DNA from: a virus
Virus record (IMG/VR): IMGVR_UViG_3300047094_000633
Location: 1-33,827 of that record
Length of the DNA stretch: 33,827 nucleotides
Strand: one strand, 5' to 3'
Made by a program: the position numbers and the translations under genes
Notes under the pieces: generated by a model
The model's input: only the letters and a program-made list of their open reading frames with translations
Told to the model about the DNA's origin: nothing
Database searches by the model: none
Shown here: in pieces, positions 1-33,827 of the stretch
Layout of the letters: each line of letters starts with the position of its first letter
Numbering within the stretch: the first letter of the stretch is position 1

Positions 1-363
1 ATTGACCAGGTTATCAAAGAACTCCAGACTGGCGCATCCATTGAGGACTTCAACCAGAAGATTCGTAACTACGCTAAAGCTGCAGTGCCTGAGTGGGCAA
101 AGAAGTTAATTGACCAGGGCAGCGATTTAACCGACATTATTAGCCCATATCGAGCAACAATGGCAGATGAACTAGAAATTCCTTACACATCTATTGATGT
201 TACTGATTCATTTATTCAAAATGCTTTATCATCTAATACAAGCCTTGCAGATATGCGTAAGCAATTACGTCAAGATTCTCGTTGGCAGTACACAGATAGA
301 GCAAGAGAGTCAGTTTCTAACGCAGCACTTAAAGTCCTTCGTGACTTTGGATTCCAGGGGTAA
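1..363 (+). CDS. C-terminal fragment of a large virion protein (5' end outside window)
   Basis: Reading frame 1 is open from the first base to the TAA at 361-363, so the window begins inside this gene. A GTG at 85 lies in frame but has no reason to be the start. The 120 visible residues are polar and helix-rich, ending in a region with several Trp and Arg residues, and show no domain I can name. The next gene starts 2 bases after the stop. Its place just before a scaffold and a capsid gene suggests a structural or internal virion protein. It may be the other end of the gene cut at 33827 (inference from gene order). Confidence 0.75.
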   Translation: MDQVIKELQTGASIEDFNQKIRNYAKAAVPEWAKKLIDQGSDLTDIISPYRATMADELEIPYTSIDVTDSFIQNALSSNTSLADMRKQLRQDSRWQYTDRARESVSNAALKVLRDFGFQG

Positions 364-365
364 AG

Positions 366-1691
366 ATGGCACGCAAAGATAGAGATATGCCAGATGGCGC
401 TAGAACTCCTGCATCTTTTTCAAATGTAGATGAGCAAAGCCAAGCAGCAGCAAAGAGAGCATTAGCGCCAACAGCAGCGTCAGCGCCAAAATTTCAAACA
501 TCTCTTGAGGCTGCGCTAGGTAGAGATATTGGAAAGTCTACTGCTACAAAAGAAACATCTGCAGAGCGCACTGCTCGCATTGCTGCTGAACGTGAAAAAA
601 CTCAGGCTGGACTAAACCCAGATAATCCAATGCCAAGTGAAGATCCAGGTCCAGGAATGTACTGGGCTAACTTCGGTGGCACTTGGCGCAAATACAAATA
701 TGTAACTGACTCATCAGGTGGCGGTGGCGGTGGCGGCGGTGGCGGTGGCGGTGGCGGTGGCGGTTCAACAAACTTCACTGGATCTACAGCAACTGCTGGA
801 CTAAAAACTCCAGAACAAATTGCAGCCGATGCTGCAAATGCCAGAGCGCAAGGTGAACGTCAATCAGCCTATGACTTGCTTTATTCACAGTTTAAGATAT
901 TTGGCCTTGAAGCACTTGTAGAACCACTTAAGGGTCTTATTACATCAGGTGCATCACCTGCAGAATTTACTATTAAGCTACGTGAATCAGATGCTTACAA
1001 GAAGCGTTTTTCTGCAAATGCTCAACGCATTGCTAAAGGATTGCGTGCTCTACGTGAAGATGAATACGTTGCCTTAGAAGATCAATATCAAAATGTAATG
1101 ATGCGTTACGGATTACCTGAGACCTATTACACAAAGGGCGAATTAGGTAAGCAAGAAGGATTTGAAAAATTCTTAGAAGGAGACGTATCTCCAATGGAAT
1201 TAGAAGATCGCATTACAACTGCACAGAAGCGTGTTCTAAATGCTAACCCAGAAGTTGCTGCAGCGCTTAAGGAATTTTATCCTGATATTACAAATGCTGA
1301 CATATTGGCGTATACGCTTGATCCTAAGAACGCTATCGAGAATATCAAGCGCAAGGTGACAGCTGCTGAAATCGGTGGAGCTGCTACGCAAGCAGGACTC
1401 AGGACTGGTATGACTCGTGCAGAGGAACTTGCCGCTGCAGGTATTACTAAGCAACAAGCACAGCAAGGATTCCAGACAGTTGCAGAGGTTGCTCCACGTG
1501 GTGGACAACTAGCAGCAATCTATGGTGAATCACCATACACACAGCAAACTGCAGAGACTGAAGTCTTCGGACTTGCTGGTTCAACAGAGGCTGCAAAGCA
1601 ACGTAGGAAATTAACGCAACTAGAGACTGCCGCATTTAGCGGACGTGCCGGTAGCGGTGCAATAGCACGAGATAGAGCCGGAGTACTATAA
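366..1691 (+). CDS. Putative virion protein with a 16-glycine tract
   Basis: 441 residues, ATG two bases after the preceding stop. Residues 1-115 are polar and disordered-looking (Ala, Lys, Glu, Pro), followed by an uninterrupted run of 16 glycines at residues 118-133. Residues 140-441 are helical and charged, with Ala/Gln-rich stretches and an Ala/Gly/Arg-rich end. No enzymatic motif is visible. The glycine run looks like a flexible linker between an N-terminal arm and the helical body. The position directly before the scaffold and major capsid genes suggests a head or internal protein made late in infection. I do not recognise a family. Confidence 0.7.
   Translation: MARKDRDMPDGARTPASFSNVDEQSQAAAKRALAPTAASAPKFQTSLEAALGRDIGKSTATKETSAERTARIAAEREKTQAGLNPDNPMPSEDPGPGMYWANFGGTWRKYKYVTDSSGGGGGGGGGGGGGGGGSTNFTGSTATAGLKTPEQIAADAANARAQGERQSAYDLLYSQFKIFGLEALVEPLKGLITSGASPAEFTIKLRESDAYKKRFSANAQRIAKGLRALREDEYVALEDQYQNVMMRYGLPETYYTKGELGKQEGFEKFLEGDVSPMELEDRITTAQKRVLNANPEVAAALKEFYPDITNADILAYTLDPKNAIENIKRKVTAAEIGGAATQAGLRTGMTRAEELAAAGITKQQAQQGFQTVAEVAPRGGQLAAIYGESPYTQQTAETEVFGLAGSTEAAKQRRKLTQLETAAFSGRAGSGAIARDRAGVL
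717..764 (+). repeat. GGTGGC microsatellite coding for 16 glycines
   Basis: Sixteen consecutive glycine codons that alternate GGT and GGC almost perfectly, with one GGC-GGC interruption at 732-737. The alternation makes an in-frame 6-base tandem repeat that could expand or contract by slippage without changing the frame. Confidence 0.95.
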
Positions 1692-1697
1692 AGCCTG

Positions 1698-1721
1698 CCA
1701 CTAGAACGACTGGCCTAGTGG
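1698..1721 (+). other. Hairpin in the 119-base gap before the scaffold gene
   Basis: Perfect 7-base inverted repeat (CCACTAG / CTAGTGG) with a 10-base loop, 7 bases after the stop of the glycine-tract gene. No T-run follows, so it is not a classical terminator. It sits in one of the few gaps of more than 100 bases within the virion operon and may act in mRNA processing or stability (inference). Confidence 0.4.
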
Positions 1722-1810
1722 AGCGATAACAAGACCAGGAGTAGGAGCCATACCGTTTCCCCAAACGAATATGAGGCCTGCGCCAACAACTAATAGGGAG
1801 AAGGACCACT

Positions 1811-2281
1811 ATGTCCAATTACGACTACGAGGATGATGACGAGTTCACAAATGATGACTCATCAAACGATCTAGTAAAGCAACTACGCAAAGCGTCTAAA
1901 GCAAAAGACAAAGAACTAAATGAGCTTAAGGCTCAGTTTGAGTCTTTGAATAAGGCCCAACGCGAAAGAGCAATAAAGGATGCCCTCGCAGCTCGCGGGG
2001 TAAACAGCAAAATTGCTTCATTTATCCCACAGGATATAGACCCAACTGAAGAGTCTGTATCTAAATGGCTTGAAGATTATGCCGATGTATTCGGTATTGA
2101 AACAAGCCAGACCCAGGCAACACCTAACGTAAATCCAAACGATGCTGCAGCATACAAGCGTATGACAAACTCCGCAGACTCTGGTGTATCACCAGAACAC
2201 AATGGAGACATTATGCAAAAACTTATGAACGCTAACAGCAAAGAAGAACTGGACGAAGTTATTAGGTTGTCTGGACTCTAA
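1811..2281 (+). CDS. Putative capsid scaffolding protein
   Basis: 156 residues with a GGGAGAAGG ribosome binding site ahead of the ATG. Residues 1-20 are extremely acidic. Residues 20-60 are Lys/Glu/Gln-rich and look like a coiled coil. The rest is polar with a short helical C-terminus ending near residues 138-156. Small, charged, helical proteins directly upstream of the major capsid gene are scaffolds in many tailed phages, and this one lies 31 bases before it. The assignment rests on position and composition, not on a recognised family. A head-decoration role is possible but less likely. Confidence 0.65.
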   Translation: MSNYDYEDDDEFTNDDSSNDLVKQLRKASKAKDKELNELKAQFESLNKAQRERAIKDALAARGVNSKIASFIPQDIDPTEESVSKWLEDYADVFGIETSQTQATPNVNPNDAAAYKRMTNSADSGVSPEHNGDIMQKLMNANSKEELDEVIRLSGL

Positions 2282-2312
2282 TCCGATCCTAAACAAGAAA
2301 GGCTAAACCACA

Positions 2313-3491
2313 ATGGCAACCCCACAAGGTACCCCTACCAGTACTGGTAACATCACCGCACTTGTGCAGGCAGCATACGATCAGTATGTAAGAATGGCGC
2401 TTCGCTCCATTCCTGTTATGCGCTCACTTGCAGATGTTAAGCCAGTACAACAGGCAATGCCAGGATCATCAGTTGTTTTCTCAATCTATTCAGATTTGGC
2501 TCAGGCTACATCTACATTGACAGAAACTTCAGATGTATCAAGCATTGCACTAGGTAACCCATCACAGGTTACAGTAACACTGAACGAATACGGTTCAGCA
2601 GTTACAACAACAAAGAAGTTAAACCTAACTTCATTCAACGACGTTGATTCAGCACTTGCTGACATCATCGCGTACAACGCAGCAGATTCTATTGACAACG
2701 TTGTAGGTCAGGTCCTCTCAGCAGGAACTAACGTGATCTACTCAAACGGTCCATCAGGAACTGCTCCAACATCATCAGCAACAGTTCTACCAGTAGACAC
2801 AATGACAGTTGCGGATATCCGTAACGCTGTTGTATCACTACGCACAAACAAGGCATTGCCTCGTATGGGTGAACTATATGCTGCATACCTACACCCACGT
2901 CAGTCAGCCGATCTTCGCGCTGAAACTGGTACAGGTGGATTCCAGGAACTAACAAAGTACGTTGAGCGTACACCGTTCGTTGCTGGTGCAGTAGGCGTTA
3001 TCGAAGGCGCTTTCATCGTTGAGACACCACGTGTTCTAAACGGTCTAAAGCTAGCTACAGGTATCACACCTACAGTTGCAATCACAAACGTTGCTTTGAC
3101 ATCTAACGTAGTAACTATTACTACAGCAGTTGCTCACGGTCTTGGCGTAGGTCAGGTTGTAACAGTTGCTGCTACTACAAACACAGCAGTTAACGGCACA
3201 TTCACCATCACAGGTGTAACATCAACAACATTTACATACGCATTGACAGCATCTAATATCACATCAGTTGCTGACACAGGTACTGTAACATTTACTAACA
3301 ACTACCGTGCGATCATCGCAGGTCGTGAAGCATTGGCTGAAGCACAAGCTGCAGACATCTCAACCGTTATCGGTCCAGAGATTGACGCACTACGTCGTTT
3401 CCGCACAATCGGTTGGTACTACTTCGGAGGCTTTGCACGTCTTCGTGAAGCGGCTCTATTCCGCATTGAGTCATCTGCAACAAACGGATAA
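2313..3491 (+). CDS. Major capsid protein, N4-gp56-like, with an inserted Ig-like domain
   Basis: 392 residues. Residues 14-135 show the pattern I associate with N4-gp56-type capsid proteins: an N-terminal helix, then a segment with Ser/Tyr and a Leu-Thr-Glu turn, then a beta stretch and a Leu-rich helix with Ala/Asp. Residues 330-392, with the Gly-Arg-Glu-Ala segment and the Tyr-Tyr-Phe-Gly-Gly-Phe-Ala-Arg-Leu end, fit the C-terminal part of the same fold. Residues 255-328 form a separate Val/Thr-rich beta domain with an Ala-His-Gly-Leu motif, probably an Ig-like insertion exposed on the shell. The same domain occurs in the tail gene at 12172. It forms the icosahedral shell together with the scaffold upstream. 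Confidence 0.85.
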   Translation: MATPQGTPTSTGNITALVQAAYDQYVRMALRSIPVMRSLADVKPVQQAMPGSSVVFSIYSDLAQATSTLTETSDVSSIALGNPSQVTVTLNEYGSAVTTTKKLNLTSFNDVDSALADIIAYNAADSIDNVVGQVLSAGTNVIYSNGPSGTAPTSSATVLPVDTMTVADIRNAVVSLRTNKALPRMGELYAAYLHPRQSADLRAETGTGGFQELTKYVERTPFVAGAVGVIEGAFIVETPRVLNGLKLATGITPTVAITNVALTSNVVTITTAVAHGLGVGQVVTVAATTNTAVNGTFTITGVTSTTFTYALTASNITSVADTGTVTFTNNYRAIIAGREALAEAQAADISTVIGPEIDALRRFRTIGWYYFGGFARLREAALFRIESSATNG

Positions 3492-3508
3492 TTCAGATAG
3501 TGCAACGG

Positions 3509-3534
3509 CAGGGGGTAGGGAAACCTACCCTCTG
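3509..3534 (+). other. Strong GAAA-tetraloop hairpin after the capsid gene
   Basis: An 11-base-pair stem (3509-3519 with 3524-3534, one G-T pair) closed by a GAAA loop, 17 bases after the capsid stop. No U-tract follows, so complete termination is unlikely. It could protect the 3' end of the capsid message or give partial attenuation, raising capsid over downstream products (inference). Confidence 0.6.
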
Positions 3535-3554
3535 TCACTTAGGAAAGGTTGGAT

Positions 3555-3878
3555 ATGCCATACACATTAGTAACTCCGTACCAGTGGCAAACCTGGGGCG
3601 CAGGATTAAACGAGTTCACTCCGTACTCACGCCTTGCAGGTCGTCGTCTTAACGGTGGCACTATTGATGGTGACATTGCTCCAAGCCTTACAGACATTCC
3701 ACGCGGTCAAACTTTGATTGTTAATGGGACTAATGTCATAGCAACATTGACTCCAAGCCAAGATGATCTAGCATCAGCTAGTTACTACTTCCTCGGTGGT
3801 CACGAGTATGAGATCAGCGATTACCAAGCAGGCGTTCTTACCGCTGCCGGATACGGAAGTTGGATAACTCCAGTATGA
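3555..3878 (+). CDS. Hypothetical protein after the capsid gene
   Basis: 107 residues. The ATG at 3555 is preceded by AGGAAAGG with a 6-base spacer, so I prefer it to the in-frame TTG at 3549. The protein has many Gly, Thr and Tyr residues and reads as mostly beta strands: an N-terminal aromatic segment, a central stretch ending in a Thr-Leu-Thr-Pro turn, and a C-terminal Gly-His-Glu-Tyr-Glu-Ile-Ser-Asp segment. In capsid operons this position often holds a head decoration or head-completion protein, but no family is recognised. It overlaps the next gene by 4 bases (ATGA). Confidence 0.7.
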   Translation: MPYTLVTPYQWQTWGAGLNEFTPYSRLAGRRLNGGTIDGDIAPSLTDIPRGQTLIVNGTNVIATLTPSQDDLASASYYFLGGHEYEISDYQAGVLTAAGYGSWITPV

Positions 3879-4147
3879 GTTTACATAGACGAACAACACA
3901 CCTTGAGTATGTCGAAGGATGCTTTGGCTGCAAGGTAGGCGAACTAGAGTTGAGCGTAGGGGTGGCAAATCACAGAGGTATACCTACTGCTAAGCAACAC
4001 GATAAGGAACTACAGTCTTATTATGATGCAACACGACAGGGTATAGAACCACGTTCAACGAAGAGCAAAGATATAGATGCAGCAGTTCAACTTTCCAATG
4101 AGGCCGGTAAGGCTTTTGATGGAATCTCAATGACCTTCAAAGACTAA
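3875..4147 (+). CDS. Conserved actinophage protein with a Cys-x2-Cys motif
   Basis: 90 residues from the ATG at 3875, which overlaps the preceding stop as ATGA. An upstream in-frame TTG at 3860 lies inside the previous gene and is unlikely to be used. Near the N-terminus is a Gly-Cys-Phe-Gly-Cys motif (Cys16 and Cys19). A Lys-Glu-Leu...Tyr-Tyr-Asp helix follows, then a Gln-Gly-Ile-Glu-Pro-Arg segment. I recall this pattern from structural operons of actinophages, always without a known role. A metal-binding or head-tail-joining function is possible. Confidence 0.75.
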   Translation: MSLHRRTTHLEYVEGCFGCKVGELELSVGVANHRGIPTAKQHDKELQSYYDATRQGIEPRSTKSKDIDAAVQLSNEAGKAFDGISMTFKD

Positions 4148-4156
4148 GGAGATGCA

Positions 4157-4279
4157 ATGCCAAACGTAGACGGAAAGAAGTTTCCATACACAGCAAAAGG
4201 TAAGATGGATGCAAAGAAAGAAATGAAGAAGAAGATGATGAAGAAGGCAGCCATTAAGAAGATGGGAAAGAAGAAGTGA
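4157..4279 (+). CDS. 40-residue Lys-rich protein
   Basis: ATG at 4157, five bases after AAGGAG. 16 of 40 residues are Lys, most of the rest Met and Ala, and the end is Lys-Lys-Met-Gly-Lys-Lys-Lys. The N-terminus, with an Asp-Gly-Lys-Lys-Phe-Pro-Tyr-Thr segment, resembles small proteins seen in many phage structural operons. The charge suggests nucleic acid binding, for example DNA condensation in the head, but this is inference. The stop overlaps the next start (TGATG). Confidence 0.65.
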   Translation: MPNVDGKKFPYTAKGKMDAKKEMKKKMMKKAAIKKMGKKK

Positions 4280-4431
4280 TGTATAACTCAGAAAACGGCA
4301 AGATGGATGATATGGGCTTAGAAGAAGATCTAATGCCTTACCCATCATCAGACAAGCAATACCCAGGTGCAGCTAAGTATTCATCTTATGAATCAATCCA
4401 GACAGGTGCTCTAGGAAAGAAGGCAAAGTAA
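4279..4431 (+). CDS. 50-residue hypothetical protein
   Basis: ATG overlaps the previous stop by one base and the stop overlaps the next start (TAATG), so translation is probably coupled on both sides. The N-terminal half is acidic (Asp and Glu with several Met), and the second half is Tyr/Ser-rich with a Lys-rich end. No family recognised. It differs in charge from its Lys-rich neighbours. Confidence 0.6.
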   Translation: MYNSENGKMDDMGLEEDLMPYPSSDKQYPGAAKYSSYESIQTGALGKKAK

Positions 4432-4496
4432 TGCCAGTTAGAAAACCAGGTAAGTGCCGCAAGTGTGGCAAGTCAGACAAAGCGTGTAAGTGCTAA
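4431..4496 (+). CDS. 21-residue zinc-ribbon-like micropeptide
   Basis: A complete 21-codon frame held between two TAATG overlaps. It has Cys9-x2-Cys12 and Cys19-x-Cys21, the last codon before the stop, among Lys and Arg residues. Four Cys in 21 residues with basic flanks suggest a single metal site. The exact fit between neighbouring genes supports translation. The function is unknown. Confidence 0.55.
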   Translation: MPVRKPGKCRKCGKSDKACKC

Positions 4497-4669
4497 TGAA
4501 GAAAGCAGCACAGAAGGCTAAAGTAGCCAAGGTAATGCGCGAGTTTAAGAGTGGCACATTGCGCTCTGGATCTAAGAAAGGCCCAGTAGTTAAGGGTAAG
4601 AAGCAAGCAGTTGCTATTGCTCTATCTGAGGCAAAGATGACCAAGAAGAAAATGGGCAAGAAGAAGTAA
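4496..4669 (+). CDS. DUF6496-like small basic protein
   Basis: 57 residues, coupled to its neighbours by TAATG at both ends. The central pattern Met-Arg-Glu-Phe-Lys-Ser-Gly-Thr-Leu, then Ser-Lys-Lys-Gly, then Gln-Ala-Val-Ala-Ile-Ala-Leu-Ser-Glu-Ala matches what I remember of the DUF6496 family, which occurs in phages and bacteria without a known role. The last seven residues repeat the C-terminus of the 40-residue protein at 4157. Nucleic acid binding is a reasonable guess from charge only. Confidence 0.7.
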   Translation: MKKAAQKAKVAKVMREFKSGTLRSGSKKGPVVKGKKQAVAIALSEAKMTKKKMGKKK

Positions 4670-4947
4670 TGGCTAAATCTCCAGCGTGGCAAAGAGCAGA
4701 GGGCAAGAACCCAAAGGGTGGCCTCAACGCAAAGGGTCGTGCCTCTGCCAAAGCGCAGGGGATGAACCTAAAGCCTCCAGTTAAAAAAGCTGAGGCAGCT
4801 AAGTCTCCTAAGTCTGCAGCTAGACGTAAGTCTTTCTGTGGTCGTATGTGTGGGATGAAGGCAAAGAACACTTCTAGTAAGACTGCTAGAGATCCGAACT
4901 CAAGAATAAACAAGTCACTTCGTGCTTGGGATTGTAAGTGCAAATGA
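4669..4947 (+). CDS. DUF6321-like basic protein
   Basis: 92 residues. It starts with Ser-Pro-Ala-Trp-Gln-Arg and Asn-Pro-Lys-Gly-Gly-Leu-Asn motifs and ends with an Asn-Lys-Ser-Leu-Arg-Ala-Trp segment followed by two Cys. Between them is a Ser-Phe-Cys-Gly-Arg-Met-Cys-Gly-Met segment near residue 56. I associate this set of motifs with DUF6321, a family common in phage structural regions with no assigned role. The family number is from memory. It overlaps the next gene by 4 bases (ATGA). Confidence 0.75.
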   Translation: MAKSPAWQRAEGKNPKGGLNAKGRASAKAQGMNLKPPVKKAEAAKSPKSAARRKSFCGRMCGMKAKNTSSKTARDPNSRINKSLRAWDCKCK

Positions 4948-5108
4948 AAAAGAAAACAGCATTCTGGGATAAACCAAATCCTAATAAAAAGTCAAAAGCA
5001 TTAACGCCAACGCAAAAGAAACAAGCAAAGGCAAGAGCCAAAGCAGCAGGGCGACCATACCCCAATCTAGTAGATAACGCTGCAGTCAAGAGAACTAAGA
5101 AGAAGTAG
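4944..5108 (+). CDS. 54-residue basic protein
   Basis: ATG overlaps the previous stop (ATGA). The sequence is Lys/Ala-rich with the pattern Leu-Thr-Pro-x-Gln-Lys...Ala-Gly-Arg-Pro-Tyr-Pro-Asn-Leu-Val-Asp-Asn, which recurs in short phage proteins I have seen beside structural genes. A Trp near residue 8 and a Lys-rich end are the other features. It is the last of the Lys-rich run that begins at 4157. The function is unknown. Confidence 0.65.
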   Translation: MKKKTAFWDKPNPNKKSKALTPTQKKQAKARAKAAGRPYPNLVDNAAVKRTKKK

Positions 5109-5117
5109 GAGATATAG

Positions 5118-5398
5118 GTGGCACTAGGACAATACGGCACAACGTTATTAGATGAACTTAATCGTTTGGCTAATGGTGGCACCTATCGAGCACCAGGCGA
5201 AATGGTTGGCGAAGCCCTTGCTGCAAAGCAATGGGCAACCCAACGCTCAGTATCTACAAACTTAACAGACACAGTGGGAGTTCTAAATGCGATTGCGGGT
5301 ACGTCTACTACTAATCGTCTCGATTACAATGGTGTATGTAACCTCATCGCTGGTACTTTTCAACTACCTGCAGCGCAAGCTCTCAGAGCGGTGTCATC

Positions 5399-5402
<4 letters not shown>
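5118..5402 (+). CDS. Conserved hypothetical phage protein, GTG start
   Basis: 94 residues from GTG 5118, preceded by GGAG with about a 6-base spacer. The N-terminus Leu-Asp-Glu-Leu-Asn-Arg-Leu-Ala-Asn-Gly-Gly-Thr-Tyr and the Ala-Ala-Lys-Gln-Trp-Ala segment recur in actinophage proteins near tail-fibre genes. The C-terminal half is a helical Leu-Asn-Ala-Ile-Ala-Gly repeat-like region. The function is unknown. It overlaps the next gene by 4 bases (TTGA). Confidence 0.7.
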
Positions 5403-6711
<1,309 letters not shown>

Positions 6712-6723
6712 TAGGATTCTCCT

Positions 6724-7785
6724 ATGAGATTCCACGTTATTAGCCTGCCCCATACACAGACAACTAAAGATTATGTCAACTGCGCTTATACCGAAAAGGT
6801 TAGACGCTTTTGTATGATGATGAAAGGGTTAGGCCATACGGTCTATCTCTATGCTAGTGAAGATAACGAAGCACCAGTAGATGAACTGATTACCTGCATT
6901 ACTAAAGAGCAACAACAAGAAGCTCTAGCAGGTAAACACTTTACTGAAGCAGAGTTTAATAACGAGCTGCCACACTGGCAGATCTTTAATGGCAATGCTA
7001 TTAAAGAACTAGGCAAGCGCCTAGAGAAGAAAGATTTTATCTGCGTTATCGGTGGAGCAAGTCAGAAGCCTATCGCAGATGCTTACCCTAACCACATCAC
7101 AGTTGAGTTTGGTGTGGGTTACGGTGGAGTCTTTAGCAAGTACAAGGTCTTTGAATCATACGCTTGGATGCACAGTATCTATGCAATGTTTACAAATCCA
7201 ACAACAGTAGATGGCAACTTCTATGATGCGGTTATTCCTGGTTACTTAGAACCAGAGATGTTTCCACTGCAAGAAAAGAAAGAAGATTACTACCTATACG
7301 TTGGACGTATGGTAGATCGCAAGGGACTGGTCATAGCACAGCACGTGTCTAAAGAACTAGGACTCAAGCTGATTATGGCAGGACCTGGTAAAGATCCAAA
7401 GATTGAGTATGGCGAGTGGGTAGGACCGGTAGGTCCTGATGAGCGAGCAAAGTTAATGGGCGGTGCTACTGCTTTATTTGCACCAACGCTATACATAGAA
7501 CCTTTCGGTAACGTTGTTATCGAAGCACAGACCTGTGGAACTCCAACAATTACCACAGACTGGGGAGCGTTTACAGAAACTAATCCCAATGGAGTTACTG
7601 GATACCGTTGCAGAAATGCAATGGAGTTTGCAGCAGCTACAGAGTGGGTAAAGGATTTAGACCCAGTAGCAATACATAAGCGAGCAGTGTCCTTGTATTC
7701 CTTGGATGCTGTAGCACCACAATATGAACAGTATTTTGCACGACTGCTAACTCTATGGGGAGATGGCTGGTATGAGAGGAAATAA
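6724..7785 (+). CDS. Glycosyltransferase, GT-B fold, group 1 (GT4-like)
   Basis: 353 residues. The C-terminal half carries the GT4 signature: Gly-Arg-x4-Lys-Gly at residues 194-201, a Met-Ala-Gly-Pro-Gly strand near 218-222, Glu259-Pro-Phe-Gly and Glu267 in the Glu-x7-Glu donor-binding motif, followed by Gly-Thr-Pro. Family members transfer a sugar from a nucleotide-sugar donor in the cytoplasm. It lies between the collagen-like protein and a probable connector gene, joined to the latter by TAATG. Acceptors could be virion Thr/Ser residues or host wall polymers. The substrate cannot be told from the sequence. Confidence 0.88.
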   Translation: MRFHVISLPHTQTTKDYVNCAYTEKVRRFCMMMKGLGHTVYLYASEDNEAPVDELITCITKEQQQEALAGKHFTEAEFNNELPHWQIFNGNAIKELGKRLEKKDFICVIGGASQKPIADAYPNHITVEFGVGYGGVFSKYKVFESYAWMHSIYAMFTNPTTVDGNFYDAVIPGYLEPEMFPLQEKKEDYYLYVGRMVDRKGLVIAQHVSKELGLKLIMAGPGKDPKIEYGEWVGPVGPDERAKLMGGATALFAPTLYIEPFGNVVIEAQTCGTPTITTDWGAFTETNPNGVTGYRCRNAMEFAAATEWVKDLDPVAIHKRAVSLYSLDAVAPQYEQYFARLLTLWGDGWYERK

Positions 7786-8687
7786 TGCCAACACTGAACG
7801 AACTGGTAGACGAGGTAAAGGCTAACTTACAAGGTTACGCACTTCGTCAGGACCGCATTACCTATGTCGCCAACCCTGGTGGGTTGACTACGACAACTAC
7901 TGAAATCTATGTAGGTAGCCAGAATAACCTTGCTAAAGGTGTCATCGAAATTGATGACGAACTTATGTGGATTGATTCATTCGATAAGGCAAGTAATATA
8001 CTTAACGTTATCCCAGGCTTTGGTCGTGGTTACCAAGGAACTACAGCAACACCTCACGCACAGTACGCTCAAGTTACTCTATCTCCAACCTTTCCACGTA
8101 GCTCTATTAAGAAGGCTATCAACGATACGATCAATAGCTTCTATCCTAAGCTCTGGATTATTAACTCTTACACATTTACTTTTAACGCATCTCAAGTTAC
8201 ATACCCATTGCCAGATGATGTTGAAGGTGTCTTGTTCATCTCTTGGCAGACAACAGGTTCTAGCCAGGAATGGCTACCAGTAAATCGCTGGCGCTTAGAC
8301 GGTATGGCAAACGCTGCTACCTTTAATACAAACAATACACTTAACATCTATGAGAATGTACAACCTGGTCGTACAATTCAAGTTTGGTATACAGCTACAC
8401 CAAACACTCTTGATGCCAACACAGATGATTTTTCTGACGTATCTGGCCTACCAGATTCTTGTAAGGATGTTGTTGTCCTCGGCGCAGCATACAAACTACT
8501 GTCTTACCTTGATGCTGGACGAATCAATCTCTCTTCAGCTGAAGCTGATCTAAACGATTCCAAGCTGCCATCATCTGCAGGCGCTGCTGCATCTCGTTAC
8601 ATCTTTGCTCTATACCAGCAACGACTCAACGAAGAGGCACTCAAGTTAGCAGACAAGTATCCGATCCGTATTCACTACACCCGATAA
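7785..8687 (+). CDS. Putative head-tail adaptor or tail protein
   Basis: 300 residues, coupled to the glycosyltransferase by TAATG. The N-terminus is a helical Leu-Asn-Glu-Leu-Val-Asp-Glu-Val segment. Residues 30-105 form a beta domain with a Glu-x2-Asp-Glu-Leu-Met strand and an Arg-Gly-Tyr-x-Gly-Thr-x-Ala-x-Pro-His motif. Residues 105-300 mix beta strands with C-terminal helices (Leu-Gly-Ala-Ala-Tyr-Lys-Leu-Leu and Arg-Leu-Asn-Glu-Glu-Ala-Leu). This layout reminds me of adaptor or gatekeeper proteins that join the portal to the tail, but the match is by general form only. Confidence 0.6.
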   Translation: MPTLNELVDEVKANLQGYALRQDRITYVANPGGLTTTTTEIYVGSQNNLAKGVIEIDDELMWIDSFDKASNILNVIPGFGRGYQGTTATPHAQYAQVTLSPTFPRSSIKKAINDTINSFYPKLWIINSYTFTFNASQVTYPLPDDVEGVLFISWQTTGSSQEWLPVNRWRLDGMANAATFNTNNTLNIYENVQPGRTIQVWYTATPNTLDANTDDFSDVSGLPDSCKDVVVLGAAYKLLSYLDAGRINLSSAEADLNDSKLPSSAGAAASRYIFALYQQRLNEEALKLADKYPIRIHYTR

Positions 8688-8700
8688 GTAAGGAAAGACA

Positions 8701-9081
8701 ATGACACGTAAGTATTCGTCCATCAGCGTTGCAACAACGCTGGCTGCGGGAATCTCTAATAGTGCAACCACTATGACAGTTGCATCTGGTACAGGTTCTG
8801 CCCTTATGGGTGGTGTAACTCTAGCTGCTGGAAACGTAGACATCTTCACAGTCGCACTAGATGTGGACACTCAGAACGAAGAGATTGTCTATGTTACAAA
8901 TGTCAGTAGCGATACCTTCACAATCGTACGTGCTCAGGCAGGAACATCTGCTGTTACCCATACAGCAGGTGCCTCAGTTAAGCACGTACTGACAAGTTCT
9001 GATCTTGATTACTTTAATAGCGCTATTCAAAGTTCAGTACCTGCTCCAGGTACACCAACTATTGACGGAGGAACTCCGTAA
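8701..9081 (+). CDS. Beta-rich tail-fibre-associated protein ending in DGGTP
   Basis: 126 residues from ATG 8701, six bases after AGGAAAG. The protein is Ala/Thr/Val-rich beta strand. It contains a Glu-Glu-Ile-Val-Tyr-Val strand followed by Arg-Ala-x2-Gly-Thr-x-Ala-x-Thr-His, the same arrangement as in the preceding protein. It ends in Ile-Asp-Gly-Gly-Thr-Pro, identical to the collagen-like protein. A small trimeric fibre or linker subunit is plausible. The stop overlaps the start of a 17-codon frame (TAATG). Confidence 0.7.
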   Translation: MTRKYSSISVATTLAAGISNSATTMTVASGTGSALMGGVTLAAGNVDIFTVALDVDTQNEEIVYVTNVSSDTFTIVRAQAGTSAVTHTAGASVKHVLTSSDLDYFNSAIQSSVPAPGTPTIDGGTP

Positions 9082-9134
9082 TGAAAACTTTAACAAACAA
9101 GAAAGCAACCAATCTAGTCAAAGGAAATAAATAA
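9081..9134 (+). CDS. 17-residue micro-ORF linking two fibre genes
   Basis: A complete 17-codon frame, Lys/Asn/Thr-rich, joined by TAATG to the gene before and by TAATG to the fibre gene after. It contains the AAAGGA ribosome binding site of the fibre gene. It may serve only to deliver ribosomes to the large fibre gene rather than to make a functional peptide. Confidence 0.4.
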   Translation: MKTLTNKKATNLVKGNK

Positions 9135-11158
9135 TGCCAGTACAAACACAGATGCAGGTACGTCGTGGCACCGCTTCAAGCTGGACCTCAACCAACCCAA
9201 CTCTTGCGGCTGGTGAGATTGGTCTTGAAACAGACACAGGAGAATTTAAGATCGGTGATGGCTCTACAGCGTGGGCATCACTTGCCTACCGTGGCGTATA
9301 TCGAGGTGGAGGAAATATCTCCACAAACACAGCAGTAGATTCATCAGGTGCAGCACTTGCTGCCAACACAACTGGTCTTCAAAATGTTGCAGTAGGTACA
9401 AGTGCAATGCTTGTTAATACTACAGGTTCGTACAATACTGCTTTGGGTTACAACGCACTAGATGCCAATACTACTGGAGATCAAAACGTTGCAGTAGGTC
9501 ATAACTCATTGACAAGCAATACTACAGGAACATTAAATACTGCAGTAGGTCAGTCATCATTGACTAACAATACTTTTGGTAGTAATAACATTGCCATAGG
9601 TCAAGCCGCAATGCAGTTGAATACAACTGGTGCTAGAAATATCGGCATTGGCGTTGCTGCTACACAAAAAAATACTATAGGAACCGACAATATTGGTATT
9701 GGGTATTTGGCTCTTCAAGAAAACACAACAGGTACTAGCAACGTGGCAGTTGGTGCTTATGCACTAGATGCCAACACTACGGGAATCAACAATACCGCAA
9801 TTGGACGGGTTTCGCTAACAGCCAATACAACTGGAGATTACAATACTGCAGTAGGTGCTGCTGCCCTTGAAGCCAACACCATAGGAAGATTTAATACCGC
9901 ACTAGGTTATGGCGCTCTGGCCCTTAATACAACTGCTAATGAAAATACGGCAGTTGGTTATTTAGCACTACTTTCTAACACAACAGGCGCAGCCAACACA
10001 GCAGTTGGATCCTATGCTCTTGACGCCAATACAGTAGGTTTCAACAATACTGCAGTTGGCTGGGCAGCACTTACAGTAAATACCACTGGTAGTTATAATA
10101 CTGCTATCGGTCTAAATGCAATGCGAAATACAACAACTGGTAGTTCAAATACTGCAATTGGCGAAGGCACATTAGTAAGTAACGCGACTGGTTCTGCGAA
10201 TGTTGCCATCGGTAATGGTGCTTTGTATGAGTCAACTGCTGATTACAATACAGCAGTAGGACACGAAGCATTACGATTTAACACAATTGGAACTCTTAAT
10301 GCCGCTTTTGGAAAGAACGCACTTCGTGCCAATACAACTGGTAACTATAATACAGCAGTAGGTATGGACGCTCTTTATTCAAATACTATAGGTCAATATA
10401 ATACTGCTGTTGGTAGACAAGCATTGCTTGGCAATACAACTGGCAATGGCAATACCGCAATGGGATTAAATGCCCTTGATGCAAATACAACTGGTTCTAA
10501 TAACGTTGCTTTCGGTCAGGATGCACTAGGAACACAAACCACAGGTGTTAACAACACTGCAGTTGGAACATCTGCATTATTTTCTAATACAAGTGGCGAA
10601 AATGTTGCATTAGGTTATCAAACCCTATACGGCGCAACTGCTAATCAAAATACTGGCGTGGGTCCTTACGCTGGAAGTTCATTAACAACTGGTGTAAACA
10701 ACACAATGCTTGGTTATAACGCTCAAGCTTCATCTGCAACCGTATCTAACACAATCACACTAGGCAATTCTTCTATTGCAACATTGCGTTGTCAGCAAAC
10801 ATCTATCACCGCTCTTTCAGATCAGCGTGATAAGTCAAACGTATTAGAAATTCCAGTAGGTCTTGACTTTGTTGAAGATTTACGCCCAGTAACATTTACT
10901 TGGGATACACGCCCTGAGTATGATTCAGATGGCAATGTAATCCCTAACGCTAATGATGGCCTGCAAGAAGGTGGCTTTATTGCTCAGGAACTTCTTGCTA
11001 CAGAAGAGAAGTTTGATACTCGTGACTGGACTCGTATCGTCAGCACAGACAATGAAGACCGTTTAGAAGCTGCTCCAAGTAAGTTAATCCCTATTTTGGT
11101 CAAGGCAATACAAGAACTTTCAGCAAAGGTCGCTGAACTAGAAGCAAAGGTAAAATAA
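9134..11158 (+). CDS. Tail fibre with Mtd-like N-terminus, 17-residue repeats and S74 chaperone
   Basis: 674 residues. Residues 5-54 (Gln-x-Arg-Arg-Gly-Thr...Ala-Gly-Glu...Thr-Asp-Thr-Gly...Lys-x-Gly-Asp-Gly-x-Thr-x-Trp) match the N-terminal domain of major-tropism-determinant-type fibres. Residues 84-538 are 27 copies of a 16-17 residue repeat with Asn-Thr-Ala-Val/Ile-Gly and Asn-Thr-Thr-Gly, as in head repeats of trimeric adhesins. Residues 562-674 are a peptidase S74 intramolecular chaperone: the Ser-Asp-x-Arg-x-Lys motif has Ser562 as the expected self-cleavage residue. It ends in a short coiled coil. The chaperone trimerises the fibre and is normally cut off. This is the likely host receptor-binding fibre. 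Confidence 0.9.
   Translation: MPVQTQMQVRRGTASSWTSTNPTLAAGEIGLETDTGEFKIGDGSTAWASLAYRGVYRGGGNISTNTAVDSSGAALAANTTGLQNVAVGTSAMLVNTTGSYNTALGYNALDANTTGDQNVAVGHNSLTSNTTGTLNTAVGQSSLTNNTFGSNNIAIGQAAMQLNTTGARNIGIGVAATQKNTIGTDNIGIGYLALQENTTGTSNVAVGAYALDANTTGINNTAIGRVSLTANTTGDYNTAVGAAALEANTIGRFNTALGYGALALNTTANENTAVGYLALLSNTTGAANTAVGSYALDANTVGFNNTAVGWAALTVNTTGSYNTAIGLNAMRNTTTGSSNTAIGEGTLVSNATGSANVAIGNGALYESTADYNTAVGHEALRFNTIGTLNAAFGKNALRANTTGNYNTAVGMDALYSNTIGQYNTAVGRQALLGNTTGNGNTAMGLNALDANTTGSNNVAFGQDALGTQTTGVNNTAVGTSALFSNTSGENVALGYQTLYGATANQNTGVGPYAGSSLTTGVNNTMLGYNAQASSATVSNTITLGNSSIATLRCQQTSITALSDQRDKSNVLEIPVGLDFVEDLRPVTFTWDTRPEYDSDGNVIPNANDGLQEGGFIAQELLATEEKFDTRDWTRIVSTDNEDRLEAAPSKLIPILVKAIQELSAKVAELEAKVK
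9383..10747 (+). repeat. 27 tandem 51-base units in the fibre gene
   Basis: Region of the fibre gene coding for residues 84-538. Most units are 17 codons; four (units 17, 24, 25 and 27) have 16. The sequence differs between units at synonymous sites, so the array is old rather than a recent expansion, but it still offers targets for recombination that would change fibre length. Confidence 0.85.
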
Positions 11159-11159
11159 T

Positions 11160-11456
11160 ATGACAGTAACAAAGACACTTACTAAGGCTACTCCTACAGT
11201 TGACCTTGCAGGCAAGGTTACAAAGTGGGACGTAGAGGTTGAATACACAAAGGATGACTACACAGCAAAGTTCACAAAGTTTGCTGAGGTAGATCCAACT
11301 AAGGCACCAGAGGCTTTTACAAAGGCAGAACTTTGGGGGCTTGCAGGAGAGGCGCATCTTGACGCAGTGTTCGATTCTATGTACGAATCAACCCACTCAA
11401 CACAGGCTCCAGCTGAGTCCAAGGTAGACGGGTTTGATGTAGACTCTCTTAAGTGA
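11160..11456 (+). CDS. Small acidic/basic hypothetical protein
   Basis: 98 residues from ATG 11160, directly after the fibre gene. The first 50 residues are Thr/Lys/Val-rich with a Val-Glu-Val-Glu-Tyr-x-Lys-Asp-Asp-Tyr strand. The second half is helical and acidic with Trp near residue 59. No family recognised. The place between the fibre and a glycosyltransferase might fit a fibre chaperone, but that is a guess. It overlaps the next gene by 4 bases (GTGA). Confidence 0.6.
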   Translation: MTVTKTLTKATPTVDLAGKVTKWDVEVEYTKDDYTAKFTKFAEVDPTKAPEAFTKAELWGLAGEAHLDAVFDSMYESTHSTQAPAESKVDGFDVDSLK

Positions 11457-12106
11457 AGAGAGTACTAATCGCCACACCGTCTTACGACGGCACCGTAGAT
11501 GTCTGGTATGCCAGCGCACTACACCAAACAACCATACTTGGACTACAGAATGAGATCTATTTTCATCCTGTGTTTATGTCCTACGATGCTCTGATACAGC
11601 GAAGCCGCAATGACCTTGTGGCTTTGGCTGTAGAGCAAGAGTTTGATGGCATCTTATGGATTGACGCAGATATGGAATGGCACCCACAGTGGGCGCTAGA
11701 CCTGGTTGATTCAGGTAAAGATGTTATCGGACTACCAGTAATCAAAAAGTCAGCAACTGAAGAGTCATACAACATCAAGTGCAAGCCAGAAGATCTGGTA
11801 GCAAATAATGAAGGACTTATCAGCGTTGAATCAGTAGGCACAGGGTTTCTATACTGGAGCAAAGCTGCTTACACAAACCTTTGGGATAACAGCCAAGAGT
11901 ATGTCCACAACGGACAAGACAAACGCTGGATTTTTGAGGTTAAGATTCAAGACGGTGACATCATCTCTGAGGATGTGCTCACCTGCCAGAAGTTAAAAGA
12001 AGCTGGCTTTGATATCTTGATTGACCCAAGCAAAACCTGTAACCACGTAGGAAAACTAAAGTTCCAGGGTAACTTCGCATCCTTTATGGAGCGAATAAAA
12101 CAATAA
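11453..12106 (+). CDS. Glycosyltransferase, GT-A / family-2-like
   Basis: 217 residues from GTG 11453 (GTGA overlap). It starts with Val-Leu-Ile-Ala-Thr-Pro-Ser-Tyr, has Arg-Ser-Arg-Asn-Asp-Leu around residue 50, and the metal-binding Asp71-Ala-Asp73 in an Ile-Asp-Ala-Asp-Met-x-Trp strand, as in GT-A enzymes. Residues 95-135 resemble the acceptor segment with Gly-Thr-Gly-Phe-Leu. The C-terminal Glu-Asp-Val-Leu and His-Val-Gly fit the later catalytic part. It is the second glycosyltransferase in the fibre region; the sugar and acceptor are unknown. Confidence 0.8.
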   Translation: MKRVLIATPSYDGTVDVWYASALHQTTILGLQNEIYFHPVFMSYDALIQRSRNDLVALAVEQEFDGILWIDADMEWHPQWALDLVDSGKDVIGLPVIKKSATEESYNIKCKPEDLVANNEGLISVESVGTGFLYWSKAAYTNLWDNSQEYVHNGQDKRWIFEVKIQDGDIISEDVLTCQKLKEAGFDILIDPSKTCNHVGKLKFQGNFASFMERIKQ

Positions 12107-12116
12107 GTTATAGACC

Positions 12117-12146
12117 TGAACACGTCTCTAAACTGTTCATCTTTTT
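12117..12146 (+). terminator. Weak intrinsic terminator or attenuator
   Basis: Perfect 6-base stem (TGAACA / TGTTCA) with an 11-base loop followed closely by TCTTTTT, in the 65-base gap between the glycosyltransferase and the 740-residue tail gene. The stem is short and AT-rich, so partial termination is the most that can be expected. Confidence 0.4.
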
Positions 12147-12171
12147 ATGCCACAAACAAAGGAGCAAGTAG

Positions 12172-14394
12172 ATGCCATACGGCGATGATATTACCGAGGG
12201 AATACCCTATTCATTATCTAACCCTGCTGGATCTACTACCTACTCAGCTACAGGTGAAGCATACGATGTAGCTATTGGTGGATTACCGTTCTTCTTATTT
12301 AACTCTGACGATACACCTTATCGTCGTGTAACTGCACAGTATCGTAAGCAACAGATTGACCAGAGCCGTGAGCCTGGCGAGCAGACACTGACTGGTTGGT
12401 GGCTACGTAGCCAAAGTTCTTTCCACTATGGACAAGGCATCAAGTTCTTTGAACCTATCCAAGAAGAATCACTCCGATTCCAGTACACAGAGTCTAAGGG
12501 TGTAGATGTATGGACCAAGGGACAGGCAACACTACTAAAGTCTTGCAACAACCAGCACGTTACTACTGGTGGTATTAGAACTGATGGTCGTCCGTGGCAG
12601 ATGATGCGTTCTATCCAATGGGAAACTAGCGGCAATATCTATAACGGTGTGCTTCTTGCAGATGAATACGATGTAGACAAGATATTCCCATCTATTACTG
12701 TATCTATCAGCAACAAGGCATTGACATCTAATGTAGCAACCCTGACAACAACTGCAGCTCACGGTCTATCTACTGGTATGCAGATTACAATTACTGGTGT
12801 GGATGCTACCTTCAATGGTGAGTACCGCATTACAGGCGTTCCTACAACTACCACTTTTACCTATGCAAAGACAGCCAGCAACGTAGCATCTACTGCTGTA
12901 TCTCCAGTAGGTACAGGCGTTGCAGAGATTATCCACTTCATTGACTATAACTCAGGCTCAGACTATCCAGTACACGCAATCTGTGATGATGGTGTCTATG
13001 CCTACTGGGTTACTAATGTACTAAATACCGGAACTCCAAGACTAAGAGTATATAAGAAGCTGCTATCTGATGACAGTTCTGTATCGCCTACCCTGATGAT
13101 TAGCGATAACGGTATTACTGTAACCAACGCTGTTATGGAATACACCAAAGAGCGTATCGTTATGTGCGTCAACGATAAGATTTATGAATTTGCAACCAGC
13201 GCAACAGCACTTCCTACTGCTGTTTATTCACACAGAGATCCAGATCATATCTTTACTAGCATTACCTCATCAGGTGCTGCTATCTATTTATCAGGCTACA
13301 GCGGTATCCAGTCCAACATCTACAAGTTTACGTTGATTACAACTAGCGGTGCTACTGGCGGAACTATGCCAACACTGTCTTCTGCTATCACAGCAGCCGA
13401 GCTTCCAGTAGGTGAGATTGTATTTAAGATTGCTTACTACCTAGGCAATATGTGTATTGGTACTAACCAAGGTGTACGTCTTGCAGATGTCAATGCACTA
13501 GATGGATCTATTACTTATGGTGCTTTGATCTTTGAATCAACACAACCAGTCTATGACTTTGGTTTCCGTGATAGATATATCTGGTGTGCCTCTGGTGTTG
13601 ATGGTCAAGTAGGTGTAACTCGTGTAGATATGGGGCAACCATTAGGTAACCTTCAGTTCCCTTATGCCTATGACTTATATGACCCAGCAGATACATTAGG
13701 TCACTACACAACAGCTTGTGCTTTCCTTGGTGATACCAACCGCTTAGCATTTTGCAACGCTGGCAATGGAGTAGACGGTACTATCTACATTGAATCAGCA
13801 TCTACCTTGCTAGCGCAAGGAACACTACGTACAGGATACGTTCGATACAACACACTTGAATTAAAGATTTACAAGATGCTTCAGGCTCGCATTGATACCA
13901 CTAATGGTGGACTATTGATTGACTCCATTGACTATGCAGATAATTTCTATCGCATCGGTACCTTTGCACAAGAGTCATTGGTTCCAGAGATTAACATTAA
14001 CTATCCACAGCAATCTCAAGAGTATCTTGGCTTCCAGTTCACACTGACTCGCTCTACCACTAACACATCTAAGGGTCCATTGTTTACTGGCTACCAGATC
14101 AAGGCACTGCCTGCTATCCCACGTCAGCGACTTATCCAGTATCCACTGTCTTGCTTTGACCACGAATCAGATCACTTCGGCGTTGAGATTGGCTATGAAG
14201 GTTCTGCTTACTATCGTATGTCTCAGCTAGAATCTATTGAAAACGTGGGAGACACCATCCGCGTTGAAGACTTTAGAACTGGTGAGTCCTACATCGGACT
14301 TATCGAAGAGCTTGACTTCAGAAATGCTACCCCTTCAGATAAGCGATTCTCCGGCTACGGTGGAACGCTCTTAGTAACCATTAGGACGGTCTAA
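12172..14394 (+). CDS. Large tail protein with the same Ig-like insertion as the capsid
   Basis: 740 residues with AAAGGAG ahead of the ATG. Residues 30-170 and 250-740 are long series of beta strands with Tyr, Thr and Gly turns, as in a tail hub, nozzle or beta-propeller-like protein. Residues 175-252 form a distinct Val/Thr-rich domain with Ala-Leu-Thr-Ser-Asn-Val and Ala-His-Gly-Leu, clearly related to residues 255-328 of the major capsid protein. The position after the fibre and before the lysis genes suggests a minor tail or nozzle protein. The stop overlaps the next start (TAATG). Confidence 0.7.
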   Translation: MPYGDDITEGIPYSLSNPAGSTTYSATGEAYDVAIGGLPFFLFNSDDTPYRRVTAQYRKQQIDQSREPGEQTLTGWWLRSQSSFHYGQGIKFFEPIQEESLRFQYTESKGVDVWTKGQATLLKSCNNQHVTTGGIRTDGRPWQMMRSIQWETSGNIYNGVLLADEYDVDKIFPSITVSISNKALTSNVATLTTTAAHGLSTGMQITITGVDATFNGEYRITGVPTTTTFTYAKTASNVASTAVSPVGTGVAEIIHFIDYNSGSDYPVHAICDDGVYAYWVTNVLNTGTPRLRVYKKLLSDDSSVSPTLMISDNGITVTNAVMEYTKERIVMCVNDKIYEFATSATALPTAVYSHRDPDHIFTSITSSGAAIYLSGYSGIQSNIYKFTLITTSGATGGTMPTLSSAITAAELPVGEIVFKIAYYLGNMCIGTNQGVRLADVNALDGSITYGALIFESTQPVYDFGFRDRYIWCASGVDGQVGVTRVDMGQPLGNLQFPYAYDLYDPADTLGHYTTACAFLGDTNRLAFCNAGNGVDGTIYIESASTLLAQGTLRTGYVRYNTLELKIYKMLQARIDTTNGGLLIDSIDYADNFYRIGTFAQESLVPEININYPQQSQEYLGFQFTLTRSTTNTSKGPLFTGYQIKALPAIPRQRLIQYPLSCFDHESDHFGVEIGYEGSAYYRMSQLESIENVGDTIRVEDFRTGESYIGLIEELDFRNATPSDKRFSGYGGTLLVTIRTV

Positions 14395-14588
14395 TGCAGG
14401 CACAAGACTACGCAACAGTAGCTGTTGCAGTATGCACAATAGTAGGTGGCTTCGGCGCAGCAGTGCGTTGGATGGTTAAGCACTACCTTAATGAACTCAA
14501 GCCTAATGGTGGTTCATCACTAAAAGATTCAGTCACAAGATTAGAAGAACGCATAGACGACCTGTACCGATTGGTTGCAGAGAAATGA
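14394..14588 (+). CDS. Small membrane protein, candidate holin or lysis regulator
   Basis: 64 residues coupled to the tail gene by TAATG. Residues 6-29 are one hydrophobic segment long enough to span the membrane. Residues 40-64 form a Leu/Glu/Arg heptad-like coiled coil. A single membrane segment with a soluble coiled coil directly before an endolysin gene is common among phage lysis accessory proteins. It could be a holin, an antiholin or a membrane anchor. Confidence 0.6.
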   Translation: MQAQDYATVAVAVCTIVGGFGAAVRWMVKHYLNELKPNGGSSLKDSVTRLEERIDDLYRLVAEK

Positions 14589-14594
14589 GTAACA

Positions 14595-15068
14595 ATGAAA
14601 CCTGTTGCAAAGAAAGCCACACCTGCCGCTATTGCTGTCCTTCGACAAGCCACAGCACTCAAGCCATTACGCAAGAAAGCCTCGGATGGACTACTACCAA
14701 GCAAGGCACACATCCATCAGAATCCTAATTCAGATCACAATACTGGATTCGGTGTAGACCTAACCCACGATAAGTTGGGTGGCATTGATTGTTTCCAAAT
14801 ATTTGAAGAACTAAAAGTAGACAAGCGTGTTAAGTATCTTATTTTCCAAGGCAAGATCTGGTCATCAGAGCGTGCCTCAGAAGGGGACCGTGAATACACA
14901 GGTTCCAATAAGCACAACAAGCATCTTCACATCTCAATCAAAGAAGGGTGTGGAGACGACACTTCCCCTTGGTTCCCTTGGATGGGCAAGCCAAAGGCTG
15001 TCGCAAAAGTTAAGGCAGCAGTTAAGCCTTTACCAAAGAAGAAAGAACCAACAAGTCCAAAGGAGTAA
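14595..15068 (+). CDS. Endolysin-like peptidase, M15/D-Ala-D-Ala carboxypeptidase-like
   Basis: 157 residues. The zinc site pattern of the M15 group is visible: Ser-Asp-His48 with Gly-Phe-Gly-Val-Asp55, then Asn-Lys-His110-Leu-His112-Ile-Ser. Glu/Asp residues near 92-99 could supply the catalytic base. The N-terminal 30 residues and the C-terminal 30 (Lys/Pro/Ala-rich) are basic and may bind the cell wall. Family members cut peptide cross-links in peptidoglycan. It sits between two small membrane proteins, as expected of an endolysin released by a holin. Confidence 0.75.
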   Translation: MKPVAKKATPAAIAVLRQATALKPLRKKASDGLLPSKAHIHQNPNSDHNTGFGVDLTHDKLGGIDCFQIFEELKVDKRVKYLIFQGKIWSSERASEGDREYTGSNKHNKHLHISIKEGCGDDTSPWFPWMGKPKAVAKVKAAVKPLPKKKEPTSPKE

Positions 15069-15070
15069 CA

Positions 15071-15262
15071 ATGGATAAGAACAAGTTAAAGGCAATGGCA
15101 GCTACGTACCTACGTGCTGGTATTGCATCAGTAATCGCTTTGTACCTTGCAGGCGTAACAGATCCAAAGGCTTTAGCATCAGCAGCACTAGCTGCTATTG
15201 CAGGTCCAGTGCTTAAGGCGCTAGATCCAAAAGCTGCAGAGTTTGGTCGTGGGTCTAAGTAA
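15071..15262 (+). CDS. Small hydrophobic protein, probable holin
   Basis: 63 residues, AGGAG 5 bases ahead of the ATG. Residues 13-30 and 33-49 are two Ala/Leu/Ile/Val-rich helices separated by Asp-Pro-Lys, with a basic start and a Gly-Arg-Gly-Ser-Lys end. Two short membrane helices with charged tails fit a class II-like holin. It follows the endolysin by 2 bases and is the last gene of the rightward virion operon before a strong terminator. Confidence 0.6.
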   Translation: MDKNKLKAMAATYLRAGIASVIALYLAGVTDPKALASAALAAIAGPVLKALDPKAAEFGRGSK

Positions 15263-15285
15263 CCCATAGCGCGAGGCAAACAGGA

Positions 15286-15319
15286 GGTCGGTCCCTACGG
15301 GGACCGGCCTTCTTTTTTT
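15286..15319 (+). terminator. Strong intrinsic terminator of the virion/lysis operon
   Basis: 10-base-pair GC-rich stem (15286-15295 with 15300-15309, one G-T pair) closed by a TACG loop of the stable UNCG type, followed by TTCTTTTTTT. It lies 23 bases after the last lysis gene and should end late rightward transcription. Confidence 0.93.
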
Positions 15320-15337
15320 ATGCCACAAAATTAAAAC

Positions 15338-15420
15338 GGGCGGTTAGGTAAGGGATCCACCTTTCCAAGTTAGCTTCGCCTAGAATCCACTAACGATGTT
15401 GTTTATACCCGTAACCGCCC
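15338..15420 (+). ncRNA. Structured 83-base element of unknown kind
   Basis: The ends pair perfectly over 9 bases (15338-15346 with 15412-15420), and after a two-base bulge four more pairs form (15347-15350 with 15406-15409). Inside, GTTAG at 15369-15373 can pair with CTAAC at 15390-15394. It lies between a rightward terminator and a leftward HNH gene, with no reading frame across it. The length is near that of a tRNA, but no T-arm or anticodon arm is visible. It could be a small RNA, a replication or packaging site, or an HNH-associated element. Confidence 0.4.
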
Positions 15421-15422
15421 TA

Positions 15423-15443
15423 TCCAATATGTACTGTATTGGA
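15423..15443. other. Inverted repeat between convergent units
   Basis: Perfect 7-base repeat (TCCAATA / TATTGGA) with a 7-base loop, 4 bases beyond the end of the leftward HNH gene. No T-run on either strand. It may weakly end leftward transcription or protect the 3' end. Confidence 0.4.
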
Positions 15444-15447
15444 ATAC

Positions 15448-15798
15448 TTAAAAGATACCAGAGTTACTATCACCTGACAAGTGAGTCTTTAATCTGTGAC
15501 AGTTAGCGCAAAGAGTTTGTAGATTGTGTGGCTCATTATTCCACCGGTCACCGTCTTTGTGGTCAACGTCGAGCTGACTGATGTGTACTGGTATGAACCC
15601 ACACTGTTGACATTCTGTGCCTTTGTACTTGGCGTATGGATAGACGCTGTTGTTATAGGTTCGCTTCCATACTGTGCGACAGCGGTACCTACTAGAAAGC
15701 TGGTTCTTCTTATCTCGTAGCTTGATCTTAGTTGGACCACAGACAGAGCAGACGGCAGTGCGTTCTGCCTCGTTATGGTCAGTTAGTTTGTGGTGCAT
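15448..15798 (-). CDS. HNH endonuclease
   Basis: 116 residues. The C-terminal part carries the HNH core Asp-Val-Asp-His80-Lys-Asp-Gly-Asp-Arg-Trp-Asn-Asn, then His91-Asn-Leu-Gln-Thr-Leu-Cys-x2-Cys100-His101. Cys63-x2-Cys66 and Cys97-x2-Cys100 form the structural zinc site. A further Cys17-x2-Cys20 pair near the N-terminus suggests a second zinc finger. Such free-standing HNH enzymes in phages act as homing endonucleases or take part in packaging. It overlaps the gene upstream by 20 bases and is transcribed against the virion operon. Confidence 0.85.
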   Translation of the reverse strand: MHHKLTDHNEAERTAVCSVCGPTKIKLRDKKNQLSSRYRCRTVWKRTYNNSVYPYAKYKGTECQQCGFIPVHISQLDVDHKDGDRWNNEPHNLQTLCANCHRLKTHLSGDSNSGIF

Positions 15799-15931
15799 CT
15801 TTATCTACTGGACAGGGTACGACTACCAGATTCCCGCAGTTAACACAGGTTGCATCAAGGAAGTACCAGGTTAATTCGTAGTCTTCAAAGGAGGCCATAA
15901 CGGCAAAGACTTGAGACCCACACGGACACAC
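15779..15931 (-). CDS. Small zinc-ribbon protein, 50 residues (start uncertain)
   Basis: The conserved part is Cys2-Pro-Cys4-Gly, an aromatic acidic segment (Ala-Ser-Phe-Glu-Asp-Tyr-Glu-Leu-x-Trp-Tyr-Phe-Leu-Asp) and Cys29-x2-Cys32-Gly, a zinc ribbon. I chose GTG 15931, which has AGGA 9 bases upstream. The frame stays open to a GTG at 16093 (104 residues), but the extra N-terminal part is Arg/Pro-rich, unlike a folded domain, and contains a GC-rich hairpin. Similar Cys-rich proteins occur in actinophages with unknown function. Transcribed together with the HNH gene. Confidence 0.5.
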   Translation of the reverse strand: MCPCGSQVFAVMASFEDYELTWYFLDATCVNCGNLVVVPCPVDKDAPQTN

Positions 15932-16119
15932 GTGAAGTGGTCCTAAACCCCGCAGATCGGTCCCAAAAGGCTCAGGAAGGGTATGTCTGCGCCATCTAAA
16001 CGATGGCAGGGTTGGTAGACGGAACCGCAAGGTTACTGTACGGTTGGTACCACTGCGCCCTTTGAGGGCGCCCGTCTGTTTAATTCGCCTCACGGCTCAT
16101 ATTGTAACGCCCAGTATGT

Positions 16120-16155
16120 GTCGCTATGCGACGACACGCCGATGACTGGTATGCT
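16120..16155 (+). promoter_or_regulatory. Promoter of the early/replication operon with an inverted repeat
   Basis: An extended -10 (TGGTATGCT, 16147-16155) lies 7 bases ahead of the ATG at 16163, so transcription would start at or next to the start codon, giving a leaderless message as is common in actinobacteria. Just upstream, GTCGC-TAT-GCGAC (16120-16132) is a perfect inverted repeat where a -35 would be. It could be an operator. No good -35 is seen. Confidence 0.45.
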
Positions 16156-16162
16156 CTCTAGT

Positions 16163-16720
16163 ATGACAACAATCGCAGCTCTTGAAGGTATTGATTACGC
16201 TGTTCTAGTAGCTGACTCACAGATTACCGAGGACAACCTAGTAACGTTAGCAACGAGTACGCCGAAGATTCTTGAAGTAGGTAAGTATCTCATCGGTATC
16301 TCAGGTGATACAAGACCTGGTGACATCCTTGCTTACAACTGGAAGCCACCTGTATACAAGGGTGAAGAGCCAGCACAATTTATGGGTAAGAAGATTATCC
16401 CAAGCATTATCACAGCTTTCAATGACAACAACTACGACTACAACAAGGTGGACAAAGATGGTGGCTTCGATTATCTCATTGCTTTTAACGGCAACATCTT
16501 TCGGATTGCTTGTGATCTCTCTTTTTTCCAAGCAAATCACGGAGCGTATGGCATTGGTAGTGGGGGTCAGCTTGCTCTTGGCTACCTGTATTCAATTGTC
16601 AAACCTGATATGGAGTTAGCCTACGCAAAGAGACACGCCCGTAAAGCCGTAGAGATTGCGTCGGTCCTTGACGCTAATACTGGTAAGCCAATACAGTTGG
16701 TGGTACAGGAAAGGTTATGA
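16163..16720 (+). CDS. Proteasome-like / HslV-like Ntn hydrolase
   Basis: 185 residues from ATG 16163. A GTG 45 bases upstream is also in frame, but starting at 16163 gives Met-Thr-Thr-Ile, so Met removal would expose the N-terminal Thr expected of this family. Numbering from that Thr: Asp17 (Ala-Asp-Ser) and Lys34 in Thr-Pro-Lys-Ile correspond to the catalytic Asp and Lys of proteasome beta and HslV subunits. Later Gly-Ile-Gly-Ser-Gly-Gly-x-Leu-Ala-Leu-Gly matches the conserved Gly/Ser loop. The family cuts peptide bonds in the cytoplasm as ring complexes. It is the first gene of the early operon and may process phage or host proteins. Confidence 0.8.
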   Translation: MTTIAALEGIDYAVLVADSQITEDNLVTLATSTPKILEVGKYLIGISGDTRPGDILAYNWKPPVYKGEEPAQFMGKKIIPSIITAFNDNNYDYNKVDKDGGFDYLIAFNGNIFRIACDLSFFQANHGAYGIGSGGQLALGYLYSIVKPDMELAYAKRHARKAVEIASVLDANTGKPIQLVVQERL

Positions 16721-16824
16721 AGAAACTATTTAGAAAACTTCGTTGCTGGATATGGGGACATATCATCTTTGTAGATGGAGCAAGTGCTGAGGCAACTTGT
16801 ACAGAATGTGGGGAGGAGTTCTGA
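16717..16824 (+). CDS. 35-residue Cys-containing micropeptide
   Basis: ATG overlaps the preceding stop (ATGA) and its stop overlaps the next start (TGATG). The N-terminus is Lys/Arg-rich with Trp-Ile-Trp-Gly-His. The C-terminus has Cys28-x2-Cys31-Gly-Glu-Glu-Phe, a half zinc ribbon that together with Cys10 and His15 could hold one metal ion. Function unknown. Confidence 0.55.
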   Translation: MKKLFRKLRCWIWGHIIFVDGASAEATCTECGEEF

Positions 16825-16985
16825 TGGAGTTTAATACATACGAATATGTAGAACCAGAGTTCAGAGAAGTTACAGCAACAACTGAATACGCTGCACATTA
16901 CTGGTTTGAGCAGGGATGGAAAGCGTGTAGACTTGCTTTCTTGTTACATAAACAAGCAGACGAAGCTGGAGCATTTAGAGTATGA
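16824..16985 (+). CDS. 53-residue hypothetical protein
   Basis: The ATG at 16824 overlaps the preceding stop and follows GGGGAGGAG within about 5 bases, so I prefer it to the in-frame TTG at 16797. The N-terminal half is acidic and aromatic (Phe, Tyr, Glu). The second half is an amphipathic helix with Trp-Phe-Glu-Gln-Gly-Trp and His-Lys-Gln. It overlaps the nuclease gene by 4 bases (ATGA). No family recognised. Confidence 0.6.
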   Translation: MEFNTYEYVEPEFREVTATTEYAAHYWFEQGWKACRLAFLLHKQADEAGAFRV

Positions 16986-17923
16986 CAGACCCAAAGGAAC
17001 TACTGCTCACTGCACTACGTGCAGGTGATGCTAAGCGTTCACGATCTACACAAGTACAGATTGGTCCATCAGAGGTAGGTGGCTGTCGCCGTAAGGTGTG
17101 GTACCGACTTAACGATCAACCTGAAACTAATGACAACGAGCTAAAGTTAGCTGCGATTATGGGTACTGCTATCCACGCAGAAATTGAACGAGCACTAGCA
17201 GATAATCCAGATGTAATGATTGAAACATCTGTTGAATACAACGGAATGAAAGCACACATTGACTGTTTCGTACCAGGTACTGGTGATGTGATTGACTGGA
17301 AGACAAGCAAGGTCCGGAACCTTTCTTACTTTCCAACCAATCAGCAACGGTGGCAGGTACAGTTATACGGCTACCTCCTAGCTAACAACGGCTATGCGGT
17401 CAACCGAGTGTCACTGGTAGCAATTGCCAGGGACGGGGACGAAAGAGATGTCAAGGTTCATACCGAAGACTACGATGAGTCCATTGCACTAGAAGCACTC
17501 GGTTGGCTAGCGGCTGTTAAGGAAGCAAAGGAAGCACCAGCACCAGAAAAAGATGCAAGTTACTGTCAACATTATTGTAAGTTCTTTGACGCATCAGGTG
17601 AGATGGGATGCGTTGGTCTAAAAAAAGAACGTACGTCAGTCAGTGAAGTAATCATTGCTGACGAAGATATTGACAAGAACGCACTGTTATATCTACAGTT
17701 AGCAGCACAGATTAAAGAGTTAGAAACACAACAGGATTCTTTGAAGGCATCCTTCGAAGGAGTAATGGGTACTACTAATTCAGGTATCGAATTAAGTTGG
17801 ACAACTGTTAAAGGACGTGAGTCAGTTGACAGTGACGAGGTAGAAAAACTATTAGGGTTTGTCCCTAAGAAGGTAGGAGCTGAGAGTCAGCGACTATCAA
17901 TCAAGCAAAGTGGAGGCAAGTAA
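16982..17923 (+). CDS. Cas4/RecB-like PD-(D/E)XK exonuclease
   Basis: 313 residues. Core motifs of the RecB nuclease group are in order: Gly-Thr-Ala-Ile-His65, Asp94 in Ala-His-Ile-Asp, Asp105-Trp-Lys107 in Val-Ile-Asp-Trp-Lys-Thr, and Gln127-Leu-Tyr-Gly-Tyr. Cys35, Cys195, Cys199 and Cys210 could form the four-Cys iron-sulfur site of Cas4/AddB-type enzymes. Residues 215-313 are a helical tail. Such phage nucleases process DNA ends in recombination or replication. It stands directly before a gene with a C-terminal zinc motif, and the RecA-like ATPase and resolvase genes follow. Confidence 0.85.
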   Translation: MTDPKELLLTALRAGDAKRSRSTQVQIGPSEVGGCRRKVWYRLNDQPETNDNELKLAAIMGTAIHAEIERALADNPDVMIETSVEYNGMKAHIDCFVPGTGDVIDWKTSKVRNLSYFPTNQQRWQVQLYGYLLANNGYAVNRVSLVAIARDGDERDVKVHTEDYDESIALEALGWLAAVKEAKEAPAPEKDASYCQHYCKFFDASGEMGCVGLKKERTSVSEVIIADEDIDKNALLYLQLAAQIKELETQQDSLKASFEGVMGTTNSGIELSWTTVKGRESVDSDEVEKLLGFVPKKVGAESQRLSIKQSGGK

Positions 17924-18292
17924 ATGGCTACAGAAGGTACAAAGTTTCAAGTCAACTACAAGTTGGCAGATGGAACACTAATTAATCTTTACGCAGCAAA
18001 TGTTCAGGAACTAGAAACAGGTCTTAACGATCTAGGTATGGTTTCAACTTTGATTAAGGCAACAGGTGCAGAGTTCACAGGTGGACAATCAGCACCAACA
18101 GTTGCAGCAGTAGCACAAGCTTTCAATGCAACCCCAGTAGCTGCACCTGAACCAACAGCTGGCGCTAATGTATGTAAGCACGGTGCAATGACACTACGTT
18201 CAGGCGTAGGACAAAAGGGTCCGTGGTCAGGCTATATGTGTGCAGCTCCAAAGGGTGCGCCAGATAAGTGCGACACCATTTGGGTTCGATAA
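17924..18292 (+). CDS. Hypothetical protein with C-terminal zinc-ribbon motif
   Basis: 122 residues, starting directly after the nuclease stop. Residues 1-50 form a compact alpha/beta part, 55-80 an Ala/Pro/Thr linker. Residues 84-122 contain Cys84-x-His86-Gly, then Tyr-Met-Cys106 and Lys-Cys116-x3-Trp, a pattern I recall from actinophage DNA-metabolism proteins and likely to bind zinc. The neighbours suggest a role with single-stranded or recombining DNA, but no function is known to me. Confidence 0.65.
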   Translation: MATEGTKFQVNYKLADGTLINLYAANVQELETGLNDLGMVSTLIKATGAEFTGGQSAPTVAAVAQAFNATPVAAPEPTAGANVCKHGAMTLRSGVGQKGPWSGYMCAAPKGAPDKCDTIWVR

Positions 18293-18295
18293 CTA

Positions 18296-18571
18296 ATGCG
18301 GGAGCCAAGTCAATACGAAGCTCCTAGTTGTGCAACAATCGGAGGGGACTTTTGGTTTCCCGATAACGAATCTGGTATTCCTGGCGCATCCACAGTTGAT
18401 GCTACCTTTGCAAAGAATATTTGCAATAGGTGTCCTCATCGTAGAGAGTGCGCTGAATGGGGTATTAAGAACGAGGCTCACGGTATCTGGGGTGGTCTGA
18501 CGATTAGAGATCGTCAACGCATCAGACGTGATCGAGGAATCAAAATCTATCAGGAGGACGACGTTGCTTAA
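18296..18571 (+). CDS. WhiB-family iron-sulfur regulator
   Basis: 91 residues. Cys12, Cys43, Cys46 and Cys52 have the spacing of WhiB proteins (Cys, then Cys-x2-Cys-x5-Cys), followed by Trp55 and the Gly-Ile-Trp-Gly-Gly turn at 63-67. A basic C-terminal segment (Arg-Asp-Arg-Gln-Arg-Ile-Arg-Arg) fits the DNA-binding end. WhiB proteins occur almost only in actinobacteria and their phages and act by binding the principal sigma factor. In mycobacteriophage TM4 a WhiB protein blocks a host WhiB gene. Here it may redirect host transcription early in infection. Confidence 0.93.
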   Translation: MREPSQYEAPSCATIGGDFWFPDNESGIPGASTVDATFAKNICNRCPHRRECAEWGIKNEAHGIWGGLTIRDRQRIRRDRGIKIYQEDDVA

Positions 18572-19412
18572 CCTTTCCCGTGCTTGGAGTGGTGTGCTTA
18601 CCAAAGCAACACCGCTACCTGATGTGTGGAATGGGTTAGCAGTAGAAGGTATTAAGTTTCGCAGAGGCCAGGTATGTATGGTAGCTGCAGCACCTAATGC
18701 TGGTAAGTCTATGTTCGCTCTGATCTATGCAATCAAAGCCAAGGTTCCTACACTTTTCTTCTCCGCAGATACTGATACCACTACTGTAATGATGAGGTCT
18801 GTATCGCATCTATCTGGTCACTCACAAGTGACAGTTGAAGCAAACCTTTCTAATGATAGCAAGTACTACAATGCACACTTAGACAAACTTTCACACATCA
18901 AGTGGGTCTTTGATTCATCTCCAAACATTGATGATTTGGAGCTTGAGATCAGGGCCTACGTTGAACTCTATGGACAACCACCTGAGTTGATAGTCATTGA
19001 TAACCTAATGAACATCACTGCTGAGACAGACAACGAATGGGCAGGACTTAGAGCAATTATGATGGAGCTGCACGATATGGCACGCAAGACTGAGGCCTGT
19101 GTGATGGTGCTCCACCACGTATCAGAACAGTCAGAGTATGGGTCACCTAGTAACCCACCTCATCGCAGAGCAATCCACGGAAAGGTCAGTCAGTTACCTG
19201 CACTGATACTTACATTGGGCTATGACCCAGGACAAGGAATACTTAAGGTAGCACCGGTGAAGAATCGGTTTGGCGCACACACTGCTGATGGAAGCAAGTT
19301 TGCACAGCTACTGGTAAACTACGCAGCAGTACAGATATCAGATCAAAATGAGTTCGGTTGGATGTTAAGAAAAGATACGATTGCAGGATACCAAGGAGGG
19401 TATAATGTCTGA
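18564..19412 (+). CDS. RecA/DnaB-like ATPase (helicase or recombinase)
   Basis: 282 residues. The start is TTG 18564, six bases after a perfect AGGAGG at 18552-18557; a GTG at 18528 is also in frame but lacks a site. Walker A is Ala-Pro-Asn-Ala-Gly-Lys-Ser at residues 43-49 and Walker B is Leu-Ile-Val-Ile-Asp at about 143-147. Later His-His-Val-Ser and a Lys-Asn-Arg-Phe-Gly segment resemble DnaB-type RecA-core motifs, including the arginine finger. There is no N-terminal DnaB domain. It probably acts as the replicative helicase or as a RecA/Sak4-like recombinase, in line with the primase genes downstream. Confidence 0.8.
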   Translation: MLNLSRAWSGVLTKATPLPDVWNGLAVEGIKFRRGQVCMVAAAPNAGKSMFALIYAIKAKVPTLFFSADTDTTTVMMRSVSHLSGHSQVTVEANLSNDSKYYNAHLDKLSHIKWVFDSSPNIDDLELEIRAYVELYGQPPELIVIDNLMNITAETDNEWAGLRAIMMELHDMARKTEACVMVLHHVSEQSEYGSPSNPPHRRAIHGKVSQLPALILTLGYDPGQGILKVAPVKNRFGAHTADGSKFAQLLVNYAAVQISDQNEFGWMLRKDTIAGYQGGYNV

Positions 19413-19638
19413 ACAACAGTTATCAAATAAGTACCGAGACAATCTCAAAGCAGATGCTTTGCGTGCAGAAGTTGATGCACTACGTGAAGATGTTAATTCC
19501 ATCAAGGTAGACCTAACCAACTTCGTTGGTGCGCTGCTGCAATCTGGTGTTGTCGAGTTAGTCAAAGATGAAGAAGGCAACATCATCTATAAGATCAACA
19601 AGGTTGTACTGGTAGATGAGTCAGTACAACAAGACTAA
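19405..19638 (+). CDS. 77-residue coiled-coil protein
   Basis: ATG 19405 follows AAGGAGG by 5 bases; the in-frame ATG at 19381 has no site. It overlaps the ATPase stop by 8 bases. Residues 15-45 show Leu/Val heptads with Lys, Glu and Asp, a coiled coil. Residues 50-77 are two short strands. It may be an accessory factor of the ATPase (helicase loader or oligomerisation partner), only from position. Confidence 0.6.
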   Translation: MSEQQLSNKYRDNLKADALRAEVDALREDVNSIKVDLTNFVGALLQSGVVELVKDEEGNIIYKINKVVLVDESVQQD

Positions 19639-19966
19639 AGGTTCTCAGTTCGAGACAGATGTAATGAAATGGTTACGCAATAAAGGTGTAGCTGCAGAGC
19701 GTTTGTCTAAAGCTGGGGCAAAGGATGAGGGCGATATCGTAACTGTTATCGCGGGAGAAACCTATATCCTTGAACTCAAGAATAGGGCAACCCTATCGTT
19801 GCCTGAGTTCTGGAGAGAAGCACAAGTTGAGGCGCTTAACTACGCAAAGGCTCGTGGTATCGGGGAAGTACCCTTGTCTTATGTAATAGTTAAGCGTCGC
19901 AACGCATCAATAGATCAGGCTTGGGTAATCCAAGACTTAACTCAATGGCTAAAGGAGAAACAGTAA
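19616..19966 (+). CDS. Holliday-junction-resolvase-like PD-(D/E)XK nuclease
   Basis: 116 residues from ATG 19616, overlapping the preceding gene by 23 bases. Lys8-Gly-Ser-Gln-Phe-Glu13 at the N-terminus, Gly-Asp40-Ile and Glu53-Leu-Lys55 match the catalytic residues of Hjc/Hjr-type resolvases and related small nucleases. A Gly-Val-Ala-Ala-Glu-Arg-Leu strand leads to the Asp motif. Such enzymes cut four-way junctions to resolve replication intermediates before packaging. The partners in the operon are the RecB-like nuclease and the RecA-like ATPase. Confidence 0.78.
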   Translation: MSQYNKTKGSQFETDVMKWLRNKGVAAERLSKAGAKDEGDIVTVIAGETYILELKNRATLSLPEFWREAQVEALNYAKARGIGEVPLSYVIVKRRNASIDQAWVIQDLTQWLKEKQ

Positions 19967-20160
19967 TGCCATTTGGTAAACTTGCTACACGAAAACAGTT
20001 ACCTGTTAGGGAGATTGTTTATGTGCCTCATCAGTACGAGGATGTCTATTCAATGCTTGAAAGAAACATTATCAGTATCGAAGAAGCAAGAGAGTTACTA
20101 CACATCAACGAACAACTAGATAATTTAAGGAGAAACAGTAATGCCAGTACCAGAAGGTAA
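19966..20160 (+). CDS. 64-residue hypothetical protein
   Basis: ATG 19966 overlaps the resolvase stop (TAATG) and follows AAAGGAG. The sequence has a basic N-terminus, a Val-Tyr-Val-Pro-His-Gln-Tyr-Glu-Asp-Val segment, and a helical end (Ile-Glu-Glu-Ala-Arg-Glu-Leu-Leu) with a polar tail. No family recognised. Its last 20 bases overlap the next gene in another frame. Confidence 0.55.
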   Translation: MPFGKLATRKQLPVREIVYVPHQYEDVYSMLERNIISIEEARELLHINEQLDNLRRNSNASTRR

Positions 20161-20251
20161 CATCACAACATCAGAGATACTTGTACCAGAAGTTGTACCA
20201 GTAGAGGAAGTAACAGAAGAAGCTGAAGATGATTTGCCAGAACTGTCATAA
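20141..20251 (+). CDS. 36-residue acidic peptide
   Basis: ATG preceded by AAGGAG with an 8-base spacer. The 20 bases around this start are identical to those at 19952-19971, which suggests a duplicated initiation site. 12 of 36 residues are Glu or Asp, with many Val and Pro. Too short to classify. Its end overlaps the next gene by 23 bases. Confidence 0.45.
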   Translation: MPVPEGNITTSEILVPEVVPVEEVTEEAEDDLPELS

Positions 20252-20408
20252 AGGCGGAGAAGAAAATAGCCTTGCCCACTACAAGCGTTCATCTCATTGG
20301 CACGATAAGTGTGACGATAAGGGGTGTGTATGCCAGCACAAGACTGGTCCAGGGTACGTAAAGCGGGACGGTTCAAAGGTGCCGTTGATGCAAACTCAAT
20401 CCCCATAG
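20229..20408 (+). CDS. 59-residue Cys/His-rich zinc-binding protein
   Basis: Starts at ATG 20229 inside the preceding gene and ends inside the primase gene, in a third frame. Cys3-x2-Cys6-His7, then His23-Trp-His25-Asp-Lys-Cys28, Cys33-x-Cys35-x-His37 give at least two likely zinc sites. The density and ordered spacing of Cys and His are hard to explain by chance, so I regard it as a real gene. The start lacks a clear ribosome binding site and may depend on coupling. Function unknown. Confidence 0.6.
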   Translation: MICQNCHKGGEENSLAHYKRSSHWHDKCDDKGCVCQHKTGPGYVKRDGSKVPLMQTQSP

Positions 20409-20707
20409 GAGCAATTGTTTCGCACTATGGAGGTGAAGTACGTGAAGGCAAGAGTGCTTCGGTTCGTTGCTGTTTACATAGTGACAGTAGACGTTCAGCA
20501 GTTATCAATACTTATGACAATTTATATTTCTGCCATACCTGCGGTAAGGGTGGCAATGCAGCTAACCTAGTGTGCATACTAGAGAACTTGGAGTTTAACG
20601 ATGGCCTCAAACGTGCAGTCGAAATTGCTGCTGGAAGCGGCGCAACAATACGCACAGGCAATAAGTCCAGAAGCTCTAGCCGTACTAGAAGGACGTGGGA
20701 TCTCTGA
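20330..20707 (+). CDS. Primase zinc-finger protein (CHC2 domain)
   Basis: 125 residues from ATG 20330, with AAGGGG 5 bases upstream; a GTG at 20324 is also in frame. Cys47-x2-His50 and Cys68-x2-Cys71, with Tyr-x-Phe-Cys-His-Thr-Cys-Gly-Lys-Gly-Gly, match the CHC2 zinc domain of DnaG-type primases, which reads template DNA. Residues 30-46 carry the Ile-Val-x-x-Tyr-Gly start of the domain. From about residue 105 the sequence turns Ser/Arg-rich and loses character, where the next gene overlaps it in the +1 frame. It works with the Toprim protein that follows. Confidence 0.82.
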   Translation: MPAQDWSRVRKAGRFKGAVDANSIPIGAIVSHYGGEVREGKSASVRCCLHSDSRRSAVINTYDNLYFCHTCGKGGNAANLVCILENLEFNDGLKRAVEIAAGSGATIRTGNKSRSSSRTRRTWDL

Positions 20708-21251
20708 AGAAACAGCTGGACTGTTTCAGTTAGGAACTATTACTAACCCAATCAATGGTCACGAAATGTATGAAGGGTGGCTATCTATCCCATACATCAC
20801 AGCATCTGGTGGTTGTGTTGGCTTTAAGTTTCGCAGGCTAGACGATGCCAAGCCTAAGTATGGTTCACCTACTGGGCAAAAGGCACACCTGTATAACGTA
20901 TGTGACATCACTGTTGATTCACCTTACATCGTTGTATGTGAAGGTGAACTAGATGCGATAGTTACTAGCGGTGAGCTTGGTATACCTGCCGTGGGTGTAC
21001 CTGGTGTAGCTGCTTGGAAGCCACACTTTCCAAAGCTATTTGCGGGGTACGAAACTATCTATGTTGTTGGTGACAATGATGTTAAAGAGGATGGGTCTAA
21101 CCCTGGTGCAGAGTTTGCTAAACGTGTGGCTAACGAGGTAATGAACTCACAGATTGTTACACTACCACCAGGTATGGACATCAATGATTACTACTTGGCT
21201 AATGGAATTGATGCTACGAGAAAGTTACTGATAGGGGAGTCAAATGTATGA
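20601..21251 (+). CDS. Primase catalytic protein (Toprim domain)
   Basis: 216 residues from ATG 20601, with GGAG 7 bases upstream. It overlaps the CHC2 gene by 107 bases in the +1 frame. Residues 15-105 resemble the N-terminal part of a DnaG catalytic core. The Toprim motifs are Val-Cys-Glu114-Gly-Glu-Leu-Asp and Gly-Asp158-Asn-Asp160, which bind the metal ions for primer synthesis. The C-terminal residues 175-216 have a Leu-Pro-Pro-Gly-Met-Asp-Ile-Asn-Asp-Tyr pattern common in phage Toprim primases. Primase function is thus split between two polypeptides. Confidence 0.82.
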   Translation: MASNVQSKLLLEAAQQYAQAISPEALAVLEGRGISEETAGLFQLGTITNPINGHEMYEGWLSIPYITASGGCVGFKFRRLDDAKPKYGSPTGQKAHLYNVCDITVDSPYIVVCEGELDAIVTSGELGIPAVGVPGVAAWKPHFPKLFAGYETIYVVGDNDVKEDGSNPGAEFAKRVANEVMNSQIVTLPPGMDINDYYLANGIDATRKLLIGESNV

Positions 21252-21660
21252 CGATGACAAGAAGCGAGTGGGACACGATGCTACAGACTTTGCAGCATAT
21301 GGGCTTCCAGATCCTTTTAGTGGATATGCAAAGCGAGACGATAACAATACGTCCGATACCGACTCGATAGACTTTGACCACGTTAAGTTTGTTACTGATA
21401 TGTGGGAAGTCTTAGATGGCGCAGGTAACCTGCTCATCAAGAAGCACAAAGACTACGGCCCAACCAATATCAGCCTATCTCCAGGTGGACCGCTCAATGG
21501 TTTGCGTGTGCGTATGCACGACAAGACTGCACGCATCAACCACTTGATTGATAGCGGTGCAACACCAGAGAACGAGTCACTACGAGATAGCTTCATTGAT
21601 CTACTGAACTACAGTGCTATCGCACTGATGGTCTTAGATGGTAAGTGGCCTCGTGACTGA
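21244..21660 (+). CDS. DUF1599-like protein (nucleotide-modification-associated)
   Basis: 138 residues, overlapping the primase stop by 8 bases. Residues 1-45 are acidic and disordered-looking. Residues 50-138 contain Lys-His-Lys-Asp-Tyr-Gly-Pro-x-Asn-Ile, Gly-Gly-Pro-Leu-Asn-Gly-Leu-x-Val-Arg-x-x-Asp-Lys-x-x-Arg and Asp-Ser-x-x-Asp-Leu-Leu-Asn-Tyr, the pattern I know as DUF1599, an all-helical MazG-like family suspected to act on nucleotides. It may clean or adjust the nucleotide pool during phage DNA synthesis (inference). Confidence 0.78.
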   Translation: MYDDDKKRVGHDATDFAAYGLPDPFSGYAKRDDNNTSDTDSIDFDHVKFVTDMWEVLDGAGNLLIKKHKDYGPTNISLSPGGPLNGLRVRMHDKTARINHLIDSGATPENESLRDSFIDLLNYSAIALMVLDGKWPRD

Positions 21661-22285
21661 GCTGCACCCAGTAATCTATGACCTAGTGCCTAGCGTCGCT
21701 AACACTATCCATCGTAGGTATAAAGCTTACGTAGAAAAGGATGATGTAAAGCAGGAACTGATTGCTTGGTCTATGACTAGGGCAGAAGATCACATCATTG
21801 ATCTAATGGAACCTGTTGAGGAAAGACGTAAGCACAACGAGCAACGCATTGCCTGGCAGATGAGACGTGTAGCAGAGCGATACGCACGTAAAGAGAAAGC
21901 TGCTAAGTCTGGCTATCAGACTAATGATGAAGCCTACTACGAGTCAGCTACGCTTGGTCAGTTGCTACCCTTTGTTATTGCATCAGTCATAGATGGCACA
22001 GTATTAGAGCAGGCACAAGAGATGATTAGAGATGGGCAACCTAAAGGTTCATCATCTCCAGCAGAAGGTGGCAACCTACTTGCTAACCTAATAGACATCA
22101 AGAATGGCTTTCTTAAACTAGACCAAGAGGACCAGGCTATCTTGCGTATGCGCCATCACGAGAGCTTTACCCTGCAACAGATAGCACAGGTATTAGAGTG
22201 TGCTATCTCTACTGCAGATCGCAGGTGTGCTCAATCATTGCGTAGACTGCAAGATAATTTAGGCGGGGTTAGCCCCTGGCAATGA
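21653..22285 (+). CDS. Sigma-factor-like DNA-binding protein
   Basis: About 210 residues. I take GTG 21653, which overlaps the previous stop by 8 bases as in neighbouring genes; ATG 21638 is an in-frame alternative. The N-terminal half resembles the helical region 2 part of ECF-type sigma factors (Asp-Asp-Val-x-Gln-Glu-Leu). The C-terminal 50 residues (Leu-Asp-Gln-Glu-Asp-Gln-Ala-Ile-Leu-Arg-Met-Arg, then Thr-Leu-Gln-Gln-Ile-Ala and Ala-Asp-Arg-Arg-Cys-Ala) form a region-4-like helix-turn-helix. It may direct RNA polymerase to late promoters. The match is moderate. Confidence 0.65.
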   Translation: MTELHPVIYDLVPSVANTIHRRYKAYVEKDDVKQELIAWSMTRAEDHIIDLMEPVEERRKHNEQRIAWQMRRVAERYARKEKAAKSGYQTNDEAYYESATLGQLLPFVIASVIDGTVLEQAQEMIRDGQPKGSSSPAEGGNLLANLIDIKNGFLKLDQEDQAILRMRHHESFTLQQIAQVLECAISTADRRCAQSLRRLQDNLGGVSPWQ

Positions 22286-23022
22286 ACAGTATCTACAATG
22301 AAAACTGTTTGGACACTATGAAAGGTATGCAAGATAACTTCATAGACCTAACAGTTACATCTCCACCTTATGATGGCCTAAGAGTGTATAACGGATACTC
22401 ATTTAACTTTGATTCAGTTGCTTCTGAATTGTACAGAGTAACCAAGCAGGGTGGTGTAGTTGTATGGATAATAGGTGACTCTACAACTAAGGGTAGTGAG
22501 TCTGGTACATCTTTCCGCCAAGCTTTAGGATTCAAAGAAGCAGGGTTTAATCTGCACGATACTATGATTTGGCGTAAGAGTAACCCTATGCCAAAGTTTA
22601 GAAGCAAGCGTTACTTTGATGTCTTTGAGTATATGTTTGTACTGTCCAAAGGACAACCTAAAACCTTTAACCCTTTGATGCAATCTAATAAAAGAGCCGG
22701 TGAACTTTATGATTACACTGCCAAAGTAAAAACTAAGGGCAAGGTTAGAACCAAGAAAACATTTAACATCAATGATGAGCGATACAAAGATAACATCTGG
22801 GAGTGTGCTGTTGCTAAGAACGATACTGACCATCCAGCTGTGTTCCCTGAGTCTTTAATTGCAGACCACATAAAATCTTGGAGCAATGAAGGTGACATAG
22901 TTTACGATCCATTTATTGGGTCAGGCACAACAGCTTTGGCGGCACGTTCGCTTGGTCGTGCCTACATAGGTAGTGAAATAAGCCAGGAGTATTGTCAGAT
23001 TGCAGAGAGTAGATTATCTTGA
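22282..23022 (+). CDS. DNA methyltransferase, N4-cytosine/N6-adenine type, beta class
   Basis: 246 residues, overlapping the previous gene by 4 bases. Catalytic motif Thr-Ser-Pro-Pro-Tyr (residues 26-30) precedes the SAM-binding Asp209-Pro-Phe-Ile-Gly-Ser-Gly-Thr-Thr, giving the beta order. Ser-Pro-Pro-Tyr is typical of N4-cytosine enzymes, although some N6-adenine enzymes share it. Residues 95-180 are Lys/Phe-rich and include the likely target recognition region. In phages such orphan enzymes guard DNA against host restriction. It is followed within 4 bases by a possible nuclease-fold protein. Confidence 0.9.
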   Translation: MNSIYNENCLDTMKGMQDNFIDLTVTSPPYDGLRVYNGYSFNFDSVASELYRVTKQGGVVVWIIGDSTTKGSESGTSFRQALGFKEAGFNLHDTMIWRKSNPMPKFRSKRYFDVFEYMFVLSKGQPKTFNPLMQSNKRAGELYDYTAKVKTKGKVRTKKTFNINDERYKDNIWECAVAKNDTDHPAVFPESLIADHIKSWSNEGDIVYDPFIGSGTTALAARSLGRAYIGSEISQEYCQIAESRLS

Positions 23023-23402
23023 ACGAAGAGTTATTGTTTACCTTTTTGCGTGAGAGTTTGTATCCTGATCTAGTAAAGAGTGAAGGCATCTTCGATGCCT
23101 ATGACTGTATCTCCAAGCAAGCAGGACACTACATAGAGTTAAAGTGTAGAGCTGCACACTACAACACCTTGCTGATTGAAGAGATGAAGTATCGCAAGCT
23201 CATTACCCAAGCTGCAGAGCGTGAACTTATTCCTTACTACATCAACTCCACTCCGCAGGGTATCTTCTCATTTGATCTGATGGATTTACCAGAACCAGTG
23301 TGGTTTAACCACCAGATGCCTGCGACTACAGAGTTTGATCGCGTCGAGAAGGTTGAGAAGCTAGTAGGATACCTACCAATAGAGGAAGCGGTACAGTTAT
23401 GA
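23019..23402 (+). CDS. Possible PD-(D/E)XK-fold protein
   Basis: 127 residues from TTG 23019 (TTGA overlap). Residues 24-60 read Phe-Asp26-x2-Asp29...Tyr-Ile-Glu40-Leu-Lys42-Cys-Arg, then Leu-Leu-Ile-Glu-x-x-Lys-Tyr, which looks like the Asp and Glu-x-Lys metal site of PD-(D/E)XK nucleases followed by a helix. The remaining half has strands rich in Pro, Phe and Tyr. I recall similar phage proteins of unknown role. With the methyltransferase next door a modification/cleavage pair is conceivable, but it could equally be a non-catalytic or DNA-end-processing protein. Confidence 0.6.
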   Translation: MNEELLFTFLRESLYPDLVKSEGIFDAYDCISKQAGHYIELKCRAAHYNTLLIEEMKYRKLITQAAERELIPYYINSTPQGIFSFDLMDLPEPVWFNHQMPATTEFDRVEKVEKLVGYLPIEEAVQL

Positions 23403-23488
23403 CATATGAAAAAGCCATTGAACAGTTTGAGATAGATCGTAAGTTCACTGAGATTATTCTTTACAGTTATGTTTGTTGGAAAGAATAA
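23399..23488 (+). CDS. 29-residue micropeptide
   Basis: ATG overlaps the preceding stop (ATGA), and the stop is directly followed by the next start. The sequence is an acidic amphipathic helix ending in an aromatic segment (Tyr-Ser-Tyr-Val-Cys-Trp). Exact fit between two genes supports translation; the function is unknown. Confidence 0.45.
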   Translation: MTYEKAIEQFEIDRKFTEIILYSYVCWKE

Positions 23489-23662
23489 ATGCAATACGAC
23501 TACCGCTGCCCTGATTGTAATGCAGTGCTAACCATTGAACGCAGTATCCACGAAGAACCACGCGACCCTTCTTGCTTTGATTGCCACATAACTATGGTGC
23601 GTAAATGGGACTCACCTGGTGTCACCTTCAAGGGTAAAGGGTTTTACTCTACTGGCGGATAG
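23489..23662 (+). CDS. FmdB-like zinc-ribbon protein
   Basis: 57 residues. The N-terminal Tyr-x-Tyr-Arg-Cys-Pro-Asp-Cys with a second Cys29-x2-Cys32 pair makes a zinc ribbon. The end, Ser-Pro-Gly-Val-x-Phe-Lys-Gly-x-Gly-Phe-Tyr-Ser-Thr, is a hallmark of the FmdB regulatory family. FmdB proteins are small putative regulators found in actinobacteria and phages. It is the last gene of the early rightward operon, 46 bases before the terminator stem. Confidence 0.8.
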   Translation: MQYDYRCPDCNAVLTIERSIHEEPRDPSCFDCHITMVRKWDSPGVTFKGKGFYSTGG

Positions 23663-23707
23663 TGTATACTTTAGATCTTGGTAGGCGACCGCCTATTGAG
23701 TGCTAGC

Positions 23708-23741
23708 AAAAAGCCCCCGTCAGTTACGGCGAGGGCTTTTT
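23708..23741. terminator. Bidirectional intrinsic terminator between convergent operons
   Basis: AAAAAGCCC (23708-23716) pairs with GGGCTTTTT (23733-23741), and CCGT (23717-23720) with ACGG (23726-23729) extends the stem with a small bulge. A-run on the left and T-run on the right make it work on both strands, ending the early rightward operon and the leftward methyltransferase operon. Copies of TGCTAGC flank it at 23701-23707 and 23753-23759. Confidence 0.9.
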
Positions 23742-23747
23742 GTTTTG

Positions 23748-23834
23748 TTAAATGCTAGCTTCTAAACATTCTAAGCATTTGGTTTGACCTTCCGCGACGG
23801 TGTCATTGCCACACTCTTCGCAGATCTCTTCCAA
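23748..23834 (-). CDS. 28-residue zinc-ribbon micropeptide
   Basis: TTG start at 23834 with AAGG 7 bases upstream, 9 bases after the stop of the methyltransferase beta frame. Residues carry Cys5-x2-Cys8-Gly and Cys20-x2-Cys23, the four ligands of a minimal zinc ribbon, among many Glu. It is the last frame of the leftward operon before the terminator. Metal binding is inferred. Confidence 0.5.
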   Translation of the reverse strand: MEEICEECGNDTVAEGQTKCLECLEASI

Positions 23835-23843
23835 TGTGTCACC

Positions 23844-24605
23844 TTAATCAGCAGCTTGGATACCTTCCACTATCCACTCTACTACTGGTACTGCAATAGC
23901 GTTGCCCACTTGGCGATAGCGTGTCGAGTCAGATGATTGCTCCGTCCAGTTGTCAGGAAAACCCTGCAACCTCTCACACTCAACAGGCGTTAGCCTGCGT
24001 ATTGGTTCTTTCTTGTTGACTACATAAGGCACTCTTGCCCCACCAGTTCCCCAGTAAGTAGCCACAGTTGGTGAGTACTTATCGTAGAAGCGTGTGTCAC
24101 TTACCCTTGTAGCCTCAAACAACAGGGTGCGATCTGATACATCTTCCTCTTGCGTTTTGTGGGCAACCACATTTTCGAAAGCTTGACGCAGTTTCTCCGG
24201 TAATGATGGGCTTCTACGAAGTACTCCCTCTGCAGCTTTTGCTGTTAAATAATATTTCTGCTGGTTCGGTTGAGTCTTCACCACGCTTTCCAACAATGAA
24301 TACTCGGCGCCTTCGCTGGGGTATTCCGAAGTGTTGAGCATCAAGCACACGCCAGCTGAGAGAATACCCGAGGTCGGCCATAGTCCCGATGACGACTCCA
24401 AAATCTCTTCCTTTGTTACTGGATAGCAAACCAGGGACGTTTTCGATGATGAAGTATTCTGTTTGCGTTTCTTCCACAAGTCTTGCAATCTCCCAGAATA
24501 ACCCGCTTCTTTCCCCAACAAGGCCAGCCCTCTTGCCAGCAACGCTGAGGTCTTGGCAGGGAAATCCTCCCGTAATAATTCCTCTGCTTGGATTAAATCC
24601 TTCAT
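23844..24605 (-). CDS. Cytosine-C5 methyltransferase C-terminal frame (motifs IX-X) with overprinted N-terminus
   Basis: 253 residues from ATG 24605, preceded by AAGGA with an 8-base spacer. Residues 200-253 carry the Dcm C-terminus: Ile-Arg-Arg-Leu-Thr-Pro-x-Glu-Cys-Glu-Arg-Leu-Gln-Gly-Phe-Pro (motif IX) and Arg-Gln-Val-Gly-Asn-Ala (motif X, Asn235). Residues 1-130 overlap the N-terminal Dcm frame by 392 bases in the +1 frame. Within them Asp-Phe-Pro-Ala-Lys-Thr-Ser-Ala-Leu-Leu, Asn-Thr-Ser-Glu-Tyr-Pro and Tyr-Tyr-Leu-Thr-Ala-Lys-Ala look like a phage protein family I recall, so this frame is probably translated throughout. It either forms a complex with the alpha frame, as in M.AquI, or is joined by a +1 frameshift. 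Confidence 0.75.
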   Translation of the reverse strand: MKDLIQAEELLREDFPAKTSALLARGLALLGKEAGYSGRLQDLWKKRKQNTSSSKTSLVCYPVTKEEILESSSGLWPTSGILSAGVCLMLNTSEYPSEGAEYSLLESVVKTQPNQQKYYLTAKAAEGVLRRSPSLPEKLRQAFENVVAHKTQEEDVSDRTLLFEATRVSDTRFYDKYSPTVATYWGTGGARVPYVVNKKEPIRRLTPVECERLQGFPDNWTEQSSDSTRYRQVGNAIAVPVVEWIVEGIQAAD

Positions 24606-24789
24606 CTATTAGATCCTTTCCCGTTACTGTAGTTACATCTGTAAATTGTTTTGCGTCAGGAAAATGTTGTGCCAGTACATCTCTGCACTTGGCATCTATC
24701 TCCACATTGGCAACGACCTTTACGCCTTGGCGTTTCATAGCAAGATCAAAGCCTCCAATACCAGCAAAGAGGCTAACTCCCGTTAGCAT
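24214..24789 (-). CDS. Cytosine-C5 methyltransferase N-terminal frame (motifs I-VIII)
   Basis: 191 residues, start overlapping the transglycosylase stop (TGATG). Motif I Phe-Ala-Gly-Ile-Gly-Gly (8-13) binds SAM. Motif IV Gly-Phe-Pro-Cys78-Gln holds the catalytic Cys. Motif VI Glu116-Asn-Val and motif VIII Gln158-Arg-Arg-Arg-Arg follow. The frame stops soon after motif VIII. Motifs IX and X, needed to complete the fold, lie only in the overlapping frame at 23844-24605. Dcm enzymes methylate carbon 5 of cytosine in a specific DNA site, here probably against host restriction. Activity would require the second frame. Confidence 0.88.
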   Translation of the reverse strand: MLTGVSLFAGIGGFDLAMKRQGVKVVANVEIDAKCRDVLAQHFPDAKQFTDVTTVTGKDLIDEGFNPSRGIITGGFPCQDLSVAGKRAGLVGERSGLFWEIARLVEETQTEYFIIENVPGLLSSNKGRDFGVVIGTMADLGYSLSWRVLDAQHFGIPQRRRRVFIVGKRGEDSTEPAEILFNSKSCRGSTS

Positions 24790-25081
24790 CAGTACCAGCC
24801 TCTGCGATCTGAATGTCGGAGAGAGCTGCAGAAACTGCCTCCATAGCGGTGTTCAACGTATCGTATAGCGTGAAGGATTTGAAGTTCAGGTTGTCCACTA
24901 CGCTCTCTAAGGAGTTGAGCAATTCCGAAAGCTGAGCTAATTGGTTTGCCCGAAGAGTCTCTTGGGCGAGCAAGGTGGTCGAAGCGGGATTCACGGGTCC
25001 AAAGTGTGACCGCACACTCTCTCTGTTGTGCGTTGTATCCGAGTGCTCTGAGGAAACTAACTGCAAGTGCCTTGTTCTCAC
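24773..25081 (-). CDS. Candidate overlapping gene, third frame over the transglycosylase
   Basis: 102 residues from GTG 25081, which overlaps the stop of the 92-residue gene (GTGA) and follows GGAGGAG by 4 bases, an excellent initiation site. Residues 38-100 are Leu-rich and amphipathic, like a coiled coil (Leu-x2-Leu-x2-Leu-Leu-x2-Leu), with an acidic end. Against it, the transglycosylase frame on the same DNA is clearly conserved, so this frame may be chance. It ends 17 bases into the methyltransferase gene. Confidence 0.3.
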   Translation of the reverse strand: MRTRHLQLVSSEHSDTTHNRESVRSHFGPVNPASTTLLAQETLRANQLAQLSELLNSLESVVDNLNFKSFTLYDTLNTAMEAVSAALSDIQIAEAGTDANGS

Positions 25082-25223
25082 GCTTCTCCTCCATTGTTGC
25101 TTTCGTTCTCTCTGTCATAATCGGTACGTCCTGCGACATCTGGGACGGCGTTCGCCCTTGTACGTGTACTAATACTAAGCTTGCCGTCACCAACAAGACT
25201 CCAAATAGTGCCTTCTTGTTCAT
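24789..25223 (-). CDS. Lytic-transglycosylase-like cell-wall enzyme with N-terminal membrane segment
   Basis: 144 residues from ATG 25223, with GGAGGAG about 10 bases upstream. Residues 1-22 are Lys-Lys followed by a hydrophobic stretch, a signal or anchor. Residues 50-144 hold an SLT-like fold: Glu78-Ser-Arg-Phe with Glu78 as the likely catalytic acid, Ala-Phe-Gly-Ile-Ala-Gln at 99-104, Ile-Leu-His-Ala-Ile-Arg-Tyr...Arg-Tyr-Gly, and a Gly-Trp-Tyr end. This family cuts the glycan strand of peptidoglycan. Its first 49 codons overlap the gene upstream in another frame; Met44 is an alternative start without the membrane part. Distinct from the M15-like endolysin at 14595. Confidence 0.75.
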   Translation of the reverse strand: MNKKALFGVLLVTASLVLVHVQGRTPSQMSQDVPIMTERTKATMEEKRENKALAVSFLRALGYNAQQRECAVTLWTRESRFDHLARPRDSSGKPISSAFGIAQLLRERSGQPELQILHAIRYVEHRYGGSFCSSLRHSDRRGWY

Positions 25224-25356
25224 CTAGTTCTTTCTCCTCCGCTAGTAAATCTCTATACAGGTTTGGGTAAAGGTGAGACAGGCGCACTAGCGCACGATCT
25301 CTTGCCCTTCTATAGTTTCTATAGTGGATAGATTGCTTTCCACTTACTTGTTTCAT
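25078..25356 (-). CDS. Conserved actinophage protein, Arg-rich N-terminus
   Basis: 92 residues, coupled to the gene upstream by a 4-base overlap. The N-terminal half is Arg/Tyr-rich (Tyr-Arg-Asn-Tyr-Arg-Arg-Ala-Arg-Asp-Arg-Ala-Leu-x-Arg-Leu), then an acidic Glu-Glu-Lys-Glu-Leu-Asp-Glu segment and a Thr-Arg-Thr-Arg turn. I recall this arrangement from actinophage proteins of unknown role. The basic helix suggests nucleic acid binding. Its last 146 bases overlap the transglycosylase frame. Confidence 0.7.
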   Translation of the reverse strand: MKQVSGKQSIHYRNYRRARDRALVRLSHLYPNLYRDLLAEEKELDEQEGTIWSLVGDGKLSISTRTRANAVPDVAGRTDYDRENESNNGGEA

Positions 25357-25604
25357 CTTCCTACCTCTCTTGCAACGTTGATTAAATCTGTTACATCAAT
25401 TGTTTGCCCTACTAAATGAGCGTCTTCCTCATCACTATCCCACGCACTAATCAATAGGCGTGAGCCTTTCGGTGCTAGGAATAGCCAGCGCATAGCATCT
25501 ATGCAGCTAGCCCCTCCCCAAGTGTTGCCGCCGTCGGGTTCAACTACCTCATAGAACAGGATTAGATCAGACTTAGGCGGGTGCAAGGTATAAATGTTAT
25601 TCAT
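25353..25604 (-). CDS. 83-residue hypothetical protein
   Basis: Overlaps its upstream neighbour by 8 bases and the next gene by 4. The sequence is mixed alpha/beta: Leu-Ile-Leu-Phe-Tyr-Glu-Val-Val strand, Gly-Gly-Asn-Thr-Trp-Gly-Gly-Ala turn, Ala-Met-Arg-Trp-Leu-Phe helix, then an acidic Trp-Asp-Ser-Asp-Glu-Glu-Asp segment and a C-terminal helix. It looks like a compact globular protein. No family recognised. Confidence 0.65.
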   Translation of the reverse strand: MNNIYTLHPPKSDLILFYEVVEPDGGNTWGGASCIDAMRWLFLAPKGSRLLISAWDSDEEDAHLVGQTIDVTDLINVAREVGR

Positions 25605-25758
25605 TCTCGCCCTCGTCCTCTAGTCCGAACAGGCGAGCCATAGCAGAGTTCGCCCTCTGTAGGTTCTTGATGGCGTTGTCTATATTTTCCTCTTGTAAAT
25701 CTTTCCCAGCTTGGTCTAAGCATAGGTTCAATTTAGCCTCTAAGTATTCTTTATTCAT
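25597..25758 (-). CDS. 53-residue helical acidic protein
   Basis: ATG 25758 follows GGGAGAAG by 3 bases. The whole sequence reads as amphipathic helices rich in Leu, Asn, Gln and Glu, with one Cys. The stop overlaps the next start region by 8 bases. Small helical proteins of this kind may dimerise. Function unknown. Confidence 0.6.
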   Translation of the reverse strand: MNKEYLEAKLNLCLDQAGKDLQEENIDNAIKNLQRANSAMARLFGLEDEGENE

Positions 25759-25771
25759 TGTCTTCTCCCTC

Positions 25772-25918
25772 TTAGTAGTTTGCGTAGCGTTCTTCTATTT
25801 CTTGAATTCTGTCATTTATTAAATCCAAGATAATGCAGTAATCTTTTGGGTCATCAAAAAGAGGATTTTCAAAAGCCCTCTTGTACTCTTCCCTGAGTAT
25901 CTCTAACTCTTTGCTCAT
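25772..25918 (-). CDS. 48-residue helical protein
   Basis: ATG overlaps the stop upstream (ATGA) and follows AGGGAG. Two amphipathic helices: a Glu/Leu/Arg N-terminal helix and a C-terminal one with Ile-Leu-Asp-Leu-Ile-Asn-Asp-Arg-Ile, joined by a Pro/Asp turn. The shape is a helical hairpin. No family recognised. Confidence 0.6.
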   Translation of the reverse strand: MSKELEILREEYKRAFENPLFDDPKDYCIILDLINDRIQEIEERYANY

Positions 25919-26070
25919 TCTTCTCCCTCTTCTTTCAGTACTCTACCGTTGAAATCACTACTAATTATCTTCCACGCATCTTCTTCCCCAAAGAATAAAC
26001 TCCAATCCCACCAGCGCGGATCGCCGTCATAGGTCTCTATCTCTAGGGTGATAGTCCACTTATCTTTCAT
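25915..26070 (-). CDS. 51-residue Trp-rich acidic protein
   Basis: ATG 26070 with AGAGGAAAA upstream, overlapping the stop of its neighbour by 4 bases. Five Trp, among them Trp-Trp-Asp-Trp, sit in a strand-rich part, and the C-terminus is Glu-rich. Trp-rich patches often bind peptides or nucleotides, but nothing specific can be claimed. It shares a 4-base overlap with the next gene. Confidence 0.6.
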   Translation of the reverse strand: MKDKWTITLEIETYDGDPRWWDWSLFFGEEDAWKIISSDFNGRVLKEEGEE

Positions 26071-26252
26071 TTGTTTTCCTCTTGTTCTGTTTTTACTGAC
26101 ACGATTTTAGTCTGGTATTCCACATTGTCTCCCTCACCGGTGACCGGTTCTTCAACCTGCGCCACGAGCTGCAGGACTAGCATTGAGATTTCCTCATCTG
26201 TTAGTTCCTTGTCTGTCAAAAATGAAATCGAAATTGTGTAGTTGTTGTCCAC
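26067..26252 (-). CDS. 61-residue hypothetical protein, GTG start
   Basis: The GTG at 26252 overlaps the preceding stop (TAGTG) and lies 8 bases after GGAGG. The frame remains open to 26375, but that part overlaps the neighbouring gene in another frame and lacks a site. The sequence shows an N-terminal strand, a Glu-Leu-Thr-Asp-Glu-Glu-Ile helix, a Leu-Val-Leu-Gln-Leu-Val strand and a Glu/Lys-rich end. Function unknown. Confidence 0.6.
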   Translation of the reverse strand: MDNNYTISISFLTDKELTDEEISMLVLQLVAQVEEPVTGEGDNVEYQTKIVSVKTEQEENK

Positions 26253-26428
26253 TAGTTGAGCCTCCCTCTGTTGTTGACTAGTTGCCTTGCCAAGCCTATC
26301 GCCTCTCGTTTCGTATAGCCAGCAAATATGCGTTCCCCAAGGTCTCTCTCTCCCTCGTAGGCTCGGACACGCCAAAACCCTCCGAGGATATTGTTGCCAT
26401 CTTTTTCTGCTACCAGCTGAATTTTCAT
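26252..26428 (-). CDS. 58-residue basic alpha/beta protein
   Basis: ATG overlaps the stop upstream (ATGA). Strands at residues 2-7 and 16-24 (Phe-Trp-Arg-Val-Arg-Ala-Tyr), then Arg-Ile-Phe-Ala-Gly-Tyr-Thr-Lys-Arg-Glu-Ala and a helix with several Arg. The layout recalls small beta-beta-alpha domains that bind nucleic acid, only in general form. Exact end-to-end coupling with both neighbours supports translation. Confidence 0.6.
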   Translation of the reverse strand: MKIQLVAEKDGNNILGGFWRVRAYEGERDLGERIFAGYTKREAIGLARQLVNNRGRLN

Positions 26429-26550
26429 TGGTCTAGCACCTTTCTATATGCCCTCTCTATCCGAGCTTTTGTACAGGGTGTGCAGATTTTAACAATCTGC
26501 CCGTCGTATGGGAACAGGTTGCCACAATCTTGGCAGACTACATCTTCCAT
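26425..26550 (-). CDS. 41-residue zinc-ribbon protein
   Basis: Cys6-x2-Cys9-Gly and Cys23-x2-Cys26 form a classical zinc ribbon, followed by a basic helix. The start overlaps the stop of the gene upstream (TAATG) and the end overlaps the next gene by 4 bases. One of several tiny zinc ribbons in this genome; target unknown. Confidence 0.65.
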   Translation of the reverse strand: MEDVVCQDCGNLFPYDGQIVKICTPCTKARIERAYRKVLDQ

Positions 26551-26768
26551 TATTTAACCTCCGTATTTAGACCGAAAATGAAACCGCCCCCGTTGCCCTC
26601 GGGGTCACAACTTATTTGGATCTTCCCTATTTCCCCGTCCTTAAACTTAATTGTAAAGGTCGGAAAACCCTCTCCAAATTCCTCTTCATCACTCATACCA
26701 TCAAATGAAAGGATAGTGGCACCAACCAAATCGCCATAGTATTTTGCGTAGTATTCATTACTAGTCAT
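26550..26768 (-). CDS. Conserved 72-residue phage protein
   Basis: Acidic, strand-rich protein. Residues 8-25 (Lys-Tyr-Tyr-Gly-Asp-Leu-Val-Gly-Ala-Thr-Ile) and the end (Ile-Ser-x-Asp-Pro-Glu-Gly-Asn-Gly-Gly-Gly-Phe-Ile-Phe-Gly) recur in phage proteins I have seen, without an assigned function. Joined to both neighbours by TAATG. Confidence 0.7.
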   Translation of the reverse strand: MTSNEYYAKYYGDLVGATILSFDGMSDEEEFGEGFPTFTIKFKDGEIGKIQISCDPEGNGGGFIFGLNTEVK

Positions 26769-26911
26769 TATGCAACCGCCTCTAGGTAGTAACCGAATTG
26801 GGCGTATAGTTTTATTAAACGCTTTACACAGGCAGGGGTTAGTTCGCCCTCTCCCACTACCTCTTTTGTCTCTATATTAATCAAGCGTGTGTACGCCTTG
26901 GCTTTTTTCAC
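26768..26911 (-). CDS. 47-residue basic protein, GTG start
   Basis: GTG 26911 follows AGGGAG by 8 bases. The N-terminus is Lys/Arg-rich, followed by an Ile-Glu-Thr-Lys-Glu-Val strand and a helix (Cys-Val-Lys-Arg-Leu-Ile-Lys-Leu-Tyr). It begins the coupled run of small genes below the leader hairpins. Function unknown. Confidence 0.55.
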   Translation of the reverse strand: MKKAKAYTRLINIETKEVVGEGELTPACVKRLIKLYAQFGYYLEAVA

Positions 26912-26940
26912 CTTGGGTTCTCCCTCTCTCTCTTTATTTT

Positions 26941-26960
26941 AGTTTTCCGATTAGAAAACT
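26941..26960 (-). other. Hairpin overlapping the base of the leader terminator
   Basis: Perfect 7-base stem (AGTTTTC / GAAAACT) with a 6-base loop. Its first two bases on the leftward strand (26959-26960) are also the last two of the stem at 26959-27003, so the two structures compete slightly. Confidence 0.4.
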
Positions 26961-27003
26961 ACCCACACCCTGCAACCTGAAAAAAGCTGCAGGGCGTGAG
27001 TAG
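26959..27003 (-). terminator. Leftward terminator or attenuator
   Basis: 16-base-pair stem (26959-26974 with 26988-27003, two G-T pairs) with a 13-base loop, followed on the leftward strand by TTTTC. It lies directly after a small membrane-protein gene and before the run of small genes, so it would lower expression of the latter. Confidence 0.6.
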
Positions 27004-27007
27004 GTCG

Positions 27008-27109
27008 CTATTCCTTGTGCATAAAGTGCCATAATGAGGCGGTAATCGCCCCAACTATGACACCCCAAAACGCAAGAACACCGAACAGGGTTATGGCATC
27101 TTCCAGCAA
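27008..27109 (-). CDS. 33-residue single-span membrane peptide
   Basis: TTG 27109 follows GGGAGG by 5 bases. The sequence is acidic at the start, then a hydrophobic helix at residues 6-28 (Leu, Phe, Val, Ile, Ala, Gly), then His/Lys. A 62-residue frame over the same region (26934-27122) has no such character. It may be a small holin-type or membrane-disturbing peptide. Confidence 0.5.
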   Translation of the reverse strand: MLEDAITLFGVLAFWGVIVGAITASLWHFMHKE

Positions 27110-27152
27110 GGTTTCCTCCCATCTCGGACGGGAGAATTTCCCCCGACCTAGT

Positions 27153-27198
27153 GCGCCCTCGGGTATCGAACCCGACTAGATAGCCGACCTATGGGCGC
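27153..27198 (-). ncRNA. tRNA-like three-way junction without anticodon arm
   Basis: A 6-base closing stem (27153-27158 with 27193-27198) encloses two perfect hairpins: a 5-base stem with 7-base loop (27159-27175), which on the leftward strand reads TTCGATA in the loop like a T-arm, and a 4-base stem with 5-base loop (27180-27192). The total of 46 bases is too short for a tRNA; D-arm and anticodon arm are not separable. It may be a tRNA remnant or mimic, an attachment-like site, or a regulatory RNA. Confidence 0.4.
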
Positions 27199-27205
27199 GA
27201 ACCTG

Positions 27206-27682
27206 CTATTTAATCAAGAGTTCGCAATCACTTTCCTCAATGCCTGAGACAACTTTTGGGTGTAGTTCTCGGGTCATAGCCTCAAATGCCTCGCTTGGCC
27301 AACCTGAACCGAAAACGCGACGCAACAGAATTGTGAGTGCGTATTTAGGGTTCGCCTCGGTTGCCTTATCTAGTGCCAAATACGCTTGGGTTGTATCGCC
27401 TAGGCGGTAAAGGAAAGAGGCGCGGATTGAGTTAATCGGTGCAATTTCCTCGGTGATAGTTGTGTCGTTTAGGTAGTTCATAAACGCGAGAACAAGCTCG
27501 GGCGTGTGATTTTCTGCAGTAATGCCTAGTGCAAAATCGCGCAGTTGTATGTCGCGGAGTGAGTGCGCCACGCTATTTTTTAGTGTTGTTTCAACTGTGC
27601 CATTCATTTCGAATTCGATTAAAGCATTTCGGAATTCATTTACTGCCTGTGCTTGGGTCTTAACTGTTGTTTCCATTTTCAT
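27206..27682 (-). CDS. DUF4192-like protein
   Basis: 158 residues; ATG 27682 with AGGAA 4 bases upstream. Residues 40-150 contain Ile-Gln-Leu-Arg-Asp-Phe, Arg-Ala-Ser-Phe-Leu-Tyr-Arg-Leu-Gly-Asp, Ala-Leu-Asp-Lys-Ala-x4-Pro-x-Tyr-Ala-Leu and Gly-Trp-Pro, which fit the C-terminal half of DUF4192, a family of actinobacteria and their phages. Its role is unknown. It is the first gene of the leftward operon. Confidence 0.75.
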   Translation of the reverse strand: MKMETTVKTQAQAVNEFRNALIEFEMNGTVETTLKNSVAHSLRDIQLRDFALGITAENHTPELVLAFMNYLNDTTITEEIAPINSIRASFLYRLGDTTQAYLALDKATEANPKYALTILLRRVFGSGWPSEAFEAMTRELHPKVVSGIEESDCELLIK

Positions 27683-27727
27683 TTATTCCTGTTCGGTAAT
27701 GGGTCGCAGGGTTGCGACCTAGTGAAA

Positions 27728-27751
27728 ATTGTACAGGACTATGCCCCATAG
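27728..27751 (-). promoter_or_regulatory. Candidate leftward promoter with inverted repeat
   Basis: TACAAT on the leftward strand (27728-27733) is a good -10 about 45 bases ahead of the DUF4192 start. A perfect inverted repeat CTATG-CCC-CATAG (27739-27751) lies in the spacer, as an operator would. No convincing -35. Confidence 0.35.
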
Positions 27752-27787
27752 TGAGGACATTTCCCAGGGTAATTTTCCAGGGGAAAT

Positions 27788-27813
27788 TTCGCCCTGGTGG
27801 TTCGCCCTGGTGG
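27788..27813 (+). repeat. Two exact tandem copies of a 13-base unit
   Basis: TTCGCCCTGGTGG occurs at 27788-27800 and 27801-27813 without a gap. The core CCCTGG also forms an inverted match with CCAGGG just upstream. Iteron-like, as at replication origins. Confidence 0.85.
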
Positions 27814-27911
27814 TTGGTTTCAGCTGGGTTTCGGGGTCGGTTCGCCTTGGTCAATTTCAAAATGGATCCAAATTCGGTCAGGGCTTGGGGCTTGGGTCGG
27901 CTCGGGTTACG

Positions 27912-27951
27912 AGCTGCAACAAGCTGCAACAGGTCAGGTCAGGTCGGGTCG
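27912..27951 (+). repeat. Tandem 10-base repeat followed by AGGTC repeats
   Basis: AGCTGCAACA occurs twice head to tail (27912-27921, 27922-27931), directly followed by three AGGTC units and a GGGTC variant to 27951. A further GGTC run stands at 28008-28023. Confidence 0.85.
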
Positions 27952-28152
27952 GTTGCCTTGGTTGGCAGGGCTTGGGGTTGCCTCGGTTGAGTTGGGTCAC
28001 CGGTTCGGGTCGGTCGGTCGGGTGCCTTGGGTCAGGGGTCGGGCTAGTAATCGGCTCGGGTTGGCAGGTCATCAGGTCGGGCAGGTTGGGGAATTGTTAA
28101 GGGGTCGCGGTCGGAGTATTAAGTCTTGGGGGTGCCGAATAAGTAGCAAGCC

Positions 28153-28166
28153 CGAACAGTTGTTCG
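28153..28166. promoter_or_regulatory. LexA / SOS box-like palindrome
   Basis: CGAACAGTTGTTCG matches the core CGAAC-N4-GTTCG of the SOS box known from actinobacteria and Bacillus (one mismatch to the full CGAACRNRYGTTYG form). The following base A also fits the longer mycobacterial form. No phage repressor gene is seen, so host LexA would be the binder. Confidence 0.5.
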
Positions 28167-28257
28167 AACCGCGCAGAACAGCGCAGGGCAGGGGGGGCAG
28201 GGCGCAGAACAGGCACCGCCAGCCAAAAAACGCGCACCCCCCATTGTTGAAATGTAC

Positions 28258-28279
28258 ACGGTACTACTCTGTGTACCGT
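28258..28279. promoter_or_regulatory. Operator-like inverted repeat
   Basis: ACGGTAC and GTACCGT, perfect 7-base arms with an 8-base spacer, about 100 bases from the LexA-like box. Followed by an A-rich stretch. Likely a protein-binding site or a hairpin. Confidence 0.45.
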
Positions 28280-28445
28280 CACAAAAAATATTTGCTAAAG
28301 TGAAATGCAGTACTTTCAAGCTTCTGACCTGCGGTTTTATATACTGTGATACAACTCACATTCCAAAAACGAGAAATGCGTTAAATTTCCTGCCTTATAT
28401 ATAGTAAGGGGCTTTAATAGGAAAGACCCTGAGCAGTTAACGGTT

Positions 28446-28522
28446 GGCCTCTAGCGAGGCCCCTAGGCCGAGCACTAACTTACCCCTCAGTTCGCTGTGG
28501 CTCCTTCGGGCGCTAAGCCCGA
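28446..28522 (+). other. Two GC-rich hairpins upstream of the terminase
   Basis: GGCCTC-TAGC-GAGGCC (28446-28461) and TCGGGC-GCTAA-GCCCGA (28506-28522) are perfect stems. There is no T-run. They may belong to a leader RNA or a packaging site. Confidence 0.45.
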
Positions 28523-28552
28523 GCTGCCTAGTACTTTTAGTGGGGATAGCTC

Positions 28553-28591
28553 TATCTACTGGTAGATAAAACCTTCCTCGCCTAGTATAAA
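28553..28591 (+). promoter_or_regulatory. Promoter of the packaging operon with a palindrome at -35
   Basis: TATAAA at 28586-28591 is a -10 candidate with TAGATA (28563-28568) as a weak -35 at a 17-base distance. The 16-base palindrome TATCTAC-TG-GTAGATA (28553-28568) covers the -35, so a bound regulator could block or activate it. The terminase GTG is about 45 bases downstream. Confidence 0.45.
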
Positions 28592-28636
28592 AATAAACCG
28601 ATTCCGGCCGGTCCCCAATAAATTTTAGGAGATCAC

Positions 28637-30496
28637 GTGGCTGACAATAGTGCTGATATCGCCAAGAGAATCATCCTTGGTTGTGTAGCAGAGGGTATGA
28701 CCATCGAGCAGGCTTGTGCCTCAGCTGGCAAATCCATTAAGACTTACGAGTACTACCGACGTACCGATAAGGTCTTTACAGACAAGGTTGACCGAACACG
28801 CCTTGGTCTAAAGGACAAGAGCTTTATTGACTCCGATGTCCACGACATTACCTTTGCCGAGTTCCGCCAGAAGTTTCTGCACTCCCAGACATTTCCACAC
28901 CAGCAAAATCTGGTAGATATGATCGAGGGTAGAGAGCCTGGTTGGCTGCACCCTTCTATGAAGTATGAGCCAGGACTGGCTAGTAATAGAATCCTGATTA
29001 ACATTCCGCCCAACCACGCCAAGTCAATTACGATCACGGTTGACTATGTAACGTGGCAGGTAGTACGTAACCCCAACTTTAGAGTTTTGATTGTTTCCCA
29101 GACCCAGCAGTTAGCTGCCGACTTTCTCTACGCCATCAAGCAACGCCTGACTCATCCGATGTATGAATCACTCCAACAGGCTTACGCTGCTGGCGTAGGG
29201 TTTAACTCTAAGTCAGCTTCCTGGCAGGCAACCCGCGTCACCTTTGGTTCCGAGCTTCGTGAGTCTAGCGAAAAAGATCCAAACATCGAAGCTATTGGTA
29301 TCGGTGGTCAGATCTACGGTAAGCGTGCAGATATGATTATCGTAGACGACGCTGTTACCTTAAAGAACGCTAACGAGTTTGAAAAGCAGATTCGCTGGTT
29401 AACCCAGGACGTACGATCTCGTTTGAACCCTACGGGCAAACTTGTAGTAATTGGTACCAGAGTTTCAGCTATGGACCTATACCGCGAGCTGCGTAACGAA
29501 GACCGCTACCCTGGTGGATTGGTCCCGTGGAAGTACTTGGCTATGCCAGCGCTTTTGACTACGCACGAAGACCCTGACAAATGGGAAACCCTTTGGCCTG
29601 CTAGCGATGCTCCCTTTGATGGTCAGATGGAATCTGATAAGAACGAAGACGGCCTCTACCCTAGATGGAATGGTCGCAACCTTTACAATGAACGCCAAGC
29701 TATGGATGCAAGTACCTGGGCTTTGGTGTATCAACAACAAGATATCTCAGATGATGCCATCTTTGATCCGGTATGTGTGCGAGGTTCTATAGATGGTATG
29801 CGTAAAGCAGGTCGTTTGGTTCCTGGTAACCCAGGCCATCCGCGTGATGTTAATGGCTTTTCTTTTATTTGTGGTCTTGATCCCGCTATGGTTGGTGATA
29901 CAGCCGTCGTTTGTTACGCTGTTGATAGGGTTACACACAAACGCTATATCGTTGATGCTATTAAGATCACTAGGCCAACGCCTGCTGCGATACGCCAACT
30001 AATCTTTGACTGGACTTCCCTGTACCAGCCCAGTGAGTGGATAGTAGAAAAAAATGCTTTTCAATCATTCCTTACGCAAGATGAGGGCATCCGCCAAAAC
30101 CTTGCCTCACGGGGTGTGCTACTGCGAGAACACCATACTGGAAACAACAAGTGGGACTCCGGTTTCGGTGTTGCTTCTATGTCCACCTTGTTCGGCACAA
30201 AACAGTTTGACGGAAAACACCATCGCGACAACCTTATTCACTTACCTAGTGACCAAACTGAAAACGTTAAGGCATTAATTGAACAGCTGATTACGTGGTC
30301 ACCTACTACTAAGGGTAAGACCGATATGGTGATGGCTCTGTGGTTCTGTGAGATCAGAGCACGCGAGATGCTTAACCAGGGTTTACACAAGACTCATCAT
30401 ATGAAGAATCCTTTTCTATCTCGTTTCGAGGTAGGCAAACGAACAGTTGTCAACATAGATGAACTGCTCGCAGAAAAAGATCGCACATTCATCTAA
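28637..30496 (+). CDS. terL: Terminase large subunit with N-terminal helix-turn-helix
   Basis: 619 residues from GTG 28637, with AGGAG 5 bases upstream. ATPase motifs: Pro-Pro-Asn-His-Ala-Lys-Ser (124-130, Walker A), Met-Ile-Ile-Val-Asp-Asp (233-238, Walker B), Leu-Val-Val-Ile-Gly-Thr-Arg (269-275). The nuclease domain begins with Gly-Leu-Asp415-Pro-Ala. Residues 1-55 look like a helix-turn-helix (Glu-Gln-Ala-Cys-x4-Gly-Lys-Ser-x2-Thr-Tyr-x-Tyr) of the kind found in small terminases. No separate small-subunit gene is seen. The enzyme cuts concatemers and pumps DNA into the head through the portal. Confidence 0.95.
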   Translation: MADNSADIAKRIILGCVAEGMTIEQACASAGKSIKTYEYYRRTDKVFTDKVDRTRLGLKDKSFIDSDVHDITFAEFRQKFLHSQTFPHQQNLVDMIEGREPGWLHPSMKYEPGLASNRILINIPPNHAKSITITVDYVTWQVVRNPNFRVLIVSQTQQLAADFLYAIKQRLTHPMYESLQQAYAAGVGFNSKSASWQATRVTFGSELRESSEKDPNIEAIGIGGQIYGKRADMIIVDDAVTLKNANEFEKQIRWLTQDVRSRLNPTGKLVVIGTRVSAMDLYRELRNEDRYPGGLVPWKYLAMPALLTTHEDPDKWETLWPASDAPFDGQMESDKNEDGLYPRWNGRNLYNERQAMDASTWALVYQQQDISDDAIFDPVCVRGSIDGMRKAGRLVPGNPGHPRDVNGFSFICGLDPAMVGDTAVVCYAVDRVTHKRYIVDAIKITRPTPAAIRQLIFDWTSLYQPSEWIVEKNAFQSFLTQDEGIRQNLASRGVLLREHHTGNNKWDSGFGVASMSTLFGTKQFDGKHHRDNLIHLPSDQTENVKALIEQLITWSPTTKGKTDMVMALWFCEIRAREMLNQGLHKTHHMKNPFLSRFEVGKRTVVNIDELLAEKDRTFI

Positions 30497-30505
30497 GGAG
30501 ATAAA

Positions 30506-30652
30506 ATGCCAGCAGCAAAGAAGCCAGCAGCTAAAGGGTCAGTAGCAAAAACTTTTGATACATCAAAGTTAATACCAAAGATGACTCCACAAGATGCAGC
30601 AATGCTTAAGATTCTAAAGAAAAAATACGGCGCAGACGTATACAAGAAGTAA
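30506..30652 (+). CDS. 48-residue Lys-rich protein between terminase and portal
   Basis: ATG with AAGGAG 7 bases upstream. The first half is Lys/Ala/Pro-rich, followed by a Thr-Pro-Gln-Asp-Ala-Ala helix and a basic Lys-Lys-Lys-Tyr-Gly end. Similar in style to the small basic proteins at 4157-5108. Function unknown; a packaging accessory role is possible from position. Confidence 0.6.
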   Translation: MPAAKKPAAKGSVAKTFDTSKLIPKMTPQDAAMLKILKKKYGADVYKK

Positions 30653-30662
30653 GGACTCCACA

Positions 30663-32423
30663 TTGTTATCAGTCAAAGAAGTTGACGCTAAGCTAGCACG
30701 CTTACGTACTCGCTCATCAGCGCGAGATCAACGTATGCGTGATGTGCTTTCGGTGCGTCAGGGAGATATCTCTAAAGTATACCCTGCAATGTTTTCAGAG
30801 GAATATCCAAAGCCTCTGGTTGCAAACTTCATTGACGTAGCAGCACGTGACTTAGCAGAAGCAATGGCACCACTGCCATCCTTTAACTGCTCAGCAACCA
30901 ATATGGTTTCAGATGCAGCACGCAAAGCTGCAGATACTAGAACTCGTATTGCAAACTTTTATGTAACAAACTCTGACCTACAACTGCAGATGTACACAGC
31001 AGCAGACTGGTATAACACATACGGTCTTGGTATTGCTATGGTTGAGATGGACTTTGAGGACAACAACCCTCGTATCCGTATGCTCAATCCATTTGGTACA
31101 TACCCAGAGTTAGATCGTTATGGTCGTATGTTATCTGTTACTCAGGTTATTGTTACCGATGCAGAGACACTTGCTTCACAATATCCAGAATATTACGATT
31201 TAATTCTAGGCAAAAACCAGTACGCTCTTTCTTCTCCTTATATCTCAATGGTCAAGTACCACGACAAAGATCAGGATCTGCTCTATTTACCAGAGCGTAA
31301 GAACCTTGTTCTATCTCGTACACCTAACGTACTAGGTAAGCCAATGGGTTCTGTCGTAATGCGTTCTTCACTTGACGGTGAGGCACGTGGACAGTTTGAT
31401 GATGTTCTATCAGTTCAGTTAGCTCGTGCTCGCTTTGCAGTATTGCAAATCCAAGCAGCAGAAAAATCTATCCAAGCACCTATTGCTATCCCACAGGATG
31501 TGCAAGAACTTGCTCTTGGTCCAGATTCAATTATGCGTTCTGCTAACCCACAAGGTATTCGTCGCGTTCCATTAGATTTACCACCAGGTATCTTTGCAGA
31601 GTCTGGTGTACTAGAGCGTGAACTACGCCTTGGTGCTCGTTACCCTGAATCTCGTTCAGGCAACATTGACGCATCGGTTGTAACAGGTCGTGGTGTGCAA
31701 GCACTACAGGCTGGTTTTGATACACAGATCAAGGCAGCTCAAGCACAGTTTGCTCGTATGTTCCAAGAACTTATCTCTGTTTGCTTTGAAGCAGATGAAA
31801 AAATCTTTGGTGGTATTCCAAAAACCATCAAGGGTTCAGATGATGGAACACCTTACGTTCTAAAGTACACACCATCTCGTGACATCAAGGGTGAGTACGG
31901 CGTAGATGTACGCTACGGAATTATGTCTGGTATGGATCCAAACCGTGCCATCATTGCTTTACTACAAATGCGTTCAGACAAGCTCGTATCTCGTGACTAT
32001 GTACGTCGTGAGATTCCAATGGACTTGAATGTTACGCAGGAGGAACAACGTGTTGATATCGAAGAAATGCGCGATTCTTTGCGCGTGGCTGTTGCTCAGT
32101 ATGCTCAAGCCATTCCGGCCCTTGCAGCGCAAGGCCAAGACCCTAGTGAGATTATCACCCGCATTGCGTCTGTTATCCAAGGTCGGCAAAAGGGCCAATC
32201 GCTAGAAAGCACAATCGAAAAAGCATTTACACCAGAACCACCACCTCCAGCCCCAGAGATGCTACCTATGGCACCAGGTATGGAACAACAACTTCCAGCA
32301 GCAGGAGCGGCCCCCGCCCCAGCCTCAGCGCAACCTCCACAAGAACAAGGTGGTATGGCCCCTGCTGCTGGTCAACGTCCCGATATAGCCCAACTACTAG
32401 CTGGTATCACCGGCGCAGCATAA
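30663..32423 (+). CDS. Portal protein
   Basis: 586 residues. The start is TTG 30663, preceded by AAGGA with a 7-base spacer. Residues 45-145 contain Tyr-Pro-x2-Phe, Asn-Phe-Ile-Asp-Val-Ala-Ala-Arg-Asp-Leu-Ala and Asp-Trp-Tyr-Asn-Thr-Tyr-Gly-Leu-Gly segments, and Asn-Pro-Phe-Gly-Thr-Tyr-Pro follows near 155. This is the usual portal layout: N-terminal helices, wing, then long helices around 320-470. Residues 520-586 are Pro/Ala/Gln-rich and disordered. Position after the terminase supports the call. It forms the dodecameric DNA entry pore and head-tail joint. Confidence 0.85.
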   Translation: MLSVKEVDAKLARLRTRSSARDQRMRDVLSVRQGDISKVYPAMFSEEYPKPLVANFIDVAARDLAEAMAPLPSFNCSATNMVSDAARKAADTRTRIANFYVTNSDLQLQMYTAADWYNTYGLGIAMVEMDFEDNNPRIRMLNPFGTYPELDRYGRMLSVTQVIVTDAETLASQYPEYYDLILGKNQYALSSPYISMVKYHDKDQDLLYLPERKNLVLSRTPNVLGKPMGSVVMRSSLDGEARGQFDDVLSVQLARARFAVLQIQAAEKSIQAPIAIPQDVQELALGPDSIMRSANPQGIRRVPLDLPPGIFAESGVLERELRLGARYPESRSGNIDASVVTGRGVQALQAGFDTQIKAAQAQFARMFQELISVCFEADEKIFGGIPKTIKGSDDGTPYVLKYTPSRDIKGEYGVDVRYGIMSGMDPNRAIIALLQMRSDKLVSRDYVRREIPMDLNVTQEEQRVDIEEMRDSLRVAVAQYAQAIPALAAQGQDPSEIITRIASVIQGRQKGQSLESTIEKAFTPEPPPPAPEMLPMAPGMEQQLPAAGAAPAPASAQPPQEQGGMAPAAGQRPDIAQLLAGITGAA

Positions 32424-32439
32424 TCAGAGGAGGTGTAAT

Positions 32440-32583
32440 ATGAACCAAGGATCACGTGCAGCAGCACCAATGTCAAAGCCAGTTGAAGGCAAGAAGGATA
32501 CCTCCAAGCCAGCAGGACCAGGCAAGGTAGTACCATCAATGATGCCAGCAGGACGACGCGGCAACGCAGTCAAAAAAGGGTAA
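32440..32583 (+). CDS. 47-residue basic disordered protein
   Basis: ATG 32440 with AGGAGG 5 bases upstream. Composition is Lys, Pro, Ala, Gly and Met, with no regular structure expected. The gene lies 16 bases after the portal. It belongs to the same class of tiny basic virion-operon proteins as those near 4200. Function unknown. Confidence 0.6.
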   Translation: MNQGSRAAAPMSKPVEGKKDTSKPAGPGKVVPSMMPAGRRGNAVKKG

Positions 32584-32612
32584 TAACTTTTTAATGAGAG
32601 GTGTACTGGGCG

Positions 32613-32828
32613 ATGAAAGATGATAACTATATTCCTCGTCCAGTACGCTTGCTCGATCTTGTCGTAGTAGGCGTAGGCTTTATACATAACATAGCTTCAT
32701 CAATAGAAACCTTAACAGGTGAACTAATGGAGTTAGCAATTTATCATTCAAATCATCTTACTCAAACCAACAGGGCTTGGGAAGATATGGCAGCAGATTT
32801 AGAAAAATTAGAGGAGGACCAACAGTGA
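32613..32828 (+). CDS. 71-residue hypothetical protein
   Basis: I choose ATG 32613; GTG 32601 is an in-frame alternative, and neither has an ideal site. Residues 12-28 are a hydrophobic helix (Leu-Leu-Asp-Leu-Val-Val-Val-Gly-Val-Gly), followed by an amphipathic helix and an acidic Glu-Lys-Leu-Glu-Glu-Asp end. It may be membrane-associated or helical-bundle forming. It overlaps the next gene by 4 bases (GTGA). Confidence 0.6.
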   Translation: MKDDNYIPRPVRLLDLVVVGVGFIHNIASSIETLTGELMELAIYHSNHLTQTNRAWEDMAADLEKLEEDQQ

Positions 32829-33232
32829 GTATGATGAATCCACTGGCAGGACCAGCAGGTCCAGGCAAGTTCTCTACACGTACAGATAAGTTGGAAATGG
32901 GTTCCACAGCATACGGTGAAGGCGTTGAGACACAGGCTATTAAGTCAGGTGCTCCGCTATCCAAAACTGCTGATGTACGTCCTGCTCGTGCAGGAGATGT
33001 ACGCGAAGCAGCAACACAGGAACCAGTAACAGAATTATTTTCACCATCACAGCGTCCAGAGGAACCTATAACTTCTGGAATTGATGTGGGCGCAGGACCA
33101 GGATCTAATGCAATGATGATGCGTCCTGAAATGATTGAAAAGTATTCCGATACATTGGCTAAGATGTTGCCATATGATGAATCAGGCGAGATTGCAATTT
33201 TGTATCAGGATATGCTTGCTAGAGGTATGTAA
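32825..33232 (+). CDS. 135-residue putative virion protein
   Basis: GTG 32825 lies 9 bases after AGAGGAGG and overlaps the preceding stop; the frame open from 32777 has no site. Residues 1-95 are Gly/Pro/Ala/Thr-rich and disordered. Residues 98-135 form an acidic helix (Met-Ile-Glu-Lys-Tyr...Leu-Ala-Lys-Met-Leu). The C-terminal helix could dock on a partner such as the portal. The stop overlaps the next start (TAATG). No family recognised. Confidence 0.65.
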   Translation: MSMMNPLAGPAGPGKFSTRTDKLEMGSTAYGEGVETQAIKSGAPLSKTADVRPARAGDVREAATQEPVTELFSPSQRPEEPITSGIDVGAGPGSNAMMMRPEMIEKYSDTLAKMLPYDESGEIAILYQDMLARGM

Positions 33233-33827
33233 TGGCAGATAGAAACCTACAACTTGCTGCGATGCAAGCGGGTCTTAATCCTGCCGAAAAAGCAAAGATT
33301 GATTCGTTATCAAAAGCATTAAACGCACATAAGAGTTTACTCGATATGCCTGCATCTGAGGCTCGAGTTAGATTTCAGTCACTGCCAGCAGATCAACAGC
33401 AATCTTTGACTGCAACATTTGGAACAGAACCACCAGAGGATAAAAAGCGTAGCGTTCTTGGCACCGCTTGGCACTATACAGGTGGCGCAATTATTGGCGG
33501 CCTAACAGAAATTTCAGATCTTACTACACGTGCATATCGTGCAGCAGTTATTGCTAACGAGAAAATTCCACTAGGTAGCGCAGAATACTACTTGCCTAAA
33601 AACTGGAACGTCTTAACTGATGCTTGGAAAAAATCAAATGACAACGGCGAGCTTGTATACAACGAAGGCCGACTAGAAGCTGCAAAGAAAAAGTACGGCA
33701 GTACATATGTTTCTATGGCGCAACAAGCCACAATGGGTAAGTCTCTTAGCGATTTTATTGCTACAGGTACCGAGGCTGAAAAGAAAATTGCAGCTTTAGC
33801 TGCAAAGGGGCAAGATCCTGTATGGCA
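33232..33827 (+). CDS. N-terminal part of a large virion protein (3' end outside window)
   Basis: 198 codons are visible from ATG 33232, with no stop before the window ends. Residues 1-75 are helical and polar. Residues 80-96 form a short Gly/Ile-rich segment (Ala-Ile-Ile-Gly-Gly-Leu) that might insert into a membrane. The remainder is helical with Lys, Ala and Tyr. Position after the portal and small head proteins suggests an internal virion or ejection protein. It may be the start of the gene whose end lies at 1-363, with sequence missing between them. Confidence 0.7.
   Translation, partial: MADRNLQLAAMQAGLNPAEKAKIDSLSKALNAHKSLLDMPASEARVRFQSLPADQQQSLTATFGTEPPEDKKRSVLGTAWHYTGGAIIGGLTEISDLTTRAYRAAVIANEKIPLGSAEYYLPKNWNVLTDAWKKSNDNGELVYNEGRLEAAKKKYGSTYVSMAQQATMGKSLSDFIATGTEAEKKIAALAAKGQDPVW

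Follow-up and report, generated by a model that had tools for sequence, protein, structure and literature searches.

The 33,827-nucleotide stretch of phage DNA analysed here (the window, a 33.8-kb IMG/VR record) was found to carry a cytosine-5 DNA methyltransferase whose conserved motifs are divided between two overlapping reading frames, and its sequence indicates that the locus probably encodes a nested two-subunit (alpha/beta) enzyme. Alpha, read in frame 0, would supply the cofactor-binding and catalytic motifs I–VIII. Beta would start at its own ATG within alpha and supply the segment following motif VIII, the remainder of the recognition region, and motifs IX–X. The two chains are expected to assemble into an active enzyme, by analogy with M.AquI and M.EcoHK31I. 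As alpha ends after motif VIII and motifs IX–X occur only in beta, beta is needed if the enzyme of the window is to have these motifs. The N-terminal ~100 residues of beta would be an overprint of the alpha DNA for motifs IV–VIII, common to many phage methyltransferases and under purifying selection.

Organization of the locus

The window belongs to a tailed phage, with terminase, major head and tail-fibre proteins present. The features of the methyltransferase locus are as follows.

24214..24789, minus strand: alpha ORF (frame 0), 191 amino acids, C5-methyltransferase motifs I–VIII (PF00145, E 1.1e-56), its stop 34 codons past motif VIII
23844..24605, minus strand: nested beta ORF (+1 frame), 253 amino acids (PF00145, E 7.9e-18, residues 100–250), with, in order, an overprinted N-terminal part, post-VIII segment, distal recognition region and motifs IX and X
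24214..24605, minus strand: alpha/beta overlap, 392 bases, constraint on both frames
24614..24619, minus strand: AAAGGA, resembling a ribosome-binding site, 8 bases upstream of the beta ATG
24605-24603, minus strand: beta start ATG
24553..24567, minus strand: motif IV (GFPCQ) in frame 0, read in +1 as DFPAKTS
24301..24321, minus strand: motif VIII (QRRRRVF) in frame 0, with the +1 reading through NTSEYPSEG
24213..24302, minus strand: beta segment EYSLLESVVKTQPNQQKYYLTAKAAEGVLRR, counterpart of LKDILEENVDEKYYLS, which lies after motif VIII in frame 0 of ordinary methyltransferases
23955..23999, minus strand: motif IX (RRLTPVECERLQGFP) in the beta frame
23892..23921, minus strand: motif X (RYRQVGNAIA) in the beta frame

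Both alpha and beta scored above the Pfam cut-off for PF00145, and the motifs of this family follow in order, with I, IV (PCQ), VI (ENV) and VIII in alpha and IX, which reads RRLTPVECERLQGFPD, and X in beta. The overprinted part of beta matched the phrog_16143 profile (E 9e-7, residues 12–124), and a match of beta to phrog_1008 was also obtained. A recognition-region stretch present in most relatives (KSRRAQ..DYETW..GGV.PTLN) is missing from the window beta. A preliminary description of this DNA had reported the division of motifs I–VIII and IX–X over two frames with a 392-base overlap, and an ATG and AAGGA site belonging to the second frame. The coordinates given there are right, with both ORFs on the minus strand, and the start codon and the AAAGGA site lie at the positions listed above. 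Its placement of DFPAKTS opposite GGFPCQDLS (motif IV), and of NTSEYP..YYLTAKA opposite and just after motif VIII, was likewise correct.

Alpha is adjoined by a second overlapping pair in different frames (24773-25081 and 24789-25223, both minus strand), consisting of a transglycosylase-like ORF (phrog_35836, E 5.5e-11) and a 102-amino-acid ORF without a family match. The window encodes another DNA methyltransferase (22282-23022, plus strand; PF01555, E 3.9e-49), an N6/N4-type enzyme located ~800 bases from the C5 enzyme on the opposite strand.

The layout of the window recurs in three contigs (L011–L013; 100, 98, and 96% identical). Compared with the 96% identical contig, the part of beta outside the overlap, carrying IX–X, had 22 synonymous and 6 nonsynonymous changes, a ratio which rules out a pseudogene or broken gene. 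Ten changes were counted in the 392-base overlap vs 28 in the 370 non-overlapping bases of beta. Within the lineage to which the window belongs, purifying selection acts on the IX–X frame.

Constraint on the overprinted frame

Near relatives were collected as 80 + 80 loci from viral contigs, fetched with beta and with alpha, respectively. In the usual relative, alpha covers motifs I–VIII and some of the recognition region, the nested +1 ORF has ~153–170 amino acids and its own stop 57–69 codons past motif VIII, and IX–X lie in a separate ORF with its own start. The window differs from these in that its nested ORF continues directly into the distal recognition region and motifs IX–X. Many phages combine a complete alpha with a nested ORF that has no IX–X, and methylation may not depend on the nested ORF there. 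Locus L387 seems to show the window's layout independently, as a nested +1 ORF of ~275 amino acids also ends in motif X (KALGNAVVPQ).

Some relatives have one intact methyltransferase frame, such as Rctr41k (L002, 399 amino acids), L045, L148, L150, and MM1. The preliminary description, which proposed that both frames are selected, had named such relatives, or random stops in the second frame of relatives, as findings that would speak against it. The former exist (Rctr41k, L045, and MM1 among them). However, the nested +1 ORF is still open in these three, so selection on both frames is not refuted by their existence, which suggests instead that the joining of the nested ORF to IX–X was a later step. 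The +1 frame was open over motifs IV–VIII in all distinct members fetched from viral contigs, and among the nine phage records pooled with the near-relative set, P1 (L009) was found to have a +1 frame that is not open.

These single-frame genes (Rctr41k, L045, and P1 Dmt) could also be taken to favor a highly improbable reading in which a single-frame gene was simply broken in two by a frameshift or deletion, and the +1 ORF is a shadow cast by codon use and protein conservation in frame 0. Common codons for GGFPCQDIS do give GDFHAKTS in the +1 frame. However, the +1 frame is also open in most of the single-frame relatives, and the purifying selection on the IX–X frame in the window lineage is likewise at odds with this reading. 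When frame 0 was resampled synonymously, an open +1 frame was expected in 0.51 and 0.16 clusters (80% identity) of two sets and observed in 23/24 and 24/25, which gives 47 of 49 vs 0.67 expected; the third frame was open in 0/49. The +1 frame was also open in all 50 distinct loci fetched by alpha (frame 0) alone, a set unselected for the +1 frame. Ordinary single-frame methyltransferases, used as a negative control, had an open +1 frame in 0/23 cases (averaging 6–7 stops), as against 7/7 for the nested type.

The distribution of changes by codon position agrees with these counts. The frame-0 third-position difference fell from 0.47 ahead of the overlap to ~0.15 inside it (3676 pairs of related sequences, which share ancestry and are not independent), and the drop coincides with the +1 start codon, which speaks against a shadow ORF. 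Within the overlap, position 1, which is the third position of the +1 frame, is about as free as the third position or freer. Between 24 and 44 codons past motif VIII the rates at positions 1, 2, and 3 were 0.485, 0.252, and 0.202, the pattern of the +1 frame alone. Fourfold-site diversity at residues invariant in frame 0 also fell in three groups (p 0.004, 8e-4, and 8e-6), from 0.53 to 0.33 in freshwater group A, from 0.66 to 0.41 in Firmicutes group B and from 0.70 to 0.47 in the GTPCQSF group D. Groups B and D, and part of group A, had been collected using +1-frame queries. Low synonymous change over the overlap, which the preliminary description had put forward as a test of its proposal, was found from the +1 start onward, and selection on both frames is borne out. 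Synonymous resampling and the position test together rule out a shadow ORF as the sole explanation. Suppressed synonymous change in frame 0 and an alternative frame stop-free beyond expectation, two marks of a selected overlapping gene, are both present, and the overprinted frame appears from the sequences of several phage groups to be a conserved gene.

Start codons are enriched at the +1 start, as are Shine-Dalgarno-like sites, which lie ahead of the first +1 start in 18/41 clusters vs a background of 0.079. This enrichment bears on whether beta is a separate chain. Programmed +1 frameshifting near motif VIII could instead fuse motifs I–VIII to the C-terminal part read in +1, so that a single polypeptide has the ordinary order, and the product would restore the canonical succession of VIII, LxDxLE..KYYLS, recognition region, IX and X (as in L239 and relatives). 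Such frameshifting is considered improbable in view of this enrichment, because groups A and B are already constrained from the +1 start codon on, a long way upstream of motif VIII, and because the +1 frame stops before IX in most phages, so that the fused product would be truncated. The GTPCQSF group, where the constraint is strongest in the C-terminal part, would fit it better. In that group (L414–L493) the +1 constraint is weak over motifs IV–VI and strong only in a region that begins ~30 codons ahead of motif VIII and extends ~45 codons past it. A +1 stop occurs in 6/31 clusters over the tested stretch, and the nested protein of this group may be shorter or optional.

Distribution and origin of the nested frame

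The nested protein of Rctr41k matched 340 of 50,697 phage records by tblastn, including phages with Streptococcus, Lactococcus, Enterococcus, Mycobacterium, Caulobacter, Akkermansia, Faecalibacterium and other hosts. A 48-amino-acid C-terminal piece matched at least 600 stretches of viral contigs; among the best 80 of these, 79 were in the +1 frame relative to a methyltransferase and 0/80 in the same frame. The family corresponds to phrog_16143 (MM1 orf14 match, E 1.2e-83). Members of phrog_1008, from Clostridia and phages, are nested as well, but longer, ending in the motif IX-like LNPxWxEWLMGFPxGW, and frame 0 at these loci has motifs I–VIII and X, without IX. A methyltransferase was identified in the other frame at 71/73 of the phrog_1008-type viral loci checked, the remaining two being partial matches. 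A free-standing phage family was rejected on these counts (71/73, and 79/80 for the best of at least 600), and no free-standing member was found via phrog_1008, phrog_16143 or the C-terminal segment among the loci checked. The patterns which the preliminary description attributed to separate phage proteins appear to belong to this nested ORF, phrog_16143 and phrog_1008 being nested ORFs wherever this could be checked.

In phage MM1, orf14 is nested +1 in orf13 and the two are deposited as the beta and alpha subunits of a C5 methyltransferase, so the nested ORF had already been noticed in at least one phage. A literature search on nested phage methyltransferases found no description.

The overprinted part of beta was modeled by AlphaFold2 with low confidence (mean pLDDT 60), only residues ~115–150 of the window beta, a helical hairpin, rising above pLDDT 90, and the MM1 nested protein was also of low confidence (53). 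No PDB match to either predicted structure was found, nor were solved relatives of the nested protein found by sequence. Together, the low confidence and the absence of a PDB match suggest that the overprinted part may be disordered or may fold only with alpha.

The preliminary description had suggested that a whole family arose by overprinting Dcm. This holds for phrog_16143 and phrog_1008 insofar as they appear to be overprinted on the IV–VIII part of a C5-methyltransferase, but not for the C-terminal piece. Ordinary methyltransferases (L239, L494, and others) have motif VIII and then, ~20–25 residues on, LKDILEENVDEKYYLS in one frame; in nested-type methyltransferases the same DNA reads QNRERVFIIGHLRGERGREVFPI in frame 0 and SLSDILEENVDEKYFLS in +1. 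The C-terminal piece of the nested protein (SLxDxLE..KYYLSxKA) corresponds to the stretch following motif VIII in frame 0 of ordinary methyltransferases, and so appears inherited rather than overprinted, with overprinting limited to the part opposite motifs IV–VIII. In the simplest account, a small deletion after motif VIII would have brought the former post-VIII segment into frame +1, and the +1 ORF would then have extended upstream over motifs IV–VIII and gained a start. In the window phage, a second deletion would have fused the nested ORF to the IX–X half.

The persistence of the nested protein where alpha is complete might point to a function of its own, such as sliding-clamp docking or interference with host defence, with IX–X joined here by accident. 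A clamp-binding-like motif, Q[LMQ]x[LM][FL], is enriched near the nested N-terminus, in 12/42 clusters vs 0.53 expected from synonymous resampling (the motif having been chosen after looking at this first set) and in 7/20 vs 0.40 and 8/38 vs 0.17 expected in two groups fetched later. However, a separate function of this kind seems unlikely. The nested protein sits inside a methyltransferase at the loci checked, the IX–X of the window depends on the nested ORF, and the window beta lacks a QLxLF motif. Furthermore, in the EcoHK31I-like branch the nested ORF carries motif IX and frame 0 lacks it, so beta and the motif missing from the enzyme occur together. Peptides such as QLTLF, QLDLF, and QLSLF were observed at the nested N-terminus in L002, L003, L176, L356, L369, L387, and others; they resemble the bacterial sliding-clamp-binding motif, and their distance from motif IV varies. 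It is conceivable, though doubtful, that the nested frame is an overprint-born subunit that docks the methyltransferase on the sliding clamp via QLxLF, so that methylation would follow the fork, and that this is widespread in phage C5-methyltransferases.

Known split methyltransferases and wider significance

The two-subunit arrangement favored here has described counterparts. M.AquI and M.EcoHK31I are two-chain enzymes (PMC3404938), the latter being naturally split (PMC3439449), and in M.AquI alpha comprises I–VIII and beta the distal recognition region and IX–X (PMC3404938). The window shows the same type of split, with alpha ending after VIII and IX–X carried by beta, and the parallel with M.AquI drawn in the preliminary description is fair to that extent; the closest described relative is, however, M.EcoHK31I, whose small subunit has IX. 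The M.AquI genes are not known to overlap by more than a little or to have an overprinted N-terminal region, whereas in the window 392 bases are shared and constrained in both frames.

The small chain of M.EcoHK31I, a two-polypeptide C5-methyltransferase (YGGCCR), carries motif IX, which in the window is likewise in beta and absent from alpha. Lee et al. are said to have reported in 1995 that the M.EcoHK31I beta is read from inside alpha. Nested ORFs of the phrog_1008 type match the M.EcoHK31I division, having IX in +1 and X in frame 0. In the M.EcoHK31I type, X and the recognition region are in alpha; the window has X in beta and an alpha that ends 34 codons after VIII, and it was therefore not classed as a member. 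In MM1 a beta-type ORF is nested +1 in alpha, as in the window, but the MM1 alpha is complete with IX–X and orf14 stops before them, whereas the nested ORF of the window runs through IX–X. The division seen here, with IX and X both in beta and alpha stopping after VIII, is novel, although of a kind already known from M.EcoHK31I and M.AquI.

To our knowledge, there are few documented cases in double-stranded DNA phages of long overlaps on the same strand with constraint on both frames. The nested frame spans phages of Streptococcus, Lactococcus, and Enterococcus, mycobacteriophages, and Caulobacter and freshwater phages, and in most cases it is either left without annotation or entered as a second methyltransferase. 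The nested frame offers a tractable case of protein birth by overprinting and of the passage from a single-chain to a two-chain enzyme, and recoding codons when phage methyltransferases are cloned could silently lose a subunit.
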